A stretch of 64,000 bases of DNA, taken from the NCBI RefSeq assembly GCF_000016665.1, contig NC_009523.1:5579501-5643500 (forward strand), in the 5' to 3' direction. Positions within the stretch are counted from its first letter, which is position 1, and the number at the start of each line of letters is the position of its first letter. The stretch comes from Roseiflexus sp. RS-1. GTDB lineage: Bacteria; Chloroflexota; Chloroflexia; Chloroflexales; Roseiflexaceae. The notes beneath the pieces are model-generated. The model had not been told where the DNA came from. It did no database searches and saw only the letters and a program-made list of their open reading frames with translations. Of this stretch, positions 1 to 64,000 are shown piece by piece. Position numbers and translations under genes: made by a program.

Positions 1-1
1 G

Positions 2-3000
2 GCGTCACTCTACCGCGCCAGTACGGCAATGGTCTCGTCGCTCGACCTTGATGATCTGCTCGAACGGATCTATGCCGAGATCATCGCGCACGTCGGCGTT
101 CCGTCGTTCTGCTTCGTTGCATCGTACAACCAGTCCCGCGATGAACTCCGCTTCGAGATGTTCAAGCGTGAGCGCGAGACGGCAACGCACCTGCATAAAC
201 GCACTCTGCCACGGAGTGGACTCAGCGGATGGGTGATCGAGCACGGCGAAATGCTCTACATCAAGGACTACCTGGAAGAGCAGGATCGCCTGCCAGCGTC
301 GCCGGTCAATCTGGGAGAAGCGATCCGCTCATGGGTCGGCATCCCGTTGATGCGTCAGAACCAGCCGATCGGCGTCCTTTCGGTGCAGAGTTTTGAGCCG
401 CACGCTTTCAGCGAGCGCGATGTGCAGTGGTTGTCGACCATCGCAAACCAGCTTGCCGTTGCGCTATCGAACGCTCAACTCTTCGCCGAACGCGGACAAC
501 GCATCAATGAACTGAACCTCATCAATCATATCGGGCATATTACCAGTTCGACGCTCGATATCGAGCGGATGTTCACCGGAGTCTACGAGGCGCTTGCCGG
601 TTTCCTGCCGATCGATGTCTTTGCTGCGTGCCTCTATGAAGCGGAGCGCAATATCATCGGCAATGCGTTCATCGTCGCCGGCAACGAGCGCTCCTATCGC
701 TACATCGGTCGCGCTCCATCACCGGAAAGTCTGCTCAGGCACGTTATCGCAGCACGGCAATCGGTGCGTCTGGAGGATATGTCCCCGGCGTCAGTCGAGG
801 TCTGCCTGGACTTCATTCATCTCATTGACCCCGGACAAACCCCGGCATCGTGCGTCGGCGTGCCGCTGGTGGCGGGTGACAAGGAAGTTGTCGGGGTGCT
901 GACATTGCAGAGTTCGACGCCACGCGCCTACAGCGACCGCGAACTCGCTTTCCTGAGCACAGTCGCCGTGCAGGTGGCGCTTGGCGTGCAGAACATCCGT
1001 CTGTTCACCGAAGCGCGCGATAGCGCGACTGCGCTCCAACGCAAAGTCAGCGAACTGTCGACGCTGCTGCGCACGGCGCAGGTGCTCAGTTCGTCGCTCA
1101 AGCCAGAGGATGTGTTGCAGTCGCTGATGGCAATCGTCGCCGGTCAACTACGCGTTGATACGGTAGCGCTCTGGAAGATCGACGCCGATGGGTTCCTTAC
1201 CCCGGCTGCCATGCAGGGCATTCCGTCGGAGATGGCGCGAGTTCTGCGCGTCCCACTGGGCAGGGGATTAACCGGGCGCGTCGCTGCCAGCGGACAACCG
1301 CTGGTGGTGGCGAATGTAGATGAAGATGGCACATCGCTCTACCCGGATTTCAATCGTGAGCATCAGTACACATCGTTTATGGGCGTGCCGGTTGTGTACC
1401 GCGAGCAGACGATCGGCGTGCTCAGCGTCATGACCGTTCAGGAGCGCGAGTTCGGCGCCGACGAAGTGGCGTTGCTTGCAGGTATCGCCGACCAGGCGGC
1501 GATTGCGCTGGAGAACGCGCGACTCTTCGCCGAACGCGAGCGGCGCATCGCGGAACTGACCACGCTGAACCGTATCAGTCAGGCGATCAATGTGTCGCTC
1601 AGCACCGAAGAGATCCTCGAAGCGCTCCATCGCGGCATGAGCGAGGTGCTCGATACCTCGCAATCCTTCATCGCTCTGTACGACGCGAAGACACGACGCC
1701 TGACGTTCCCGCTGGTCTATGAACATGGTCGCCGCGCGCCTGACCGGGAAAAAGAAGTCATTGTGATCGACGATCTGATGGGCGGGTTGACGCCGACGGT
1801 CATTCTTGAACGCCGACCGCTGCTGCTCCGCACGCAACAGGAAGTCGAAGCCGTCGCCCTCCTCCCCTACAACTGCGACGATCCGCCGATCTGCTCCTGG
1901 CTTGGCGTGCCGATCATTCAAGGCGACGAGATCTTCGGCGTGCTGAATGTGCAGAGCTACGAGCCGGGCAAGTTCGACCAGGATGCGCAGCGCTTCCTGG
2001 TCACCGTCGCCAATCAGGCCGCGATCGCGTTGAGCAATGTCCGTCTCTTCCAGAGTGAACAGGAACGCCGTCGGGTCGCCGATACGCTGCGCGAGGTTGC
2101 AAAAATACTGACCGGTACGCTGGCGCTGGATGAGATTTTTGCGCTGATCCTCGACCAGCTGGCGCGGGTGGTTCCCTACGATACGGCATCGCTCATGCTG
2201 CGCGAAGGAGATATGCTGCGGATCGTGGCTGCGCGTGGCTTCGATGAGTCGATCCAGGAGCGCGTTGAACACCTGCAACTGCCGCTTGATGATGATCCGT
2301 CACTGGCGCGGGTCGTGTACACCCGCCGTCCGCTCGTCCTTGCCGATGCCCGTCAGGCGCCGTCTTCCAGCGTCGATGAGGGCACCGAACATATCCGCGG
2401 CTGGATCGGCGCACCGCTGATCGTCGGCGACGAAGTGATCGGGGTGCTCAACGTCGATAGTACCATCGTCGGCGCCTACGACGAGGAGGACGCACAGATC
2501 GCATTCGCGCTGGCAAGCCAGGCAGCCCAGGCGATCCACAATGCGCGCCTGTTCGCCGAAGTGCAGCGTGCGACCGCCGAACTTGAGCAACGGGTCCAGG
2601 AACGCACGGCAGAACTCAAGCAAACCAACGACCAGCTCGCCGCCGAGCGCGACCGGTTGCAGGCATTGCACACCATTACCCTGGAATTGACTGCCAGCCT
2701 CGACCTGCAAACCACGCTGAACCGTGCGCTGGAACTGGCTTCCAGGGCCGTTGGCGCCCGGCGCGGTTCGATCATGCTCAAGGACCTCAAAAGCGGCACC
2801 CTCATTTGCCGCGCCGTCCTCAACACCGATGGTTCGGTCGAGGCAAAGCACTTCCCTATCTCCTTTGGGGACAAGAAGGGACTCTCCGATTGGGTTATGC
2901 GTCATAAAAAGGCGGCCTGTATCGGCGATGTGCTCCAGGACAATCGCTGGTTACAGGAAGAAGGACGCGCTGAAGATGTGCGTTCGGTCATTGCCGCCCC

Positions 3001-4318
3001 ATTGATGGCGCAGGAAGATCCTATCGGCGTGCTGATTGTGACCAGCGCAGAGACCAATTTCTTCAAGCAGGATCAGATGCAGTTGCTGACGACGATCGCC
3101 AACGAGGTAGCCATTTTCATCAACAATGCCACGCTCTATACCATCATCAACGAAATCGCCACCGAGCGCAGCGATCTCTTGTTGCAGCAGCGCGAGGAAA
3201 ACAGTAAGAACCAGGCAATCCTGCAAAGCCTGGGTGAAGGCGTCATCGTGGTTGATGGAGGGCGGAAGATTGTGCTCTACAACGCGGCATCCGAGCAAAT
3301 CCTGGGGATACCGGCAACGTTCGTCGTTGATCAACCGCTGACGCGGATCGCCGAGTACCACAACGGCAGCACCGTCGTCGAACGTGCAAAACGTATCTAT
3401 GAGGGCTTGCAGCAGGGATTGCAGGCGTTGACCGAGACGCCGAAGAACCATAATCGAGTGCTGGAACTTCCAGAGCCGACGCAGTCGATCATGCTGAATT
3501 TTGCACCCTGGGTCGGCCCACGCAATGCAATCTACGGTAGCGTCATCGTCTTGCACGATATTACCCGCGAAGTCGAAGCCGACCGCGCCAAGCGCGACTT
3601 TATCTCCAGCGTTTCTCATGAATTGCGCACACCGCTCACCTCGATCAAGGGGTACGTCGATCTGATGCTGCTCGGCGCCAACGGACCGCTCAACGAAGAG
3701 CAGAAGAAGTCGCTGGGCGTTGTCAAGAACAATGCCAACCGGTTGATGGACCTGATCAACGATATTCTGGAGATTGGTCGGATCGATAGCGATAAAATCC
3801 AGCTCACCTTCGAGAAGGTGGTCATCGGTGATATTTTCCGGGATGTGGAACAAACGTTGCGCGCCGAGATCAAACGGAAACGCCTGTCGTTCACCTTCGA
3901 TGTTGCCGCAGACACGCCGCCTGTTTTCGCAGACAAGCGCCGTCTGACGCAGATCGTGCTGAACCTGGCGTCGAATGCGGTGAAATACACCTATCCCGAA
4001 GGGATCGTCAAACTGCGCGCCGGGTTGAACCCGGCAGGTCTGCTGCAGGTCGATGTCATTGATAATGGCGTCGGCATCTCGCCAGAGCAGCAGCAGCATT
4101 TGTTCCGCCGTTTCTACCGCGCCGACAACCCGCTGCGCGATGAAGCCGGCGGCACGGGATTGGGGCTGTCGATCGCCAAATCATTCGTCGAACTGCACGG
4201 CGGTCAGATGTGGGTCGAAAGCGATCTCGGCAAAGGAAGCACATTCAGTTTCATCATCCCGCTGAGACCGTCCACATCAGAAGCATCATCGGAGATGCCA
4301 GAGCAGAGTTGGTCATGA
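2..4318 (+). CDS. Multi-GAF sensor histidine kinase (5' end outside window)
   Basis: A large, probably cytoplasmic sensor kinase that would autophosphorylate on His and pass the phosphate to an unseen response regulator. The reading frame is open to the left edge, and codons before the first ATG (29) read like the linker preceding a GAF domain, so the N-terminus is missing. Counting from that ATG, about six GAF modules follow (roughly 10-150, 165-325, 350-500, 515-675, 690-845, 890-1045). A coiled coil rich in Glu/Gln precedes the last one. A PAS-like segment follows (about 1065-1180), then HisKA with SHELRTPLTS (His about 1197). The ATPase domain has an N-box (LNLASNAVKY), G1 (DNGVGI) and G2 (GGTGLGLS). 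No membrane segment is visible. Its TGA overlaps the ATG of the next gene, so the hydrolase is translationally coupled to it. The ligands of the GAF domains cannot be deduced. Confidence 0.93.
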   Translation, partial: ASLYRASTAMVSSLDLDDLLERIYAEIIAHVGVPSFCFVASYNQSRDELRFEMFKRERETATHLHKRTLPRSGLSGWVIEHGEMLYIKDYLEEQDRLPASPVNLGEAIRSWVGIPLMRQNQPIGVLSVQSFEPHAFSERDVQWLSTIANQLAVALSNAQLFAERGQRINELNLINHIGHITSSTLDIERMFTGVYEALAGFLPIDVFAACLYEAERNIIGNAFIVAGNERSYRYIGRAPSPESLLRHVIAARQSVRLEDMSPASVEVCLDFIHLIDPGQTPASCVGVPLVAGDKEVVGVLTLQSSTPRAYSDRELAFLSTVAVQVALGVQNIRLFTEARDSATALQRKVSELSTLLRTAQVLSSSLKPEDVLQSLMAIVAGQLRVDTVALWKIDADGFLTPAAMQGIPSEMARVLRVPLGRGLTGRVAASGQPLVVANVDEDGTSLYPDFNREHQYTSFMGVPVVYREQTIGVLSVMTVQEREFGADEVALLAGIADQAAIALENARLFAERERRIAELTTLNRISQAINVSLSTEEILEALHRGMSEVLDTSQSFIALYDAKTRRLTFPLVYEHGRRAPDREKEVIVIDDLMGGLTPTVILERRPLLLRTQQEVEAVALLPYNCDDPPICSWLGVPIIQGDEIFGVLNVQSYEPGKFDQDAQRFLVTVANQAAIALSNVRLFQSEQERRRVADTLREVAKILTGTLALDEIFALILDQLARVVPYDTASLMLREGDMLRIVAARGFDESIQERVEHLQLPLDDDPSLARVVYTRRPLVLADARQAPSSSVDEGTEHIRGWIGAPLIVGDEVIGVLNVDSTIVGAYDEEDAQIAFALASQAAQAIHNARLFAEVQRATAELEQRVQERTAELKQTNDQLAAERDRLQALHTITLELTASLDLQTTLNRALELASRAVGARRGSIMLKDLKSGTLICRAVLNTDGSVEAKHFPISFGDKKGLSDWVMRHKKAACIGDVLQDNRWLQEEGRAEDVRSVIAAPLMAQEDPIGVLIVTSAETNFFKQDQMQLLTTIANEVAIFINNATLYTIINEIATERSDLLLQQREENSKNQAILQSLGEGVIVVDGGRKIVLYNAASEQILGIPATFVVDQPLTRIAEYHNGSTVVERAKRIYEGLQQGLQALTETPKNHNRVLELPEPTQSIMLNFAPWVGPRNAIYGSVIVLHDITREVEADRAKRDFISSVSHELRTPLTSIKGYVDLMLLGANGPLNEEQKKSLGVVKNNANRLMDLINDILEIGRIDSDKIQLTFEKVVIGDIFRDVEQTLRAEIKRKRLSFTFDVAADTPPVFADKRRLTQIVLNLASNAVKYTYPEGIVKLRAGLNPAGLLQVDVIDNGVGISPEQQQHLFRRFYRADNPLRDEAGGTGLGLSIAKSFVELHGGQMWVESDLGKGSTFSFIIPLRPSTSEASSEMPEQSWS

Positions 4319-5154
4319 GCGCGATCCATATCGACAACCGATTGGTGCACTATGAGGTCGTCGGTCGGCGCGGCGCACCGGTGATCTTTCTGCACAGCTG
4401 GCTTGGCTCGTGGCGCTACTGGCTGCCGACGATGGAGCATGCGTCGGAACGCTACCGAACGTTCGCTCTCGATTTCTGGGGGTTCGGCGAGTCTGACCGA
4501 CGTGATGGAGCGTTTTCAATCGCCGAGTATGTCGGCATGGTGATAGACTTTATGAACCACCTTGGCATCGCAAAAGCGACCCTGGTGGGGCATGGATTGG
4601 GCGGCATGGTAGCGCTGCGCGCCGTAAGTCAGCATCCGGATCGGTTCACGCGCCTGATGATCGTCAGTACGCCAATCCAGGGTGCGCAGATTCAGAACCA
4701 CGTCAAGCCGGGCGCCCTGTCACGCCTCCTCGGACGCGCCGCCCCTGGCAATGTCTGGACGCGGTTGATGCGTCAACTCAATGTCGATTATCCGCAGATC
4801 CTGAACGAGATTATCGAGGACACCGATAGCCTCTCCGAAACGGTTGTTCAGCGTGTCATCGCGTCGGTTGCCGAGACCGATCTGCGCGAAGACCTCGAAC
4901 GGCTGGAGACGCCGTTGCTGGCGGTGTTCGGCGAGAAGGATGCGATCGTGTCGCCTGATCAGGCGCGCTTCCTGCACGAAGACCATGCCTCAATGCAACA
5001 GGTTATCAAATTGCCGCGATCCAACCATTTTCCCTTCCTCGATCAACCGAATGTGTTCAACCGCCTGTTGATGGATTTCCAGGCGAGCAATGGAACGCAG
5101 GTGGAGATCAAGACGGAGTGGCGGCGGCGGGTGAGTCAGCTGGAGTATATTTGA
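4315..5154 (+). CDS. Alpha/beta hydrolase fold protein with Gly at the nucleophile position
   Basis: A 279-residue alpha/beta-hydrolase. The start is ATG 4315, which overlaps the kinase stop (ATGA); an upstream in-frame ATG at 4210 lies inside the kinase and is unlikely. Family marks are the oxyanion-hole strand VIFLHSWLGSW, a DFWGFGESD motif, and the late acid and histidine (FGEKDAIVSPDQ and SNHFPFLDQ). The nucleophile elbow reads GHGLGG, where active esterases and lipases have GHSLGG, so residue 94 is Gly instead of Ser, Asp or Cys. By family knowledge this would abolish hydrolysis by the usual mechanism. It may be a binding or scaffold protein, or use different chemistry. It sits between a sensor kinase and a dehydrogenase with overlapping ends on both sides, so the three are one transcription unit. 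Confidence 0.9.
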   Translation: MSAIHIDNRLVHYEVVGRRGAPVIFLHSWLGSWRYWLPTMEHASERYRTFALDFWGFGESDRRDGAFSIAEYVGMVIDFMNHLGIAKATLVGHGLGGMVALRAVSQHPDRFTRLMIVSTPIQGAQIQNHVKPGALSRLLGRAAPGNVWTRLMRQLNVDYPQILNEIIEDTDSLSETVVQRVIASVAETDLREDLERLETPLLAVFGEKDAIVSPDQARFLHEDHASMQQVIKLPRSNHFPFLDQPNVFNRLLMDFQASNGTQVEIKTEWRRRVSQLEYI

Positions 5155-6191
5155 TGATGACATCCACGATGGACGCGCTGGTCTGGCTCGGACCGCGCAG
5201 GATGGAACTGCGTCGCGAGCCTGCGCCAACGCCGGAACCGGGTGAGGTGCTCGTGGCAGTGGAAGCGGTTGGCATTTGCGGGTCGGAACTGAGCGGGTAC
5301 CTTGGCCAGAATAGTTTGCGAAAACCACCGCTGATCATGGGGCACGAAGCGGCGGGGCGAATCGCCTTCGACAGTGATGCCGCGCTGAGCGACGGGTCGC
5401 CAGCGCGCGCTGGCGTGCGCGTAACCTTCAACCCGTTGCTGACGTGCGGCGCATGTGATCGTTGCCGGGCGGGAAAGAGCAACCTGTGCCGCAACCGACA
5501 ACTGATCAGCGCCCATCGCCCGGGCGCATTCGCCACCTACGTGGCAGTGCCAGCAGATCTCTGCATCCCTCTGCCCGATCACGTGTCGCTGACGCTGGGA
5601 TCGCTCACCGAACCGCTGGCGTGCAGTGTCCGCGCTGTAGCGCACACCGGAACGCCGGAGCGCCTGGCTATTCTTGGCGCCGGTCCGATCGGGCTACTTT
5701 GCCTGGTTGCTGCGCGTGCCGCGGGGATCGAACACATCCTGATGAGCGACGTCTCCGATCGGCGACTGGCAGTGGCGCGCGCCTGGGGTGCAACTGTAAC
5801 CATCAATGCACGTCATAACGTCCTCAATGCAGTGCAGGCATTCGCTCCCGGCGGCGTCGATGCCGTCATCGACGCAGTGGGTCTCACCGTCACCCGCGAT
5901 CAGGCAGTGCGCGCCGTCACCCCTGGCGGACGTGTTGTTTTCATCGGGCTCCACGAAGAAGAGTCGATGCTTCCTGCCAACTACATTGTGCGCCAGGAAA
6001 TCACCGTGACCGGCAGTTTCACCTACAGCGACGCCGATTTTGCGCGCGCGCTCGCGCTGCTGGCAGAAGGGCGCGTTTCGCTCGACGGCGACTGGCTCGA
6101 AGAACGACCACTGGCGGCAGGACCGGCAGCGTTCGAGGAATTGCTGGCAGGCGCAACACGCGCAGCGAAGATCGTGCTGCGCGTCGCGTGA
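5154..6191 (+). CDS. Zinc-dependent medium-chain alcohol/polyol dehydrogenase
   Basis: A 345-residue MDR-family dehydrogenase expected to oxidise an alcohol or polyol with NAD(P). The catalytic-zinc region shows GICGSELSGYLG and GHEAAG. The structural-zinc loop carries the four-Cys pattern CGACDRCRAGKSNLC. A Rossmann motif follows (ILGAGPIGLL). The C-terminal half shows VDAVIDAVG and GGRVVFIGL, typical of sorbitol/threonine-dehydrogenase-like members. The start is ATG 5154, whose A is the last base of the hydrolase TGA; ATG 5157 is equally possible. The substrate is not predictable. It is the last gene of the kinase-hydrolase-dehydrogenase unit, since repeats follow directly. Confidence 0.92.
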   Translation: MMTSTMDALVWLGPRRMELRREPAPTPEPGEVLVAVEAVGICGSELSGYLGQNSLRKPPLIMGHEAAGRIAFDSDAALSDGSPARAGVRVTFNPLLTCGACDRCRAGKSNLCRNRQLISAHRPGAFATYVAVPADLCIPLPDHVSLTLGSLTEPLACSVRAVAHTGTPERLAILGAGPIGLLCLVAARAAGIEHILMSDVSDRRLAVARAWGATVTINARHNVLNAVQAFAPGGVDAVIDAVGLTVTRDQAVRAVTPGGRVVFIGLHEEESMLPANYIVRQEITVTGSFTYSDADFARALALLAEGRVSLDGDWLEERPLAAGPAAFEELLAGATRAAKIVLRVA

Positions 6192-6221
6192 TACCACTCG
6201 GGTAAGGTCGAACACTCCCTG

Positions 6222-6429
6222 GACAACCGCAATGAACATCGCACTTCCCACGTGGCGACCGAAATGAATTTCGGTCTACGCTCCGCCGGAAGCGGGCGCT
6301 CGGACACCCGCAATGAACATCCCGCTTCCCACGCGGTGACCGAAATGAATTTCGGTCTACGCTCCGCCGGAAGCGAGCGCTTGGACACCCGCAATGAACA
6401 TCCCGCTTCCCACGCGGTGACCGAAATGA
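6222..6429 (+). repeat. 81-bp tandem repeat carrying a 20-bp palindrome
   Basis: Two full units and flanking partial units, period 81 bp, each containing the palindrome GACCGAAATGAATTTCGGTC (6257-6276, 6338-6357). A third palindrome begins at 6419 and is cut after GACCGAAATGA, where the MITE-like array starts. The same palindrome recurs at 48343-48362. ORFs spanning this block are translated repeat, not genes. Confidence 0.9.
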
Positions 6430-6678
6430 TGGTCTTTGAGAAATAATCCGCCATAGCCCGCGCAGGCAGGCTTCACCTTGCATAGCCGAGGGCGTATGGT
6501 CTTTGAATAAATAATCCGGTATAGCCCGCGCAGGCGGGCTTTGCCCTGGTTAGCCGAGGGCGTATGGTCTTTGAATAAATAATCCGGTATAGCCCGCGCA
6601 GGCGGGCTTTGCCCTGGTTAGCCGAGGGCTTCAGCCCCACGGCTAGCGCAGTATAGCGGATTTAATTTTCAATCTCCA
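6430..6678. repeat. MITE-like array with IS630-type ends
   Basis: Three tandem units begin at 6430, 6497 and 6565, each opening with TGGTCTTTGA followed by an A/T-rich stretch and ATCCG. Each then carries the hairpin AGCCCGCGCAGGCGGGCT (or a variant) and a TAGCCGAGGGC segment. The block closes at 6678 with the inverse form GGATTTAATTTTCAATCTCCA. The opening sequence is nearly the same as the right end of the IS630-type element at 56596-57850, so these look like non-autonomous derivatives of that family. Related arrays lie at 37358-37662, 56498-56595 and 57851-57985. Confidence 0.75.
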
Positions 6679-6835
6679 TCAGCTCCACGGCTCGTTCGGT
6701 AGAGCGGATTTATAGCAGTTCTCACAAAGATCGGTCTTGTCGGGCAGGGTTGCACCCGCCATCGAGCGCAGACGCCTTGTGCATCATCCCTCCGCGTGCT
6801 CCGCGTCTCCGCGTGCATCGAACCGGCTCACGCGG

Positions 6836-6856
6836 AGTAACTGTGTTGCTTGTCAA
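6836..6856 (-). promoter_or_regulatory. Right-end half (-35) of the IS110 circle-junction promoter
   Basis: Minus strand reads TTGACA (6856-6851), then 13 bases, then the CT core. When the element circularises, this end abuts the left end and gives TTGACA-N17-TATAAT. TTGACA includes the transposase stop codon. Confidence 0.82.
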
Positions 6857-7815
6857 GGGGCGCTCGTATGCACAGCCGGATCCCAGGGCTTTTGCTGACG
6901 CAATATTGCGCCGAGAATAGTCAGCAGCTTGCGCATCGCAGCGACGATGGCGACCTTGCGCGGCTTGCCAGCTTGACACAGGCGCTGATCGAAGGCGCGC
7001 CTGACCAGACGGCGCCGCGTGGCCGCCAGGGTCGCCATGTACAACACGCTGCGCACATCCCTCCTGCCGCCGGAGATATGCCGGGGTTTGCGCTGTGCGC
7101 CGCTCTGATTGGCATACGGCGCAACGCCCACAACGGCCGCCGCTTCCTTGCGATTGATGGTCCCCAGTTCGGGCAGGCGGAGCAGCAGGTTCAGTGCGGT
7201 GATCGCGCCGATGCCGGGCACGCTTTCGAGCAGCTCCCGTTTCCGGCGCACCTCGTCGGTGCGCTCCGCCTCGTTGTCGCGTTCCTGCTCAAGCGCACGG
7301 ATCTCCTGATCCAGCCAATCAATATGCTTCTGGATGCCCGGGCGGAGGTTCGGCGCGGCAGCCGTCAACCGATTGATCTCAGCCGTCCGCATCTGAATCA
7401 ACTGCTCCCGCCGGACCAGCAGGTCGCGCAAGGATGCGCGCTGCTCGTCCGTCGCTTGGTGGTGCGGCGGGCGCACCCGTTCGGCAAAGCGGGCGAGCAA
7501 CCGGGCATCCAGGCGGTCGGTCTTCGCCTGGCGTCCTTCCGCGTGCGCCAGGGCGCGCACGCGGCGTGGCTGCACCCGCGCCGTCGGCACGCCAGCCTGG
7601 AGCAGTTGGGCGAACACCATGCGCTCCAGCCCGCCGGTCGCCTCCAGCACAATCAGGGTCGGCTGCAGGCGCTGGAGTCGCGTGACCAGGAGCTGGACAC
7701 CTTCGTCGGTAGACGGTATCGTCTCGCGTGGCGCGTGCGGGTCGGCGCCAAACGCCACATCCAGCGTCTGTTTGGAGACATCAATGCCGATAAAGAGCGA
7801 CTCACGGGAAGCCAT
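6853..7815 (-). CDS. IS110-family DEDD transposase (bridge-RNA-guided recombinase type)
   Basis: A 320-residue recombinase, normal IS110 length. The N-terminal RuvC-like domain has IGIDVSK (Asp12), VLEATGG (Glu58) and KTDRLDA (Asp100, Asp103), which is the DEDD set. A central helical part (about 115-195) leads to the C-terminal Tnp_20-type domain with SVPGIGAITA and PYANQSGAQRKPRHISGG, containing the candidate catalytic Ser238. The start ATG 7815 has AGGAGG eight bases upstream. The stop codon TGA lies inside the TTGACA hexamer that would become the -35 box at the circle junction. All catalytic residues are present and the frame is intact, so the protein may be active. Confidence 0.95.
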   Translation of the reverse strand: MASRESLFIGIDVSKQTLDVAFGADPHAPRETIPSTDEGVQLLVTRLQRLQPTLIVLEATGGLERMVFAQLLQAGVPTARVQPRRVRALAHAEGRQAKTDRLDARLLARFAERVRPPHHQATDEQRASLRDLLVRREQLIQMRTAEINRLTAAAPNLRPGIQKHIDWLDQEIRALEQERDNEAERTDEVRRKRELLESVPGIGAITALNLLLRLPELGTINRKEAAAVVGVAPYANQSGAQRKPRHISGGRRDVRSVLYMATLAATRRRLVRRAFDQRLCQAGKPRKVAIVAAMRKLLTILGAILRQQKPWDPAVHTSAP

Positions 7816-7829
7816 ACACAGAACCTCCT

Positions 7830-7970
7830 GAGGAAAACGGCGCCAGCCTTGCTAGCATATGCGGGTTTGAGGGCCCAGATAACTGTTCGGCTTGGTCGCG
7901 TTGAAGGACACGGCTACCCAACACTCCGCGGCGATCTCGTGAACCTGGCGCAGAACGGTATACCGTGTCC
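7830..7970 (-). ncRNA. Predicted IS110 bridge RNA
   Basis: Non-coding leader on the transposase strand, 5' end expected near 7970, seven bases after TATAAT. First loop: a perfect 8-bp stem GGACACGG (7970-7963) with CCGTGTCC (7913-7906), plus an inner TACC/GGTA pairing. On its 5' side TCTGCGCC (7954-7947) matches the left target TCCGCGCC with one G-U-compatible change. On its 3' side CGCGGAG (7930-7924) is the exact complement of the right target CTCCGCG. Second loop: stem AGCC (7892-7889) with GGCT (7848-7845). On its 5' side ACAGTTA (7886-7880) matches the right end of the element exactly. On its 3' side TATGCTAG (7859-7852) pairs with the left end CTAGTATA with one G-T wobble. Order and polarity fit the published target-binding and donor-binding loops of IS110 bridge RNAs. 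The 3' end is a guess. Confidence 0.82.
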
Positions 7971-7976
7971 CGTTAG

Positions 7977-7984
7977 ATTATACT
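7977..7984 (-). promoter_or_regulatory. Left-end half (-10, TATAAT) of the IS110 circle-junction promoter
   Basis: Minus strand reads AG-TATAAT immediately inside the left end (TATAAT at 7982-7977). In the integrated state there is no TTGACA-like box at the right distance. In the circle the right end supplies it with a 17-bp spacer, driving the leader RNA and transposase. Confidence 0.82.
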
Positions 7985-8011
7985 AGGCGCGGAGGCGCGG
8001 AGATGGGGAGC

Positions 8012-8116
8012 GCAGTTCTCACAAATCCTGTTGGACGGGGCTGCGCCTGTCGCTGCAAGCGGGCGCCTCGCGCGACACGGCGCTCCCAGACAGGGTTCAA
8101 CGTATCTGAGAACTGC
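8012..8116. repeat. 105-bp element bounded by 10-bp inverted repeats
   Basis: GCAGTTCTCA (8012-8021) and TGAGAACTGC (8107-8116) bound a GC-rich segment. GCAGTTCTCACAAA also occurs at 6715-6728, on the other side of the IS110 element, followed by different sequence. It looks like a small MITE or two related repeat ends. From 8117 to 8404 I see nothing else except TATAAT at 8117-8122 and a short GTGTTAGAA duplication near 8345-8375. Confidence 0.5.
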
Positions 8117-8404
8117 TATAATGCTCAATTTCCATCAGCCCGACGGCAAAAAGTGAACAAATTATGCGGGCAGGAGAGGGCGGCGCCGCGCACGGACATG
8201 GTTCTCGGAGAGAGACAATCGGTTTCCTGCCTCCCGTGAAAGAAAGAACCCCTTCTATCTTCGTCTCTGTGACGGGAACATGACAACCCCTCGTCAGGAA
8301 AAATCATCCGACGACGGGATAAGAATACAGGCTTCTTCTCATTGTGTTAGAATTGTGTTTGATATGTGTTAGAAGTGTAAAAAACAGGCATAAAACCGGG
8401 TTAT

Positions 8405-8449
8405 CAAACCTCACGTTGCCTTGCGCCGCCGTGAGGTTTGTGATATACT
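8405..8449 (+). promoter_or_regulatory. Promoter with 11-bp inverted repeat over the -35
   Basis: TTGCGC (8421-8426), 17-bp spacer, TATACT (8444-8449), preceded by TG one base upstream (extended -10). CAAACCTCACG (8405-8415) and CGTGAGGTTTG (8430-8440) form a perfect inverted repeat enclosing the -35 box, a likely operator. It serves the small membrane peptide at 8533. Confidence 0.6.
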
Positions 8450-8532
8450 GGGAACTGCAAGCGATGAGTTCTTTTATGAAGAAATAGATCGGATTTCCCG
8501 GAAAATACCATTATTATCCAGGGAGGTCGACT

Positions 8533-8631
8533 ATGGGCGTGTTTCTGGCGGCTTTCTTCACCATCGTGCTCATCGTTGCTACCGTCTTCTTCCTGTCCAT
8601 GATCATGTCGGGGAGACCAGAATCCCGGTAA
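8533..8631 (+). CDS. Single-pass membrane peptide, 32 residues
   Basis: A short gene, MGVFLAAFFTIVLIVATV... ending SGRPESR. GGGAGG lies seven bases before the ATG, a promoter with a palindrome lies about 85 bp upstream, and a hairpin terminator lies 45 bp downstream. Residues 3-25 form one hydrophobic helix, followed by a short positively charged tail; the topology is probably N-out/C-in or the reverse. I do not recognise the family. Size and layout resemble accessory subunits or stress-membrane peptides, but no partner gene is adjacent (an IS4-like element follows). That it is bracketed by a promoter, RBS and terminator argues it is real although very short. Confidence 0.62.
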   Translation: MGVFLAAFFTIVLIVATVFFLSMIMSGRPESR

Positions 8632-8676
8632 AGGAGTGATGGTGCATCACCGCACATGATCGCCATCGGTGACGCG

Positions 8677-8706
8677 GGGAGAGGTTTCTGCCTCTCCCTG
8701 CGTTCT
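8677..8706 (+). terminator. Rho-independent terminator of the small membrane peptide gene
   Basis: GGGAGAGG (8677-8684), loop TTTCTG, CCTCTCCC (8691-8698), then TGCGTTCTTT. Confidence 0.65.
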
Positions 8707-8761
8707 TTATTCCCGTGCGCTTTTGCCCCTCATCCCCCCGACCCCTTTCCCCCACACGGGG

Positions 8762-10144
8762 TTGAAAGGGGGGGGATTTAGGGCGATTTCAGGCATTGGG
8801 ACGGGTCATAGATATGCATGGTTACGCTGTCACCTATTTTGGGCAAGGGCTCCGGGCGCAACCACAAGCGGACCCAACAACGCCCTTGCGCCAGCAACCA
8901 GCGCAGGCGCCGACCTGCCCCCCGCCGGAGCAGGCTGATCACCCGCTGCGCCGTGCCGCTCCAGCGACGGCGCAGCGGTGCGCCCGTCGTCGGCGGCGCC
9001 CGCCGCAAGCGACCGGGCGGAACCCCCTGCGGTTCTGCATCGTCGATCCGCGTGCCGACGGCCACCGTCCACCGCGTGACCGTCGCCACCACCAGATACT
9101 GCCAGGCCACCGCATCCGGGTCCGTCACCTGACCGCGTTGCCAGTCCCAGCCCATCGACGTACTTTGGCGGAAGCCCGCCTCGTCCCAACTGCGCAGGGC
9201 ATACCACGCGGCATCCACCCGCGCGGGCGGCAGATCGGTCAGCAGCACCCACGGTTCCGCATGGCCGGCGCCCCACGCCACCGCCAGCGTGCCCGCAATC
9301 CGCTTGGGTGCGTGCGTGAAGGCGACCCCCGCGCCCACCCATCCATGCCCCGGTCCGGGCGCCAGACGCAGCACCGACTGGCGCACCTGACCGGTCGGCG
9401 CGAAGGTCGACGTGGGACGCACCCGCATGATGGGATGGACCTGCTGCGACCGGATGGCGTGCCACCGCCGGGGGCTCCACAACCCCTGATCCGCCAGCGT
9501 GAGGACCTCCTGGTCGAGCGGCAGCGCGCTGCGGGCCCAGCGCAGCATCCGCTCCCAGTGCGGTTCCCACGCGCCCGGTTGGTTCGCCGGGACGATCACC
9601 CAGGCGACCGGCAGGGCAGCGCCCCGATAGAGGACGCTCATGCGCAGCAGAACGACGTCAGCGCGCCGATGGGAGGCATCCAGCCCGAGCACGAGCGGTC
9701 CGCCGGTCCAGTGCGCGCGAATCCAGCGGAGCAGGTCGGCGCCGCACGCCAGCGGACTGACCACCGGTGGCGCACCCGCCGCAGGTGGGTCGGCGGTGTT
9801 TATGAGATGGGCCGGGGCGGCGATCCAGGCGTCCCAGGCGTCCGCCAGGGTGGCGGCGCGGGCGATCCCGGCAGTGGCGAGCGCCGGCGCCAGCGCGGGA
9901 CGATTGGCGCTCCCCGCCAAGAGGGCGCCCAAGACCCAGCGGGCCAGGGCGCGGCGCCAGTGACGCGACAAGCGCGGGAAGAGGGTCTGGATCTGCTGCT
10001 GCAGCAACCGTTCCGTGGGCGTGCGGGCCATTCCATCCTCCGTGTCTCGCGATCCTTCCATGATCATGATACCGACGGATCGGCCCGTGCGTTCGGTGGA
10101 ACGGAAACGGTTGACAATCTGCCTGCGAATCCCCCCCCTTTCAA
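8762..10144 (-). mobile_element. IS4-like insertion sequence (about 1.38 kb) with G-rich inverted ends
   Basis: TTGAAAGGGGGGGGATT (8762-8778) and AATCCCCCCCCTTTCAA (10128-10144) are perfect 17-bp inverted repeats, extendable by GGG/CCC outward, enclosing one transposase gene that stops inside the left repeat. Both flanks carry pieces of a widespread C-rich/G-rich repeat (GCCCCTCATCCCCCC... and AAGGGGAGAAGGGGGAG...), so the element probably inserted into a copy of that repeat. The exact end and target duplication cannot be fixed. Confidence 0.7.
8778..10031 (-). CDS. IS4-like DDE transposase
   Basis: A 417-residue transposase. The start is ATG 10031, supported by GGAGG just upstream; the frame is open further upstream but that part reads through intergenic repeat. 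The catalytic segments are LGLDASHRRADVVLLR (first Asp), LTLADQGLWSPRRWHAI (second Asp), and YALRSWDEAGFRQSTSMGWD. The last resembles the Y-x2-R-x3-E-x6-K signature of IS4-type enzymes, with Glu in the right place but Ser/Thr near the expected Lys. The large antisense ORF over this gene is a GC-rich shadow. The subgroup is uncertain. Confidence 0.8.
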   Translation of the reverse strand: MARTPTERLLQQQIQTLFPRLSRHWRRALARWVLGALLAGSANRPALAPALATAGIARAATLADAWDAWIAAPAHLINTADPPAAGAPPVVSPLACGADLLRWIRAHWTGGPLVLGLDASHRRADVVLLRMSVLYRGAALPVAWVIVPANQPGAWEPHWERMLRWARSALPLDQEVLTLADQGLWSPRRWHAIRSQQVHPIMRVRPTSTFAPTGQVRQSVLRLAPGPGHGWVGAGVAFTHAPKRIAGTLAVAWGAGHAEPWVLLTDLPPARVDAAWYALRSWDEAGFRQSTSMGWDWQRGQVTDPDAVAWQYLVVATVTRWTVAVGTRIDDAEPQGVPPGRLRRAPPTTGAPLRRRWSGTAQRVISLLRRGAGRRLRWLLAQGRCWVRLWLRPEPLPKIGDSVTMHIYDPSQCLKSP

Positions 10145-10262
10145 CCCACAAGGGGAGAAGGGGGAGTTTGGGCGTCCAGATGCCTGAAACGGGAGATGGC
10201 ACGCAGGGGCTTCCCAAAAAACCTATACCTGTGCTCTCCCCAACCCCCTTCTCCCACAAGTT
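10139..10262. repeat. C-rich/G-rich interspersed repeat (copy next to the IS4-like element)
   Basis: ACAAGGGGAGAAGGGGGAGT followed by GATGCCTGAAACGGGAGAT and CCCCAACCCCCTTCTCCCAC. The same family recurs at about 8723-8761, 31464-31670 and 46074-46190. From 10263 to 10723 I see nothing I can call. Confidence 0.75.
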
Positions 10263-10723
10263 TAGGGGTGGACAGAACATTTGAGCAAAGATGCGTTTTC
10301 TGGTGTTGCGATGGGCAATCCGTCCTCACCCTCGACCCCTATCCTGCACTGCGGGATAGAGGCAAATCTGAAGCACGTCTACCGCGTTGTGATACTGTCT
10401 GAGGCAGGCATCGTGTTCTACCAGCTTTGATGTGAAGGGAATTGCGGCGTTCCGATTGGCAGATCATCCCCGTAATGATACGCTGTTGCCAGAAAGAAAC
10501 TACCTGACAGAGAGATGGTTGCCATGGGATGGCGCGACGAACAGGCATTCTTTGACCGTCTGGCTGACACCTGGCCCCACGCCAGAAACTGGTTACGAAT
10601 CTTTAACCCCCTGACGTTGCCTCTTCTCCCCATGCGATGAGACGATATGCCATAATGACAATGGTCTACACAGGACACTCGCGTAAAGCATTTGTCCACG
10701 TCCTGTGTATTGTATGCGCCGTT

Positions 10724-10752
10724 TTGACGCGGTGCGCTCTACGTGATATGCT
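10724..10752 (+). promoter_or_regulatory. Sigma-70-type promoter for the HdrD-like gene
   Basis: TTGACG (10724-10729), 17-bp spacer, TATGCT (10747-10752), leaving a leader of about 140 nt before the ATG at 10897. Confidence 0.55.
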
Positions 10753-10896
10753 GCACCGGCGTTGACTCATCTGCTATCATTCGGACAGAACAGCGCAGCG
10801 CTTCCGCAGAGCGGCGGCAATCCTCAATGAGCGGTGATGATCCGGTTTTGTGCGACCATCTCTTGTTTCTGGCCATGAGGCCCTGGGGAGCTCCGT

Positions 10897-13089
10897 ATGA
10901 CCGAAGCCTTCCGTGAGATTTACTGGAATGTTGGCGAGACGGTCGGCTCGCTGACGGTGTATGGTTCTGCGCTCATCGTGCTGGCGGTGATGACGTGGGG
11001 AGTGCTGCGCGACGTCAATCGCTGGCGCAAAGGGCGCCCCGATATGCGGATCGACAACCTCCGCAAACGCGCAGTCGAGTTCGTAGTGCAGGTGTTCGGG
11101 CAGAAAAAGACGCTCAAAGACCGGCGACCGGGCATTATGCATGCCATCGTCTTCTTCGGTTTCATCGCGCTCTTTATCGGCACCGACATCATCGCCGTCG
11201 AAGAAGATTTTACCGTGCCGCTTATGGGAGAGAACGCCGGGAAAATCCTGGTCGGTGAGTTCTACAAGAACTATGAGCTGATCATGGATTTCATGGGGTT
11301 GCTCTTTATCGCCGGTCTGATCTGGATGGCGTACCGTCGCTACACCAGATACCCCGACCGGCTGCACAACCGGCGCACCGATCTGTGGGCGCTGGCAGTG
11401 CTGGGGTACATCGGCTTCAGCGGGTACTTTATCGAGGGGTTGCGGCTGGCGAACCAGACGATCGGCGGCGTGCCGGTGTTCACCCAGGATTGGGCGCCGC
11501 GTGCGTTTGTCGGCTATGGACTGGCGATCCTGTTTCGCAACATCGGTCTCGGCGATGGGAGTCCGGTCGGATTGGGGTTGCACCTGTTCTTCTGGTTCAG
11601 TCACACGCTGGCATCGTTCGCGTTCATTGCGTCGATACCGTTCTCGAAACTTCAGCACATCATCTATACGCCGCTCAACACATTCTTCCGCGATCTGGAG
11701 CCAAAAGGGGCGCTGACTCCCATTCCCAATCTGGAAGCCGAAATCGAGAAGGACGAACCGCGCCTCGGTGTGGCGACGCTGGCGGATTTCACCTGGAAAC
11801 AGCGGCTCGATTTCGATGCCTGTATGCAGTGCGGGCGGTGTCAGTCGAAGTGTCCGGCATACGCTTCGGGATCACAACTGTCGCCCAAGTTCCTGATCAC
11901 CAAAATGGCGAACCTGCAACGCGGCGAACCGGTGCTGTTGCACGACGGCAGCCTGGGGCGGGCGCATACGGTTTTGAGCACCGACCAGTATAACGAAGCG
12001 CCTAAACCAATCGCCGAGCGCACGCCGGTCTATGCAACGATCGAGGGTGACCGCGAGACGCTGCCGCTGGTCGAACACGGAATCTATACCGAGAACGAGA
12101 TCTGGTCGTGTACGACATGCCGCGCCTGTATGGAAGAGTGCCCGGCAATGATCGAACATGTCGACCTGATCGTTGATGTGCGGCGCAACCTGACCATGAT
12201 CCAGAGTGAGGTGCCCTCGAATGTCAAGCGTGTGCTGGAAGGCATCGAACGCGCTGGCAATCCGTGGCGCCTGCCAGCACGTGAGCGCACTGCCTGGACG
12301 GATGGGCTGGACGTGCCGACGATGGCGGAGAAGGAGAGCGCCGAGGTGCTGTACTGGGTCGGATGCGCCCCCGCCTATGATGAGCGCTCGAAACGTGTCG
12401 CCCGCGCGATGGTGCAACTGTTGACCCGCGCTGGCGTCGATTTTGCGATCCTCGGCGAGGAGGAGAGTTGCACCGGCGACCCGGCGCGCCGCATGGGAGA
12501 GGAACTCCTGTTCCAGGCACAGGCGCAGACAAATATCGAAACCATGCATCAGTACAGGTTCAAGAAGATCGTGACAACCTGCGCACACTGTTTCAATACG
12601 ATCAAGAACGAGTATCCGCAATTTGGCGGGCGCGCTGGCATCGATTATCAGGTCGTTCACCATACCGACTTGCTGGCGCAACTGGTGCGCGAAGGGAAAC
12701 TCACACCGAAACGACCGATCAATCAGAAGGTCGTCTACCACGATCCATGCTATATCGGGCGCTACAATGATATTTACGACTCGCCGCGCGCAGTGCTGCA
12801 AGCCATTCCTGGCGTGCAACTCGTCGAAGCGCCGGATTGGAACCGTGAACGGGCGATGTGCTGCGGCGGCGGCGGCGGCAATGTCTGGATGGAAGGATGG
12901 GGCAAGCGTGGCGTCAATGCAATCCGCCTGGAGCAGTTGATGCAAGAGAAACCGCAAACGCTGGCGCTCGCATGTCCGTTCTGCATGGTCATGTTCGAGG
13001 ACGCAGCAAAGAATGCCGGTGTCGATGAGCAACTGGCACGGAAGGATATGGCGGAATTGCTGCTCGAGTCGCTGGATGGGGAGAGCTGA
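10897..13089 (+). CDS. Haem-b/Fe-S membrane oxidoreductase, HdrD/DsrK-like
   Basis: A 730-residue fusion. The N-terminal 250 residues contain about five to six membrane helices with His residues (IMHAIVFFGFIAL, FFWFSHTLASFAF), like the NarI/DsrM haem-b subunit. Then come two [4Fe-4S] motifs, CMQCGRCQSKCPAY (about 308) and CTTCRACMEECPAM (about 405). Two CCG domains follow: one with YWVGCAP and CAHCFNTIKNEYP, the second with YHDPCYIGRYN and CCGGGGGNVW (about 655). It should carry electrons between a cytoplasmic donor and the quinone pool; the direction and partner are unknown. Homologues often work with ETF, but no etf genes are in view. GGGGAG precedes the ATG. It is monocistronic, with repeats on the 3' side. 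Confidence 0.9.
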   Translation: MTEAFREIYWNVGETVGSLTVYGSALIVLAVMTWGVLRDVNRWRKGRPDMRIDNLRKRAVEFVVQVFGQKKTLKDRRPGIMHAIVFFGFIALFIGTDIIAVEEDFTVPLMGENAGKILVGEFYKNYELIMDFMGLLFIAGLIWMAYRRYTRYPDRLHNRRTDLWALAVLGYIGFSGYFIEGLRLANQTIGGVPVFTQDWAPRAFVGYGLAILFRNIGLGDGSPVGLGLHLFFWFSHTLASFAFIASIPFSKLQHIIYTPLNTFFRDLEPKGALTPIPNLEAEIEKDEPRLGVATLADFTWKQRLDFDACMQCGRCQSKCPAYASGSQLSPKFLITKMANLQRGEPVLLHDGSLGRAHTVLSTDQYNEAPKPIAERTPVYATIEGDRETLPLVEHGIYTENEIWSCTTCRACMEECPAMIEHVDLIVDVRRNLTMIQSEVPSNVKRVLEGIERAGNPWRLPARERTAWTDGLDVPTMAEKESAEVLYWVGCAPAYDERSKRVARAMVQLLTRAGVDFAILGEEESCTGDPARRMGEELLFQAQAQTNIETMHQYRFKKIVTTCAHCFNTIKNEYPQFGGRAGIDYQVVHHTDLLAQLVREGKLTPKRPINQKVVYHDPCYIGRYNDIYDSPRAVLQAIPGVQLVEAPDWNRERAMCCGGGGGNVWMEGWGKRGVNAIRLEQLMQEKPQTLALACPFCMVMFEDAAKNAGVDEQLARKDMAELLLESLDGES

Positions 13090-13158
13090 GAACCAGGAAC
13101 CGAGAACCAGGAACCAGGAACCAGGAACCAGGAACTGAGAACTTGAGAACTGGGAACG
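13090..13158. repeat. GAACCAG-type short tandem repeat
   Basis: About nine imperfect copies of a 7-bp unit (GAACCAG, GAACCGA, GAACTGA) begin at the stop codon of the HdrD-like gene; prone to slippage. Confidence 0.85.
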
Positions 13159-13265
13159 GAGAGTACGGTCGTTCAACTGGGGGCGTTCACACCGGGGCGT
13201 GACCTCGATCCGCTTTCCACGCGGGCGCAGTCGCGCCCCTTCCACATTTCTGCCGCGAAACAGGC

Positions 13266-13411
13266 GCTGCCGATGATGTGGCGTTCGCACTTTCCGCTGC
13301 GGGTGTGGGTACGCTCCTGCCGTCTGGTGCGCCACCGGCGCTGCCGATGATGCGGCGTTCGCGCTTTCCGCTGCGGGCGCCAGCTCACTCTTGCCGTCTG
13401 ATGCGCCACCG
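13266..13411. repeat. 70-bp direct tandem repeat
   Basis: Two copies, starting near 13268 and 13338, share GGCGTTCGC and CTTTCCGCTGCGGG and end GCGCCACCG. No gene is visible from 13159 to 13757 on either strand. Confidence 0.75.
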
Positions 13412-13495
13412 GCGATACAGCATTCCTGCCGGAAGCCCACGCCACGTGTTGGATCAGGACGAACTTCCATAGCATGTTGTCATTCTCAGCCAACC

Positions 13496-13522
13496 AAAAA
13501 ACGGTCGCTTGTGAGCGACCGT
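13496..13522 (-). terminator. Orphan terminator-like hairpin
   Basis: ACGGTCGCT (13501-13509), loop TGTG, AGCGACCGT (13514-13522). The T-run follows on the minus strand (AAAAA at 13496-13500 on plus). No minus-strand gene ends here, so it may be bidirectional or end an unannotated transcript. Confidence 0.5.
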
Positions 13523-13708
13523 GAAAGAGGGGATATGGCGGCGGTATTCGCTGTCGGTCTGGTCAATAATCTGTTCTTGCTGATAGTTGATAACCGCCGC
13601 GACATCTATATTCACCATGATTGACGCGCCAGACGGTTCAAAGGATGCAACCGGAAGATGAGAGTTCTATGAGAGCCAGCGTCGCGCGCCACACCTGGCG
13701 ACATTTGT

Positions 13709-13714
13709 TATAAT
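13709..13714 (+). promoter_or_regulatory. -10 box (TATAAT) of lutAB-like genes
   Basis: TATAAT lies 44 bp before the ATG at 13758. No clear -35 at 17 bp, so an activator may be involved. Confidence 0.45.
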
Positions 13715-13757
13715 GCGATCTGGAAGAGTTTTGTATCAGCAAGAGAAGAGGTCATTG

Positions 13758-14501
13758 ATGACCGCGCAGCCGCGCCGACGTGCCGCGTTATTCGTTACCT
13801 GCATCGTCGATCAGATCTATCCCGACATTGGGTTCGCCGCTGCCGAACTGCTCGAACGCCAGGGGGTCGAGGTGCACGTCCCTCGTGGACTGACGTGTTG
13901 CGGGCAGATGGCGTTCAATGCCGGGTTCCGCGACGATGCCTATGCCGTTGCGGGACGAACCATCGAGATCCTGCGCAATCAGGGGGATGTGGTGCTCCCT
14001 TCCGGATCATGCGGATCGATGATTCGCCATCTGTACCACGAACTGTTTCATGGCACTCGCCACGCAGCGGCAGCAAAAGAACTGGCGAGCCGCACCTATG
14101 AGTTGAGCGAGTATCTGGTCGATGTTCTCGGCGTTACCGATGTCGGCGCGCGATACGATGGCGTCATCGCGTTTCACGATGCATGCCACGGGATGCGCTA
14201 CATGGGGCTGGGACGACAGGCGCGCACGTTGCTTGATCATGTCGCTGGCGCGCGGATCGTCGCCCTGCCGGGAAGCGACGAATGCTGCGGCTTCGGCGGT
14301 CTGTTCGCAGTCAAGCAACATCAGATCTCCGAAGCGATGCTGCACCGTAAATTGACGCACATCACGGAATGTGGGTGCGATCTGGTCGTCACCGGCGACG
14401 CAAGTTGTATGACACAGATCGCTGGCGGTCTCAGTCGGTCGAAATCACGGGTGCGAGCGTGTCACCTCGCCGAAGTGCTGGCAAATCGGGTAAGGGTTTA
14501 G
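13758..14501 (+). CDS. lutA: (Fe-S)-binding CCG-domain protein, LutA/LldE-like
   Basis: 247 residues with two CCG domains: FVTCIVDQIYPDIG with LTCCGQMAFNAGF, then FHDACHGMRYMGLG with CCGFGGLFAVK. In Bacillus and Shewanella this subunit works with LutB and LutC in NAD-independent L-lactate oxidation. The start is ATG 13758, preceded by AGAGG at six bases; the in-frame start at 13713 overlaps the -10 box. LutB follows 34 bp downstream; no LutC is nearby. Whether lactate is the substrate is an inference. Confidence 0.85.
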   Translation: MTAQPRRRAALFVTCIVDQIYPDIGFAAAELLERQGVEVHVPRGLTCCGQMAFNAGFRDDAYAVAGRTIEILRNQGDVVLPSGSCGSMIRHLYHELFHGTRHAAAAKELASRTYELSEYLVDVLGVTDVGARYDGVIAFHDACHGMRYMGLGRQARTLLDHVAGARIVALPGSDECCGFGGLFAVKQHQISEAMLHRKLTHITECGCDLVVTGDASCMTQIAGGLSRSKSRVRACHLAEVLANRVRV

Positions 14502-14534
14502 GGGTTCGAATAGCAACGAGAGAGGCGTACAGGT

Positions 14535-15947
14535 ATGTCGTCACAGACGATTGCTTTCGTTGAGCGGGTGGATGGCGCGTTGCACGATCCGTTACTGCAA
14601 ACTGCTCTGGAGCGAGCGACGACTCGCTTCACTGGCAATCGCGCGCGAGCCGTCGCCGATGTTGATAATTTCGAGGCGCTGCGCAATCAGGCGCGCGCCA
14701 TTCGCGCCGGGGCGCTGGCGCGCCTCGATGAACTGCTGGTTCGTCTTGCCGAAAATGTCGAACGGTACGGCGGGCACGTTTGTTGGGCGGAGGATGGCGC
14801 CGCTGCGCGCCAGTACATCATCGATCTCGCCCGGCGGCGTGGGGTGCGCACGATTGTCAAATCAAAGTCGATGGCGTCGGAAGAGATCCATCTCAATGAG
14901 GCGCTCGAACAGGCGGGGCTGGAAGTCATTGAAACCGATCTGGGAGAGTATATCATCCAGCTTGCTGGTGAGACGCCATCTCACATTATTGCGCCAGCAA
15001 TTCACAAGACCCGCGAGCAGGTGCGCGACCTGTTCGTGCACCATCTGGGCATGGAGCCGACTGATGACATCCCGACAATGACCCGCACAGCGCGCACCGT
15101 TCTGCGGCAGCGCTTTCTCCAGGCGGATATGGGCATCAGCGGGGTCAATTTCGGCGTGGCGAACGAAGGGGCGATCGTCATCGTCGAAAATGAGGGCAAC
15201 GCGCGCCTGACGACGACTGCGCCACGGATCCATGTCGCTATTATGGGGATCGAGCGCATCTGTGAGAGCCTTGATGACCTGGGTGTGTTGTTGCAGGTGC
15301 TCGCGCGCTCGGCAACCGGGCAGCGCCTCTCGGTGTATACCTCGATCATCAGCGGACCGCGCCGCCCGCACGAACCGGATGGACCAGATGAGTTCCACCT
15401 GGTGCTGCTCGATAATCGCCGCTCGGAGATCATTGGCGGACCATATGCTGAGGCGCTGATGTGCATTCGGTGTGGCGCCTGCCTGAATGCCTGTCCGGTC
15501 TACCAGTCAATCGGCGGGCATGCGTATGGCGGGGTCTACTCCGGTCCGATCGGCGCGATCCTGACCCCGCTGCTGCAACCGGATCTTCCCGACGCGCACA
15601 AACTGCCGCACGCTTCCAGTCTTTGCGGCGCGTGCGAATGGGCGTGCCCGGTCAGGATCGCCATTCCCGACCTGTTGCTGCGCCTGCGCGCCGATGCGGT
15701 GAAAAACGGCAAATTCGAGGTTTATGAACCGCTGGCGATGTTCGGCTGGCGCCAGGTGATGACCAACCCGGCGTTCTATCGCCTGGGTGGGAAGATGGCA
15801 TCTCTCGGCACCCGCCTGCTTGGGCGGAATGGACCGGTGCGATGGTTGCCGCCGCCGCTCGACGGATGGACGAAACAACGCGATTTTCCACCGTTTGCGC
15901 CAAAGACGTTCACCGAACTGTGGGAAGAGCGGAAGAAGCAGGAGTGA
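14535..15947 (+). CDS. lutB: LUD-domain iron-sulfur protein, LutB/LldF-like
   Basis: 470 residues. A LUD (DUF162) domain covers about 60-290, with EIHLNEALEQAG and GVNFGVANEGAI. A ferredoxin-like part follows, with CIRCGACLNACPVYQ (about 311) and CGACEWACPVRI (about 360), giving two [4Fe-4S] clusters. The C-terminal tail ends ...FTELWEERKKQE. It is the electron-transfer subunit of the lactate-utilisation complex by homology. The ATG at 14535 follows GAGAGG. It is co-directional with LutA upstream and the GH57 gene three bases downstream; the latter closeness suggests one transcript although the functions differ. Confidence 0.88.
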   Translation: MSSQTIAFVERVDGALHDPLLQTALERATTRFTGNRARAVADVDNFEALRNQARAIRAGALARLDELLVRLAENVERYGGHVCWAEDGAAARQYIIDLARRRGVRTIVKSKSMASEEIHLNEALEQAGLEVIETDLGEYIIQLAGETPSHIIAPAIHKTREQVRDLFVHHLGMEPTDDIPTMTRTARTVLRQRFLQADMGISGVNFGVANEGAIVIVENEGNARLTTTAPRIHVAIMGIERICESLDDLGVLLQVLARSATGQRLSVYTSIISGPRRPHEPDGPDEFHLVLLDNRRSEIIGGPYAEALMCIRCGACLNACPVYQSIGGHAYGGVYSGPIGAILTPLLQPDLPDAHKLPHASSLCGACEWACPVRIAIPDLLLRLRADAVKNGKFEVYEPLAMFGWRQVMTNPAFYRLGGKMASLGTRLLGRNGPVRWLPPPLDGWTKQRDFPPFAPKTFTELWEERKKQE

Positions 15948-15950
15948 GGA

Positions 15951-18386
15951 GTGGAACGCTACGTTTGCATTCATGGACATTTCTACCAGCCGCCGCGAGA
16001 AAATCCGTGGCTTGAAACTATAGCGCCCCAACACTCAGCCCATCCATACCATGACTGGAACGAGCGCATCGCCGCCGAATGCTACACGCCCAACACGGCG
16101 TCGCGCATTCTTGATGGCGACGGTCGGATCATTCAGATCGTCAACAACTACAGTCGAATCAGTTTCAACTTCGGTCCCACCCTGCTCGCCTGGCTCGAAA
16201 AGTACGTTCCTGCAACATATCACGCGATCATCGAGGCAGACCGGCAGAGCAGGACGCTCTTCGCCGGTCATGGGTCTGCCATCGCACAGGCGTACAACCA
16301 TATGATCATGCCGCTGGCAAACCGGCGCGATAAGCGGACGCAGGTAATCTGGGGGATCCGTGACTTTGAGCGCCGCTTTGGACGGATGCCGGAGGGTATG
16401 TGGCTCCCGGAAACAGCCGTCGATATCGAAACGCTCGAAACGCTGGCGGAGTGCGGTATTCGCTTCACCATCCTGTCGCCCTATCAGGCGCGCGCCGTTC
16501 GGAAGATTGGCGCAACGACCTGGCAGGATGCGAGCGGCGGAAAAATTGATACGACGATGCCGTATCTTCAGCATCTGCCGTCGGGACGCACAATTGCCAT
16601 CTTTTTCTACAATGGTCATATCTCGCGCGCAGTCGCATTCGAGGGATTGCTCTACAATGGCGACAACTTCGCCCATCGCCTGATCGGCGGGTTCCACGAG
16701 CGCATGGGACCGCAACTGGTGCACATTGCTACCGATGGTGAGACCTACGGACACCACCATCCCCGCGGTGATATGGCGCTGGCATATGCGCTCCACTATC
16801 TCGAACGCGAGCGCCTGGCGCGTCTGACAAACTATGCTGCGTTTCTGACCCTTCATCCACCAACGCACGAAGTGCAGATCGCTGAACGCACCTCGTGGAG
16901 TTGCTTCCACGGTATCGAGCGCTGGCGAAGCGACTGCGGTTGCAGCACCGGAGGGCGCGAGGGATGGAAGCAAACCTGGCGTGCGCCGCTCCGTGCCGCG
17001 CTCGACTGGTTGCGCGATACCCTCGCAGCGCGGTTCGAGACTGCCGCCGAGCGATTGCTGTTCGATCCATGGACTGCGCGTGACGACTACATCCGTGTTG
17101 TGCTCGACCGATCACCTGAGTCGGTTAATGCGTTCCTTGCCGAGCATGCGACCCGTGAACTGAACACCGAAGAACGGATCGAAGTGTTGCATCTGCTTGA
17201 GATCCAGCGCCAGGCAATGCTGATGTACACCAGTTGCGGCTGGTTCTTCGCCGAACTATCGGGGATTGAAACGGTCCAGGTGCTGCACTACGCCGCGCGC
17301 GCAATTCAGCTTGCACGTGCGCTCGACGGCGACGATCTGGAACCAGAGTTCCTGCGGCGGCTTGCGGAAGCGCCCAGTAACATACCGCAGTTTGTCAACG
17401 GTCGCGGCGTCTACGAACAACTGGTTCTGCCGCACGTGGTCGACCTGCGCCAGGTGGCGGCGCACTATGCCGCGACGTCGCTGTTCAACATCCAGACCGA
17501 TCCACAGCGGGTCTACTGCTACACCGTCGAGCAGCGACGCCACCGGGTAATGGAAGCCGGGCATGCAAAACTGGCGCTGGGAGTGGCGCGAGTCACATCA
17601 ACGATTACGCTCGAATCGGCGGAACTGCGTTACGGCGTGCTGCATCTCGGCGACCAGAACCTGATCGGCGCCGTGCGCACCGAGGATGGCGCTGAGAGTT
17701 ACGCCGATCTGCTGCACACCATTTCGCCAGCGTTCGAACGCGCCGATCTCGCCGACGTTGTGCAGACGCTGACGCGGCATTTCGGGCGCCTCGATTACTC
17801 GCTCAAGTCGGTCTTCTATGATGAACAGCGGGCTATTGTTCGGGCGATCCTGGCGCCCGCCCTCGAAGAGACTGCCGCTGCCTACCAGCGGCTCTACGAC
17901 CGCCATACGCCGCTGATTTCGTTCCTGACCAACCAGGGCATCCCGCTGCCGCCCGAAGTCGCCACAGCCGCGGAGTACGCCATGAGCATGGCGATCTATC
18001 GGGCGCTCACGGCAGACCCTCCCGACTTCGAGCGGGCGCGGTCGTTGATCGACTCGGCGCATCGCGCGGGGGTGTCGCTGGCGCGTGAGCCGCTGATTGG
18101 CGAACTGCGCCGCTCCATTGAACAGGTAACTGCGCGTCTCCTGACCGATCCGGAGTCGTCCGTACTGTTCGACCGCCTGTTGAATCTGGCGCGGTTGGTG
18201 CGCGCGCTGCCCTTTGCGATCGATCTGTGGCGCGCCCAGAATGATGTCTTCGCCATCCGCGCAACCCACTACGCCGAACTGGCAGCGCGCGCACGCGCAG
18301 GCGATCAGCGCGCACGAATCTGGACGGAGCGTTTTGCGACCGCCGCAACCCTGCTCGGCATCAGTATGTCCGGGTATGGTCGATAA
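15951..18386 (+). CDS. Glycoside hydrolase family 57 protein with DUF3536 domain
   Basis: 811 residues. The N-terminal GH57 barrel opens with YVCIHGHFYQPPRENPWLE and includes WLPETAVDIETLETL and LVHIATDGETYGHHHP. The C-terminal half matches DUF3536 (SWSCFHGIERWRSDCGC and the helical part after it). The family acts on alpha-glucans or related polymers; this subgroup is uncharacterised, so amylase, branching-enzyme or transferase activity cannot be chosen. The start is GTG 15951, preceded by an AGGAGTGAGGA purine stretch; the ...ERYVCIHGH beginning is the conserved family N-terminus. No signal peptide, so cytoplasmic, consistent with storage-glycogen metabolism. Confidence 0.9.
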   Translation: MERYVCIHGHFYQPPRENPWLETIAPQHSAHPYHDWNERIAAECYTPNTASRILDGDGRIIQIVNNYSRISFNFGPTLLAWLEKYVPATYHAIIEADRQSRTLFAGHGSAIAQAYNHMIMPLANRRDKRTQVIWGIRDFERRFGRMPEGMWLPETAVDIETLETLAECGIRFTILSPYQARAVRKIGATTWQDASGGKIDTTMPYLQHLPSGRTIAIFFYNGHISRAVAFEGLLYNGDNFAHRLIGGFHERMGPQLVHIATDGETYGHHHPRGDMALAYALHYLERERLARLTNYAAFLTLHPPTHEVQIAERTSWSCFHGIERWRSDCGCSTGGREGWKQTWRAPLRAALDWLRDTLAARFETAAERLLFDPWTARDDYIRVVLDRSPESVNAFLAEHATRELNTEERIEVLHLLEIQRQAMLMYTSCGWFFAELSGIETVQVLHYAARAIQLARALDGDDLEPEFLRRLAEAPSNIPQFVNGRGVYEQLVLPHVVDLRQVAAHYAATSLFNIQTDPQRVYCYTVEQRRHRVMEAGHAKLALGVARVTSTITLESAELRYGVLHLGDQNLIGAVRTEDGAESYADLLHTISPAFERADLADVVQTLTRHFGRLDYSLKSVFYDEQRAIVRAILAPALEETAAAYQRLYDRHTPLISFLTNQGIPLPPEVATAAEYAMSMAIYRALTADPPDFERARSLIDSAHRAGVSLAREPLIGELRRSIEQVTARLLTDPESSVLFDRLLNLARLVRALPFAIDLWRAQNDVFAIRATHYAELAARARAGDQRARIWTERFATAATLLGISMSGYGR

Positions 18387-18496
18387 GACGCCGGCACGCG
18401 CCGAACCGCCGATTGCTCCCAAGAACTCTACCCTTCCAGACGGACACGCGTGCGTGTGCTACAATGCCTTGAGCAACACGCCGAAAGGAGAGCGCT

Positions 18497-19102
18497 ATGA
18501 CGACGTCCGTTCCGCTCGACGTCCTGCCGGTTGTCACGGCTGCCGCCCCCCTCGTCGGTCCGCCCCAGGGACGCTGGACGTATGCCGACTATGCGGCGCT
18601 CCCCGACGACGGGAACCGGTACGAAATCATCGCAGGAGTGCTCTATATGACGCCAGCCCCCGGCACCGGGCATCAAAGTGTCAGCGCTCGACTGGTGACA
18701 TTTCTCGTGACTCACGTTGAGTTTGCGGGGTTGGGACGAGTCTTCGCAGCACCGGTCGATGTCGAACTGGCGCCGGATACGGTCGTGCAGCCGGATATTG
18801 TGGTCATTCTCAGCGCCAATCTCGATCGCATCACCCCCAGTCGCATTATCGGCGCGCCCGACCTGGTCGTTGAAATCCTTTCCCCCGGCACGGCGGGGTA
18901 TGACCGGCGCGAAAAGCAGGACGCTTATGCGCGGGCGGGCGTGGGTGAGTACTGGATCGTCGATCCCGGCGCGCAGACGGTGGAACTTCTGACGCTCGAA
19001 CAGGGCGGGTATCGCTCACACGGCGTCTTTCGCGGGCAGGCGCGCCTGCCGTCGTCAGTGGTCACCCTGCCCGTGCCGGTCGAACGCTTCTTCCAGGGGT
19101 AA
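18497..19102 (+). CDS. Uma2 family (DUF820) PD-(D/E)XK protein
   Basis: 201 residues. The nuclease-like core is visible: RYEIIAGVLYMTPAP, GTGHQSVSARL, QPDIVVIL, PDLVVEILSPGT, then RREKQDAYARAGVGEYWIVDP. This gives the E...D...ExK pattern. Uma2 proteins are abundant in Cyanobacteria and Chloroflexota and their role is unknown. AAGGAGA lies seven bases upstream and a TACAAT box at about 18460. It converges with the YwiC-like gene, 12 bp away. Confidence 0.88.
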   Translation: MTTSVPLDVLPVVTAAAPLVGPPQGRWTYADYAALPDDGNRYEIIAGVLYMTPAPGTGHQSVSARLVTFLVTHVEFAGLGRVFAAPVDVELAPDTVVQPDIVVILSANLDRITPSRIIGAPDLVVEILSPGTAGYDRREKQDAYARAGVGEYWIVDPGAQTVELLTLEQGGYRSHGVFRGQARLPSSVVTLPVPVERFFQG

Positions 19103-19114
19103 GGCAACCGCAGT

Positions 19115-19918
19115 CTACAAACCCATCTGGAAACCCACCGCAATGCCTGCGACGGTCAGAAAACTCATACCGAGTTCCTGCACCCCCACGATTGGCGTCG
19201 GCGTCGCCAGACTACGCGGGAGCAACCCAAGCACAGCCCGCAGCAGCAACACACCAAATACAGCGCCCGCCAGCCAGGGAACGAGGTCTATCGCAGCCAA
19301 CCCGACAACGAGCGCCAGCGCGACAGCATGAGTCAGATAGACCGGTGCGCGACCGGCAGGTACACCACGCGCCAGACGAATCCGGGCGCGCACGTAGATG
19401 ATAGCGCTGGTGGCTTTGAGCGCCAGCAAGAGCCAGAGCAAAAACGCCGGCGTCATCCGCCATCCACCGCACAACGCTATCGCGGGCGCAAGCGCACCAA
19501 GCGCATTGGCGCCACATATTTCTGCCAGCAGTGAGCGACTCTGCTTGAGCAGATCATAGCGCAACTGCACAATTGCGAACGGAACCGCCAGCAGGAGCGG
19601 CAACCAGAACGGATGCGCCGTTGTCAACCAGGCGATCAGCAACGCCGTCAGAGCGCCAGCGCCATACAGCGCAACGAACCGCTCCGCCCACACGGTGCGC
19701 GGATACCGCCTGCCGCGCTGTCGATCGCCCAGCGCAAGTTTCAACGGTTGACGCATGAGAAAAGCGCCCAGCGCCGCCAGACCGAGCCAGATTCCGGCGA
19801 CCGATGGCGCAACCCACAGACCAAGTACGATGGGCGCGCCAAGAAATCCCCATCCGCCATGCTCGACGGGCAGAGCGATGGGGCGAAGACGAACCGGACC
19901 GGTCGTTGCTTCTGCCAT
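19115..19918 (-). CDS. YwiC-like integral membrane protein
   Basis: 267 residues with about eight membrane helices. The family N-terminus RPIALPVEHGGWGFLGAP is clear. LRQPLKLALGDRQRGRRY-type basic loops and DLLKQSRSLLAEICGANALG are also typical of the YwiC-like/UbiA-resembling family. The start is ATG 19918 with GGAGGG five bases upstream; the longer frame to 20095 would overlap the upstream gene. Last gene of a four-gene minus-strand operon. Function unknown; in Bacillus ywiC lies beside nitrate-respiration genes. Confidence 0.82.
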   Translation of the reverse strand: MAEATTGPVRLRPIALPVEHGGWGFLGAPIVLGLWVAPSVAGIWLGLAALGAFLMRQPLKLALGDRQRGRRYPRTVWAERFVALYGAGALTALLIAWLTTAHPFWLPLLLAVPFAIVQLRYDLLKQSRSLLAEICGANALGALAPAIALCGGWRMTPAFLLWLLLALKATSAIIYVRARIRLARGVPAGRAPVYLTHAVALALVVGLAAIDLVPWLAGAVFGVLLLRAVLGLLPRSLATPTPIVGVQELGMSFLTVAGIAVGFQMGL

Positions 19919-19937
19919 ACGCACCCTCCAAAATCTA

Positions 19938-20411
19938 TCATCCCCATCCCAACCGCACAAGTGGACGTTCGTATGGTGACCAGGGCCAGGGGATAGCAAC
20001 AAATGTGATGAGAAGACTGATCGAGAACAAGAGCGCCGCCCGTCGATGACGCTGGATGTCATTGCGCCCCTTCTGCGCGAGCGCACTCCCTGCATGCGCC
20101 AGGCTGAGAGCGACGAACATCTGTACCGTGTGCTCTACCACAAAAAAGCGGAGTGAAGGCTCGCGCGTGACCGTCTCCGGATTCGTCCATGCCAGCCAGG
20201 CAACAGACTCTGGCAGACAATAAAAGACGCCGCCGATCAGCAACTGGAGCGAAAGCGCCAGCGCGAACCAGCGTCCAGCACGTCGGTCATCAGAAGTCCA
20301 TGGATGGGCGCCAATCCAGCCACGATAGGCGCGATACAGCGCCCACAACCCTGCCAGCAAAACCACCCATCGCATCAGGTTGTGCAGCGTGAGAATGGTC
20401 AGATACAGCAC
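19938..20411 (-). CDS. Small four-helix cytochrome b-like membrane protein
   Basis: About 157 residues with four membrane helices. Conserved points of this uncharacterised 'cytochrome B' family are LTLHNLMRWVVLL near the N-terminus, a VEHTVQMFVALSLAHAG helix, and the C-terminal IPWPWSPYERPLVR. The His residues in HNLMRW and EH are plausible haem ligands. The start was taken as GTG 20411 (VLYLTILTLHN) because GGAAAGG lies eight bases upstream; TTG 20450 is an alternative. The spacing of 19 bp to the YwiC-like gene and 53 bp from the cupin gene supports an operon. The partner is unknown. Confidence 0.72.
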   Translation of the reverse strand: MLYLTILTLHNLMRWVVLLAGLWALYRAYRGWIGAHPWTSDDRRAGRWFALALSLQLLIGGVFYCLPESVAWLAWTNPETVTREPSLRFFVVEHTVQMFVALSLAHAGSALAQKGRNDIQRHRRAALLFSISLLITFVAIPWPWSPYERPLVRLGWG

Positions 20412-20463
20412 CAGACGAGCCTTTCCGCACCACGCAGAGACAAGCCGCAATGCACCGATGGCG

Positions 20464-20784
20464 TCATTGGGAACCTTTCAACAGGAGCAGCAGCATAATG
20501 ACCGGCGTCTTCGCATGAATACTGTGGGGCAGATGCGCTGGCATATGAACCCAGGTATTGGGACGCGCATCGATCCTATCGGTTCCCAGCGTCACCTGCG
20601 CTTCGCCCTGGATGAAATGCATGATGGCTGGCGAAGAAGACGTATGCTCCGACAATTCCTGCCCGGCTGCAAAGCCGAACACCACCACCTTCAACCCGCT
20701 GTCCTGATAGAGTGTGCGACTGATTGTACCGTCTTCAGGAATAGTAACCTGCTCCGCCAGATCAAGAAACGTTGTGGCATTCAT
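20464..20784 (-). CDS. Cupin-domain protein
   Basis: 106 residues, a single small cupin barrel. Motif 1 is recognisable as GQELSEHTSSSPAIMHFIQG and motif 2 as PNTWVHMPAHLPHSI, with His residues placed to bind a metal. Its ATG overlaps the stop of the methyltransferase gene (ATGA), indicating translational coupling. Probably a cytoplasmic metal-binding sensor or small enzyme; the substrate is unknown. Confidence 0.85.
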   Translation of the reverse strand: MNATTFLDLAEQVTIPEDGTISRTLYQDSGLKVVVFGFAAGQELSEHTSSSPAIMHFIQGEAQVTLGTDRIDARPNTWVHMPAHLPHSIHAKTPVIMLLLLLKGSQ

Positions 20785-21590
20785 ACGACCTCCGGTTTAA
20801 CCGCTACCAGCGAGATCGCCATCAAGTGATCCTGATAGGCGCGAAAGACGCGGCGCATCGTCAGGATGCGCTGGCGCGCTTGCGGGGTACGCAGGATATT
20901 GAAAACGATTCGCAGCGTCCGTCCCAGACCTTCATCTTGAAGCATACGGGCTGGCTCCAGCAAATGCATGGGCGCAGTGTGCTCAGCCTGCACCTGGAAA
21001 CCCTCCGCTTCCAGTACTGCTCGCCATTCCGAGGAAGTCAACGGTCGGGCGCCAACGTGGATTGCAGCAGAAAGGTCTCGTAGTATTGCGTCCTTTTTCT
21101 CGTCGTTGAGATTGTCAGGTGTCAATCCAAGCTCATGAATACCATACCGTCCGCCGGGTCGCAATATGCGGTACGCTTCGCGCACGATGCGCGCCTTTTG
21201 ACCTTGTGTATGCATTGTCAGCATCGCTTCGCCGTATACGACCGTCGCCGATCCATCCTCTAGCCCTGACTCCTCAGCACTTCCCGTCAGGCAGCGGTAG
21301 TGGGGAGAGGTCAGGAACTTTTGCACGGCTGTCGCCGCCGCTGCATCCCGCTCGATACCGGTGTATGATGCAGGCTGGCGCGCGATCGTCAGACGCGCCG
21401 TTACTCCCAGCCCTGGCGCAAACTCTACGACATGGTCGTTCGGACCGATTGCCAGCGTGTCGAGCATACGCCGCGTCAGTTCTATTCCACCGGGGCGCAG
21501 CACACGCTTTCCCATCCGTGCCAGCAACCAGTGCCCAGGCATCTTTGCGATATCCAGGTTCGATCCGGGTACGTATGTTTCCTCTGCCAT
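20781..21590 (-). CDS. Class I SAM-dependent methyltransferase
   Basis: 269 residues. SAM-binding motif I is VVEFAPGLGVTARL, followed by YTGIERD (acidic end of beta-2), then VVYGEAMLTMHTQ and LRPGGRYGIHELGL. The N-terminal helix ELTRRMLDTL is typical of the UbiE/SmtA-like group. The C-terminal part (about 180-269) probably makes the substrate pocket. First gene of the operon with the cupin, cytochrome b-like and YwiC-like genes. The acceptor is not predictable. Confidence 0.87.
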   Translation of the reverse strand: MAEETYVPGSNLDIAKMPGHWLLARMGKRVLRPGGIELTRRMLDTLAIGPNDHVVEFAPGLGVTARLTIARQPASYTGIERDAAAATAVQKFLTSPHYRCLTGSAEESGLEDGSATVVYGEAMLTMHTQGQKARIVREAYRILRPGGRYGIHELGLTPDNLNDEKKDAILRDLSAAIHVGARPLTSSEWRAVLEAEGFQVQAEHTAPMHLLEPARMLQDEGLGRTLRIVFNILRTPQARQRILTMRRVFRAYQDHLMAISLVAVKPEVV

Positions 21591-21641
21591 AACATATCCC
21601 CCTTCTGGCTACACTTCACAAAGAACCGCACTGGCTCATCC

Positions 21642-21860
21642 TCAGGCGCAATGACGCACAGGAGACACGGTGTTTGTCGTCTCTTCTCGTGCGACACGTT
21701 CGATGGTACGGGTCACAATCTCAACAACCGCAGCGCGCGCTGAAGGCGACAGTGAGACACCGCCGATCTGAGGATCAACGGAGAGCCGGGAGAGTTCCTC
21801 ATCGAGCAACTGATCGACAAGCGCTGTGAGGCGGCGATTGCGCGGTATAACCCTGATCAT
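21642..21860 (-). CDS. Small hypothetical protein
   Basis: 72 residues, MIRVIPRNRRLTALVDQLLDE..., largely helical and charged, no membrane segment. The start is ATG 21860 with AGGAGG nine bases upstream; the longer frame runs back into the preceding gene. Third gene after the FTR1 permease on the same strand and 13 bp from the previous stop, so probably part of the iron operon. Not recognised. Confidence 0.6.
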   Translation of the reverse strand: MIRVIPRNRRLTALVDQLLDEELSRLSVDPQIGGVSLSPSARAAVVEIVTRTIERVAREETTNTVSPVRHCA

Positions 21861-21873
21861 ATGCAGTATCCTC

Positions 21874-22182
21874 CTACGAGAGATCCCCGGAGATCGAGCG
21901 ATGCCGGGCAGGATCAGACGGGTGATCTGCGTCAAGTGGATCGATGTCGGTCAACGGACAGCAGCGCTGACGCCGGGAAGCAGCGGGCAGTCGAGCCGGG
22001 TCGGGAGCGGTGGTCTCGGTTGCAGCGCGACGCTGCCTGCGACGGTTCTGCCGCCGCGCCTGCAGGGTTACCCCGATCAACCAGCAACAGACCGATAGCA
22101 GAGCGAATGCCAGTGCGATCTGGATCAGGGCGATCCAGTCAATCCCCGCACCCGGATCAGCGAACACGCCTGCGATCATCAT
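21874..22182 (-). CDS. Small single-pass membrane protein downstream of FTR1
   Basis: 102 residues. One hydrophobic helix (about 16-41, IALIQIALAFALLSVCCWLI) is followed by a very basic stretch (RRQNRRRQRR) and a low-complexity Pro/Asp-rich tail. The N-terminus would lie outside under the positive-inside rule. Begins 16 bp after the permease stop. Possibly an accessory of the iron permease; no family recognised. Confidence 0.62.
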   Translation of the reverse strand: MMIAGVFADPGAGIDWIALIQIALAFALLSVCCWLIGVTLQARRQNRRRQRRAATETTAPDPARLPAASRRQRCCPLTDIDPLDADHPSDPARHRSISGDLS

Positions 22183-22197
22183 CCCTGCCCCACGATT

Positions 22198-24537
22198 TCA
22201 ACCGCGCGGCGCTATCTCCGATGCCAGCGCGATTCGACGCTGCCGTCGTTGCATGTATTCCGCCAGATAGTAACTGCCGATGACGAAGATAGCTGCCGCA
22301 GCCTGCAACCCGATCCCTTCCCACGTCGGATACAACCCGAACCAGAATCCCGTCCAGTACGGCAACTCCAGCCAGCGAATCGGGTGGAGCGGCAACCAGC
22401 CGATGACTTGCAACACATTGACCGTTTTCCCCACCATCTGCAGCAGCACGGCGCCGATCAGAATACCGGTCACGATCAGCATCTTCTTGTGCGGCAGTTT
22501 CGCCTGCATCACGAACACCGCCAGTCCGACCAGCAATGTTCCCGCCAGACCCAGCGCAACGCCGACGAGCACAACCATTGCGTCACCTTCGAGCGTCAAC
22601 GCCTGAAGGAAGAGCACCGTCTCAAATCCTTCCCGGTAGATACTGGCGAAACCAAGCGTGATCAGTCCGAGCCACTGACCGGCATGCCCGCCGAGGATGC
22701 GCTTTTTCCGCTGATGAAACGCAGCCATCCAGTCTTTCCAGTACACATCGTGAAAGAACCAGTTGGTGATCAACAAGAGCACAGCAACCGCGATGAGCGA
22801 CACGATCGCTTCAAGCATCTCACCCAAACGCGCCATTGCCATCAACGCACCCTGAGCAACCATCCAGGTCACGACCGTTGCGGCAAGCGCCACTGCTGCA
22901 CCGATCCAGAGAGGAATGCGGAAGCGACGCTGAGCGCCAACTTTCAGGCTTCCCATCAATGATGCAAGGATGACCACGGCTTCCAATCCTTCACGAAAGA
23001 CAATAATCGCAGCATTGGTTGCAACAGCGGCAGGCGCATTGCTTCCTGCCAGCGCCTGCTCGGCTTCGGTAAGCGCCTGATCGAGTGCGGCGCGCGTGGC
23101 GGCAATCTCATCTGCTGACGCTCTCCGTTCGATCAGGAATGCCAGCCCGCTGTGGTCACCCTGTCCATACCAGAAATATCCCTCGATGATCGGTTTGTAC
23201 TGCGGCGCAAAGGCGATCAACTTCGCCTCCGGTCCAATTTCCATCACGGCGTATGCTTCAAGGCGCGCCGACTCGGCAAGTTCGTACTCGCCAGCCCTGA
23301 CCGCCTGCTCCATCTGATCGAGCGCGGTTCGAATGACGTCGAAATCGGCGCCGCTGTCCTGCTTCTGCCACTCCTGCGGCAGAAGGATCGCAAGATCGGT
23401 CAGCAAAGCAGCGGTTATGGCATCGACGTCCGACGGGTCAGCCACTGCACTGCGGCTTCCGGCAGCGGCAAGCATCTGACCGAGTTCATCGAACTGCCGG
23501 GCGACTCGACCGGCGGCACCAGGGTCACGCTGTTCCAGCAGATCGCGCAGATCGGCAAATGCAGCGGCAGCACCGGCATGAAAGGTGATTGCTTCCCGAA
23601 TTTCGAGATCAATGGTTACCTGACCATTGCGCACCCCACGTCCGTATTCAACCGGCACAAGCCGCAAGAAACGGAGCATCTGTCCGCTGCGCCGCTTTTG
23701 TTCTGCGGGGCTTAGAGGAGCAGCGCGAAAGCCACGAAGCGCCTGCTCGACCTCTGTCAACGCACCTGCCACATCGTCACCCGACTGCGTTGCCTGGCGC
23801 AACGCCGCAAACAGCGCACGCACCGTTGCGGCGGCAGTTTCGCCCCGCTGCTCTGCATAAGCAGGCGCAAGAATGGAAAAATACCCTTCGGCGAGCGCTC
23901 CTGCTTCAGCGCGTCGCGCAGTGAAGCCGCGCGCATCAACGGCGCGAACTGTTGCCAGCGCTTCGTTCAGGCGCGCCTGGTATGTATCAAACAGATCCGC
24001 CTGTACCGCCAGAATTGCATCGGTTACAGGAGCACCCCGCCTGGCGACTTCATGGATCGCGCGCGTGGCATCGGCATTCGGGCGCGAAAAGCGCGTTGCA
24101 TGGCGAAACTCGCGCACTGCCAGCCACTGTTGCGCCTGCTCGACCTCTCCTGCCTGGAGCGAACCGATCACAACCTGATATCCGCCAGCAAGGATCGCCG
24201 TCCATATCTGCGCGCGAGCAGCGGCAAATGCCGCCTCATCTCCGCCAACCAGCGCCTGATCGGCAAGAGAGAAGCCAGCGCGCGCGTGCGCATCGGATTG
24301 CGCGGCATATGCGGCGATTGCTGGCGCCAGCGTCGTCGTGTACCGTGTACGAATCGAGTCAAGGCGCACGCGCGCGCCCGCCGGATCGTCGCGCATACGC
24401 AACTGAATCTGAACCAGCGTGCTACGAATGGTTTCCGCTGCCTGTCCGGGCGACGGCGATTGTTGCGCCTGCGCCACACGCACCGTCAGCAGCATGAGAA
24501 GGACAAAAAGCGCTGTCCAGAAAGATAACCGACGCAT
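22198..24537 (-). CDS. FTR1-family high-affinity iron permease with large extracytoplasmic domain
   Basis: 779 residues. The signal peptide FWTALFVLLMLLTV...AQAQQ is followed by about 480 residues of helical, Ala/Glu/Gln-rich exported domain. The seven-helix FTR1 domain contains both iron motifs: REGLEAVV (about 515) and YREGFETVLFLQ (about 634). These Glu residues are the ferric-iron transport sites in yeast Ftr1 and EfeU. The C-terminal helix ends ...YYLAEYMQRRQRR. The imelysin-type lipoprotein gene lies directly upstream on the same strand (67 bp gap) and two small genes follow. No EfeB peroxidase is present, so this is an EfeUO-like two-part system. Confidence 0.92.
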   Translation of the reverse strand: MRRLSFWTALFVLLMLLTVRVAQAQQSPSPGQAAETIRSTLVQIQLRMRDDPAGARVRLDSIRTRYTTTLAPAIAAYAAQSDAHARAGFSLADQALVGGDEAAFAAARAQIWTAILAGGYQVVIGSLQAGEVEQAQQWLAVREFRHATRFSRPNADATRAIHEVARRGAPVTDAILAVQADLFDTYQARLNEALATVRAVDARGFTARRAEAGALAEGYFSILAPAYAEQRGETAAATVRALFAALRQATQSGDDVAGALTEVEQALRGFRAAPLSPAEQKRRSGQMLRFLRLVPVEYGRGVRNGQVTIDLEIREAITFHAGAAAAFADLRDLLEQRDPGAAGRVARQFDELGQMLAAAGSRSAVADPSDVDAITAALLTDLAILLPQEWQKQDSGADFDVIRTALDQMEQAVRAGEYELAESARLEAYAVMEIGPEAKLIAFAPQYKPIIEGYFWYGQGDHSGLAFLIERRASADEIAATRAALDQALTEAEQALAGSNAPAAVATNAAIIVFREGLEAVVILASLMGSLKVGAQRRFRIPLWIGAAVALAATVVTWMVAQGALMAMARLGEMLEAIVSLIAVAVLLLITNWFFHDVYWKDWMAAFHQRKKRILGGHAGQWLGLITLGFASIYREGFETVLFLQALTLEGDAMVVLVGVALGLAGTLLVGLAVFVMQAKLPHKKMLIVTGILIGAVLLQMVGKTVNVLQVIGWLPLHPIRWLELPYWTGFWFGLYPTWEGIGLQAAAAIFVIGSYYLAEYMQRRQRRIALASEIAPRG

Positions 24538-24604
24538 TACTCCCTCGAATTACTGCATCATTCGGGTTCGACGCTCGCGATGTTTCGACCAACTCACCTC
24601 GCTG

Positions 24605-25690
24605 TTACTCGACAATACGGATGCCAAGCACACCGGCAACCTGACTGATCTGACCGGTGATCGCAGTCGCCCGATTCTGAGCTTCTGCACCGAGCAGATC
24701 GGCTTCTTGGGGAGTAAAGCGCCTGCCGCCCTGCTCCTGCGCGTAGATGTCGGCAACGAACGCTCTGAGATCGCGCAGTCCTTCTGCGATCTGATTCGCC
24801 TGAGCGGCATCGACCGTTTCGACTCGCGGACGAACCTGCGCGTAGACGACCTCTAACCCGCCGAGGATGTCCTGGATGTCAGCCAGACGCGAAATGACGT
24901 TGAAGTCTCGTTGCGTTGAAGCATCCCCCAGAACGAAGCGCGAGTCGCGCCAGGACGCGAAATATTCACTCATCGTCGGCACCATGACCACCAGCGCGGT
25001 AAACGCATCCGATTCGGTCGGCGTCCAGGCTTGAGCGGCCGCCTGAAGATCGTTCGCCATCTGAGCCAGCATGTCAACGCTTCCCTTCAAAACACTGGCA
25101 TCCGGCAGCGTTTCGCCAAAGGCGATCACGCCATCGCCATTCCAGTCAGCAGCGACATCTGTGCCATACGCCGGTTCGGTTCCCCACAGCGTGCTCTCTG
25201 TGACACCGAAGAGATTGCCGGGTTTGGGCAGCACACGACCGTCCGGCAACTTCAGGTCGAACGACACGGCATTCTCTGGATCATCAACGCCTGCTGCGCC
25301 CGCATCGAGATCAACATCGAACTGTGCCAGGCTGGGAGTTCCGGCGACAATGCCTTCCATCTTTTCGTACAGCGGACTGGCTTTCATCCAGGCGGCGCGA
25401 GCGTCTTCGATCGCGGCAATCGCCGCTTCTCTGCGCGTGCTCCACAGGACTGCGTAATCGAATCCGACTTCACCGGCAAGGGCATAGTAGCGATCAGACG
25501 CGACCTGGAGTTCTGTCGCCGCCCCGGTGAGTGCACGGCATTGTTCGAGCAGATAGGTCTTTATGCCGCTGAGGTCGGATGTTGCGGCAGTCGCAGCCGG
25601 CGTCGCCGCTGGCATCGGCGCCTGCCCGCAGGCGACTATTGCAAGCGTGAGGAAACTGGCAACCAGAAGGCGAGACACGTGGTTCATCAT
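24605..25690 (-). CDS. Imelysin/EfeO-type iron-uptake lipoprotein
   Basis: 361 residues. The lipoprotein signal is LLVASFLTLAIVACGQ, with Cys at the cleavage site and a short Ala/Thr-rich linker. The mature part matches the imelysin (peptidase M75) / EfeM-EfeO helical bundle: YLLEQCRAL at its start, ...EARAAW-type helices and VDMLAQMANDLQAAAQAW. An insert DWNGDGVIAFGE resembles a calcium-binding loop. It should capture iron (or another metal) outside the membrane and hand it to the FTR1 permease downstream. The start is ATG 25690; the extended frame to 25726 lacks an RBS. Confidence 0.83.
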   Translation of the reverse strand: MMNHVSRLLVASFLTLAIVACGQAPMPAATPAATAATSDLSGIKTYLLEQCRALTGAATELQVASDRYYALAGEVGFDYAVLWSTRREAAIAAIEDARAAWMKASPLYEKMEGIVAGTPSLAQFDVDLDAGAAGVDDPENAVSFDLKLPDGRVLPKPGNLFGVTESTLWGTEPAYGTDVAADWNGDGVIAFGETLPDASVLKGSVDMLAQMANDLQAAAQAWTPTESDAFTALVVMVPTMSEYFASWRDSRFVLGDASTQRDFNVISRLADIQDILGGLEVVYAQVRPRVETVDAAQANQIAEGLRDLRAFVADIYAQEQGGRRFTPQEADLLGAEAQNRATAITGQISQVAGVLGIRIVE

Positions 25691-25816
25691 GGTTTCCTGT
25701 TCTGGACAGACCTTTTGCTTCACCAATGCGACGCCCGATACCGCGCCTTACGCCACCGCCTGAAGCGGTTCGACAGGACGTGATGCAGAATATCGATCCA
25801 TCGCATGATGTTGGTT

Positions 25817-25845
25817 AGCATATCCTAATAAAATCGATTTGTCAA
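25817..25845 (-). promoter_or_regulatory. Promoter of the iron-uptake operon with possible iron-box
   Basis: Minus strand: TTGACA (25845-25840), 17-bp spacer, TATGCT (25822-25817), about 130 bp before the lipoprotein start. The -10 region, read on the plus strand, is TTGGTTAGCATATCCTAA, an imperfect dyad resembling DtxR/IdeR boxes (TTAGGTTAG...CTAACCTAA). The promoter is well supported; the iron box is weak. Confidence 0.6.
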
Positions 25846-25902
25846 GATAAAACAGTGAAAATAGACCGACACAACGTTTGCATTGCTCAACCTCGCTCGT
25901 GC

Positions 25903-25908
25903 TATAAT
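25903..25908 (+). promoter_or_regulatory. -10 box of kynureninase gene
   Basis: TATAAT in the context GCTATAATG, 133 bp before the ATG. No good -35. Confidence 0.4.
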
Positions 25909-26041
25909 GTCGCCCACGCTTTGCGCCCGAAGAATCCGCGACTCGCTCCGCATAGAGCGCTCTGCCGCAATGCAGACACACGTCGGCGAGGCTGCCGCCG
26001 TCTTGCGACCGGCGCCCGCATCTGGATAGGAGAGTATCATC

Positions 26042-27292
26042 ATGTCGCAAAGCCCACCTATCTCTCGTGCTGCGCTCGTGGCGCGCGACGCCGCCGATCC
26101 GCTGGCGCACTTCCGCGATTGCTTCCATATTCCCGACAACCTGATCTATCTGGACGGCAACTCACTCGGTCCACTGCCAAAACGAACCGTCGAGCGAATG
26201 CATCAGACGGTGAATGAAGAATGGGGGCGCACGCTGATCAAGGGATGGACGGCATGCGACTGGATCAACGCGCCGGCGCGTATCGGCGCAAAGATCGCCC
26301 GCCTGATCGGAGCGCATCCAGATGAAGTGATCTGCACCGACTCAACATCGATCAATCTGTTCAAGACCCTGGCGGCTGCGCTTACCCTGAATCCCGGTCG
26401 CCGGGTAATCCTCTCGACGCGCGATAATTTCCCGACCGATCTCTACATTGCGCAGGGGTTGATCCAGCATCTCGGCGGCGGGTATGAACTGCGGATGGTG
26501 GATGGTGAAAGGATCGCGGAATACCTGGACGATCAGATTGCAGTATTGATGTTGACGCACGTCAACTATAAGACGGGGCGTATGTTCGATCTGCCCGCCC
26601 TGACGCAGCAGGCGCACGCCTGTGGCGCACTCACGCTGTGGGATCTGGCGCATTCTGCGGGAGCGATCCCGGTAGATCTGAACAGCGCCGGCGTCGATTT
26701 TGCGGTCGGGTGCGGCTACAAATATCTCAACGGCGGTCCTGGAGCGCCTGCCTACCTGTTCGTTGCGCGCCGGTGGCAACCGCTGTTCAGTCAGCCGCTT
26801 TCGGGATGGATGGGGCATGCCGAGCCGTTTGCATTCACATCGATCTATGAGCCGGCGCCGGGGATCGGTCGCTACCTGTGCGGTACACCGCCGATCCTGA
26901 GTATGGCGGCGCTCGAATGCGGCGTCGATCTGCTGCTCGAAGCCGATATGCAGCAGGTGCGGGCAAAATCGCTGGCGCTCACCGATCTGTTCATTCATCT
27001 GGTCGATATGCGGTGCGCCGGGTATGGTCTTGAACTCGTGACCCCGCGCGATCACGCCATCCGTGGGAGTCAGGTCAGTTTCCGTCATCCCCAGGGATAC
27101 GCCCTGATGCAGGCGTTGATCGCCGCCAATGTTATCGGCGACTTCCGCGCGCCGGATATTGTGCGCTTCGGGTTTGCGCCGCTCTACCTCCGCTTTGTCG
27201 ATGTCTGGGACGCAGTTAACCGTCTGTTGCACATTCTCGAATCGCGCGCCTGGGATCGCGAAGAGTTTCACCGCCTCAAACCGGTGACGTAG
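26042..27292 (+). CDS. kynU: Kynureninase
   Basis: 416 residues, the normal length. A fold-type I PLP enzyme that cleaves kynurenine (or 3-hydroxykynurenine) to anthranilate (or 3-hydroxyanthranilate) and alanine. Signature parts are IYLDGNSLGPLPKRT near the N-terminus, STSINLFKTLAAAL, LTHVNYKTGRMFD, the PLP aspartate region TLWDLAHSAGAIP, and the lysine in VGCGYKYLNGGPGAPA (about residue 226). GWMGHAEPF is also typical. TAGGAGAG precedes the ATG. It stands alone; no other tryptophan-degradation gene is in the window, so NAD synthesis or salvage is possible. Confidence 0.93.
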   Translation: MSQSPPISRAALVARDAADPLAHFRDCFHIPDNLIYLDGNSLGPLPKRTVERMHQTVNEEWGRTLIKGWTACDWINAPARIGAKIARLIGAHPDEVICTDSTSINLFKTLAAALTLNPGRRVILSTRDNFPTDLYIAQGLIQHLGGGYELRMVDGERIAEYLDDQIAVLMLTHVNYKTGRMFDLPALTQQAHACGALTLWDLAHSAGAIPVDLNSAGVDFAVGCGYKYLNGGPGAPAYLFVARRWQPLFSQPLSGWMGHAEPFAFTSIYEPAPGIGRYLCGTPPILSMAALECGVDLLLEADMQQVRAKSLALTDLFIHLVDMRCAGYGLELVTPRDHAIRGSQVSFRHPQGYALMQALIAANVIGDFRAPDIVRFGFAPLYLRFVDVWDAVNRLLHILESRAWDREEFHRLKPVT

Positions 27293-27317
27293 AAAAGTAG
27301 TCCTGCAAGCAGATATC

Positions 27318-27350
27318 CGGGCAGGCGACCGCCATCTCATCGCCTGCCCG
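27318..27350 (+). terminator. Hairpin after kynU
   Basis: CGGGCAGGCGA (27318-27328) and TCGCCTGCCCG (27340-27350), an 11-bp perfect stem 26 bp after the stop, no clear T-run. Nothing else from 27351 to 27506. Confidence 0.5.
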
Positions 27351-27506
27351 CAGTGTGACGCTGTCCCACGCGCAACCTATTATCTTCTTTACACACTCTT
27401 AAACATATTGCATATCATTTACAGCAGGTAAACGCTCTGTATCGCCGCCATGCGCGGTTTTCTTCTATCTTCGCTGTGGAACGCCACGAAGAGAAGGAGA
27501 CGATCG

Positions 27507-28640
27507 ATGCGACATGCGGCAAAGGTGTTGATCCTCTGGTTGATCCTGCTTGCCGGATGCGGTGCGGTTGCCAACCAGATGGCGCCTGGCGCCCCGAACG
27601 CCGCAGTTCCTGAGTCGAGTCCATCACCGGTGGCGCAACCAACCGGCGATCCGCAGCGCGGTGCAGCGATTTTTGTCGGTGATGTCACGATCGCTGGCTT
27701 CGTCGCCTGTCGTGGATGTCATTCCGTCGATCCGGCTGCCGGTGACGGTATCGGACCGAACCTGGCAGGTATTGCGCTCCGCGCTGGCTCACGTATGCCT
27801 GGCGTCCCGGCTGACGATTATATCCGACGGTCGATCCTGGTGCATGACGATTATGTTGTACCGGGGTTCGAGGCAGGACTGGCGCGCGGGGTGGTGGGGC
27901 GCGATTTTGCGGAGATATTGAGTGCGCAGGATGTTGCCGATCTGACCGCGTATCTGCTGACCCTCGATCAGACGACGGTTGCACAGGCGCCCACGATGCC
28001 GCCATCTTCCCCGACATCATCACCAACACAACCTTTGCCAGCGGCATCGGAAACCGTCACCCCTTCACCAACGCTCTCAGCAACGGTCGAACCATCGCCT
28101 GGAGGATTGTCGCCAACCCTTCCCGCTTTGCCGTCGCCCGACAATCGCACCGCAACAGCGACCGGCAGTTCATTGTCGCCAACCCCTCCTGCTTCACCAT
28201 CGACCGACAATCGTACCACAACAGCGACCAATCCGACGAACGCTCCATCCACGCCGCAGGGGACACCCGAACCGGCAACAGTATCACCCACCGCCGTAAC
28301 ACCGACGATCCCGCCATCGCCAACCGGAGCGGCGCCTCCGACCGCTGCGCCGGCGCCGACGCAACCACCGTCGCCGGTGGCGACCACGCCTGTCGCCAAT
28401 CAGGACGAGCCGCTTCCCGAAGAACTGCGGGTTTTCACAGGATGCATGACCTGTCATGACCAGCACGCGCAGAGTATCGTTCGGATGCCGCATGTGCGCT
28501 TCCCAAGATGTTCCGCATGCCACAGCGGTTCGCCTTCCCGCGTCGGATGCCCGACCTGCCATAGCATGCACCGCATTCAGGCGCCCCATGGCGGCGAAAA
28601 CCCAAACCTGCCGTGCAGTCACTGCCATACGGACAGGTGA
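27507..28640 (+). CDS. Five-haem c-type cytochrome lipoprotein
   Basis: 377 residues. Signal LILWLILLAGCG gives a lipid-anchored cytochrome. Domain 1 is a monohaem class-I-like cytochrome with CRGCH (about 68) and a distal region PGVPADDYIRRSI. About 150 residues of Pro/Thr/Ser linker follow, containing two near-identical segments (PDNRTATAT and TDNRTTTAT). The C-terminal domain packs four haem motifs in about 60 residues: CMTCH (312), CSACH (336), CPTCH (349), CSHCH (370). Likely an electron carrier tethered outside the membrane, shuttling between respiratory or phototrophic partners. AAGGAGA precedes the ATG; the upstream in-frame start (27450) has no RBS. Confidence 0.88.
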   Translation: MRHAAKVLILWLILLAGCGAVANQMAPGAPNAAVPESSPSPVAQPTGDPQRGAAIFVGDVTIAGFVACRGCHSVDPAAGDGIGPNLAGIALRAGSRMPGVPADDYIRRSILVHDDYVVPGFEAGLARGVVGRDFAEILSAQDVADLTAYLLTLDQTTVAQAPTMPPSSPTSSPTQPLPAASETVTPSPTLSATVEPSPGGLSPTLPALPSPDNRTATATGSSLSPTPPASPSTDNRTTTATNPTNAPSTPQGTPEPATVSPTAVTPTIPPSPTGAAPPTAAPAPTQPPSPVATTPVANQDEPLPEELRVFTGCMTCHDQHAQSIVRMPHVRFPRCSACHSGSPSRVGCPTCHSMHRIQAPHGGENPNLPCSHCHTDR

Positions 28641-28651
28641 CAGGTGTCATA

Positions 28652-29881
28652 TCACATGTCGATCAGGCGGTCGAGCGCGTGACGCAGATCGGCAATGATG
28701 TCAGCAGTCTCTTCGATCCCCACCGAGAGACGAACCATGCCATCGCTGATGCCGCGCTCGGCGCGCTGTTCCGGCGTCAGTTCGCGGTGCGACGCGATGG
28801 ACGGCGCGCTGGCAAGGGTGTAGACATCTCCGAGAGTCGTGGCGGGCAAAATGAGACGCAGCGCATCGAAGAAACGATGCAATGCCTCACGGTTGGCTGC
28901 GCGCAACTCAAACGTGACAAGCGCGCCAAACAACCCTCCAAACATTTCGGTTGCCAGCGTATGCTGCGGATGGCTGGCAAGACCCGGATAGTGCACGGTT
29001 GCAACCGCCGGGTGGGTGGTCAACCAGGTTGCAATCTCAGCAGCGGAACGACACTGCTGACGCACACGCAGCGCCAGCGTCTTCAAGCCGCGCAGAATCT
29101 GGTATGCCTCGAATGGTCCGAGCGATGCGCCCAGCAACCGCGCCTGGCGCCGCAACGTGTCACGGACCAGACCGGTGCGCGCCACGACCACGCCGCCAGC
29201 GACATCGCCGTGCCCGCCGAGATATTTCGTCGCACTGTGAATGACCAGATCGGCGCCGAGTGTCAGTGGTTGCTGCAACACTGGCGTCACAATGGTGCTA
29301 TCCACTGCCAGCCGAGCGCCTGCCGCCCGTGCACGCTGCGCCAGCGCCCGAATGTCGATCACGCGCAAGAGCGGGTTGGAGAGTTGCTCAACCAGCAGCA
29401 CATCGGGACGGTGCGCTTCCAGCGCCGCATCGACTGCGTTCAGATCGCACATATCACACGTAACGATCCGTGTTCCGCGCGCGGCGAAAAACTCCTGCAA
29501 CAGCAGGGTTGTCGCGCCATACATATCACGCGCCGCCAGAATAGCGCGCGGCGCGGGCGCGGTTGCACCACGCGGCGTGCCTGCCGCCAGCAACGCCGCA
29601 TACAGCGCCGCCATCCCGGAAGCAAACGCTGTCGCGCCCGCGCCGCGCTCAACGACCGTCATCGCCTCTTCCAGGGCGGCCACCGTGGGGTTTCCATAGC
29701 GGGTGTACACATACCCGCTGCCGCTTTCAAGCGCTGTGTCGAGCGCCGCCAGATCGGGGTGCAGATACGTTGCGCTCGTGTAGATGGGAGTAGCAGTCGG
29801 CGTCGATCCGGGCGCCGGCGCGCGCTCGCCTGCATGCACCAGTCTGGTCTGCAAACACCAGTCGGGTTGATCATCGTTCAT
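28652..29881 (-). CDS. Cys/Met metabolism PLP-dependent lyase
   Basis: 409 residues, fold-type I. Family marks are LVHAGERAPAPGSTPTATPI at the N-terminus, YTRYGNPTVAALEEA, ASGMAALYAALLA, and the PLP lysine in HSATKYLGGHGDVAGGV. By these it is in the cystathionine gamma-synthase / gamma-lyase / methionine gamma-lyase group. Which reaction cannot be separated by sequence alone. It converges with the cytochrome gene, only 12 bp between stops. Monocistronic. Confidence 0.9.
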   Translation of the reverse strand: MNDDQPDWCLQTRLVHAGERAPAPGSTPTATPIYTSATYLHPDLAALDTALESGSGYVYTRYGNPTVAALEEAMTVVERGAGATAFASGMAALYAALLAAGTPRGATAPAPRAILAARDMYGATTLLLQEFFAARGTRIVTCDMCDLNAVDAALEAHRPDVLLVEQLSNPLLRVIDIRALAQRARAAGARLAVDSTIVTPVLQQPLTLGADLVIHSATKYLGGHGDVAGGVVVARTGLVRDTLRRQARLLGASLGPFEAYQILRGLKTLALRVRQQCRSAAEIATWLTTHPAVATVHYPGLASHPQHTLATEMFGGLFGALVTFELRAANREALHRFFDALRLILPATTLGDVYTLASAPSIASHRELTPEQRAERGISDGMVRLSVGIEETADIIADLRHALDRLIDM

Positions 29882-30135
29882 GGCATACCCTCGGAGAAAT
29901 ACACGCTGCTATCTTATCATGCCTTGACCGATTCGTAGTACAATGGTGAGAAGCATCGATACACCATCCCAGAAACCGCAGCCTGATCGAATCTCCCGGT
30001 TTTACGAGAACAGGGGCAGTCTGTGTTATGCCTGAACGTGCGTGTGTATGTCATAGAACACGCTGGCAGCGCGCACTGCGATGCTGGTGTGTCGGTGCGT
30101 GCTCGCCTGACCTGTAACGATCATCCAGGAGCGTT

Positions 30136-31443
30136 ATGAGCCAGATCATCGAACTGTTGCGCAGCGAGGAGTATCGCAAAAAACTGGACCAGTGCATCCA
30201 CTGCGGTCTTTGCCTGCAAGCCTGCCCGACGTATGACGTGTTCGGAACAGAAATGGACTCTCCTCGCGGACGCATTGCGCTTATGCGGGCAGTTCATGAA
30301 GGAAAGATCGCGGAAGATCGGATCAATGGCGCCTTTGCCACCCACATCACCCGCTGCCTGGCGTGCCGCGCCTGCGAAACAGCCTGTCCCTCCGGCGTGC
30401 AGTATGGGGCGCTGCTCGAACCGGCGCGAGAACTGGTCGAGCATCACCGTGCTCCGTCCCCTGCAGAACGAGCGCTCCGCTGGATCGGTCTGCACCAGTT
30501 GATGCCGCATCGCGGGCGTTTGAAACTGATGGCGTCGGCGCTGTGGCTCTATCAAAAGACCGGGCTTCAGGGTCTCGTTCGCCGCCTGAATGTGCTTCCG
30601 CCACATCTTCGCGCTATGGAAGCGATCATCCCGCCGCTAACGCCGCGTTATGTCGATTATAGTGCGCCTGCTCCGCCGGTCGGCGAACGGCGCGGACGGG
30701 TAGCGTTCGTCATCGGGTGCGTGCAGGAAGCGTTTCTGGCGCCGGTCAATCAGGCAACGCGACGGGTGCTGCGGCGCAATGGGTTCGAGGTGATCACGCC
30801 GATGATGCAGACGTGCTGCGGCGCAGCGCACGTGCATATCGGCGAACGCGATGCTGCGCGCGCGCTGGCGCGACGCAATATCGATGCATTTCTGGCGGAA
30901 GATGTGACGGCAATTGTTATCAACGCTGGCGGGTGTGGTCTGGCGCTGAAGGAGTATCCGCATCTGCTGGCGGACGATCCGCTCTACGCAGAACGCGCAC
31001 AGCGATTTGCGTCGCTGGTGCGTGATGTGAATGAGTTCCTCGCCGATCATCTCCACCGTCCGCCGCGTGGTGAAATGCGCATACGCGCAACATATGTCGA
31101 CTCATGCCACCTGCGCCATGGTCAGCGGGTCTCGCGCCAGCCGCGCGACCTGCTGCGCACCGTTCCAGGGCTGGAACTGGTCGAACTGCGTCAACCTGAT
31201 CGTTGCTGCGGCAGCGCTGGCGTCTACAACATTGCACAACCCGATATTGCCGATCAGGTGCTCGATGCGAAGATGAAGGATGTCGCGGCGACCGGCGCGA
31301 CGCTGGTGGTCACAAGCAATACCGGTTGCCATTTACAGTTGATCGCCGGTGTGCGCAAGACGGGCTTGAACGCCAGAGTTATGCACGTCGTCGAAGTGCT
31401 CGACGAATCGTACCGTCGCGAACAGGATGCCGGGCGTCGATGA
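30136..31443 (+). CDS. glcF: Glycolate oxidase iron-sulfur subunit-like protein (GlcF)
   Basis: 435 residues. Two [4Fe-4S] motifs, CIHCGLCLQACPTYDVFG (about 17-34) and CLACRACETACPSG (about 75), then two CCG domains with CCGAAHVHIGE and SCHLRHGQ / CCGSAGVYN. This is the layout of GlcF, which passes electrons from the flavin subunits GlcD/GlcE to quinone. No GlcD or GlcE is nearby, so the substrate is inferred. The ATG follows CAGGAGCGTT. The 255 bp before it hold no other gene. Confidence 0.88.
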   Translation: MSQIIELLRSEEYRKKLDQCIHCGLCLQACPTYDVFGTEMDSPRGRIALMRAVHEGKIAEDRINGAFATHITRCLACRACETACPSGVQYGALLEPARELVEHHRAPSPAERALRWIGLHQLMPHRGRLKLMASALWLYQKTGLQGLVRRLNVLPPHLRAMEAIIPPLTPRYVDYSAPAPPVGERRGRVAFVIGCVQEAFLAPVNQATRRVLRRNGFEVITPMMQTCCGAAHVHIGERDAARALARRNIDAFLAEDVTAIVINAGGCGLALKEYPHLLADDPLYAERAQRFASLVRDVNEFLADHLHRPPRGEMRIRATYVDSCHLRHGQRVSRQPRDLLRTVPGLELVELRQPDRCCGSAGVYNIAQPDIADQVLDAKMKDVAATGATLVVTSNTGCHLQLIAGVRKTGLNARVMHVVEVLDESYRREQDAGRR

Positions 31444-31463
31444 CGCGGCGCACTCCACGCGCC

Positions 31464-31670
31464 TTTGCCCCTCATCCCCCCAACCCCCTTCTTCCACAAG
31501 GGGAGAAGGGGGAGTGTGGGCATCCTGATGCCTGAAACCATCGCGTCATACATCGCCGCGTGCGACGCAAGGGGAGAAGGGGGAGCCTGAGTGTCCTGAT
31601 GCCTGAAACCATCGCGTCATACATCGCCGCGTGCGACGCAAGGGGAGAAGGGGGAGTGTGGGTGTCCTGA
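31464..31670. repeat. C-rich/G-rich repeat with 71-bp tandem units
   Basis: Starts GCCCCTCATCCCCCC. From 31498 a 71-bp unit (AAGGGGAGAAGGGGGAG..., containing GATGCCTGAAACCATCGCG and ending CGTGCGACGC) is present twice in full (31498-31568, 31569-31639) and once in part. Same family as 8723, 10139 and 46074. Confidence 0.9.
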
Positions 31671-33026
31671 TTACTCTTCTGGTTCAAAGTAGATCGGATT
31701 CGTCACCGCCAGCAATTCGCCGTCCGCTGCGCGAATTTCCGCAACGCACCATTGCGCTTCGCCCTCGTTCAGCGTCCATGAGCGTTCCCCGCCCGGCGTG
31801 GCGATATCCTCGTCGATCTGTGCGCCATTGGCAATCAGGCGCAACCGCGCGCCAGGAGGAACATCACGCCAGCGCGCCTGAATAGTTGCTGCACCCCTGG
31901 GAAGCATATCCCCCATCATACCGGTCGTCGTGCCGCTGGCGCCGGTCAGTTCAAGCGCCGGACCGCTGCTGAGATAGAGTCGGCCATGAGCGATAGCGCG
32001 CAGAATCGCTCCTTCGTCACGTCGGGTTGCATAGACAACATTGAATCCAGGACACGCCCCGGCTGGCGCCGGACCGTGCGCATCGGTTCCGGCAGTTGCA
32101 GTGATCCGCAAGCCCCAGTTCAGCCATTGATACCACAACGCCAGTGCGGCTTCATTGTTGCTGTCGCCGTTCCACAATCCATTCCACACCTCGACAGCGC
32201 GCGCCGTTCCCGGCATCATGTCCACGTAGCGCCAGTCACAGCCGGTGCAGAAGGGGTCGCCGGGCGCCAGTGGATGCGCAATAACGAATAACCCGCCCTC
32301 TTTTTCAACGTCGGCGGCAATCTGCGGCATACTGCGCTCACCGGTGCGGACGCGCCAGTCGATCCAGCGGCGCGTTCCCAGACTCAACGCATGTCCCCAG
32401 AATGTCGTCAACTCCATCCCCCCCATCACCAGCAGATCATCGGTCGTCAGTATATCGAGGTTGTGCAATTGCGCAATGGTATTGTGGTCGGTCAGCGCCA
32501 CGAAATCCAGGTGACGGGCGCGCGCTGCTTCGAGCAACGCCGGTATATCCCATTCGCCGTCTGAATGAACCGTATGTGCGTGCAGATCGCCGCGATACCA
32601 GCCGCGTCCGGGGGTCTTCGTCGGGCGGGTGACCGGTGTTGGTTCAGGTGGCGCGGGTGGCGCAACCGGCTCATCGCTTGTCGAAATGTCGAGCGTGTAG
32701 CGACAGGGAGCGCCGGGGGCAACCATATGGGTATCGATGACCGCATCCCACTGACCTGCCTGAAGCGAACCGGGCAGGTAGCCTGGCGTTGCGTGCGTCG
32801 CGTCGATGACCACATCGTGCTGTGCGCCGCCACGGTGCCCGGCGCCGCGGAAACCGGTTGGATCGAAGAGTGAGAGACACAGCATGGTGTCGATGCCATT
32901 CACCGCTGGCGGCTCGAAGCGCAGGCGAATGAACAGCCGGGTCGCACCGGATGGAACCTCGAAAGGATGGCTGATATGCCGCTTCCAGTCACGTTCGGTC
33001 AACGCGCCGCTGAATGATGCCTGCAT
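31671..33026 (-). CDS. PHP-domain metallohydrolase, CehA/McbA-like
   Basis: 451 residues. The N-terminal beta domain (about 1-140) resembles carbohydrate-binding or pre-peptidase folds. A PHP domain follows with GDLHAHTVHSDGEW, FVALTDHNT, HPLAPGD and GTDAHGP; the His and Asp residues form the trinuclear metal site. A C-terminal beta domain closes the protein. Family members hydrolyse phosphoesters or the carbamate carbaryl; the substrate is unknown here. The start was taken at ATG 33026; ATG 33047 is possible but contains the GGGGAGG that would serve as RBS for 33026. The stop codon lies at the end of the 71-bp repeat tract. Confidence 0.85.
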   Translation of the reverse strand: MQASFSGALTERDWKRHISHPFEVPSGATRLFIRLRFEPPAVNGIDTMLCLSLFDPTGFRGAGHRGGAQHDVVIDATHATPGYLPGSLQAGQWDAVIDTHMVAPGAPCRYTLDISTSDEPVAPPAPPEPTPVTRPTKTPGRGWYRGDLHAHTVHSDGEWDIPALLEAARARHLDFVALTDHNTIAQLHNLDILTTDDLLVMGGMELTTFWGHALSLGTRRWIDWRVRTGERSMPQIAADVEKEGGLFVIAHPLAPGDPFCTGCDWRYVDMMPGTARAVEVWNGLWNGDSNNEAALALWYQWLNWGLRITATAGTDAHGPAPAGACPGFNVVYATRRDEGAILRAIAHGRLYLSSGPALELTGASGTTTGMMGDMLPRGAATIQARWRDVPPGARLRLIANGAQIDEDIATPGGERSWTLNEGEAQWCVAEIRAADGELLAVTNPIYFEPEE

Positions 33027-33278
33027 ACGATGGTGAACCTCCCCCATTATCGCTTCCCGTGCGGATGTTTTCGGGGTTGAGACGATGCCAGACCTGTGAG
33101 AGACGAATGCTTCCTCGATGTGCGTTTGCGCCGGTCACGCCCACTGCACGAAACAAGGGGCGACGTCGCTGAAGCTCAAAGCATGCCTTCAACCTGTATC
33201 GGCAACCGTCAATCTTCCTGCTGTTCGTTGTGCATCCTATGCCAAAGCGCGGTAGAATGCAAACGAAAGGAGGAACCA

Positions 33279-34100
33279 ATGCTGCCGATCAACCGCGTGA
33301 AACAGGCGCTCAAAGCCGGACAGCCGGTGTACGGAACCATGCTCGTCGAGAGTGCATCCACAGCATATGTCATGATGCTGGCGCACGCCGGGTACGACTT
33401 TGTGTTCATCGATATGGAGCACGGCGTTTACGATCTCGGCGTGGTCGCTGAAATGATCAGGGTGGCGCGCCTGACCGGTCTCACGCCACTGGTGCGGATT
33501 CCCGACCTGGCATATGATCTCGTGGCGCGCACCCTGGATGCCGGTGCGATGGGCATCATGCTTCCGCGCGTCGAGACTGTCGAACAGGCGCAGACGCTGG
33601 TCAGGTACGCAAAGTACCCGCCGGAGGGTGTGCGTGGAGCAGCTGCCGGTCGTGGTCACACCGACTACCGCGGCGCCGCGCCACGCGATCTGGTGCGTCA
33701 CATGAATGAGCATACGCTGGTCATTCTCCAGATCGAACGGGAGGCTGCCGTGCAGCGCATCGATGATCTGTTTGCTGTGCCGGGCGTCGATGCCGGGCTG
33801 ATCGGACCGTTCGACCTTACGATCTCGCTGGGGGTGGAGAGCGTCACCGCGCCGGAAGTTGAGTCGGCAATCGCACGGGTGCTGGACGCCGCGCAGCGTG
33901 CTGGCGTTGCATGTGGCATCCACAGCAGTGACCCACAGCAGACGGCTGTGTGGCGAGCGCGCGGTATGACTCTGCTGATGAGCGGCAGCGATGCACAATT
34001 CTTCAGCGCAGGAGCGCGTCAGGCGCTTGCGGCAATGCGCCAGGATCATCCACACTCCAGCAGTCCTGTCGACCCAACCGGTGAGCCTGGAGCGGTGTAG
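33279..34100 (+). CDS. HpcH/HpaI family aldolase
   Basis: 273 residues, class II pyruvate-type aldolase. Motifs: GTMLVES, FVFIDMEHGVYD (metal/acid residues), LVRIPD, DAGAMGIMLPRVET and a QIEREAAV segment containing the metal-binding Glu. It cleaves 4-hydroxy-2-oxo acids (as HpaI or YfaU do); the exact substrate is unknown. The start is ATG 33279 with AAAGGAGG six bases upstream; the longer frame to 33096 is not coding-like. TAGAAT near 33253 may be the -10. No partner gene is adjacent. Confidence 0.9.
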   Translation: MLPINRVKQALKAGQPVYGTMLVESASTAYVMMLAHAGYDFVFIDMEHGVYDLGVVAEMIRVARLTGLTPLVRIPDLAYDLVARTLDAGAMGIMLPRVETVEQAQTLVRYAKYPPEGVRGAAAGRGHTDYRGAAPRDLVRHMNEHTLVILQIEREAAVQRIDDLFAVPGVDAGLIGPFDLTISLGVESVTAPEVESAIARVLDAAQRAGVACGIHSSDPQQTAVWRARGMTLLMSGSDAQFFSAGARQALAAMRQDHPHSSSPVDPTGEPGAV

Positions 34101-34277
34101 GGCGCAGAATCCTGTTTCAACCATGTGATCACGCAAGATACTACATATTGCCCTATGCACATGCTTGTCAGGTAGCATATAATGACAGAAGGCATCGGGT
34201 GAGATCGTTTGCCGATACGACAAAGGCGTCGAATGATCTTTCCCTGTTCAGGAAACTGCGCCTGAGGAAAGATAATC

Positions 34278-34910
34278 ATGACCGAACCGGATTTCGAGGG
34301 TGCGCGAACATACGCCCTCATGCGACTGGCACAGGAATTGCCGGAAACCGTAACATACCACTCAGTGCATCACACGCGCGACGACGTCGTGCCGACCGTC
34401 GAGCGCCTGGCGCTCGCCGAGGGCGTCAACGGTGAAGACCTGTTGCTCCTGCGCACGGCCGCGTATTTTCACGACCTTGGATTCGTCGTGCGCCGCGAAG
34501 AGCACGAACAGGCAGGTGCAGAGATTGCCGCCAAGGTTCTGCCTCAATTTGGCTACACGCCAGCACAGATCGACAAAATCTGCCGGATGATCATGGCAAC
34601 GCGCATTCCTCAATCGCCGAAGACATTGACGGAACAGATCCTGGCGGATGCCGACCTCGATACGCTTGGCAACGAGCATTTCTGGCGGCAAAGCGAAAAG
34701 TTGCGCGCGGAAAACGAAGCGTTCGACGGACCGATGAGCGATGTCCAGTGGTACATGACGCAGGTGACGTTTATCGAGAACCACCGCTACTGGACGGCGA
34801 CGGCGCGCGCGTTGCGAGAACCGCGCAAACAGCAACATCTGGCGCAGTTGCGCAAAATGCTGGAACACGCGCTTCGTCAGGCTGAAATGCCGGTGGATGA
34901 ACAATCCTGA
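34278..34910 (+). CDS. HD-domain phosphohydrolase-like protein
   Basis: 210 residues. The metal-binding HD core is present: YHSVHHTRDDV (His), AAYFHDLGFVVRREEHE (His-Asp pair), ICRMIMATRIP and ILADADLDTLG (last Asp). Such proteins hydrolyse nucleotides or other phosphomonoesters. No fused partner domain. GAGGAAAG precedes the ATG, and TATAAT lies near 34175. The C-terminal 40 residues are basic. It converges with the CbiX-like gene. Confidence 0.85.
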   Translation: MTEPDFEGARTYALMRLAQELPETVTYHSVHHTRDDVVPTVERLALAEGVNGEDLLLLRTAAYFHDLGFVVRREEHEQAGAEIAAKVLPQFGYTPAQIDKICRMIMATRIPQSPKTLTEQILADADLDTLGNEHFWRQSEKLRAENEAFDGPMSDVQWYMTQVTFIENHRYWTATARALREPRKQQHLAQLRKMLEHALRQAEMPVDEQS

Positions 34911-34931
34911 TCGGAAAACAGCGCCAGCGAT

Positions 34932-35723
34932 CTACGACACATCGATTGCAGCGCGCACCCGGTCGGCGATTGCTGTAATCAACCGGCGATCATACGCCAG
35001 AGGCTCCGCCTGAATAATGGTCACTTCAGGGTATCTGGCAGATACGCAGGCGATGGCGCGCTCGATGACAGGCGCTGTCATCCTACATCGCTCCAGAGCG
35101 TATGGCGCAACGATGATCGCCTGGCAACCCTGCGCAATCAGCGCCTGGAGGGATGATTTCAGGGTTTCCCCGTCCTGATCGGCAGCGTAAAAGCGCACAG
35201 CAGTGTACCGTGTCGCAGTCGGGCAACACGTGGTTATCGCTTCTTCCAGAGGCGCAGGGATGTCTGGCAGCCCTTTCCCGACGATCAGCAATCCGATTGC
35301 GCGCTGCTTCTGCCATCCGGGCCAGGTGAGGCGACCATGATGCATATGATGCGCTGCCACATAATCGGCTTCGATCACACGCTGGATGAGCACCTCTATC
35401 AACGCATGATGATGCCCAAGCGCCTCAGCGATACGCAGCGCGAGGTGCGGGTAAACCTGGCGCGCGCGTTGCACCGTGCGTTCCAGATCCGCCCAGTCCT
35501 CCTTCGCCAGTGACAGTGTGTACGGCACAATGACTGCCTCCCGGGCGCCCCGGGCAACGCACTGTTCGAGCGCTTCACCAAAGGAAGGGCGCTGATGCTG
35601 GAGAAATCCAGCGGCAACGATAGAGGCAACACCGGCCTTACGGCAATGCGCCGCCAGACGAATGAGCGTCGCTCCCGTTCGGGGTTCCGCCTGTCCTCGA
35701 CCTGCCAGAATAACAGCGCGCAT
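34932..35723 (-). CDS. Tandem CbiX-like chelatase-fold protein lacking catalytic His
   Basis: 263 residues with two tandem chelatase (CbiX/SirB-type) half-domains. Half 1 is about 1-125 (AVILAGRGQ ... EAVIVPYTLSLAKEDWADL) and half 2 about 140-263 (AIGLLIVGKGLPDIPA ... AIIVAPYALERC). Active sirohydrochlorin chelatases begin these halves with (V)GHGSR, with His binding the metal. Here the positions read GRG and GKG, so the usual catalytic histidines are missing in both. The linker is His-rich (GHHHALIE, AAHHMHHGR). It may have lost chelatase activity or bind metal differently. Stand-alone gene. Confidence 0.78.
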   Translation of the reverse strand: MRAVILAGRGQAEPRTGATLIRLAAHCRKAGVASIVAAGFLQHQRPSFGEALEQCVARGAREAVIVPYTLSLAKEDWADLERTVQRARQVYPHLALRIAEALGHHHALIEVLIQRVIEADYVAAHHMHHGRLTWPGWQKQRAIGLLIVGKGLPDIPAPLEEAITTCCPTATRYTAVRFYAADQDGETLKSSLQALIAQGCQAIIVAPYALERCRMTAPVIERAIACVSARYPEVTIIQAEPLAYDRRLITAIADRVRAAIDVS

Positions 35724-35900
35724 GCAGCTCCTGTATTGTGAGCGAGTGTGATGTCACTTCATCATACACACTGATGTACGCTGCGGAGACACGAATGGAT
35801 CTTGCGGGTTTTCCAGCCTGTCTGACGTCTGCGGGGGGGCAAAATCAGGGGGTGCAACACTCTCAAGCGTGCACCCCCACAAAGATCAGTGTTCAGCCGC

Positions 35901-37187
35901 TCATTCCGCTTTTGCGCTTCCGATCATCACCGCACCCTGCGGCTGATCATGACCAACGCCGCTCCGCAATGCTGGCAACAACGCCGAACCGACAACTGCG
36001 ACGGCCACGGCGATCAGCGCGCCGCCCAGGTAATATGGCGCACTCACGTTGATCAGATCGAACGTCGTACCTGCCAGGATCGGCGCAGCGATCCGCGTCA
36101 GGCTGATCAGCCCCTGCGTCCCGCCCAGCGTCGCTCCCTGCTCGTGCGCGTCCACCCGCCGCGAGATCAGACCGGTCAACGCCGGTGTTGCCATTCCATC
36201 ACCAATAGCGATGGCGCCAACCGCCGGGAAGAGCATCCATGCCTCCGGCGCCAGGGCGACCGCAATGAATGCGCCTGCCATCATCGTCATGCCAGCGATT
36301 GCCAGTCGCGTCTCACCAAAGGCAAGCACCAAACGGCGGATCAGAAAACCCTGCATCACCACCGCCAGCAACCCGACCAGCGTGAAGATCAGCGCATTAT
36401 CGAGCGGACCGAAACCGAAGCGCACATCGCTGAACACGGCAAAGTTGCTCTGCAAGCCGGAAAATGCCATATTGAGCAGGAAGATGCCGATCAGCAGCGG
36501 ACGAATGCTGGATCGCCGCAACAGCGCGCTCAGGCGCGACACCGGATTCATCCCACGCATCGGCGTGACCATGCGTCGCTCAGGCGGCAGCGACTCCGGC
36601 AACTTGAAGTAACCAAAGATCACATTTGCGAATGCAAGACCGGCGGCAACGAATGCTGGCGCTTCCAGGCTGATTGTGCTCAACAATCCGCCGAGCGCCG
36701 GACCGAGCATGAAACCCAGACCGAATGCTGCGCCGATCATGCCCATGCCCTTCGTGCGCTCTTCGGGGGTGGTCGTGTCGGCAATGTATGCCTGCGCAGT
36801 CGAAATACTTGCGCCGGTAATTCCGCTCAGCATCCGACCGATAAACAGGATTGCCAGGACTGTTTCGACCCCAAGAAACGACAGGTATTCGGCAAACCCG
36901 AACAGCACATACGACAGCCCGCTGCCCAGGACGCTGATGAGCAGGATCGGTCGGCGCCCATACCGGTCGGACAGAGCGCCGAGCACCGGTGTGAAGAGAA
37001 ACTGCATCAGCGCAAAGGACGCCATCAATGCGCCGACGATGATCGCGCGATTGGCTGCCAGCCATGGAATGCTCGACTGCTCGACGATCTTGAGATAGTA
37101 CGGCATCAGCGGCAACACAATGCCGATACCGAGCAGATCGATCAAGACGGTCAGGAACAAAAAGAGTTTTGGCGAACGCAGGTTCAT
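35901..37187 (-). CDS. MFS multidrug/tetracycline-type efflux transporter
   Basis: 428 residues with 12 predicted membrane helices. The loop 2-3 signature GALSDRYGRRPILL and FVGR-like second-half motif FLIRRLV are present. The N-terminus FLTVLIDLLGIGIVLPLMPYY is typical of the TetA/DHA1 group. It should exchange protons for a drug or metabolite; the substrate is unknown. AGAAGGGG precedes the ATG. No regulator gene lies beside it. Confidence 0.88.
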   Translation of the reverse strand: MNLRSPKLFLFLTVLIDLLGIGIVLPLMPYYLKIVEQSSIPWLAANRAIIVGALMASFALMQFLFTPVLGALSDRYGRRPILLISVLGSGLSYVLFGFAEYLSFLGVETVLAILFIGRMLSGITGASISTAQAYIADTTTPEERTKGMGMIGAAFGLGFMLGPALGGLLSTISLEAPAFVAAGLAFANVIFGYFKLPESLPPERRMVTPMRGMNPVSRLSALLRRSSIRPLLIGIFLLNMAFSGLQSNFAVFSDVRFGFGPLDNALIFTLVGLLAVVMQGFLIRRLVLAFGETRLAIAGMTMMAGAFIAVALAPEAWMLFPAVGAIAIGDGMATPALTGLISRRVDAHEQGATLGGTQGLISLTRIAAPILAGTTFDLINVSAPYYLGGALIAVAVAVVGSALLPALRSGVGHDQPQGAVMIGSAKAE

Positions 37188-37297
37188 AGACCCCTTCTTC
37201 TGCTTGACTGTTCAGTAAACCTCGCTGACTATCATACTCCACCCACGATGTTTTGTCAATACTTTGCACATGTTTTGCATAAATGTCAGCGGCAACA

Positions 37298-37323
37298 AAA
37301 ATGCAGCCCTCACCGAGGGCTGC
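37298..37323 (-). terminator. Rho-independent terminator, minus strand
   Basis: GCAGCCCTC (37303-37311), loop ACC, GAGGGCTGC (37315-37323). On the minus strand it is followed by ATTTTTG. It would end transcripts coming from the small membrane peptide (37740-37859) and the repeat array. Confidence 0.65.
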
Positions 37324-37357
37324 CTCACGCCATGAATCGGAAAAGCCCCGGTCCTCA

Positions 37358-37662
37358 TGGAGATTGAGCATTAAATCCGGTATGCGCCTCGTGCCGTGGG
37401 GCTCATGGAGATTGAGAATTTATTCCGCTCTACCGCGCTAGCCGTGGGGCTGAAGCCCCCGGCTATGCGAGGCGAAGCCCGCCTGCGCGGGCTGTAGCGG
37501 ATTATTTACTCAAAGACCATGAGGTGCGCTGCGCCCCCGCGCCCCCTGTACAGCGCTGCTGCGCCCCCCGTATGCGCTTCGTGCCGTGGGGCTGAAGCCC
37601 CCGGCTATGCGAGGCGAAGCCCGCCTGCGCGGGCTACACCGGATTATTTCTCAAAGACCATC
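37358..37662. repeat. MITE-like array, second copy
   Basis: Contains TGGAGATTGAGCATTAAATC (from about 37358), TGGAGATTGAGAATTTATTC (about 37409), two hairpins AGCCCGCCTGCGCGGGCT, and two inverse ends reading ATTATTT(A)CTCAAAGACCA (to about 37520 and 37662). Same elements as 6430-6678 in the opposite orientation. Accounts for the stretch 37340-37680. Confidence 0.75.
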
Positions 37663-37739
37663 AGGATCGAAGAAGCCGAACCCGTTGCACCCGGCATCTC
37701 AATCGCTGCCGACGCCTCCCCGGATTACGTCCCAACCGA

Positions 37740-37859
37740 CTACTCTTCAGAGGATTTCGTCTCAGGCGCCGTGATCCAGGTGTACGCCAGCGACCACACC
37801 AGCGGCAGGAAGGGAACCAGGACGAACAGAAGCATGAAGGTAACAACCACCCAGTTCAT
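37740..37859 (-). CDS. Single-pass membrane peptide, 39 residues
   Basis: MNWVVVTFMLLFVLVPFLPL... ending TKSSEE, with one long hydrophobic helix (about 3-29) and an acidic tail. GGAGG lies six bases before the ATG, and a TTCCAA-N17-TATAAT promoter lies about 35 bp upstream. Downstream the transcript would run through the MITE array to the terminator at 37298. Not recognised. Codon pattern, RBS and promoter together support it despite the length. Confidence 0.6.
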   Translation of the reverse strand: MNWVVVTFMLLFVLVPFLPLVWSLAYTWITAPETKSSEE

Positions 37860-37892
37860 AGGAAACCTCCATTGACATCAGCGCCACTACCG

Positions 37893-37921
37893 ATTATACG
37901 ACGTTTCGAGCGAAGTTGGAA
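37893..37921 (-). promoter_or_regulatory. Promoter of the 39-residue membrane peptide
   Basis: Minus strand TTCCAA, 17 bp, TATAAT (37898-37893), followed by a 34-nt leader with GGAGG. Confidence 0.55.
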
Positions 37922-37979
37922 GCAGTCTTGCGCCAGACAAGTGGTGCGACTTTGATACGCAAATCCTCTACACGACCAC

Positions 37980-38585
37980 TTACTCGACCGGCACAAGCCA
38001 GACGACGCCCTCAAGCGATTGCTGCGCCGCCCATCCTGCACCCTTCTGACCTTCGACGCGCCACCACACATATCCGTCGGCGGCTACCGGTCCCTCCAGG
38101 ATGCGCACCTGTTCTCCCTCTGCGAAGGCGACACGCACCGGCGCCTTCAACCCTGGCGCAGCGCGTCCACGCAGTGCGCGACCTTCGGTATTCGCCACCT
38201 GCGCCGACCCGCCAACCCGTAATGTCCGCACGATTGGTGCAGGTGTTGCGCTCGGAACCGCCGTAGGGAAGAGGGGCGTGCGAGTCGGTTGCACAGGTTC
38301 CGCAGCAACAGTCTCCGCTTCAGGTGCTGCGAACGATGCCAGATCCTCTGCATTACTCCCGCGAAACGCACTACCGAGCACAACTGCCAGCGCCACGACC
38401 AGCACGACTCCAATTGTCAGCAACCATCCGCGCCTGCTCAGCAGCGACAATGGGGTGCGACGCATACGTCGCCGCGCCTGATCATAACCCCGGCGGTAAT
38501 GGTAGTAATGCTGGTAGTAGAACGGGTGCAACTCGCCGCGCTCGGCATCAGCCACACCGCGTTCATACATGTCTTCGCTGCTCAT
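37980..38585 (-). CDS. Membrane-anchored bacterial SH3-domain protein
   Basis: 201 residues. The cytoplasmic N-terminus is Tyr-rich with two YxxG-type motifs (MYERGVADAERG, YRRGYDQARRR). A membrane helix spans about 52-73 (WLLTIGVVLVVALAVVLGSA), then a Pro/Thr-rich linker, then an SH3_3-like domain (about 135-201, GRALRGRAAPGLKAPV, YVWWRVEGQKGAGWAA). Probably binds peptidoglycan or protein ligands outside. The RBS is weak. The peptide gene at 37859 is 120 bp downstream but has its own promoter. Confidence 0.8.
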   Translation of the reverse strand: MSSEDMYERGVADAERGELHPFYYQHYYHYRRGYDQARRRMRRTPLSLLSRRGWLLTIGVVLVVALAVVLGSAFRGSNAEDLASFAAPEAETVAAEPVQPTRTPLFPTAVPSATPAPIVRTLRVGGSAQVANTEGRALRGRAAPGLKAPVRVAFAEGEQVRILEGPVAADGYVWWRVEGQKGAGWAAQQSLEGVVWLVPVE

Positions 38586-38848
38586 CGGCTCGCGTGATGA
38601 CCATCAGGGTTCAACCATGACGATAGACCGCAGCAAACCACCAGCACACACCGTGTCGTAGAGGCGTCTCCTCCGCCGACCGACACAACAAACCGGCATG
38701 TGATCGTCAGGCATGCAACGCTGCCGGTTCAGGAGACATGCATTGTCTTCAGGCGGTGCATGAGACCTGTGACCGTTGTTGTAACCCGGAGCACCGGTTG
38801 ATCAGCAGCCTCGACCAGCTGTATCACCGTGTGTGGGTTGCACCCGTT

Positions 38849-39283
38849 CTAGGTCAACACCAGATCTGCGCGCCCCATTTCGCGGAGCAGACGTGGATAC
38901 ATTTCGTACATAGGCTCAACCGCAGGCAACAATTTCAAGATTTTTGGAATCGGACCCTTTGCAATAATCTGACGTCGCGCCAATGCCGTCATCAGATTAA
39001 TTTTGCCATGCCAGAACTGATGAGCGATATCCGCCTTCATGCTCATCTCAACATCCGGCTTCAATCCGGTATCATCGCCCCACAGGACATCGAAATACGC
39101 ACCGGGTTGCGTTGGCGGCGCTGCCGCATTGATGGTCACCACAGCGCGCGGTTCTTCATAGCGAAACTGGATCACCAGATGCGAGTCGCGGATTTTCGGC
39201 GCAATGCGCGCATCGCACTTCGCCTTGTCGTACAACGTGCTCAGGCATAAGTGCAGCTCGGCATAATCCTTGAACACAGGCAT
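38849..39283 (-). CDS. SCP2 sterol-carrier-like domain protein
   Basis: 144 residues. SCP2 fold features: VIQFRYEEPRAVVTIN, DVLWGDDTGLKPDVEMSM, AHQFWHGKINLMTALARRQI, and the C-terminal GPIPKILKLLPAVEPMYEMY. Such proteins bind lipids or hydrophobic cofactors. The start was set at ATG 39283 because AGGAGG lies seven bases upstream; the extra seven residues of the longer frame include that RBS. The 260 bp on the 3' side up to 38586 contain nothing I recognise. Confidence 0.82.
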   Translation of the reverse strand: MPVFKDYAELHLCLSTLYDKAKCDARIAPKIRDSHLVIQFRYEEPRAVVTINAAAPPTQPGAYFDVLWGDDTGLKPDVEMSMKADIAHQFWHGKINLMTALARRQIIAKGPIPKILKLLPAVEPMYEMYPRLLREMGRADLVLT

Positions 39284-39372
39284 ACCTCGTCCTCCTGACG
39301 GCATTGAGTATGATTTGGGGGTGTGAGCATGATTATAACATATGGAGGGACAGGGGATAGATAACCTCCCCC

Positions 39373-40557
39373 TCAGCGCCCGTGTTCCAGTGCAATTTCG
39401 GTCTGCGTCTCGTGGGGGTGCGCCCAGCGCTTGCCGAAGAGACCGGTTCGCCCGACGTACCAGATCATGGTTCCGAGATGGGCGCCAAACCGGTCGATGA
39501 AATACTGGCGACTGCGGCTCGCACGGTAGTGTTCCCGGGCGAGCGCAATTAACGCTGCCATGTCCGCCGCCTCGTACTGATGAGCCTCGACTGGATGTGC
39601 AACGAAGAAGCGCACTTCGTCCAACCCAAACGTGGCTGACATATCGACAACGGCAGGAATCGCAGGGTACTGGGGATCGAGTGCAATGTGTCCGGTAACG
39701 CGCATCCCCAGTTCACGCGCCTGACGCACAGCATGGATCAGTGCATCACGTTCACTTTTGGATTCGAGCGCCGCGAGCGCTGCGAATTCAAAGGTCAATG
39801 CCTCGCACCCGCTGCGACGAAACGCCTCCAGGAGGGTAGTGGTGAGCCGCGTGTACGAAACACGTCCTTCCCATCTGATGCCAAGATGCATGTTGGAGAG
39901 GTGCGACAACACGGCGTACAACCAGTCCAGATCGTCGGTAAGCGCCAACCCGCTCAGCATGACATGACGCACGCCATGTTCTTGAACAAGAGAGCGCAGT
40001 TCCGTCATCAGCAGCGCTGGTTGACGGGGCGCCGGCGTTCCGTCTCTGCGCAACCGCCCGATCAGGACCGGCGTTCGCAACTCGCCTTTCGGCGTCGTCA
40101 GCGGGTAGCGTTCAAGCGCGAGCAGATGCCGTGCCGGGAATGGCAACCGGTCGAGGTCGTCATCAAGCGCCAGGAGCGCACATGCAACGAGGCGTTTGAC
40201 CTCTGGCGCGTGCGGCAGAACGCGGTTGAGTTCGGCAAGTGCGTGTGACGCAAGCCAGGGCGGCAGATGATCCCGCACTCCCAGCAGCAATGGCAGCGCT
40301 GTTCCGCTGAAGGTGACGCGCCCCGCGACTGCAGCGGCTTCCGCAACGTTATCGGCGGCAACAATAGTCACCTGCGGTCGGAATGCCCGGATCGCTTCCA
40401 GATAATCTACGCGGGGATCGCTCTGATAGAGCGCCTGATCATAAATGCGCACAATATGGCGTTGCTGTTCAAGGAATGCTGCGACATAGCACAACGGCAG
40501 CGGTGGCGTTGCGTAAGGTTCGTCAAGGCGGGGAAGCGCAACCAGAGCGATCTTCAC
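39373..40557 (-). CDS. B12-binding/radical-SAM-like protein without the cluster motif
   Basis: 394 residues. The N-terminus KIALVALPRLDEPYATPPLP and CYVAAFLEQQRHIVRIYD match the cobalamin-binding-type domain of class B radical SAM enzymes. LDRLPFPARHLLALERYPL is the linker that normally precedes the CxxxCxxC loop. In this protein the loop reads PVLIGRLRRDGTPAP, with no cysteines. The TIM-barrel-like remainder is still present (VRHVMLSGLALTDDLDWLY, LGIRWEGRVSYTRL, GCEALTFEF). The DxHxxG cobalamin motif is also absent. So it looks like a non-catalytic relative. Promoter and function unknown; monocistronic. Confidence 0.72.
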   Translation of the reverse strand: MKIALVALPRLDEPYATPPLPLCYVAAFLEQQRHIVRIYDQALYQSDPRVDYLEAIRAFRPQVTIVAADNVAEAAAVAGRVTFSGTALPLLLGVRDHLPPWLASHALAELNRVLPHAPEVKRLVACALLALDDDLDRLPFPARHLLALERYPLTTPKGELRTPVLIGRLRRDGTPAPRQPALLMTELRSLVQEHGVRHVMLSGLALTDDLDWLYAVLSHLSNMHLGIRWEGRVSYTRLTTTLLEAFRRSGCEALTFEFAALAALESKSERDALIHAVRQARELGMRVTGHIALDPQYPAIPAVVDMSATFGLDEVRFFVAHPVEAHQYEAADMAALIALAREHYRASRSRQYFIDRFGAHLGTMIWYVGRTGLFGKRWAHPHETQTEIALEHGR

Positions 40558-40681
40558 GGGTTCCTCAACCGATCACAAGCGACAAGCCACAGGCGTATCA
40601 CATCTTCACAGAAGAGATTATAGCCACCTTTATTGATGACCGGGTGAACACCCGTCTATAGTTTGGTAAAAGAATCGTCAT

Positions 40682-42838
40682 TCACGCCTGCCCATCTGCC
40701 AGCGGCAGGGTGAAGGTAAAGGTCGTGCCGACCCCCTCTTCGCTTTCGACCCAGATGCGCCCGCCGTGCCCTTCGACGATCTGCTGGCAGATCGCCAGAC
40801 CCAGACCGAGATTGTTGCCGTGGGTGCGACGGTGTTTCGCCACCTGATAGAACCGCTGGAATATCTTTCCTAATTCGCTTGCCGGAATGCCCACGCCGGT
40901 ATCGGAGACTCGCACGCGGACTTCCTGATCATGAACGTCGGCAGAGACGGAGATCGTGCCGCCGGCTGGAGTTGCTTTGATCGCATTCTCGATCAGATTG
41001 GTCAACACCTGGCCAATCCGCTGACCGTCGAACCGGCACAACGGCAGGTGCGTCACGTGACTGACAAGTGCCAGCTGCTGCTGCTCCGCCTGTAGTTTCA
41101 ACCGGTTGACCGTGCCCGCAATGAGCAGCGCAAGATCGCCCACGTCGGGCTGCAATGCCAGCCGACCGGCTTTGAACCGGTTGTATTCGAGCAGTTCGGC
41201 GACACGACTGCTCAGTTGTTCGATCTGCTCGTCCGCCATCTTGAGAAAATCCTGCTGCAACGACGTCAGCGGACCGGCGCGTTCCTGGAGCACCAGTTTG
41301 ACAAAGCCGTTGAGGGTATGGAGCGGGTTGCGCAACTCGTGCGATACCATCGAGATGAAATCCATACGGGCGCGTTCTTCGGCTTTGTGGTCGGTGATGT
41401 CGTGCAGCACAATCGCCGTCAGATCGGGCAGATCATCATCGGTGTGCACCCGCGACGCAACCGCCTGATAGACAATCTGACCTTCTTCAGCGTCTGGACT
41501 GCCGAAAACCCATTCCGGCGACGCCACCGGACGACCGTCATCGGAGAGGCGGCTTGCCAGTTCACGCATACGCTCCAGCCAGGGTTGCGGCGCCGATGTA
41601 TCGTTGAGGAGCGCCTGACCTATCGGATTTGCCAGCACGACATTGTACTCATTATCAAGCACGACCAGTCCATCGTTGATGTCGCGGAGCACGGCCTGAA
41701 GCAACTGCTGCTGCCTTCGCAACCGGCTGTGCAGTTCGGCGTTGCCAATGGCAATGCCAGCCTGCGCGGCGAACGCCGCAAGATGGCGGGCATCGCTGCT
41801 GGAAAACGCAGCAAACGTGGCGCTCACCACGGTCAACGCACCCCTCGGCGGACCGTCACCGACGAACAGCGGCACACAGACGATTGAGCGCAACCCGCTT
41901 CGGCTGATAGCGCCAAGCTCGGCATCAAGGGCGGCATCGGCAACAACCGCTGGCGCCTGATCGTGCATCACGCGACGAATCAGCGGCTCGACCCACTGCG
42001 GGCGCATCTGGCCATCGCGGGCATACACACGGTTGGTCAACGTCCCATCGGTTGCCAGCGTCAGCACAACCGCATGGGTGCGTTCGGCGCCAAAGGTTTG
42101 TACCGTGCTATCCAGGATCTGTTCGAGCACGTCATCGAGGCTGAGCGTGCTGGTAACCGCGCGCAACCCTTCTTCAAGCGCGTGGCGTTCGCGCATACGC
42201 AACCGCAGTTCGTTCGCCAGATGCTCAAGTTCTTCGACGCGAGCCTCACGGGTGTTGCGTTCACGCTGCAATTCGCTGCGCAGACGCATGATCGAGCGTT
42301 GTTGCCGCGCGCCTGTCATAATGGCGACGATACCACACCCCAGGCTGCCTGCAAGCACCCCCGCCGCACTCCACTGTTCCCCCGCCGTCAGCGACGCGCT
42401 ACCCGCGCGACTCAGCAGAAACTGAAAGAGGAAAAGCGGTCCAATGGCGAAGAGGGGCGCAAGAGCAGCCTGGTTGCGCCCGTACCCGGATAGAGCGCGC
42501 CATGCAATGAGCGTATAGACCGGCAAAAAGAACGAAAGGTCGGTTGCACCGCTCACCACAATCGCGCCCAGCAGTGCATCGACACCGATAGCAACCCAAC
42601 CGGCGCCCGGCGCCCGTGGATCGATGCCCACAGGATGATGATACGCCACCCAAAACAGCCAGAGATGCACCAGCGCGTAGGCGATCAGCGCCATCCAGAG
42701 CGCCTCAGGAGGTGCAGCAGCGCTTAACCACACCGCCAGCGCCAATGCTGGCGCCGGCGCCAGCATCTGCCCCAGATATGCACGGCGTTCGATCAACCAG
42801 TATGGAAGTTGTCGCGTAAGCGTGTCTCCAGCGATCAT
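40682..42838 (-). CDS. Membrane sensor histidine kinase (TM-GAF-PAS-HisKA-HATPase)
   Basis: 718 residues. About six membrane helices (15-175) are followed by a coiled coil (RSELQRERNTREARVEELE) and a GAF domain (about 225-370). A PAS domain (380-490), HisKA with VSHELRNPLHTLNG (His about 500) and an ATPase domain come next, with LTNLIENAIKATP, VSDTGVGIP and LGLGLAICQQIVEGHGG. It should phosphorylate the OmpR-type regulator encoded immediately upstream (60 bp gap, same strand). The signal is unknown; the membrane part could sense lipid or redox state. Confidence 0.92.
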   Translation of the reverse strand: MIAGDTLTRQLPYWLIERRAYLGQMLAPAPALALAVWLSAAAPPEALWMALIAYALVHLWLFWVAYHHPVGIDPRAPGAGWVAIGVDALLGAIVVSGATDLSFFLPVYTLIAWRALSGYGRNQAALAPLFAIGPLFLFQFLLSRAGSASLTAGEQWSAAGVLAGSLGCGIVAIMTGARQQRSIMRLRSELQRERNTREARVEELEHLANELRLRMRERHALEEGLRAVTSTLSLDDVLEQILDSTVQTFGAERTHAVVLTLATDGTLTNRVYARDGQMRPQWVEPLIRRVMHDQAPAVVADAALDAELGAISRSGLRSIVCVPLFVGDGPPRGALTVVSATFAAFSSSDARHLAAFAAQAGIAIGNAELHSRLRRQQQLLQAVLRDINDGLVVLDNEYNVVLANPIGQALLNDTSAPQPWLERMRELASRLSDDGRPVASPEWVFGSPDAEEGQIVYQAVASRVHTDDDLPDLTAIVLHDITDHKAEERARMDFISMVSHELRNPLHTLNGFVKLVLQERAGPLTSLQQDFLKMADEQIEQLSSRVAELLEYNRFKAGRLALQPDVGDLALLIAGTVNRLKLQAEQQQLALVSHVTHLPLCRFDGQRIGQVLTNLIENAIKATPAGGTISVSADVHDQEVRVRVSDTGVGIPASELGKIFQRFYQVAKHRRTHGNNLGLGLAICQQIVEGHGGRIWVESEEGVGTTFTFTLPLADGQA

Positions 42839-42898
42839 GGCTGCTACTTCCCCCTATCGGCACACACTCAGACTGCCTCAGCACACACCTGGACTGCC

Positions 42899-43579
42899 TC
42901 AGGCCTCGAACTTATACCCAAGATTGCGCACGGTCAACACATGGCGGGGATGCTCGGGATCGCGCTCGATCTTCGTGCGCAGGCGCCGGATATAGACCGC
43001 AACCAGATTGCTTTCGCCTTCGTAATCGTACCCCCAGACTTTGCTCAGGATCTGACTGGTGTTCAGCACGCGACCAGCATTCTTCATCAGATAGTAGAGC
43101 AACCGAAATTCGAGCGGCGTCAGTTCAACGATGCGCCCATCGGCAAAGAGCACCTTGTGCTCAACCGGATCGAGCGTCAGGTCGCCCAGACTCAGACGCG
43201 CCGAGGGGTTGAGCATATCGCTGTTGCGCCGCCGCAATACTGCTTCGACCCGCGCCAGCAATTCGGAAGGCTCGAACGGCTTGACCAGATAATCGTCCCC
43301 GCCGATCTGCAATCCGGTCACCCGATCCTGCAATTGCGAGCGAGCGGAAAGAAAAATGATCGGCACATCGGAGGTGCGCCGGATCTGACGGCATACATCG
43401 AATCCGTTCGTCTTCGGCATCATCACATCGAGCAGGATGAGGTCCGGATTGTACTGCTCGACCGATTGCAGGATCGATGGGCCATCGTAAGCCTTAATGA
43501 CCTTGTAACCCGCTTCTTCCAGAACAAACGCGGTCAGTTTGACGTTCGGCAGGTCATCATCAGCAACCAGGATATACAT
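42899..43579 (-). CDS. OmpR/PhoB-family response regulator
   Basis: 226 residues. Receiver domain: acidic pocket ADDDLP (Asp 7-9), phospho-acceptor LILLDVMMP (Asp51), and the conserved Lys in DDYLVKPFEPSEL. The winged-helix effector shows LSLGDLTLDPVEHKV, ELTPLEFRLLYYL and VWGYDYEGESNLVAVYIRRL. First gene of the two-component operon; the kinase follows. GGGAGAGGGAAG precedes the ATG. The 277 bp to the divergent DUF2085 gene should hold both promoters. Confidence 0.95.
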   Translation of the reverse strand: MYILVADDDLPNVKLTAFVLEEAGYKVIKAYDGPSILQSVEQYNPDLILLDVMMPKTNGFDVCRQIRRTSDVPIIFLSARSQLQDRVTGLQIGGDDYLVKPFEPSELLARVEAVLRRRNSDMLNPSARLSLGDLTLDPVEHKVLFADGRIVELTPLEFRLLYYLMKNAGRVLNTSQILSKVWGYDYEGESNLVAVYIRRLRTKIERDPEHPRHVLTVRNLGYKFEA

Positions 43580-43840
43580 ATCTTCCCTCTCCCTGCAACA
43601 ATACCCGACAGTCGGGGCAACAAGCAGTGCATCGTTGCTCCTCCGCCGGCGACTATCCGTGATCTCGACTTTCGTTGTGATTTCTCTCTACAACTATGAA
43701 CAGCATCTCTGTCAAAAAAGTTACGCGGCGGCGATAAGTTACGAACACTTCATCCTGTTTGCACCGATCTTCCCACGCTTGCAGCCCACCGAACGACGCA
43801 TGACAGTCTATCTTGTGGTGCACAGCGAAGCCCTCTCTGC

Positions 43841-43846
43841 TATAAT
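43841..43846 (+). promoter_or_regulatory. -10 box giving a possibly leaderless transcript
   Basis: TATAAT ends 11 bases before ATG 43857. Initiation about seven bases downstream would leave a leader of only a few nucleotides and no RBS. No strong -35. Confidence 0.45.
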
Positions 43847-43856
43847 GATGCTCATT

Positions 43857-44423
43857 ATGATGACCGAACTTCCATCCCGCCCTGCACCCTGGATTGATCG
43901 AGCAGTTGCATGGCTGTTTCGCCACTGGCTTGCATCGTTGAATCTCCTCGCTGGCATCTACGCCGGTCTGCCGTGGATGTCGCCCTGGCTGAAGGCGAAT
44001 GGGCATCCGGTGGCAGGCGAGATCATTTTTCGCATATATACGCCCTTGTGTCATCAACGCCCTGAGCGTTCGTTCTGTTTTTGCGGGTATCAGGTGGCGT
44101 TCTGCCATCGCTGCACGGCGTTTTACGGCGGTCTGTTCATCGTCGGAATACTCTTTTCCGTCGTGCGGTGCTGGATCCGTCCGGCGCCATTGACGCTCGG
44201 CGCGCTGTTGCTCGTTCCGATGGCGCTCGATGCCGGTACGCATATCATCAACGAGATCTTGAGCCTTGGCTGGCGCGACGGCGGCGACGACATCGGTTCG
44301 CTCAATTTCTGGCTGCGCATGATCACCGGCGCACTGGCGGCGCTGGCGGTGATGCTGGTCGTCTATCCGCGTCTCGAACGCGAACTTCCGGCGCAGGCGC
44401 GGGGAATCGGAGGGATGCAATGA
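43857..44423 (+). CDS. DUF2085 membrane protein
   Basis: 188 residues with about four membrane helices. The DUF2085 signature is IYTPLCHQRPERSFCFCGYQV followed by CHRCTAFYGG, a Cys/His-rich region next to a helix that could bind a metal or haem. The start was taken as ATG 43857 (43860 or 43845 possible), just after the -10 box. Its TGA overlaps the ATG of the TlpA-like gene, and a second DUF2085 gene follows, so the three act together. Function unknown; the thioredoxin-like partner suggests a redox role at the membrane. Confidence 0.82.
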   Translation: MMTELPSRPAPWIDRAVAWLFRHWLASLNLLAGIYAGLPWMSPWLKANGHPVAGEIIFRIYTPLCHQRPERSFCFCGYQVAFCHRCTAFYGGLFIVGILFSVVRCWIRPAPLTLGALLLVPMALDAGTHIINEILSLGWRDGGDDIGSLNFWLRMITGALAALAVMLVVYPRLERELPAQARGIGGMQ

Positions 44424-45022
44424 TGCGACCACACAATGTCGGCGGTCGGCAGGTGCGGCGACCGATCCGCCTGTGGGCGCTGGTGATCGTGAGTCTGGCG
44501 CTGGCAGGATGCGGCGAACAACGTGGAGCGTCGCCTGCGACGGACCGGGCGCCGGTCGATATTCCGCCGGGTATTGCCATCGAGTCGCGGATGATCGACC
44601 GCGGCGGCAGATTGCCAGCGCCGGGCGATCCTGCGCCGGATTTCGCTTTTACCTTTGCTGGCGGTGAGACGCGCCGCCTGAGCGATCTGCGCGGCACAAA
44701 AGTGGTGCTCAACTTCTGGGCGACGTGGTGCGCGCCATGCGAGGAGGAAATGCCCGACCTTCAGCGGATTGACGCGCGTGATGATGTGGTGGTGCTGGGG
44801 GTGAACCGCCTCGAATTAGCGGATGTCATCATTCCGTTTGCGCGTGAACGCAACCTGACCTTCACGCTGATCGCCAATCCGGAAGGCGACATTGCCGAAC
44901 GGTACGGCGCAAAGAATCTTCCGACCAGTTACTTTATCAACAGCGATGGCACCATCAATCATCGTCAGATCGGCATCATGAGTTTCGAGATGATGCAGGA
45001 TCAGGTGGAGCGATTACGTTGA
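44420..45022 (+). CDS. TlpA/ResA-like thiol-disulfide lipoprotein
   Basis: 200 residues. Lipobox LWALVIVSLALAGCG anchors the protein outside the membrane. The thioredoxin fold starts at APDFAFTFAGGETRRLSDLRG, with the active site NFWATWCAPCEEEMPDL (CxxC about 104-107) and the cis-Pro loop KNLPTSYFI. It reduces disulfides of exported proteins, classically apocytochromes c. The start overlaps the upstream stop (ATGA), with GGAGGG before it. Lies between two DUF2085 genes. Confidence 0.92.
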   Translation: MMRPHNVGGRQVRRPIRLWALVIVSLALAGCGEQRGASPATDRAPVDIPPGIAIESRMIDRGGRLPAPGDPAPDFAFTFAGGETRRLSDLRGTKVVLNFWATWCAPCEEEMPDLQRIDARDDVVVLGVNRLELADVIIPFARERNLTFTLIANPEGDIAERYGAKNLPTSYFINSDGTINHRQIGIMSFEMMQDQVERLR

Positions 45023-45034
45023 CAGCGAGGTTTC

Positions 45035-45892
45035 ATGGAACGCACAAGTGAGGAGATCATCGAACTGGCGCGGCGCGAGATTGCCGCGCGCAAGGAGCGT
45101 GAACGCGACGGGCGCGAGGTTCCGTGGCGCTTCGCCTTCATTGGTCTGCTCGGAGCGATCCTGGCAGGTATGCTGCTCTGGCCCGGCACGCCGCTCAACT
45201 GGAAGATGTACGCCGCTGTGCACGGCGTCTGCGCTCAGGTGCACAACGTGTCGCTGGGGGGCGAACAACTCCCGCTCTGCGCGCGCAACACCGGCATCTA
45301 CAGCGGCTTTCTGCTGACCTTCATCTATCTTCTTCTGCTCGGTCGCGAGCGCGCTGCGAAACTGCCGCCGCCCGCTATTGTCGTCGCGCTGGTGGCGCTG
45401 GTCGTCGTCATGGCGGTTGATGGATTCAATTCACTGTTTGTTGATCTCTTCCTGCCCCATCTCTACACGCCGCGCAACGAACTGCGCACGCTCACCGGTC
45501 TGGGCATGGGCGTGTCCCTGGCGGTCGCCATTCTGCTGGTGCTGAACCTTTCGCTCCGGCGCGACCCCGATATGGATCAACCTGTGATCGGCAACTGGCG
45601 TGAACTCGGCGGTGCGTTGCTGCTCGGCTTTCTGGTGCACGCCGCGATCTACGGCAATGTCGCCATCACCTACTGGCCCATCGCCATTGTCGCCTGGACC
45701 GGCATCGTCGGCATTTTGTTCGCGGTCAATCTGCTGATCGTTGCGCTGGTAATGAACTACGAGGGGCGGGTGACGCGCGTGGTTGAACTGGCGCGCCCGG
45801 CGACCGTCGCGCTGGTGGTGACCGCCATCATGCTGGGGGTGATGGCGTGGGGACGCTTCTGGCTTGAAGGGCAGGGGTTGATCGTGTCGTAG
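45035..45892 (+). CDS. DUF2085 membrane protein, larger paralogue
   Basis: 285 residues. The cytoplasmic N-terminus (1-30) is charged, then about seven membrane helices. The family region reads MYAAVHGVCAQVHNV, then LPLCARNTGIYSGFLLTF, corresponding to the CHRCTAFYGG region of the first paralogue but with RN in place of HR. It also contains VMAVDGFNS and LYTPRNELRTLTGLGMG. Starts 12 bp after the TlpA gene stop. Not characterised in any organism to my knowledge. Confidence 0.85.
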   Translation: MERTSEEIIELARREIAARKERERDGREVPWRFAFIGLLGAILAGMLLWPGTPLNWKMYAAVHGVCAQVHNVSLGGEQLPLCARNTGIYSGFLLTFIYLLLLGRERAAKLPPPAIVVALVALVVVMAVDGFNSLFVDLFLPHLYTPRNELRTLTGLGMGVSLAVAILLVLNLSLRRDPDMDQPVIGNWRELGGALLLGFLVHAAIYGNVAITYWPIAIVAWTGIVGILFAVNLLIVALVMNYEGRVTRVVELARPATVALVVTAIMLGVMAWGRFWLEGQGLIVS

Positions 45893-46073
45893 TTGATCCC
45901 GCTGTAGAAACGCACTGCCGAAACGCAAAGGGCACAGAGGTTCCATAAAAAACGCTACACGCCACCGAGCGCGATGATTGAGCCCGCGCTGCCTGCCGCC
46001 CCCGCTGCGCGCTACTCTTAAGGATAGGTTCCCTGGGAGAGATGCGTGATTTTCTGCATTCCGGTGCGCGTTT

Positions 46074-46190
46074 GCCCCTCATCCCCCCTGCCCCCTTCTC
46101 CCACAAGGGGAGAAGGGGGAGTTGGGGCGCCCTGATGCCTGAAACGGAAGATGGCACGCGGGGGTTCCCCAAAAACTCACCCCTGTGAGG
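46074..46190. repeat. C-rich/G-rich interspersed repeat
   Basis: CCCCTCATCCCCCCTGCCCC then ACAAGGGGAGAAGGGGGAGT, GATGCCTGAAACGG and AGATGGCACGCGGGGG; extended similarity to 10139-10225. From 45893 to 46073 and 46191 to 46299 I see no gene. Confidence 0.85.
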
Positions 46191-46299
46191 GGGATGTCCC
46201 GCCGTGCGGCAGCCGTGACCTTTGCCGACTGTCGGTCTGGCATGCAGGGGAGTCTGCCGAATCTCGGAATGCCAAAGAGTGTTCGGCTATGGGAGGGCA

Positions 46300-46638
46300 T
46301 CACGCGCTGGCGCGGCACGGCGTGCGGGGGAGCGACTCTCGCGCCGGGTCGCTTGCCCCTGTCCTGCTGTATCCCACCCGCCCCCGATCTCCATCACCGA
46401 GAATCCATAGCAAGGGCGAAATCCCTCTTTCCAAAGCCAGGATGTGCGCAACCGGCAAACGCTTCCAGCAGACGAAAAGAGCCGCAAGCGCACGTATTAC
46501 ATCGCCTCGTACAATCATGTCTCTAACTTGCCTGAAAGTCCAAATAGAAAATTCTTCTTGTGTGGATACGTTAAGGTCTCTTAATCCGTGATAGGAACAG
46601 ATCCTACTCCCTAAATTATTCTGCAAGAGATTTGGCAT
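46300..46638 (-). pseudogene. Truncated small gene at the edge of the AT-rich island
   Basis: ATG 46638 has AAAGGGGG upstream and gives MPNLLQNNLG...ICSYHGLRDLN...FRQVRDMIV. The N-terminal 45 residues correspond to the N-terminal part of the gene at 46887-47339 (CPYHNSKDFN...FTVREYL). After about residue 50 base composition jumps to GC-rich and the frame runs into ordinary intergenic DNA, so the 3' part looks replaced. Confidence 0.5.
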
Positions 46639-46886
46639 GTTTTTCCCCCTTTCTTTGAGATATCTACTCTCATAAACCAGAGAAATTAAATAAATTTAAT
46701 TGATCGCCAAGTGGACCGCAAGAAGCGATCTGGCGCGTGAATAGTTCTACGCTGTATAGAGGAGAATTCGATAGTTAGGAGATTTATTAATGATATGTTT
46801 TCTAGACGGATTTAGACTACAAGAGCGGCACATAGAGTATCTAATATAAGCTATATTATCTTTGGAATACAGATATCGAGTATATT

Positions 46887-47339
46887 TTACCTTAAACCCC
46901 AATATCCTCGATCTAAGCGGTAAAATAGGTCTTCACCTCCCTTATATGCACGAGAGTCTGACGAATGAATGTAGATCGTATAACGTATAATAGCTTGCCA
47001 TGAATCTGGTAGTCTTAGTGTAGTTTCGCAAATGACATAATCATATATCTCATATAGCCGAGCCTTACCGCCAAGAGCAGCAATCACGCTTGCCACATAA
47101 TCTTTCCAGGTGTGAAACTCCATCTCGATCAAGCCTCCTGATCCAACCAATTGCTTGTTCAGGTACTCTCTCACGGTAAATCCTACCCGCTTATACGTAT
47201 TAAAGTCCTTTGAGTTATGATAGGGACATGTAAAGATTTTAATCTGTATGAACGAATTGTTTTGCGGAGATATCGAGCATTTTATCCCCCTTTCGTCGAG
47301 TGATCGACTTTTTGTCCATGTACAAAAAAGCCAGTTCAT
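46887..47339 (-). CDS. Winged-helix protein of restriction-endonuclease-associated type, N-terminus frameshifted
   Basis: The reliable part is 46887-47123 (78 residues): ATG 47123 with AGGAGG ten bases upstream, then HTWKDYVASVIAALGGKARL, YEIYDYV, WQAIIRYTIYIHSSDSRAY and LFYRLDRGYWGLR. The pattern IR-(x)-HSSDS-...DLFY...GxWGLR is the winged-helix module often found in HNH/restriction endonucleases and McrB-like proteins. The upstream frame to 47339 encodes CPYHNSKDFNTY...FTVREYLNKQ, similar to the gene at 46638. Its natural ATG (about 47283, after AAAGGGGG) is out of frame by one base relative to that gene. So either the long protein is a frameshift remnant and only the 78-residue form is made, or the shift regulates it. 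Confidence 0.55.
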   Translation of the reverse strand: MNWLFCTWTKSRSLDERGIKCSISPQNNSFIQIKIFTCPYHNSKDFNTYKRVGFTVREYLNKQLVGSGGLIEMEFHTWKDYVASVIAALGGKARLYEIYDYVICETTLRLPDSWQAIIRYTIYIHSSDSRAYKGGEDLFYRLDRGYWGLR

Positions 47340-47350
47340 TCTGAACCGGC
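47324..47350 (-). terminator. Terminator between leader and coding region in the AT-rich island
   Basis: Minus strand: GCCGGTTCA, loop GAA, TGAACTGGC, TTTTTT, a textbook intrinsic terminator, placed about 40 bp upstream of the AAAGGGGG-ATG at about 47283. It either ends a small RNA made from 47360-47520 or acts as an attenuator. A second T-run (47370-47364) lies just upstream. Confidence 0.7.
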
Positions 47351-47859
47351 ACCTGATAGAGTCAAAAAAACCGTGTTATAAAGATTAATCGCTAAGCGGA
47401 TCGTACAATGATAATATCTGATGTACGAGTAATCCTATGCTGTATAGGGGATAACCAGATAGTAAAAGGAGTTACTAGGAGATACGTCGTCTATAGAGGT
47501 TAAATTGTAGGAGTAATAAACGGGGTGTTCTTGGTTTGTGATCACCCTCTAGTACTATACCACACATTCCAGTGGACCGCAAGCTGTGCTATACACTGCT
47601 GCTTTGGACAGGAATTGTGTCCTCGGTATTATACCATACATTCCAGTGCATCGCAAAGTGCCTGCTACCGCCGCGCTACCCGACGCCGATCAGCGATGTG
47701 GGGCGCGCTGGCGCGGCAAGGAGGCGCAACGCAGCGGCGCTATTTCGTGCAATGCAGCGACGATCAACGGGATCGCGGCGCCTGGAGGGTACGCGGGAGA
47801 GCGAGGGAGGCGCTGGAGTGCAAAACAATTGAACGCCAGGATCGCGCGCCTCGTCCGTC

Positions 47860-48330
47860 GTACGGGCAGGGACGCCCACGCTCCCGGCGCCCACAGCCGC
47901 CATGCGGGCGCGACGCCCGTGCACATGGCACATATCGCGCGTCTTGTCTGTCATGCGGGCGGGGACGCCCGCGCTCCCGGCACCCACAGTCGTCATGCGG
48001 GCGGGGACGCCCGCGCACCCGGCACGCACATTCGCACCGCATCCGTCATGCGGGCGGGGACGCCCGCACACTTGGCACGCACATTCGCACCGAATCCGTC
48101 ATGCGGGCGCGACGCCCGCGCACCTGGCACATATCGCGCGTCTCATTCGTCATGCGGGCGGGGACGCCCGCGCACCCGGCGCCCACAGCCGTCGTGCGGG
48201 CGGGGACGCCCGCGCTCCCGGCGCGCACATTCACACCGCAGCCGTCATGCGGGCGGAACGCCCGCGCACCCGGCGCCCGCAGCCGTCATGCGGGCGCGAC
48301 GCCCGCGCACCTGGCATGCACATCGTGCTC
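47860..48330. repeat. REP-like array of GCGGGCG...CGCCCGC hairpins
   Basis: About ten units, spaced 40-60 bp, each with CATGCGGGCG(GG/C)GACGCCCGCGCAC followed by one of a few short linkers (GGCGCCCACAGCC, GGCACGCACATTCGCACC, GGCACATATCGCGCGTC). Linkers recur, so this is not a CRISPR. Long ORFs on both strands are translated repeats. A GACCGAAATGAATTTCGGTC palindrome follows at 48343-48362. From 48363 to 48817 no gene is visible. Confidence 0.85.
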
Positions 48331-48423
48331 CCCACGCGTCGACCGAAATGAATTTCGGTCTACACTCCGCTGAAGCAGGCGCCTCGTGCGACACGGCAAA
48401 CCCAGAATGTGTGCATTGGACGG

Positions 48424-48447
48424 GCTCACGCGGAGGCGCGGAGGCGC
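48424..48447 (+). other. Unoccupied copy of the IS110 target
   Basis: CTCACGCGGAGGCGCGGAGG here equals the two flanks of the IS110 element (CTCACGCGG at 6827-6835 and AGGCGCGGAGG from 7985) joined with a single AG (CT on the other strand). Confidence 0.75.
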
Positions 48448-48817
48448 GGGAGACATGTCAATTTGAATCGTCGTAACACCATCCGTGTCACCTATTCCAA
48501 TCCACGGTGAGTGCTGAAACAGCAGGCGCGACGCCCACGCATCCGGCACGCGCACGGTTTTCATTTCAGCACTTGCAAATGCAACCAACATGGATACAAT
48601 AGGCGCAAACGCCGGGGAGTTTTCCCTCGCAGCGCAGACCCCTGTTCCTGCATCTGCGCGATCCTCGAGCGGCAGTACGACGCCTGACCGACGCGACCCC
48701 GCGCTCGCGCCCTTAGCGAAAAGCAACGCTTTTTTCTAAACTGCTCACTCAGAGCAGGCGCACCCCTCGTCCGCGAAACTGGCGAACCCTCACACGATGA
48801 AGCCACAGGAGGTTGAT

Positions 48818-49822
48818 ATGCATGTCAGGATGGTTCAACTGCGGCTGATGCTGCTGGTGCTGGCGCTGCCCGTTATGCTTGCCGCCTGCACACAACCGAC
48901 ATCCTCGCCAGGCGGAGCCGGCGGCGATGCTCCCCGCCGGTGGCGTATCGGCATGTCGCAGGCGAACAACGCCGAACCGTGGCACCAGGCGATGAATGCG
49001 CAGATCGCTGCGGCTGCCGCCCGTCATCCCAACATTGAGATCGAGTTCACTGATGCGCGCCAGAACAATGCACAGCAGATTGCAGACGTGGAAGCCTTCC
49101 TGAGCAAGGGTATCGATCTCCTCATCATTTCGCCCAACGAAGCCTCCCCGCTGACCCCGATTGTAGCGAGCGCATTTCAGCGCGGCATTCCGGTGATCGT
49201 GCTGGATCGCAAAGTGAAGGGCGAACAGTACACGATGTGGATCGGCGCCGATAACCGCCTGATCGGGCGCAAGGCGGGCGAATATACGGCGCGCTGGTGC
49301 CGCGAACAGCAGCGATCACCGTGTACGGTCATCGAACTGCGTGGACTGGAAGGCTCGACCCCCACGCAGGAGCGCGGCGACGGCTTCCGCGAAGGGATCG
49401 CCGCCAACCCGGATGTGCGCATTATTGCCAGTCAGAACGCCGACTGGCTCGCCGAACGGGCTGACGCGCTTGCGCGCGTTCTCTTTGAAGCAAACCCGGA
49501 TGTCGATGTGGTCTATGCCCACAACGATCCTATGGGCATTGCCGCCTTCAATGTTGCAAAGGAGCAGGGGCGCGATACCGACGCCATCCTCTTTATCGGC
49601 ATCGATGCGCTTGCGACCTCCGATGGCGGTATTCAGGCGGTGCGGCAGGGCAAACTCAATGTGACATACGTCTATCCTACGGGCGGCGCCGAAGCCATCG
49701 AATGGGCGCTGCGAATACTGGAACAGCGCGAGACGCCGCCGCGCGAAATCATTCTCGATACTGAAGAAGTCACCACTGCCAACGCCGATGCCATGTTCCA
49801 GAAATACGGAGGCCGGGAATGA
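48818..49822 (+). CDS. Sugar-type periplasmic binding lipoprotein
   Basis: 334 residues. Lipobox LVLALPVMLAACTQ. The type I periplasmic-binding fold shows RIGMSQANNAEPWHQAMN, GIDLLIISPNEASPLTPIV, GIPVIVLDRKV, VIELRGLEGSTPTQERGDGF, VYAHNDPMGIAAF and FIGIDALATSDGG, as in ribose/galactose-binding proteins. The start is ATG 48818 with AGGAGG five bases upstream. No ABC transporter genes follow. Instead the next gene (4-bp overlap) is a membrane sensor, so this protein probably detects a sugar for signalling rather than transport. Confidence 0.88.
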   Translation: MHVRMVQLRLMLLVLALPVMLAACTQPTSSPGGAGGDAPRRWRIGMSQANNAEPWHQAMNAQIAAAAARHPNIEIEFTDARQNNAQQIADVEAFLSKGIDLLIISPNEASPLTPIVASAFQRGIPVIVLDRKVKGEQYTMWIGADNRLIGRKAGEYTARWCREQQRSPCTVIELRGLEGSTPTQERGDGFREGIAANPDVRIIASQNADWLAERADALARVLFEANPDVDVVYAHNDPMGIAAFNVAKEQGRDTDAILFIGIDALATSDGGIQAVRQGKLNVTYVYPTGGAEAIEWALRILEQRETPPREIILDTEEVTTANADAMFQKYGGRE

Positions 49823-51354
49823 GCCGCAGTATTCAGAAAACATGGCTTGCCATCCTGCTCCTGTTCGCACTCCTGCCGATGCTCGCAGTCGGCGGCATCC
49901 TCTCATGGATGGGGGGCGACCTTCAAATCCGGCAGGCGCAGAGCATCCAGGATCAGATTGCGCTTCGCTCCGAGGCGCTCCTGGCGAACTTTGTCGAGGA
50001 AGCGCTGATGGAGATGAACATCCTGGTGCGTTCCCCTGGCTTCGTAAGCGGTTCGACAGACCAGCGCCTGGAACTGCTTGCCCGGACGATCTTTGAACGC
50101 AATCTGTTCGAGAGCCTGGCAGTCGTTGATAACACCGGCATGGAGCGCCTGCACGTCGCGCGGATCGGTATAACTCCGCCTGACCGGTTGACCAGCCGCG
50201 CTGCCGATCCGCTCTTCAAAGCCGCAATCGGCGCCGAACGACCGGTCTTCGATGACCTGCGCTTCAATCCGCTCAGCCGGGAATTATCGCTGCCGATAGC
50301 ATTACCCTATCTTCTCCCCGGCAACCCGCCCCAGGTTCTTATCGCCGAAGCGCGTATGAACCGCGTGATCGAACAGGTGGTCAACATACCGGTCGGGGAC
50401 AGAGGAACGGTGAGCCTGCTTGAAAGTGACGGGCGCGTGATCGCGCATCGCAACCGCGACCTGATCGGGCGCACGGTCGCGCTGTCGGACTGGAGCACTG
50501 AACATCAGACCATCGCCGGCACTGACGGAACGACGGTGTTGATGATGCTACGCACATTCGAGATCGGCGACTATACGCTGGGCATCGCCGTCGAGCAACC
50601 GCTTGATGAGGTGTACCAACCGGTCGTTCAGAACATGCTGGTCATAGCGACGTTGATCGCTCTGATGACGCTCGCCGCTATTGCGGGAAGCATCGGCATT
50701 GTGCAGACCATCACCCGCCCGATCCAGCGTCTTGCTCATGTGACCAAGGAGATCGGCGCCGGCGATCTCGCGCAGCGCATTCCTGTCACGCGCAACGACG
50801 AGATCGGCATGCTCCAGCGCAACTTCAACCGGATGGTAGAAAACATTGTGGCGCAGCAAACGGCAATTGCTGAGCGGAACAACGAACTTGAACAGAGTCT
50901 TCAGGAGCAGCGCCGACTGTTTGAAACCGTTCAACAACTCTCGATTCCGCTGCTGCCGGTGTGGGAGGGAGTGATTGTTCTCCCCATCGTGGGTCATGTG
51001 GATGCGCAACGGGGGCAGGCTCTGCTCGATGCGCTGTTGAAAGGGATTGCTGAGCGACGTGCGCGGGTTGCCATTCTGGACATCACCGGCATCGCTGTTG
51101 TCGATCCCGATGTCGTGGCGATCCTGACGCGCGCGATGCAGGCGGCAGCGCTGCTGGGAGCAACGCCAATGCTGGCCGGCATCTCGGCGACCAACGCGCA
51201 TCTGATGGTGCAACAGGGGGTTGCTAACCTGAATGTGGCGACGTATCGCAACCTGCAGAGCGCTATTATGGCGGCCATTGAGTATGACCGCACCAATGGA
51301 AACCTGAAAACCTCTACCCTTTCAGAGCGACGGATGCGTCACTCCCCCTCCTGA
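49819..51354 (+). CDS. Membrane sensor with Cache, HAMP and STAS (RsbR-like) domains
   Basis: 511 residues. TM1 about 10-30; extracytoplasmic double-Cache domain about 35-270 (ERNLFESLAVVDNTGMERLH, GDRGTVSLLESDGRVIAHRN); TM2 about 275-298; HAMP with TRPIQRLAHVTKEIGAGDLA; a coiled coil; then a STAS domain (about 375-495, LPIVGHVDAQRGQALLDALL, ARVAILDITGIAVVDPDV). STAS proteins of the RsbR stressosome type carry phosphorylatable Ser/Thr; here the position after VVD is Pro, not Thr, although Thr of DITG remains. No kinase or cyclase output domain, so the signal must leave through STAS contacts. Overlaps the binding-protein gene by 4 bp. Confidence 0.87.
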   Translation: MSRSIQKTWLAILLLFALLPMLAVGGILSWMGGDLQIRQAQSIQDQIALRSEALLANFVEEALMEMNILVRSPGFVSGSTDQRLELLARTIFERNLFESLAVVDNTGMERLHVARIGITPPDRLTSRAADPLFKAAIGAERPVFDDLRFNPLSRELSLPIALPYLLPGNPPQVLIAEARMNRVIEQVVNIPVGDRGTVSLLESDGRVIAHRNRDLIGRTVALSDWSTEHQTIAGTDGTTVLMMLRTFEIGDYTLGIAVEQPLDEVYQPVVQNMLVIATLIALMTLAAIAGSIGIVQTITRPIQRLAHVTKEIGAGDLAQRIPVTRNDEIGMLQRNFNRMVENIVAQQTAIAERNNELEQSLQEQRRLFETVQQLSIPLLPVWEGVIVLPIVGHVDAQRGQALLDALLKGIAERRARVAILDITGIAVVDPDVVAILTRAMQAAALLGATPMLAGISATNAHLMVQQGVANLNVATYRNLQSAIMAAIEYDRTNGNLKTSTLSERRMRHSPS

Positions 51355-51719
51355 TGCCTCAACCCCGGACCAATGTCGTCTTCCTTGCGGCGGGTGTCTC
51401 TGATGAACGCCGGGGGGCGCGCGGGAGGCGGCGGAAACAGTTCGGGGTGCTGGCGAACATAGTCTTGATCGAAGATGAAATCAAAGAAGAGTACCAGTTC
51501 AACATCCGGGTTCGTTTGCAGCCACGGCTTGAGCGACACCAGGTGGCGCTCGCCGCGGTACGGGTCGGTGATGTACCCTTCATCGCCGCCAAGCCACGCG
51601 CGCAGCTTCGCCAGGGTGAATCCGTGACCGCGCATGTGGGGCGGAACTTCCCGCAGTTCGACGATGATTGTGCCGGGGATGTCTCGATATGGAATATCTG
51701 TGAACAGAGGAATGTACAT
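51339..51719 (-). CDS. Hypothetical protein, MYIPLFTDIPYRD family (copy 1)
   Basis: 126 residues. MYIPLFTDIPYRDIPG, VPPHMRGHGFTLAKLRAWL, YITDPYRGERHLVSLKPWL, and a Pro-rich C-terminal tail (FPPPPARPP). No signal or membrane helix. ATG 51719 has GGAGG five bases upstream. It lies 24 bp after the MauE-like gene on the same strand. A near-identical second copy sits at 55718-56056 with a different C-terminus. The 3' end overlaps the convergent sensor gene by 16 bp. Not recognised. Confidence 0.7.
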   Translation of the reverse strand: MYIPLFTDIPYRDIPGTIIVELREVPPHMRGHGFTLAKLRAWLGGDEGYITDPYRGERHLVSLKPWLQTNPDVELVLFFDFIFDQDYVRQHPELFPPPPARPPAFIRDTRRKEDDIGPGLRHQEGE

Positions 51720-51743
51720 ACCAGCCTCCATACATATGACCAA

Positions 51744-52709
51744 TTACGGACAACCGAGTTGACGGCACACGCGCCCTCTATACGACCAGGTAGGCGTTGA
51801 GCAAACTGTGGTGCCATCGCAGGAATCATAGCACACATATCTGGCGACTGAGACCCACGATTTGTCGATGCTGTCATATACTTCAAAGCACGACGTGCAA
51901 TAACAGACCTGTACAGAACAGCGACTATACTGACCACTGTCTGAACCGCCTTCCTCTGGTCGGGGTGGTGAGATGCAACCATTCAGCGTATCTGTCGGAG
52001 CCGTCGTGGGCGCAGGCATGCGCTGTGCCACGACATTTGACCCTCCATCGCCCAACACAGGCGCGCTGCGGAAGAGTGGAAACGCCAGGATCGCGCCGCC
52101 TGCCGCTCCAAAGAACTGCAGGAGTCGTCGTCGCGCCGGTGTGTGCAGGCGCCCGACCGGCGCCATTCCGCGTGGCGCCTGTTGATAGTCTGAAGTCTCT
52201 TGCGTTGCCGTTCGCACGTGCATCACGAGCGCTATCAGCGCTGCGCCGCCGATGGCAACCAACGCCATCCCCCACGCAGGCAATCCCGGCGACACACCAG
52301 GCGTCCAGAAGCTCAGCGTCGTCCCAACACCGCTCAGCAGCGCAAGTCCGGCGTTGCACGTCAGCGCGACGCTCCACCTCCCGCGTTTTCCAGTACTGGG
52401 GCAACTGCACGCCAGCGACAACCGCCGAACGCATACCCACATGCCCCACACGGTAACGAGCAGCAGCATTCCAGTGACGATCCCCATCGTCCACGGCAGA
52501 AGCGCAGGCGGACTCGTCAGCACCGCCAGCGCCAACCCAGCCTCCAACGCCGGAAGCAACAGTATCAGCAGACGGATGACCGCTGCGGGCAGACCACCGG
52601 CCCGCAACACCGCTGCCAGCACGTCAGGCTGACGCGCCTTTGCACACGCGGCAAACAGCAGCGCGCTACTCAGCACTGCCTGGCAACCTGCAAGCAGGAA
52701 GGCGATCAT
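51744..52709 (-). CDS. MauE/DoxX-type membrane protein fused to an exported Cys-rich domain
   Basis: 321 residues. Residues 1-150 are a four-helix MauE-like domain (AFLLAGCQAVLSSALLFAAC, LLILLLPALEAGLALAVL), with cytoplasmic-face CSCPSTGKRGRW. A further membrane helix leads to RRRLLQFFGAAGGAILAFP, a Tat-like twin-basic stretch and helix. The last 70 residues are exported and hold about ten Cys (CSVQVCYCTSCFEVY, VCYDSCDGTTVC, YRGRVCRQLGC). This spacing recalls the multi-disulfide light chain of methylamine dehydrogenase, which needs MauE for disulfide formation, but that is inference. AAGGAGA precedes ATG 52709. A broken copy of its start lies at 56080-56192. Confidence 0.75.
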   Translation of the reverse strand: MIAFLLAGCQAVLSSALLFAACAKARQPDVLAAVLRAGGLPAAVIRLLILLLPALEAGLALAVLTSPPALLPWTMGIVTGMLLLVTVWGMWVCVRRLSLACSCPSTGKRGRWSVALTCNAGLALLSGVGTTLSFWTPGVSPGLPAWGMALVAIGGAALIALVMHVRTATQETSDYQQAPRGMAPVGRLHTPARRRLLQFFGAAGGAILAFPLFRSAPVLGDGGSNVVAQRMPAPTTAPTDTLNGCISPPRPEEGGSDSGQYSRCSVQVCYCTSCFEVYDSIDKSWVSVARYVCYDSCDGTTVCSTPTWSYRGRVCRQLGCP

Positions 52710-52830
52710 TATCGCTCTCCTTTCAGGTCTACGGGAGCGCCGGGTATCGTCTGGGGCATTCCCCGACCCTGGTGGTGTGCTGGCTTCGTGTTGCAAGCCA
52801 TCGCCATCCGGCGCCGCCCCGCTCCTGGCT

Positions 52831-52990
52831 AGCGTCACTGATACGTGGAGTCTACCACGCTGACAGAGCAGTGTCTATCAGGGAACAACCCTGAATTGAG
52901 GAGAGTCTTTGCAGCGCACAGCGCGCACGAACCGGTCGGCGCGGTGCGCGCCTTCGCGCTCCGTCGAAGCGGGACGTTGGGCGCAGATTC
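52831..52990. repeat. Conserved upstream block, copy 1
   Basis: GTCACTGATACGTGGAGTC, then CAGTGTCTATCAGGGAACAA, a TCAGGG-AACAA-CCCTGA hairpin (52878-52894), AGAGTCTTTGCAGC and CGAACCGGTCGGCGCGGTG. Lies 120-280 bp upstream of the MauE-like start. Other copies: about 56310, 60627 and 62957. From 52991 to 53344 I see nothing I can call. Confidence 0.85.
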
Positions 52991-53344
52991 GTCGGCTCAA
53001 CCCTGGTGCGAGCAAGTGCTGGGGACATCCAGAGAAAGAAGCGAACGGTAAGCCACACTTATATCACATCTCAACCGACAGTGTCCATATCTGATCGGGC
53101 AACATATCGACACGGAGGCTTCACGGCAGGGACGAACGGCTGTGCGCTGGCGCCTGATCGGGAACCAGCGGGCAGCCGAAGGCGCGAGCTGCCGCCACCC
53201 GTGCGTCCGCCAACGGCGCCTGGGACGCCTGATCCAGACGGAGCAACTGCCAGAATGAAGAGTGAGAGCACTGATGGCAGTTGCTCCTCCAGGGTTCTGA
53301 TAGGCAGGCCCGGCTTCAAAGTCACCATTTTGGACGGGCTGATC

Positions 53345-54253
53345 TCAGCGTGGATAATTCTTGAGTATAGCCGGTAGATAGACTACACTGCACGAGCCAT
53401 GGGATGGCCGGGGTGTGACGATGTGTGGTGGTGGCGGATTGGTGATAGACCGTCTGGACGGCAGCGTAAGTGGTACCGCTTCCCAAAACCCGGCGCTAGG
53501 AGGATGACCGGCATACCCCCAGATAATTTCTTGATAGGGATACCAGGATCGCGGTTGTGATCCATTGAAGGAAGGACGGAAAGGGTTGAAAGCGTATCCA
53601 CAATTTGGATTGTTATCCGGGCAATTACGATTCGGATTGTTGACCCATCCCCATCCATTATAGGCCCAGACCGCGTAGTACCAGTCCTCGACTACGTAAG
53701 GGTTGTTGTTGCCAATATAAACATTCAGACTATTCCATTTCTGGATCAGGACGCGTGCACCGGTACCGATGTTATAGGCGGGCTCGGCGGCTACCCTGCC
53801 AGGTTCAAAGCCTGCTCCACCCCCCATACCGGAAGTGATTTGCATAATGCCATAGCCACAATCTGCGCTGACTACCGTGTAGCCATAACGCCCATAATCG
53901 GCAGCAAACTGTTTCCAGCCAGCGCTTTCCGTATAGCCAATGACTTTGAGAAGTATACAAGGCACGTAGGGAGAGACCAACCTGGCCTGCGAGGAAGGAT
54001 ATCCCTTCCAGATCTGAGGCAGACTCGGACCCTCGTTCCCTAAACGGTTAGTGCCCGCACGATCGAAAGCATTAATCAACTCGCCAGGATAAGGCTGTCG
54101 ACCATAAGCGGCAGGCACAGGGCAGCTTCCCTGGGCTGCACATCGCGAAGGGTCACTCGTCTGGGCCAGGAGAAGAAAGCTGAGCGAGGCCATACACAGT
54201 AACAATCGTCCGGCTCTGAACAGAGGTTGAAAGTGTGCATAACGCATTGACAT
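53345..54253 (-). CDS. Exported lytic-transglycosylase-like protein
   Basis: 302 residues. Signal peptide LLLCMASLSFLLLAQ... then a domain with KVIGYTESAGWKQFAA (candidate catalytic Glu), SADCGYGIMQITSGM and a helical lysozyme-like layout (VEDWYYAVWAYNGWGW), matching SLT/goose-lysozyme-type transglycosylases that cut peptidoglycan. Insertions are rich in Asn/Pro (NPNRNCPDNNPNCGYAFNP). The C-terminal tail has a VYLPAILKNYPR motif often seen at the end of Chloroflexota exported proteins. Start ATG 54253 after GGGAGAG. Follows the beta-propeller gene by 50 bp. Confidence 0.75.
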   Translation of the reverse strand: MSMRYAHFQPLFRAGRLLLCMASLSFLLLAQTSDPSRCAAQGSCPVPAAYGRQPYPGELINAFDRAGTNRLGNEGPSLPQIWKGYPSSQARLVSPYVPCILLKVIGYTESAGWKQFAADYGRYGYTVVSADCGYGIMQITSGMGGGAGFEPGRVAAEPAYNIGTGARVLIQKWNSLNVYIGNNNPYVVEDWYYAVWAYNGWGWVNNPNRNCPDNNPNCGYAFNPFRPSFNGSQPRSWYPYQEIIWGYAGHPPSAGFWEAVPLTLPSRRSITNPPPPHIVTPRPSHGSCSVVYLPAILKNYPR

Positions 54254-54302
54254 CGCTCTCTCCCTGCACATTATGGAACAAGAAAGTCGAGAGTCATCTT
54301 GA

Positions 54303-55721
54303 TCACCTTCGGTCTGTCCACCCAAACAGATTTACCCAGTTGGAAGGTTGAGTCAATGGTATTTGCGCCATTGGTCCCCCAGTGGCTTGCATCAGATAAG
54401 CCAGGGACTGGAGACGAGGGTATTTAAGGACAACCAGCCACTTTCCATCCGGCGACCATGCTTGAGGAATCACGAATTCGTCTCTACCGATAGGCTCTGT
54501 TGGTATCACGCGCCTCTGGCCCGTTCGTAGATCAATCCGCTCCAGGTGGGCCGGCTGTCCAGGCTGGGGAGGGATGTGAGCGAAAATACTCTGGTCATCA
54601 GGAGACCAGATTGCGGCGTACTGATTGATCGGCTGGTCTCCTGTTGCTCCACTCACGATTGTCTTTTGCTCTAGCCCATCAACACGGAGCACAATAAGGG
54701 CATACTGACCTCTATCCAACACTTTAAGGAGCACTTTGGTTCCATCTGGCGAAAGCGAAGCGCTCTGGATCAGGTACTGGGAAGGGAGGGAGGCCTGAAA
54801 CTGGGTTAATCCACCAGTCCTATCTACTGTCCAAAGCTCCCATTGGCCCTGAAGAGTTACTATCGCATAATAGAACTGCTGCCCATCCACAGACCAACCG
54901 AGTGGCTGGAGGCCGTAGGCTGTTTCATCGCCTAGAAGAAGCCTTTGTTCTGCTCCATCGGCTGTTACCAGGTAGAGTTCTGTCCGAAATGGCACTTGGG
55001 GATTTTTGGGACTCTCCAGGGCAACCAGGCGACCGAATACCAGAGCGCGACTGTCAGGTGTCCACATAGCCAGGTAACCTGCCTGATTTGCCAGATGATG
55101 AAGACTCGCATCGTCCAGGTCGATAACCCACAGTTCCCCTGCGGTAGTTCGTGCAGCTCTTTCGCCAGCATCAGAAGGTATGACGAGGCAAACTATCTTG
55201 TTCCCGTCAGGAGAAACGGCCCCTTGCACACCATAACCTACCTTGTGGTCGAAGGTAGCAAGCACTCTCCGCAATGTCAGATTCGCAGCACTAGCCAGCC
55301 ATATAGTTGTTTTCCCAGAAAGACCATCTGTTTCTCCATACACCACCTTCAGACCAGGTGGCAGCGGCCCTGATGGCGTGGGTACAGCCGTGGGTGTACC
55401 AGGCGCTGGTGGTGCGGCGGTCACCCGTGGTGTGGGCACAAACGTTAGCGTCCCCAGGGGTGTCGGTGTCTGAGGTGGCGGGTAAGGTGGTAAAGTAACG
55501 GTCACCAGAGGTGGCAACGGCTCTGGCAGGATAGTAGGCGATGGTGTCATCAGCATGGGCTTTGGGGGATGCGTTGGTGTCTCAATAGGAGATAGAAAGG
55601 CTTGAGATCCTGGTGGAGCTCCTCTTCGCAGCCCGCCAAAGGTTGCGGCAAGCACTCCTGCCAGGACTACGAGCGCCAGCAGGCTCAACAAATTTCCTAC
55701 AATGCCTAACATGCGTTTCAT
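54303..55721 (-). CDS. TolB-like beta-propeller, membrane-anchored
   Basis: 472 residues. N-terminal membrane anchor GIVGNLLSLLALVVLAGVLA, a 90-residue Pro/Thr linker, then six to seven propeller blades with PD40/WD40-like pieces (GAVSPDGNKIVCLV, MWTPDSRALVFGR, LGWSVDGQQFYYA, ASLSPDGTKVLLKV, IWSPDDQSIFAHI, AWSPDGKWLVVLK). Probably a protein- or glycan-binding scaffold outside the membrane. GGAGG precedes ATG 55721, and that ATG overlaps the stop of the copy-2 hypothetical gene. First of a two-gene unit with the transglycosylase-like gene. Confidence 0.85.
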   Translation of the reverse strand: MKRMLGIVGNLLSLLALVVLAGVLAATFGGLRRGAPPGSQAFLSPIETPTHPPKPMLMTPSPTILPEPLPPLVTVTLPPYPPPQTPTPLGTLTFVPTPRVTAAPPAPGTPTAVPTPSGPLPPGLKVVYGETDGLSGKTTIWLASAANLTLRRVLATFDHKVGYGVQGAVSPDGNKIVCLVIPSDAGERAARTTAGELWVIDLDDASLHHLANQAGYLAMWTPDSRALVFGRLVALESPKNPQVPFRTELYLVTADGAEQRLLLGDETAYGLQPLGWSVDGQQFYYAIVTLQGQWELWTVDRTGGLTQFQASLPSQYLIQSASLSPDGTKVLLKVLDRGQYALIVLRVDGLEQKTIVSGATGDQPINQYAAIWSPDDQSIFAHIPPQPGQPAHLERIDLRTGQRRVIPTEPIGRDEFVIPQAWSPDGKWLVVLKYPRLQSLAYLMQATGGPMAQIPLTQPSNWVNLFGWTDRR

Positions 55722-56056
55722 TTTGCACCTCCACGACTCGCACATGCGCCCCGTATGAGCGTGAACAGGGACACGGCGTCCTGATACCACTCCGTTAGTT
55801 CCGCTAAGAAGATGAAATCAAAGAAGAGCGCCAGTTCAACATCCGGGTTCGTTTGCAGCCACGGCTTGAGCGACACCAGGTGGCGCTCGCCGCGGTACGG
55901 GTCGGTGATGTACCCTTCATCGCCGCCAAGCCACGCGCGCAGCTTCGCCAGGGTGAATCCGTGACCGCGCATGTGGGGCGGAACTTCCCGCAGTTCGGCA
56001 ATGATTGTGCCGGGGATGTCTCGATACGGAATATCTGTGAGCAGAGGAATGTACAT
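55718..56056 (-). CDS. Hypothetical protein, MYIPLLTDIPYRD family (copy 2, altered C-terminus)
   Basis: 112 residues. Residues 1-82 are nearly identical to the gene at 51339-51719, up to FFDFIF. After that copy 1 continues DQDYVRQHPELF while this one reads LAELTEWYQDAVSLF and stops inside the ATG of the beta-propeller gene (ATGA). The duplication breakpoint therefore lies near 55810. The shared RBS region is intact, so it may still be expressed. Confidence 0.6.
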   Translation of the reverse strand: MYIPLLTDIPYRDIPGTIIAELREVPPHMRGHGFTLAKLRAWLGGDEGYITDPYRGERHLVSLKPWLQTNPDVELALFFDFIFLAELTEWYQDAVSLFTLIRGACASRGGAK

Positions 56057-56079
56057 AGCAACCTCCATACATATGACCA

Positions 56080-56192
56080 CCAGCCTGCAACACCGCTGCC
56101 AGCACGTCAGACTGACGCGCCTTCGCACATGCGGCAAACAGCAGCGCGCCACTCAGTACTGCCTGACAACCTACAAGCAGGAAGGCGATCAT
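56080..56192 (-). pseudogene. Remnant of the MauE-like gene (N-terminal 37 codons)
   Basis: ATG 56192 with AGGAGAG upstream gives MIAFLLVGCQAVLSGALLF..., matching the first residues of the gene at 51744-52709. At about 56082 the match jumps into the RBS region of copy 2, so about 0.85 kb of the gene has been deleted in this duplicate. Confidence 0.8.
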
Positions 56193-56309
56193 TATCGCTC
56201 TCCTCTCAGGTCTGCGGGAGCGCTGGGTATCGTCTGGGGTATTCCCCGACCCTGGCGCTGTGCTGGCTTCGTGTTGCAAGCCATCGCCATCCGGCGCCCT
56301 CCCGCTCCC

Positions 56310-56470
56310 TACGAGCGTCCCTGACACCCGGAGTCTACAACCACGGCAGAGCAGTGTCTATCAGGGAACAACCCTGAATTGCGGAGAGTCTTTGCAGCGC
56401 GCACGAACCGGTCGGCGCGGTGTGCGCCTTCGCGCTCTGTCGACGCGGGGCGTGTGTATGGATTCGTCGG
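56310..56470. repeat. Conserved upstream block, copy 2
   Basis: Same block as 52831-52990 (CAGTGTCTATCAGGGAACAA, AGAGTCTTTGCAGC, CGAACCGGTCGGCGCGGTG); part of the duplicated segment. Confidence 0.85.
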
Positions 56471-56497
56471 CTCAATCCCCAAAGCGCCACTCCTAAT

Positions 56498-56595
56498 CAT
56501 GGAGATTGAGCATTTAATCCGGTATGCGCCTCTTGCCGTCGGGCTAATGGAGATTGAGAATTAAATCCGCTATACCGCACGAGCCGTGGGGCTGA
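56498..56595. repeat. MITE-like ends, third array (left of IS630-type element)
   Basis: TGGAGATTGAGCATTTAATC (about 56501) and TGGAGATTGAGAATTAAATC (about 56549), each followed by CCGGTAT or CCGCTAT. Confidence 0.7.
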
Positions 56596-57850
56596 TGGAC
56601 TTTGAAAAAATATTCCGTTATACTGATATCCATCCGTGTCAAGCCTTTCTCAGGAGGTTGCGATGCCGGCACGCCGGACCCTTCACGTGTCCGTCGCGGA
56701 GCGGGAGGCCCGCGAAGACCTGCGCGATCACGCCCCCACGCCCTATGTGCGTGAACGGGCGGCAGCGTTCCTGCGCATCGCGTCCGGCGTGCCGCCCGCT
56801 GTCACGGCGCGCGCACGCGTGCTGCGTCCGCGCCATCCGGCAACCGTCTCTCGCTGGCTGAATCGCTGGGACGCCGCGGGCATCGAGCGCCTCCCCATCC
56901 GGGACGGACGCGGGCGCACGCCCGCTTGTTCCCCCTGACCGCCATGACCCTGCGACGGCGGCTCCTGAGGTGGAGCATCTGGTCCGCCGTGACCCGCGGC
57001 CGTGCGGGCTGACCCAGACGCGCGGGACCCTGGACGCCATCCGCAGCCAGTTGGGGTGGGGACGCGACGCCGCGCTGCGCGGGATCGCCCGCATCCTGGA
57101 TCGGTTGGGCCTCCCCTGGCAGCGCGCCCGCAGGCATGGGCATCGCCCTGATCCTCACTAGCAGGCCAACCTGCAGGCGAGTGCGGACGTGGTGGCGGAT
57201 GCCCGCGCGCACCCCAACCAGGTGGTGACCGTGGATCGGGATGACGTCCCGGTCACCCGGCGCCCGACCCTGGCCAACGGGGATGGACGGGCGGGCGCCG
57301 ATCCGGTGCGGGCGGAACGGAGTCGGGCGACCGATTGTGACCTGCGCAGCGTGGGCAGTTTGGAGGTCGTGACGGGCCAAGTGGTCACCCGGCGGGCGAC
57401 GACGATGGGCCGGGCGACGCTGGCGCCGTTCTTCCCGGACCGGCGCGCTGCCTCTCCTGAGGCTGAGCGCATCTCTGTAATGCTGGATCATTGGCCGGTC
57501 CAGGTGCATCCGGATGTCCTGGTGGCGCGTGCGCCGCACACGACCCGCTGGGCGTTGTCCCGTCCTGGCAAGTGGCCGGCCACCCCCAGTGGACGGGCCG
57601 TGCGCCGGGCTGGAGATGTCCGCCTGCCCATCCAACTGATGCCGTTGCCGACGGATGCGTCGTGGTGCAACCCGATCGAGAAGCTGGGGCGGTGGATGCG
57701 TCAGGAGGTCACCCGCGTGCATCGCTGGGCGACGGATCGCGATCAGGTGCGCAGCCATCTGGATGCCTTCTTCGCGTCGTTTGCAACCGGCTCGCCAAAG
57801 CTTTTACAGTATGTCGGTCTCGGATAGCGGATTATTTATTCAAAGACCAT
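56596..57850 (+). mobile_element. IS630-family-type insertion sequence, defective
   Basis: Left end TGGACTTTGAAAAAATATTC (56596 on) and right end, inverted, TGGTCTTTGAATAAATAATC (57850 downward) agree at about 22 of 26 positions. Length 1255 bp. The transposase inside is interrupted. The same end sequence caps all MITE-like arrays in the window. Confidence 0.75.
56663..57827 (+). pseudogene. IS630-family transposase, frameshifted and with an in-frame stop
   Basis: ATG 56663 with AGGAGG five bases upstream. Part 1 (to 56938) is the helix-turn-helix N-terminus (YVRERAAAFLRIASGV, HPATVSRWLNRWDAAGIERL). The frame then shifts, and part 2 (about 56970-57158: GTLDAIRSQLGWGRDAALRG, ILDRLGLPWQRARR) ends at TAG 57159-57161. 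Part 3 (57162-57827, same frame as part 2) is the DDE domain: VVTVDRDDVPV, ISVMLDHWPVQVHPDVL and WCNPIEKLGRWMRQEV. The three acidic residues survive, so the breakage is recent. Confidence 0.82.
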
Positions 57851-57985
57851 AAGCCCTCGGCTAGCCAAGGCAAAGCCCGCCTGCGCGGGCTAGAGCGGAA
57901 CAATTACTCAAAGACCATAAGCCCTCGGCTATCCAGGGCAAAGCCTGCCTGCGCGGGCTAGAGCGGAATAATTACTCAAAGACCA
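57851..57985. repeat. MITE-like array right of the IS630-type element
   Basis: Two further units with hairpin AAGCCCGCCTGCGCGGGCT (or AAGCCTGCCTGCG) and inverse ends ATTACTCAAAGACCA. The last end runs into the 3' end of the next gene and supplies its stop codon. Confidence 0.75.
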
Positions 57986-59126
57986 CTTCATGTGGCAGCG
58001 GAATGCGCACCTGGAGCGCACCCAGTTCCGGCATTGCGAGCGGGACCATCTGGTCACCGATCCGCGGTATTCGGTACCGCGCCAGCGCAGCTGGCTGCTG
58101 GTGCAGCGTCAGGCTGCGCGCGGCGGCGTCTAGCGCCGGCCAGCACACCAGGGTCAGCTCCTGCCGCCACCACCAGCATTGGTTCATCACCTCATAGTCT
58201 TCGATCTGCACCACATACCTGTATCCAGCGTCATCGACCACCCGGGTGACGCCATTCCACCTGGTCAGGGCATCGGGCGTGAACGACTGGAACATCATCT
58301 TCGCCGCGTCGGCGCTGATGATCCGCGCACGGAAATGCAGACGGAAACAGTTGGCGTAGAACTCCATCCGTTCCAGCCGGGCGATGAGCGATCCTGCCCG
58401 CACGCGCAGGCGCGGCCGGATCGGCGGACGGACCTCCGCGCCGCGTTCAGCCAGGAGGTGCTGAGGCGTCGGCAGCACCTGCCGGAGCATCGCGTCCAGA
58501 CTGAGGCGCGCCACGGCTTCACCACGGGCGGTCGCCAGCCACGCGACTGGGTCGACCGCATCCGGCAAGCGCAACAGGTCCGCCAGGAGGACGGCGATCG
58601 TCGGCTCGACCAGGGAGCGCTGCGGCGTGGTCTCGACCGGCAACTCGCTCCGCGCGCGCATCTGACTCAGGAGCCGACGCACCGCATCGGCGTCTCGCGC
58701 ATCCGCGATTCGGTCAACGAGTCGGTCGGGCGCAATCCACGCGTCCGACGCGGTCAGCAACCGCCCGAACAGCGCACGACTGCGCGCGTCCGCTTCCCGC
58801 ATGGCGGCCGACCACGCCGCGTCGCTGGCGGCGGCGAGCGCGCGGCGTTCATTGCTGCGAGACGCCGCGCAGCTCGTCGCAAAGTCCAGCGCCAGCGCCA
58901 GCGCCAGCAGCGCGACGGTCTGCGCGCGTGCGCTGATGAGCCAGGGCAACGGGTCGATTGCATCGTCGCATGCGAGCAGGTCCATGAAGAGCTGCCGCGC
59001 CAGGGGACCGCGCGGGTGCGCGATGGCGATGGTCGGACGAAGGCGGCGGAGCGCCGCCAGCTGTTCGCGCCGCTGCAGATCATCCGCCACCACGAGAACA
59101 ACCGGTCCGGATTGCGAGGTTATCAT
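57972..59126 (-). CDS. Hypothetical protein, Ala/Arg-rich
   Basis: 384 residues, not recognised. The N-terminal part (VVLVVADDLQRREQLAALRR) reads like the start of a nucleotide-binding or receiver fold. The middle is two similar helical segments (LLACDDAIDPLPWLISARAQ and LLRLPDAVDPVAWLATARGE), suggesting an internal duplication. The C-terminal 130 residues are beta-rich (YRYVVQIEDYEVMNQCWWWR). The last residues VVFE and the TAA come from a MITE end (GTGGTCTTTGAGTAA), so the original C-terminus may have been different. AAGGAG lies only two bases before ATG 59126, so the start is uncertain. From 59127 to 59329 nothing is called. Confidence 0.6.
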   Translation of the reverse strand: MITSQSGPVVLVVADDLQRREQLAALRRLRPTIAIAHPRGPLARQLFMDLLACDDAIDPLPWLISARAQTVALLALALALDFATSCAASRSNERRALAAASDAAWSAAMREADARSRALFGRLLTASDAWIAPDRLVDRIADARDADAVRRLLSQMRARSELPVETTPQRSLVEPTIAVLLADLLRLPDAVDPVAWLATARGEAVARLSLDAMLRQVLPTPQHLLAERGAEVRPPIRPRLRVRAGSLIARLERMEFYANCFRLHFRARIISADAAKMMFQSFTPDALTRWNGVTRVVDDAGYRYVVQIEDYEVMNQCWWWRQELTLVCWPALDAAARSLTLHQQPAALARYRIPRIGDQMVPLAMPELGALQVRIPLPHEVVFE

Positions 59127-59329
59127 GGCTCCTTTCCGAAACGACAGGTGCGAAAAGCCGGACAGGAAACCGATAGCTTTGCATATCCCTCCCTATCCTC
59201 CGATAGTTCTGCGTGTAAGGGGAAGTCTGACTTCCATTCCTCGCTGAGAGAGCGGAGGGCGTCATCCGACGCCGCCCCGCTCTTCGCAGTCGCCCGTTCC
59301 GGGATAGCAGCACACCTCACAGGTGCTCC

Positions 59330-60586
59330 CTACCGCCAACCAACAACGATCGCTTGAGTCGGCAGGTCGACGACGGTTGACGATCTGGTGGCAAGGTTGA
59401 TCATGGTTACACGACGCTCACCGCTATGCTGGAGCATCAGCCATTGCCCATCAGTGCGAAGAAAGGCATCAACCGGGGCGGTCTCCGTCACCTGCTCCAC
59501 GACCCCCGACGCTGCATCAAGGCGATATACCCCGAAGGAGGTCGCCGGTTCATCGTAGATATCGCCGGGACGGAGCAGAAAATACAATGCACGACTGTCG
59601 GGCGACCAGGTCAGCCGCCAGGCATGGCCCGGCGCCTTCGGCAGGGAGATAATCTGCGGCGTGGCAGACGGAGCAGTCAGGTCGTAGTCCAATAGCACCC
59701 CTTCCTCCTGCGCTCCCGCCGATGCAGCGCGGCGAGACGTTGTCACCAGACGACGTCCATCAGGAGAGATCGTTGCAAACACTTCTCCCTCGATGGCGCG
59801 TTCCTCGAGTACCTGCCCATCGCCGACGTTGACGACCAGCAGGGTGCCGAAGGACGGATCCTGACCGAAAGGCAGCAGGAAGAGACGCTGTTGGTCAGCA
59901 GTCATATGCAGAACACCCACATTCCGGGCAAGTGTGAGGAGAGCCTTCATCGAATCATCTGTAGTTCGATACAGTTCAATTGCAGTCCCCACACCGAATT
60001 CCGCCTGCGGATTATCGACCTTTGCCTCGTAGATCACAGTATCGTCGCCAGCGCGGATGAGCGCGCCAGAACGCACCGTCTGATTGAAGGACTGGAATCT
60101 GGAGTCGCCGTCTGTCAACCGGATACGTCGGAGCCCTCTCTCCTGCAGAATGACGACGGCATCCGCAACGAGCATCCCGTCCAGGATGGTTCCCCCTTCG
60201 GTCAGGTCAGCGAAGCGTTGCTGCGCCTGACCGTTGCGGTACTCCATCAACGTGCGCTGATCAGTATCGATAACGAGCAGCGCAGGAAATGATACACCGG
60301 CAGGGGGAGTGGCAACTGCGGGAGGCGTGGAGGCCGCAGGAGTGGCGGCATCGGCTTGCTCAACTGTCGGGGATGCGGTAACCGCGGGAGGCGTGGACAC
60401 CGCAGGAGTGGCAGTATCGGCCTGACCGACTGTACACCCGCTTGTAAGGAAGATCAGGCCGACACCGATGAACAACCGTTGAAACAGGACATTGACAATG
60501 TGGCATCGCCGTGCGATGCTCCCGGCATTTGGAGATAGCCACAGCACGAGAAGCGCGACGATGACAGCCAGGTTTCTCACAAGCAT
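59330..60586 (-). CDS. Beta-propeller lipoprotein
   Basis: 418 residues. An N-terminal helix is followed by a lipobox-like GLIFLTSGCTVGQ at about 50. Then two near-identical linker segments (QADTATPAVSTPPAVTASP and QADAATPAASTPPAVATPP) and a propeller with FATISPDGRRLVTTSR, RLTWSPDSRALYFLL and FLRTDGQWLMLQH blades. The start was taken at ATG 60586 (GAGG six bases upstream), but the distance to the lipobox is long, so a later start is possible. Similar in plan to the protein at 54303-55721. The conserved upstream block (copy 3) lies about 40 bp before the start. Confidence 0.72.
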   Translation of the reverse strand: MLVRNLAVIVALLVLWLSPNAGSIARRCHIVNVLFQRLFIGVGLIFLTSGCTVGQADTATPAVSTPPAVTASPTVEQADAATPAASTPPAVATPPAGVSFPALLVIDTDQRTLMEYRNGQAQQRFADLTEGGTILDGMLVADAVVILQERGLRRIRLTDGDSRFQSFNQTVRSGALIRAGDDTVIYEAKVDNPQAEFGVGTAIELYRTTDDSMKALLTLARNVGVLHMTADQQRLFLLPFGQDPSFGTLLVVNVGDGQVLEERAIEGEVFATISPDGRRLVTTSRRAASAGAQEEGVLLDYDLTAPSATPQIISLPKAPGHAWRLTWSPDSRALYFLLRPGDIYDEPATSFGVYRLDAASGVVEQVTETAPVDAFLRTDGQWLMLQHSGERRVTMINLATRSSTVVDLPTQAIVVGWR

Positions 60587-60626
60587 AGCAGACCTCGCGC
60601 GTGAGATCAATATTGATACACAATTG

Positions 60627-60770
60627 ACACCCGGAGTCTACAACGACGGCAGAGCAGTGTCTATCAGGGAACAACCCTGAATTGAGGAGAGTCTTTGCAG
60701 CACGCCGCGCGCACGGACCGGTCGGCGCGGTGCACACCTTCTCTCTCCGTCGAAGCGGGACGTGGGCGCA
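60627..60770. repeat. Conserved upstream block, copy 3
   Basis: CACCCGGAGTCTACAACGAC, CAGTGTCTATCAGGGAACAA, hairpin TCAGGG-AACAA-CCCTGA, AGAGTCTTTGCAGC. Shares the CACCCGGAGTC start with copy 2. From 60771 to 60903 nothing is visible. Confidence 0.85.
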
Positions 60771-60903
60771 GAAATGAATACCTGCGGCGCGATTATGACC
60801 ACCATGCGCGACAACGGCGAGGAGCCCAGCGTAACAATGCCTGACTGACCGAAGAGAGCACTCCGCTGCACCGTCCCCGTCGGCAGCCTTCCCATCGCGC
60901 CCG

Positions 60904-62565
60904 TCAATTTCGCAAAAATCTGTTCTCCCCCCAGCACTGCGCCGTCCCCGTCTGCAACAGAGCGCAGGTGTGCGCACCGCCCGCCGCCAGCGCGGTCGCC
61001 CCGCTCAACCCGCTTACCACCACCGGCGTCGCGCGGAATCCCCCGCTCGTCCCGTCGCCCAGTCGCCCAGACTCGTTCCTCCCCCAGCACTGCGCCGTCC
61101 CCGTCGGCAGCAGGGCGCAGGTGTGGGCGCCGCCCGCCGCCAGCGCGGTCGCCCCGCGCAACCCGCTCACCGCCACCGGCGTCACACGGTTAGCGGTTGT
61201 CCCGTCGCCTAGTTGCCCGGACTCGTTCCTCCCCCAGCACTGCACTGTCCCCGTCGGCAGCAGGGCGCAGGTGTGCGCGCCGCCCGCCGCCAGCGCGGTC
61301 ACCCCGCTCAACCCGCTCACCGCCACCGGCGTCAGGCGGTCGGTCGTCGTCCCGTCGCCCAGTTGCCCAGAGAAGTTCGATCCCCAGCACTGCACCGTCC
61401 CCGTTTGCAGCACGGCGCAGGTGTGATCCCAACCCGCCGCCAGCGCAGTCACCCCGCTCAACCCGCTCACCACCGCCGGCGTCAGGCGGTCGGTCGTCGT
61501 CCCGTCGCCCAGTTGCCCGGAGAAGTTCGACCCCCAGCACTGCGCCGTCCCCGTCTGCAGCAGGGCGCAGGTGTGGGCGCTGCCTGCCGCCAGCGCGGTC
61601 ACCCCACTCAGCCCACGCACTGCCACCGGCGTCGCGCGGTTAGCGGTTGTCCCGTCACCCAGTTGCCCGTTATCGTTCAATCCCCAGCACTGTACTGTCC
61701 CCGTTTGCAGCAGGGCGCAGGTGTGGGCGCTGCCCGCCACCAGCACGGTCACCCCACTCAGCCCACGCACTGCCACCGGCGTCGCGCGGCTTCCCCCGCT
61801 CGTCCCATCGCCCAGTTGCCCGGACTCGTTCCTCCCCCAGCACTGTACCGTCCCTGTCTGCAACAGAGCGCAGATATGCGCATTGCCTGCCGCCAGCGCA
61901 GTCGCCCCACTCAGCCCACGCACCGCTACCAGCGTCGCGCTTACCGCCGCTGGCGTCACGCGAGGGGTGGAGGGGGTAAGATTGTGACTCACCGTAACTT
62001 GAAAGGTGTTCACCATTTCCGTCAATGCGTCAACCGGCAGATCAGCTGTCTCAGGCCCAACTTGAATCCATATATCGAAAATATACCGGTCAACAGGAAT
62101 GAGTGCGTGTTGTGCCCACCAGCGACGCTGATCTCCGACCGGGTAGGAGTGTTCTAACATATACACCCGTCCTTCTCCCGCCGGTGAGGTCACGGCTTTC
62201 ATGGCGAGGTCGGTGCTATGATTGGGCAGCACACAAGCATACATCTGGTCAACGGTTGACGCATTCGAACACTGGTCAAGAATATTGACCCCTCCGATAT
62301 ATGCCTGATCGTCACTGGGATCAAGGGGAGTTGCAGGCGCCATAGCTTCCTGGAAGCGCAGCTCTGCTCCATCTCCGCGTACCAGCATCCATGTTGCGGG
62401 CACTGTCAGCGTATAGGTCAGGCTGTCTGTATCTGTATTCACTGTGTACGTTTGCGTTACAGTACGAGTTGCGCTGGTGGTTGTACCTGGCCGCTCTCCA
62501 CTTGTTCCGCTCACGTAACAGCCTGTGAGTCCTATTACGAACAAGAGGGCTACTCCCCATCTCAT
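60904..62565 (-). CDS. RCC1-repeat lipoprotein with seven near-identical repeats
   Basis: 553 residues. Lipobox LLFVIGLTGCYV; a 190-residue N-terminal domain (TVPATWMLVRGDGAELRFQ, WWAQHALIPVDRYIFDIWI); then RCC1-like repeats of about 50 residues, each with AAGxAHTCALLQTGTVQCWG and (S/N)GQLGDGT. Seven CWG motifs are present. The repeats are so alike in DNA (period about 150 bp) that slippage or recombination is likely. The last repeat breaks off as CWGENRFLRN, so the protein looks cut short by several repeats. Start ATG 62565 with AAGGAG seven bases upstream. Exported, presumably a binding scaffold. Confidence 0.85.
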   Translation of the reverse strand: MRWGVALLFVIGLTGCYVSGTSGERPGTTTSATRTVTQTYTVNTDTDSLTYTLTVPATWMLVRGDGAELRFQEAMAPATPLDPSDDQAYIGGVNILDQCSNASTVDQMYACVLPNHSTDLAMKAVTSPAGEGRVYMLEHSYPVGDQRRWWAQHALIPVDRYIFDIWIQVGPETADLPVDALTEMVNTFQVTVSHNLTPSTPRVTPAAVSATLVAVRGLSGATALAAGNAHICALLQTGTVQCWGRNESGQLGDGTSGGSRATPVAVRGLSGVTVLVAGSAHTCALLQTGTVQCWGLNDNGQLGDGTTANRATPVAVRGLSGVTALAAGSAHTCALLQTGTAQCWGSNFSGQLGDGTTTDRLTPAVVSGLSGVTALAAGWDHTCAVLQTGTVQCWGSNFSGQLGDGTTTDRLTPVAVSGLSGVTALAAGGAHTCALLPTGTVQCWGRNESGQLGDGTTANRVTPVAVSGLRGATALAAGGAHTCALLPTGTAQCWGRNESGRLGDGTSGGFRATPVVVSGLSGATALAAGGAHTCALLQTGTAQCWGENRFLRN

Positions 62566-62651
62566 ATCCAATCTCCTTCAGATATGGACAATCGTTCTAC
62601 CCATTTGCAGCTCCATGATTTGGTTGATGAAAGAGCCATCAGAAACAGTAA

Positions 62652-62689
62652 TGATGTGACTGTCCTCGGCTAAGACGACAGTCACATCA
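62652..62689. promoter_or_regulatory. 13-bp perfect inverted repeat upstream of the RCC1 gene
   Basis: TGATGTGACTGTC (62652-62664) and GACAGTCACATCA (62677-62689), 12-base loop, about 90 bp before ATG 62565. Could be an operator or the end of the 63073 transcript; no T-run. Confidence 0.5.
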
Positions 62690-62956
62690 GTGCACGAGTA
62701 ATTATGGACAATATCCACCGCCCGGCAACATCACGGCCAGTACGTCGCTCGGTGACGTTCACCGTGCGCCAGCCCTGCAGGGGGTCGATCAACATATATG
62801 GCGATTGGCAACCCCGCACCGTTCGTATGCGTCGTTCTCCTAGCAGCGGTTGACCCGGCTCCATCGGCACGGCGCATCGGGGGCGTGGCGTGCAGATCTT
62901 TGCTTGCCTCATCCAGACGCACGACCAGGCGTCGTCCGCTACCACCCCACTCTCTG

Positions 62957-63030
62957 CTGGCGTCACTGATACGTGGAGTCTACAACGACAGCAGAGCGGT
63001 GTCTATCAGGGAACAACCCTGAATTTGGGA
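62957..63030. repeat. Conserved upstream block, copy 4 (shorter)
   Basis: GTCACTGATACGTGGAGTC and GGTGTCTATCAGGGAACAAC; like copy 1 at its start but lacking the AGAGTCTTTGCAGC half. The rest of 62690-63072 shows nothing I can call. Confidence 0.8.
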
Positions 63031-63072
63031 TCGTGTTTTACAGACAGGCGAACCTTATCCACACCAGTTCCG

Positions 63073-64000
63073 TTACTCCTGCGTGAGTGGCGGGAAGAAC
63101 GGAATCCAGTCACGACTGGGAACCACTGGAACGACGCGCGCACTCCGCGGATCCATCGCCAGAGTCAACCAATCGGGTTGGGGACCGTCGAAGTATTGCG
63201 ACGGCAAAAATGGCAAAAACGTGACGAAAGCGGAGATAGTATGAACATAGCCATCGTCTGGTATAGGCAGATCAATCGGAATACGGTACAGCTCGCCAGG
63301 GTGTACATCGAAGAAATAGGCGAACGTTCCGGCAATGGGAACTTGCTGATCATCGAGAAAGACGCTGAGCATCGCCTGCGTCTGCTGCAATTGCGGATCG
63401 CCCGCTACCGGATCGTATGTAACAAAGGCATAGAGCCGTCCTGCTTCGTCAGCCGCCAGCACATGGCTTTCGATTCCCGTAATGGCATCACCCGGATTGC
63501 TGGAACGCGAGAGTTTGAGCCGTCCGTGCAAGTAGTTTGTTGGAATGGGCAGACGATCAGGATGCTGAAGATCAATCGCAGGCAGCCGGGCATCAGCGCC
63601 GACACGCAGTGGGATCGTCCATGCGTACGGCGCGGAAAGCGGCAGCCAGCGTCCTGTCAGACCCCGCCGCCCTCGTGCGAGATACATGTCTTGCACGGCA
63701 TACGAGGTGTAGAGACCAGTCGGGTCATACATCAGTACAATAGTCAACGTATGGTTACCTGGGGGAAGCCGGTCAGGAATGGCAAAATCATACAGCACGC
63801 CCCGATCCTGCGGGATGCGAACCACGTGCGCCCGCGCCGTCATCCCGCCGAGCGTTACTTCAATCTGCTGATAATCGAACAGCACTATCACCCCAAGGTC
63901 ATGCATTGGACCGTGCACGTGGAATGATCCTTCGATCGCCAGTACGCCGCGGAGCGGTTGCTCAGGATCGAGATGCAGAGTCCGGGTCATATCACGCCGA
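63073..64000 (-). CDS. Hypothetical beta-rich protein (5' end may lie outside window)
   Basis: At least 305 residues from ATG 63990; the frame stays open to the edge (codons read Arg-Arg-Asp), so the start is not fixed. Beta-sandwich-like: LRGVLAIEGSFHVHGPMHD, PGNHTLTIVLMYDPTG, YAFVTYDPVAGD, LSVFLDDQQVPIAGTF, and a Pro-rich end (SRDWIPFFPPLTQE). No signal peptide within view. Not recognised; the repeated 'HDLGVIVLFDYQQIE' and 'AMLSVFLDDQQVP' regions might be two related beta domains. Confidence 0.6.
   Translation of the reverse strand, partial: RRDMTRTLHLDPEQPLRGVLAIEGSFHVHGPMHDLGVIVLFDYQQIEVTLGGMTARAHVVRIPQDRGVLYDFAIPDRLPPGNHTLTIVLMYDPTGLYTSYAVQDMYLARGRRGLTGRWLPLSAPYAWTIPLRVGADARLPAIDLQHPDRLPIPTNYLHGRLKLSRSSNPGDAITGIESHVLAADEAGRLYAFVTYDPVAGDPQLQQTQAMLSVFLDDQQVPIAGTFAYFFDVHPGELYRIPIDLPIPDDGYVHTISAFVTFLPFLPSQYFDGPQPDWLTLAMDPRSARVVPVVPSRDWIPFFPPLTQE

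What the first reader, a model, noticed from the sequence alone, without database searches (positions are those of the whole stretch)
7830..7984. IS110 element with a readable bridge RNA: both guide loops match target and donor
Seen: the leader folds into two stem-loops. Loop 1 holds TCTGCGCC and CGCGGAG, which fit the left (TCCGCGCC, one wobble) and right (CTCCGCG, exact) sides of this element's own insertion site. Loop 2 holds ACAGTTA (exact copy of the right end) and TATGCTAG (pairs with the left end CTAGTATA, one wobble). Established: IS110 recombinases use such bispecific RNAs. Inference: this is a functional, individually undescribed bridge RNA from a (probably thermophilic) Chloroflexota host.
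Basis: partly seen in the sequence, partly recalled or inferred. Interest (0 to 1): 0.88.

Follow-up and report, generated by a model that had tools for sequence, protein, structure and literature searches.

The report
Jumping gene carrying RNA address label
A small bacterial jumping gene, present in 40 near-identical copies in this genome, carries a stretch that looks like a guide RNA whose two loops match the places where it lands and its own two ends; this is a clear new example of a system first described in 2024, with an unusually loose left-hand guide.

Summary
Window 6836-7986 (- strand) is a complete 1151-bp IS110-group insertion sequence; its 171-nt leader encodes a bridge RNA whose loop 1 matches both sides of the insertion site and loop 2 both element ends. 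For one copy alone this is only fairly unlikely (18 and 46 of 6296 window CT sites score as well), so I tested relatives. All 40 copies in the genome sit at CT-CNGYG. Over 34 elements, own flanks fit own loop 1 better than swapped flanks (0 of 20000 permutations). The fold is supported by compensatory changes in 17 of 27 pairs. Orthologous empty sites of two copies show CT as the only shared bases. A 12/12 sigma-70 promoter forms only when the ends join as a circle.

New member of a known kind. Unusual: the left half-site lies 1 nt (25 sites), 2 nt (13), 0 nt (1) or 3 nt (1) from the core, without detectable preference between 1 and 2; among 26 aligned elements 19 fit best at one single offset, this one at another. 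Expression and activity are untested.

The parts
6836..7986 (-). Complete IS110-group element, 1151 bp counting both CT cores
   Evidence: 40 copies of identical length in the same genome; gap-free empty sites of copies L012 and L038 in congeners
6853..7815 (-). IS110 DEDD recombinase/transposase, 320 aa
   Evidence: PF01548 and PF02371, NCBIfam NF033542 'IS110 family RNA-guided transposase', PDB sequence matches ISCro4 9t56 and IS621 8wt6
7816..7986 (-). Left end (LE, 171 nt) containing the bridge RNA
   Evidence: three variable columns among 40 copies, all A/C or G/T
7985..7986 (-). Left core CT
6836..6837 (-). Right core CT
7977..7982 (-). -10 box TATAAT, which gets its -35 box only when the right end is joined in front of it
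   Evidence: 12/12 consensus with 17-nt spacer across the reconstructed junction; function inferred
6851..6856 (-). -35 box TTGACA in the right end, overlapping the transposase stop codon
7906..7971 (-). Target-binding loop (TBL) of the bridge RNA with its outer stem
   Evidence: 9 of 13 outer-stem pairs have changes on both sides over 26 aligned elements; coordinates
7946..7954 (-). Left target guide TCTGCGC plus CA opposite the core
7924..7930 (-). Right target guide CGCGGAG, pairing with CT-CCGCG
7843..7901 (-). Donor-binding loop (DBL) of the bridge RNA
   Evidence: alignment A1 and its fold
7880..7887 (-). Left donor guide AACAGTTA, same sense as the right end ...CACAGTTA-CT
   Evidence: own ends fit better than swapped ends over 26 elements, 0 of 20000 permutations
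7852..7859 (-). Right donor guide TATGCTAG, pairing with the left end CT-AGTATA
   Evidence: (listing only, not tested by swapping)
7987..7994 (-). Left half of the target in the flank (CTCCGCGC)
6831..6835 (-). Right half of the target in the flank (CCGCG)

Best explanation
This is a recently active IS110-group element of the IS621 type. Inferred cycle: the recombinase excises the element as a circle, joining right end to left end through one CT core. That junction makes a perfect TTGACA-17-TATAAT promoter, which drives a bridge RNA of about 130 nt. Loop 2 of the RNA pairs with the joined ends (donor); loop 1 pairs with a genomic target of the form TCYGCG-N(1 or 2)-CT-CNGCG, common in dispersed short tandem repeats of this genome. 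Strand exchange at the CT core then inserts the element with nothing duplicated beyond CT. Shown here: anatomy, 40 copies, guide/target and guide/donor agreement against controls, RNA structure by covariation, empty sites. Inferred from the published IS110 work: transcription, circle, chemistry.
For: Protein family. 40 copies with no internal stops and the same length and ends. CT-CNGYG on the right in 40 of 40; TCYGCG matched at 5 or 6 of 6 within 0-3 nt of the core in 39 of 40, against 12 of 90 CTCNGYG sites elsewhere in the window (Fisher P 2.4e-21). Swap test over 34 elements: own 10.16, swapped 9.00, 0 of 20000 permutations. Anchored on 26: right-target positions 0.83-0.94 vs 0.32-0.41 (combined score 0 of 20000); left target 5.12 vs 3.16, 0 of 20000; left donor guide 6.90 vs 6.16, 0 of 20000. 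Structure: 94.4% of cells paired, 17 of 27 pairs with double changes, 0 of 500 shuffles. First handshake base of loop 1 pairs with donor position 7 in 26 of 26, 0 of 20000. Junction promoter 12/12. Gap-free empty sites for L012 in 5 of 5 congeners and for L038 in 3 of the 4 congeneric loci compared.
Against: The single-sequence fold is not better than shuffles and Rfam has no match. The left guide ends CA where the core is CT, and the handshake base of loop 2 (C) does not pair with the window copy's target position 7 (C); L001 and L066 are two of the 4 exceptions in 26, and only 6 of the 40 sites have the G that would pair. In the free swap test own flanks were best in only 9 of 34 and ranked in the worse half in 6 of 34. 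In one search, with columns fixed at the offset of L001, the left-target positions of the set were at chance; they are significant only at another offset. At the N position of the right half 9 of 40 sites are mismatched. A low-copy family in two other genomes shows poor or mixed guide fit. No expression data.
Confidence: 0.95

Rival explanations
1. The leader is an ordinary structured 5' untranslated region; loop 1 resembles the flanks because both are GC-rich repeat-like sequence, and the element finds its site through protein contacts.
For: Chance matches of the same quality occur at 18 of 6296 CT sites; the two target halves are near-copies of each other, so the two guides are partly complementary and could be an ordinary stem.
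Against: Over the related elements loop 1 fits own flanks better than swapped ones; for example the 59%-identical L066 has TTTGTGTC and CACGAAG and sits at TTTGTGTC-CT-TTGTG. Predicted pairing between the two guides occurs in most of the 26 (expected pairs 3 or more in 24 of 26) and so is not special here.
Confidence: 0.03
2. Only the right target guide (with the CT core) selects the site; the left similarity is a by-product of the tandem repeats in which such sites occur.
For: The right half is fixed (CT-CNGYG, 40 of 40) while the left half shifts by 0-3 nt.
Against: Only 12 of 90 CTCNGYG sites in the window have a left half of this quality, against 39 of 40 insertion sites; in the aligned set the left guide fits own flanks above chance at one offset.
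Confidence: 0.07
3. The element is dead and only looks like a working bridge-RNA system.
For: No expression or activity data.
Against: 40 copies without internal stops, 1151 bp each, proteins 97-100% identical: a recent burst.
Confidence: 0.03

Closest known systems
IS621 (E. coli, IS110 group; Durrant et al. 2024 PMC11208160; Hiraizumi et al. 2024 PMC11208158; PDB 8wt6)
   Same: DEDD recombinase, bridge RNA in the left end, target loop then donor loop, CT core, promoter made by joined ends, dispersed repeats as targets
   Different: Distant in protein sequence (phmmer 1.2e-42); no 5' stem-loop before the target loop in this leader; left guide ends CA; left half-site at variable distance from the core
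ISCro4 (PDB 9t56)
   Same: Best PDB sequence match (6.5e-46)
   Different: Its target and RNA were not compared here
ISEc21 and its seekRNA (Siddiquee et al. 2024 PMC11187229)
   Same: IS110 with upstream RNA holding matches to both target strands, promoter formed by joined ends, insertion without duplication of target bases (section 12 read)
   Different: [quoted passage not shown] this element targets short dispersed repeats. Sequences were not compared here
   Same: 59% identical protein, nearly the same ends, same CA-GG arrangement next to the left guide
   Different: Different guides and a correspondingly different target, TTTGTGTC-CT-TTGTG

Membership tests
IS110 family, IS110 group | DEDD RuvC-like N-terminal domain plus C-terminal Transposase_20 domain | tested here: met
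   PF01548 7.8e-25 and PF02371 4.2e-16; NF033542 207 bits vs cut-off 140
IS110 family, IS110 group | Catalytic D-E-D-D and serine | tested here: met
   GIDVSK, LEATGG, KTDRLDARL and QSGAQ occur in this order and align with IS621; which letters are catalytic is recalled
IS110 family, IS110 group | Long non-coding left end, short right end | tested here: met
   171 nt before the start codon; about 15 nt between stop codon and right core
IS110 family, IS110 group | Insertion at a CT core without further duplication | tested here: met
   joined flanks align gap-free to empty sites of L012 and L038
Bridge RNA (IS621 type) | Two internal loops whose 5' sides match the left target/donor and whose 3' sides pair with the right target/donor | tested here: met
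   the right donor guide was tested only in the window copy
Bridge RNA (IS621 type) | Conserved secondary structure | tested here: met
   but the single-sequence fold is not above shuffles
Bridge RNA (IS621 type) | 5' stem-loop before the target loop | tested here: not met
   the target-loop stem begins at LE position 16, a few bases after the -10 box. Present in IS621; in my reading not a defining feature, since several relatives here also have short leaders
Bridge RNA (IS621 type) | Left target guide at a fixed distance from the core | tested here: not met
   distance 0, 1, 2 and 3 nt in 1, 25, 13 and 1 of 40 sites; a property of IS621, not a stated criterion of the family
Bridge RNA (IS621 type) | Handshake guides | tested here: inconclusive
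   the target-loop handshake base fits the donor, the donor-loop one does not fit the commonest target base
Bridge RNA (IS621 type) | RNA is made, binds the recombinase and directs recombination | not testable with these tools
   no wet-lab or RNA-seq data

The most novel reading that the evidence does not exclude
The left target guide of this bridge RNA is not held in register: with one unchanged RNA the element inserts as readily where the left half-site lies 1 nt from the core (8-nt repeat period) as where it lies 2 nt away (9-nt period), and occasionally at 0 or 3. The right guide and the CT core fix the cut, the left guide floats. One RNA could then address a whole class of tandem repeats of differing period. 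This would be a natural variant of bridge RNA targeting, perhaps tied to the CA-GG arrangement next to the left guide seen here and in L066.
Probability: 0.5. Interest if true: 0.55.

Novelty: new member of a known kind. Interest (0 to 1): 0.42.

Why it matters
Bridge RNA systems are being developed for inserting large pieces of DNA, and how strictly they read the target matters. This genome is a natural experiment: 40 landings by what is essentially one RNA, with unused sites for comparison. It shows a strict right half and a left half that tolerates wobble and a shift in spacing. Durrant et al. [quoted passage not shown] The aligned elements also reproduce the published handshake-base covariation (26 of 26 for loop 1, 22 of 26 for loop 2).

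Tried and rejected
Conservation of the leader as evidence of function: rejected. The leader has 3 variable columns in 171 and the coding region 24 in 960, a similar density, and 22 of the 27 variable columns are A/C or G/T differences, with 96 of 136 informative column pairs showing all four combinations, which looks like base-calling or assembly error. For the same reason I do not interpret the T-to-G change in the left donor guide shared by L010, L016 and L034, nor the C-to-A core of L031.

A self-locking RNA (left and right guide pairing with each other because the target is a direct repeat): rejected, since predicted guide-guide pairing is common in the 26 aligned elements.

Rapid retargeting within one genome (G154, G126): inconclusive. 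The leaders of L076 and L098 differ at 2 of 174 positions, both in the guides, but the changes fit the new targets only in part; L099 has the guides of L076 at another target; L075 and L096 have identical guides and different targets.

Genome-contig scan: one locus at 26% identity, not used. Plasmid search: 1133 records, all under 60% identity, best shown 46.5%, not used. The reversed-pattern 'control' printed is the same kind of tandem array in another phase and is no control. The first null used a wrong right flank; it was redone.

Rows dropped: one search considered only hits of at least 38% identity spanning at least 200 residues of the query, and skipped 15 further loci lacking a recognisable end; L087 was dropped for a 4-nt right flank, leaving 34 elements (L001 and 33 relatives). 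For alignment A1 I used 26 of these 34, leaving out L071, L075, L076, L085, L097, L099, L103 and L108 as near-duplicates or long leaders; several of these scored poorly (L075 ranked 22 of 33, L097 10 of 33), so the A1 figures are somewhat favourable. L026 and L026b are the same two copies as L034 and L034b and were removed. Left-end choices among several candidates were set by hand for L066 and L097, by a coded rule otherwise. In one search the left-target score of 5.12 uses offset 2 for L001 and L066 and offset 3 for the rest, a choice made from the sequences before that script but; at offset 3 for all it is 5.02 vs 3.06 (0 of 5000).

Full report
WHAT IS THERE. On the - strand of the window a 320-aa protein (6853-7815 with stop) matches Pfam DEDD_Tnp_IS110 and Transposase_20 and NCBIfam NF033542, named 'IS110 family RNA-guided transposase'. 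Its solved relatives by sequence are ISCro4 and IS621 (two hits). A search of the window's own genome (one contig, 5,801,598 bp) gave 40 matches, all over the full length, without internal stops, 97-100% identical (one search lists 37 of them, having scored 37 candidates). With all 40 fetched and oriented, every copy is 1151 bp counting both CT cores, with a 171-nt left end and a short right end. Of 60 genomes searched as relatives, 17 had a match (the tally counts all matches at E <= 0.001); outside the window's own genome the near-full-length matches are at most 36% identical.

EMPTY SITES. Joining the flanks of copy L012 around a single CT restores a reading frame and aligns without gaps to the uninterrupted locus in all five congeneric genomes held. 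Copy L038 gives the same in three of the four congeneric loci compared; the fourth alignment is gapped (a 55-base hit in a fifth genome was not compared). The flanks of L009 join into an open frame, but no congeneric match reached its junction. So the element inserts with CT as the only shared sequence.

THE RNA. For this one copy they are only fairly improbable: 18 of 6296 CT sites in the window fit loop 1 as well, and 46 of 6296 fit loop 2 as well as the real ends. The stronger evidence is comparative. In 400 genomes of the phylum, 31 (the window's own among them) had a match at E <= 1e-40. From these and further copies I could define both ends for 34 elements, L001 included. Scoring each loop 1 against all 34 pairs of flanks with the same free search, own flanks score 10.16 and swapped flanks 9.00 on average, and none of 20000 permutations reaches the own mean. 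Individually the fit is uneven: own flanks are best in 9 of 34 and fall in the worse half in 6 (L072, L075, L079, L098, L107, L113).

ANCHORED TEST. In an alignment of 26 leaders with guide columns fixed by L001, right-target positions pair in 0.83-0.94 of cases with own flanks against 0.32-0.41 with swapped ones, while left-target positions were at chance at that offset (the combined score was still above all 20000 permutations). Testing offsets 0 to 6, the left guide fits own flanks above chance only when position 7 lies three bases before the inner stem (5.02 vs 3.06, 0 of 5000 permutations; next best 547 of 5000). By element, 19 of 26 score best at offset 3 (two of them tied with 4), L001 and L080 at 2, L066 at 1 in this alignment (2 if its stem is placed one base later, as I read it), and L067, L094, L107 and L113 elsewhere with lower scores. 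The left donor guide follows the right end (6.90 vs 6.16, 0 of 20000). The consensus fold has 27 pairs, 17 with changes on both sides, 94.4% of cells paired, above all 500 shuffles and all slid versions. The first handshake base of loop 1, described in IS621 by Hiraizumi et al. (outline and sections 7, 8 and 11 read), pairs with donor position 7 in 26 of 26 (donor G with C 21, T with A 3, A with U 2; 0 of 20000 permutations); that of loop 2 pairs with target position 7 in 22 of 26 (37 of 20000), and L001 and L066 are among the four exceptions.

PROMOTER. Across the reconstructed circle junction lies TTGACA-17-TATAAT, 12 of 12; 22 of 34 elements reach 9 of 12 with a permissive search (spacers 15-19). 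A scan of window 6700-8200 as it stands lists no promoter-like site on the - strand. Promoter reconstitution on circularisation is described for IS110 elements (Durrant et al., section 5 read) and for ISEc21 (Siddiquee et al., section 12 read).

FORTY LANDINGS. On the right side the 40 sites read CT-C-N-G-[C/T]-G, with N = C 23, T 8, G 7, A 2 and the variable pyrimidine C 36, T 4. C and T at these positions are what a guide G allows by wobble; the 9 sites with G or A at N are mismatches. On the left, TCYGCG is matched at 5 or 6 of 6 positions within 0-3 nt of the core in 39 of 40 and at 4 of 6 in L025. Among 90 CTCNGYG sites of the window outside the element, 12 have such a left half, 4 of them exact, so the left half is selected.

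REGISTER. The distance from TCYGCG to the core is 1 nt in 25, 2 nt in 13, 0 in 1 (L012, confirmed by its empty sites) and 3 in 1 (L018). A search of the genome for CTCYGCG-N(0-8)-CTCNGCG found 96 uninterrupted places, which I counted by hand, twice, as 54 at distance 1, 40 at distance 2 and 2 at others. Occupied sites exact for both halves are 11, 10 and 1 at distances 1, 2 and 3. Occupation does not differ between distances 1 and 2 (Fisher P 0.81); with these numbers a moderate preference could be missed, places overlap within arrays, and the genome offers almost no exact places at other distances. All copies have the same target guides (the variable columns of the leader lie outside them), so the shift is in the reading, not in the RNA. 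No orthologous empty site was obtained for a distance-2 copy; sequences of that form do occur uninterrupted elsewhere in the genome.

KNOWN OR NEW. IS110 bridge RNAs were described in 2024 (Durrant et al., passages and sections 5, 6 and 12 read; Hiraizumi et al.; Siddiquee et al., outline and sections 12 and 13 read). This is a member. Searches of the paper library for 'Roseiflexus' with 'IS110' gave 0 papers and with 'insertion sequence' 9, none of which by title deals with this element (listing only); the host name is my recollection, and Durrant's supplementary lists could not be read, so I do not claim that it is undescribed. Differences from IS621 as described in those papers: no 5' stem-loop ahead of the target loop, CA at the end of the left guide, an unmatched loop 2 handshake at most sites, and the loose left register. 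Durrant et al. [quoted passage not shown] What the 40 copies add is that a distance other than the commonest one occurs in 15 of 40 natural landings of one element.

Noticed in passing
40 copies of the element in G000 (L001-L040): Of 27 variable columns among copies, 22 are A/C or G/T differences, 21 of the 24 coding changes are nonsynonymous, and 96 of 136 informative column pairs show all four combinations. It looks like base-calling or assembly error in a repeat, but a real mutational cause is not excluded.
   Followed up: partly
window 6522-6613 (-), 37471-37636 (+), 57869-57960 (+): Six Rfam CRISPR-DR28 hits. At 6522-6613 they fall on a 68-bp unit repeated in tandem with near-identical sequence between the hits, and another pair is also 68 bp apart, so this looks like a dispersed repeat rather than a CRISPR array.
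   Followed up: no
G000:C1:2815371-2817487 (L034): Two copies lie in tandem, separated by CT-CAGCGT-CT: one copy seems to have used the flank of the other as part of its target.
   Followed up: no
L051 (G001, same genus), downstream of the coding remnant: A broken, diverged IS110 relative ends in CACAGTTACT and is followed by CCGCG, the same right end and right half-target; its left end is off the contig.
   Followed up: no
window 7987-8150: The left flank of the window copy belongs to a dispersed repeat: the query window 7987-8680 gave 61 matches in G000 (its own place included) and 52 in one congener, most of them to its first 165 bases.
   Followed up: partly
window 8778-10280 (-): A 500-aa open frame next to the element that looks, from memory, like another unrelated transposase; not searched.
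   Followed up: no

Follow-up and report, generated by a model that had tools for sequence, protein, structure and literature searches.

The chromosome of Roseiflexus sp. RS-1, a single contig of 5.80 Mb, contains a 3-kb junction without recognised genes that is located between two gene blocks, at 45.9-48.8 kb of the window (i.e., of the entire 64,000-nucleotide stretch of DNA analysed here). A preliminary description of this junction reported an AT-rich island carrying two related units, each consisting of a non-coding leader and a small gene, and raised the question of whether these units are the remains of a defence or toxin-type system under RNA control. The answer that we find rather probable is that the island holds a decayed, horizontally acquired pair of small genes at a synteny breakpoint, with possible residual expression of a winged helix encoded in one of them.

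An AT-rich island at a synteny breakpoint

The locus is delimited by the following two features.

46500..47680, no strand assigned: AT-rich island, flanked on both sides by GC-rich, repeat-rich intergenic debris and recognised from its composition, the lack of a match in congeners, and the synteny breakpoint
46435..46476, plus strand: 42-bp remnant of an R2lox-like ferritin-type gene, 90% identical to a gene elsewhere in the genome, adjoining the cut end of unit A

In 200-bp steps, the GC content at 46.5-47.6 kb is 34 to 41%, against about 60%, which is in full agreement with the proposed AT-rich island and makes this the sole stretch below 42% GC in the window. The span originally given for the feature, 46600-47530, was right as to location but not as to its end, since promoter-like sites carry the feature to about 47656. 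The gene behind the 42-bp remnant is named R2lox-like from a reading of its protein sequence.

No match to the island DNA was detected in five congeners or in the plasmids and phages searched. In the congeners, this region is rearranged: the two flanking genes are found on different contigs and have other neighbours, which makes this a breakpoint and not a clean insertion, and, because these flanks lead into other genes, no clean empty insertion site was found. The island showed neither an integrase or transposase nor terminal repeats, so only its composition and its absence elsewhere point to horizontal transfer.

Two anciently duplicated units

Both units are encoded on the minus strand and comprise the following elements.

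Unit A, 46691..46806, minus strand: conserved upstream block with the inverted repeat TCTAT-ACAGC-GTAGA at 46746-46760 (A/B alignment, consensus fold)
Unit A, 46501..46638, minus strand: gene start MPNLLQNN...CSYHGLRDLN..., which enters GC-rich debris and has no winged helix
Unit B, 47628..47656, minus strand: promoter-like site P1, TTGCGA-17-TATAAT, with an extended TGG before the -10 element (consensus match)
Unit B, 47554..47582, minus strand: promoter-like site P2, TTGCGG-17-TATAGT (read from the sequence)
Unit B, 47383..47495, minus strand: conserved upstream block with the inverted repeat CCTAT-ACAGC-ATAGG at 47434-47448 (A/B alignment, consensus fold)
Unit B, 47330..47350, minus strand: intrinsic-terminator-like hairpin GCCGGTTCA-GAA-TGAACTGGC-TTTTTT, present in this unit only
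Unit B, 47239..47280, minus strand: out-of-frame first open reading frame MLDISAKQFVHTD, after a GGGGG ribosome site
Unit B, 47145..47264, minus strand: CxYH...DxN part, sharing its frame with the winged helix and not with the first ATG
Unit B, 46887..47123, minus strand: intact 78-aa winged-helix open reading frame, with its own Shine-Dalgarno (SD) sequence GGAGG at 47134-47138 and ATG at 47123

Units A and B have in common the upstream block, the GAAAGGGGGA ribosome site, and the CxYH...DxN coding start. Both leader strings quoted in the preliminary description were found, TCTACGCTGTATAGAGGAGA (from 46746) and CCTATGCTGTATAGGGGATA (from 47434). Downstream of each on the minus strand come GAAAGGGGGA and an ATG (at 46638 in A and 47280 in B), and the relatedness of the two units is confirmed by their local alignment, which spans about 260 nt of A and 330 nt of B and scores 105, compared with 33±5.5 (maximum, 53) in 500 shuffles. 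The upstream block alone scores 65 versus 22.7±4.1 when shuffled (z of about 10) and the ribosome-site segment scores 34 versus 17±3.3 (z of about 5); the DNA similarity of the gene starts is weaker (z of about 3.5). A 21-nt core matches only two sites in the window, one in each unit (0.01 expected). At the protein level, the CxYHxxxDxN frames of A and B score 40 (p=0.0008 in residue shuffles) and clearly lead the 36 frame pairs compared, the next scoring 25, and the gene-start protein match is seen only in the frames named at the outset. Given the scores for the block, the ribosome site, and the CxYH frame pair, the observation holds: the duplication is not a product of chance, and it is ancient.

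Unit A is located downstream of the unit B winged helix in minus-strand order and runs from the block through the ribosome site and the ATG at 46638 into the CxYH part, where it is cut by GC-rich debris; one copy is thus truncated, as had been stated. Unit B runs from P1 and P2 through the block, the terminator hairpin, GGGGG and the ATG at 47280, the CxYH part, and GGAGG and the ATG at 47123 to the winged helix. The frameshift attributed to this second copy is present, but it separates the CxYH frame from the first ATG (47280), which opens a 13-aa peptide; the CxYH part and the winged helix form one open frame. Searches of that frame against Pfam, NCBIfam, and PADLOC gave no match.

The CxYH part was not found in plasmids (by tblastn), in PHROGs, or in viral contigs, and a profile search of 400 Chloroflexota genomes returned, besides the query itself, only noise-level hits, many of them broken by stops. 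No orthologue of either unit was found in the genomes searched.

Promoter/operator region versus RNA leader

P1 and P2 lie in a 31-nt direct repeat (87%); as promoter-like matches were no commoner than in shuffled sequences, both are treated as consensus matches only. The conserved leaders had been taken to suggest RNA or attenuation control, in which case the element would be an attenuator or a small RNA, and transcripts from P1 and P2 would end at 47330 unless a signal opened the terminator. Unit B does carry, in order, promoter-like sites, a leader of at least 200 nt, a terminator, and a ribosome site, and the fold of its leader has a z value of -2.2. Its promoter-leader-terminator-gene order resembles that of attenuated leader genes and Type III toxin-antitoxin systems, from which it differs in having no RNA repeats and no toxin family match and in that the layout is not seen in unit A. 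Moreover, unit A has no terminator and its leader folds like its shuffles (z of +0.16); judging by the structure, the value for unit B is mostly due to its terminator hairpin. The strongest stems of the two leaders are at different places, and the A/B consensus fold retains nothing beyond the 5-bp inverted repeat together with a second, weak hairpin of 5 pairs. An RNA element should fold alike in both copies, which A and B do not, so an RNA leader is unsupported. Likewise, Rfam 15 covariance models, searched at two thresholds, gave no family match to the leaders, and a sequence model of the upstream block found no further copies in the RS-1 genome and 29 relatives (one noise-level hit, with an E value of 0.18). 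RNA control therefore appears very improbable. A leader match in a viral sequence was dismissed as chance; it looks to lie inside phage structural-protein-like coding sequence.

Between A and B, the inverted repeat has one compensatory change and one single-side change, a pattern equally compatible with an operator in DNA and a hairpin in RNA. For the upstream block, a promoter/operator region is a better reading than an RNA element, and the inverted repeats of the block may have served as operators.

The winged helix and its relatives

The 78-aa winged helix retains all the residues conserved in its family (W6, GG, Y27, W42, R47, SSD, GGEDLF, and LR). The best tblastn E values were 3e-7 (a PIN_8 fusion) and 8e-7 (an HNH fusion), and the SSD...EDLF block is shared. 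Plasmid-borne relatives include proteins named HNH endonuclease and a PIN_8 protein encoded beside dndE; N6-methylase proteins carry the winged helix at lower similarity. A 475-aa protein from Ignavibacteriales, 44% identical over this domain, gives a Swt1-like HEPN match alongside weaker ones of HepT/DUF4145-like type. The domain is also shared by a Chloroflexota wH-HNH protein, and more distant Chloroflexota wH fusions are PD-(D/E)XK-like in appearance, as read from their sequences. By sequence kinship, the domain is an intact winged helix of a kind fused to restriction-type nucleases, as had been proposed, and its occurrence in HNH, PIN_8, HEPN and, distantly, N6-methylase proteins makes a defence link reasonable.

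Proteins with the wH-HNH, PUA-wH-HNH, and PD-(D/E)XK-wH architectures are modification-dependent (type IV) restriction enzymes that include DpnI, HhiV4I, and their relatives (PMC11037411). The RS-1 winged helix has the pattern GGxA...Y...W..xxR...SSD..GxEDLF..G.W.LR in common with plasmid and Chloroflexota HNH fusions but, unlike the type IV enzymes, is in a chain with no nuclease domain. Similarly, the PIN_8-wH protein encoded beside dndDE in Pseudoalteromonas and the HEPN-wH protein of Ignavibacteriales carry at their C-terminus a winged helix of this subfamily, and in RS-1 the short CxYH part stands in place of their nuclease domain. In DpnI and several fusion nucleases, it is the winged helix that reads N6-methyladenine (PMC11037411; PMC4117772). 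In a profile search, DpnI itself was matched only at an E value of 0.27, below many forkhead proteins, and Pfam DpnI_C (PF17726) gave no match. Putative N6-methyladenine reading by the 78-aa winged helix is therefore a lead, not a result.

The AF2 model of the 78-aa form (pLDDT 73) has the three expected helices, with the wing modelled as a helix. Foldseek and VIA gave weak matches only, forkhead domains included (best Z, 3.7); the structural matches listed included no solved wH fusion nuclease from bacteria. In the model of the 125-aa form (pLDDT 51), the CxYH part is unstructured, and the model was discarded as unreliable. A scan of about 85,000 species for close relatives, which used exact 8-residue words and so misses distant ones, found one MAG, with the winged helix alone.

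The SSD...GxEDLF...LR subfamily recurs in fusions with PIN_8 (beside dndE), HNH, and HEPN domains, yet the domain itself has no Pfam or NCBIfam match, so a model of it would aid annotation.

Origin and present state

In the favoured reading, of a decayed and acquired gene pair, an AT-rich fragment would have entered a repeat-rich junction devoid of genes in a Roseiflexus-type chromosome by horizontal transfer, carrying two anciently duplicated units, each with a small gene behind a strong ribosome site and a promoter/operator-like region that contains an inverted repeat. Unit A would then have lost everything past about 45 codons. Unit B, with a terminator hairpin between the upstream promoters and the gene, would have been deprived of the correct start to its reading frame but kept an intact winged helix, of the class by which fusions with restriction-type and other nucleases read the sequence or modification of DNA. 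The original product may have been a small DNA-binding protein, perhaps acting on its own inverted-repeat operator, or, alternatively, the module that read DNA within the product of a defence or mobile-element gene. The units would now be pseudogenes that have lost their function, and the pair is probably no longer functional, although expression of the 78-aa winged helix may persist.

Against decay, this winged helix is unbroken, keeps its conserved residues, and has its own SD sequence and ATG, so it may be alive. It would then be a small regulator, made from its own start, that binds the CCTAT-N5-ATAGG repeats upstream of both units, and the retention of the inverted repeat in both, with the two changes noted above, is consistent with such a role. 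However, no stand-alone homologue of the winged helix was found, the terminator lies upstream of the gene in unit B, and the palindrome is documented by two sequences; a living regulator is, in our estimate, unlikely.

The view of the locus as the decayed core of a defence or toxin-type system is sound as to decay, but "core" goes too far, there being no nuclease or toxin domain. For the winged helix to be the leftover DNA-reading end of a restriction or toxin-type gene, a nuclease would have to have been lost. Its family is mainly fused to nucleases and methylases, and it occupies the C-terminus of PIN_8, HEPN, and methylase fusions, as it does in unit B; yet the homologous starts of A and B indicate that what preceded it was the short CxYH part, with no recognisable nuclease, in a frame unmatched in the databases named above. 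We give this origin only a slim chance. There is about as little reason to expect an undescribed type of mobile or regulatory cassette, in which a promoter/operator block and a CxYH-winged-helix protein would occur in tandem copies, with intact forms in unsampled hot-spring bacteria or viruses.

The literature on Roseiflexus defence islands yielded nothing specific. The value of the locus itself is modest; it illustrates how, in a GC-rich genome, a small AT-rich remnant may retain an intact DNA-reading domain from the defence-associated winged-helix class after its context has decayed.

Repeats in the window

To the left of the R2lox remnant, in the debris beside the island, there is a dispersed repeat of about 160-180 bp (46015-46195) with more than 60 genomic matches, most of them at 80-91% identity, which is possibly a non-autonomous element. 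Immediately to the right of the island is an array of the GC-rich palindromic repeat CGGGCGGGGACGCCCGCGC, with about ten copies at 47841-48322, spaced by 41-53 bp, and an eleventh at 48522. CRISPR-DR28 repeats occur at three sites in the window (6522-6613, 37471-37636, and 57869-57960).
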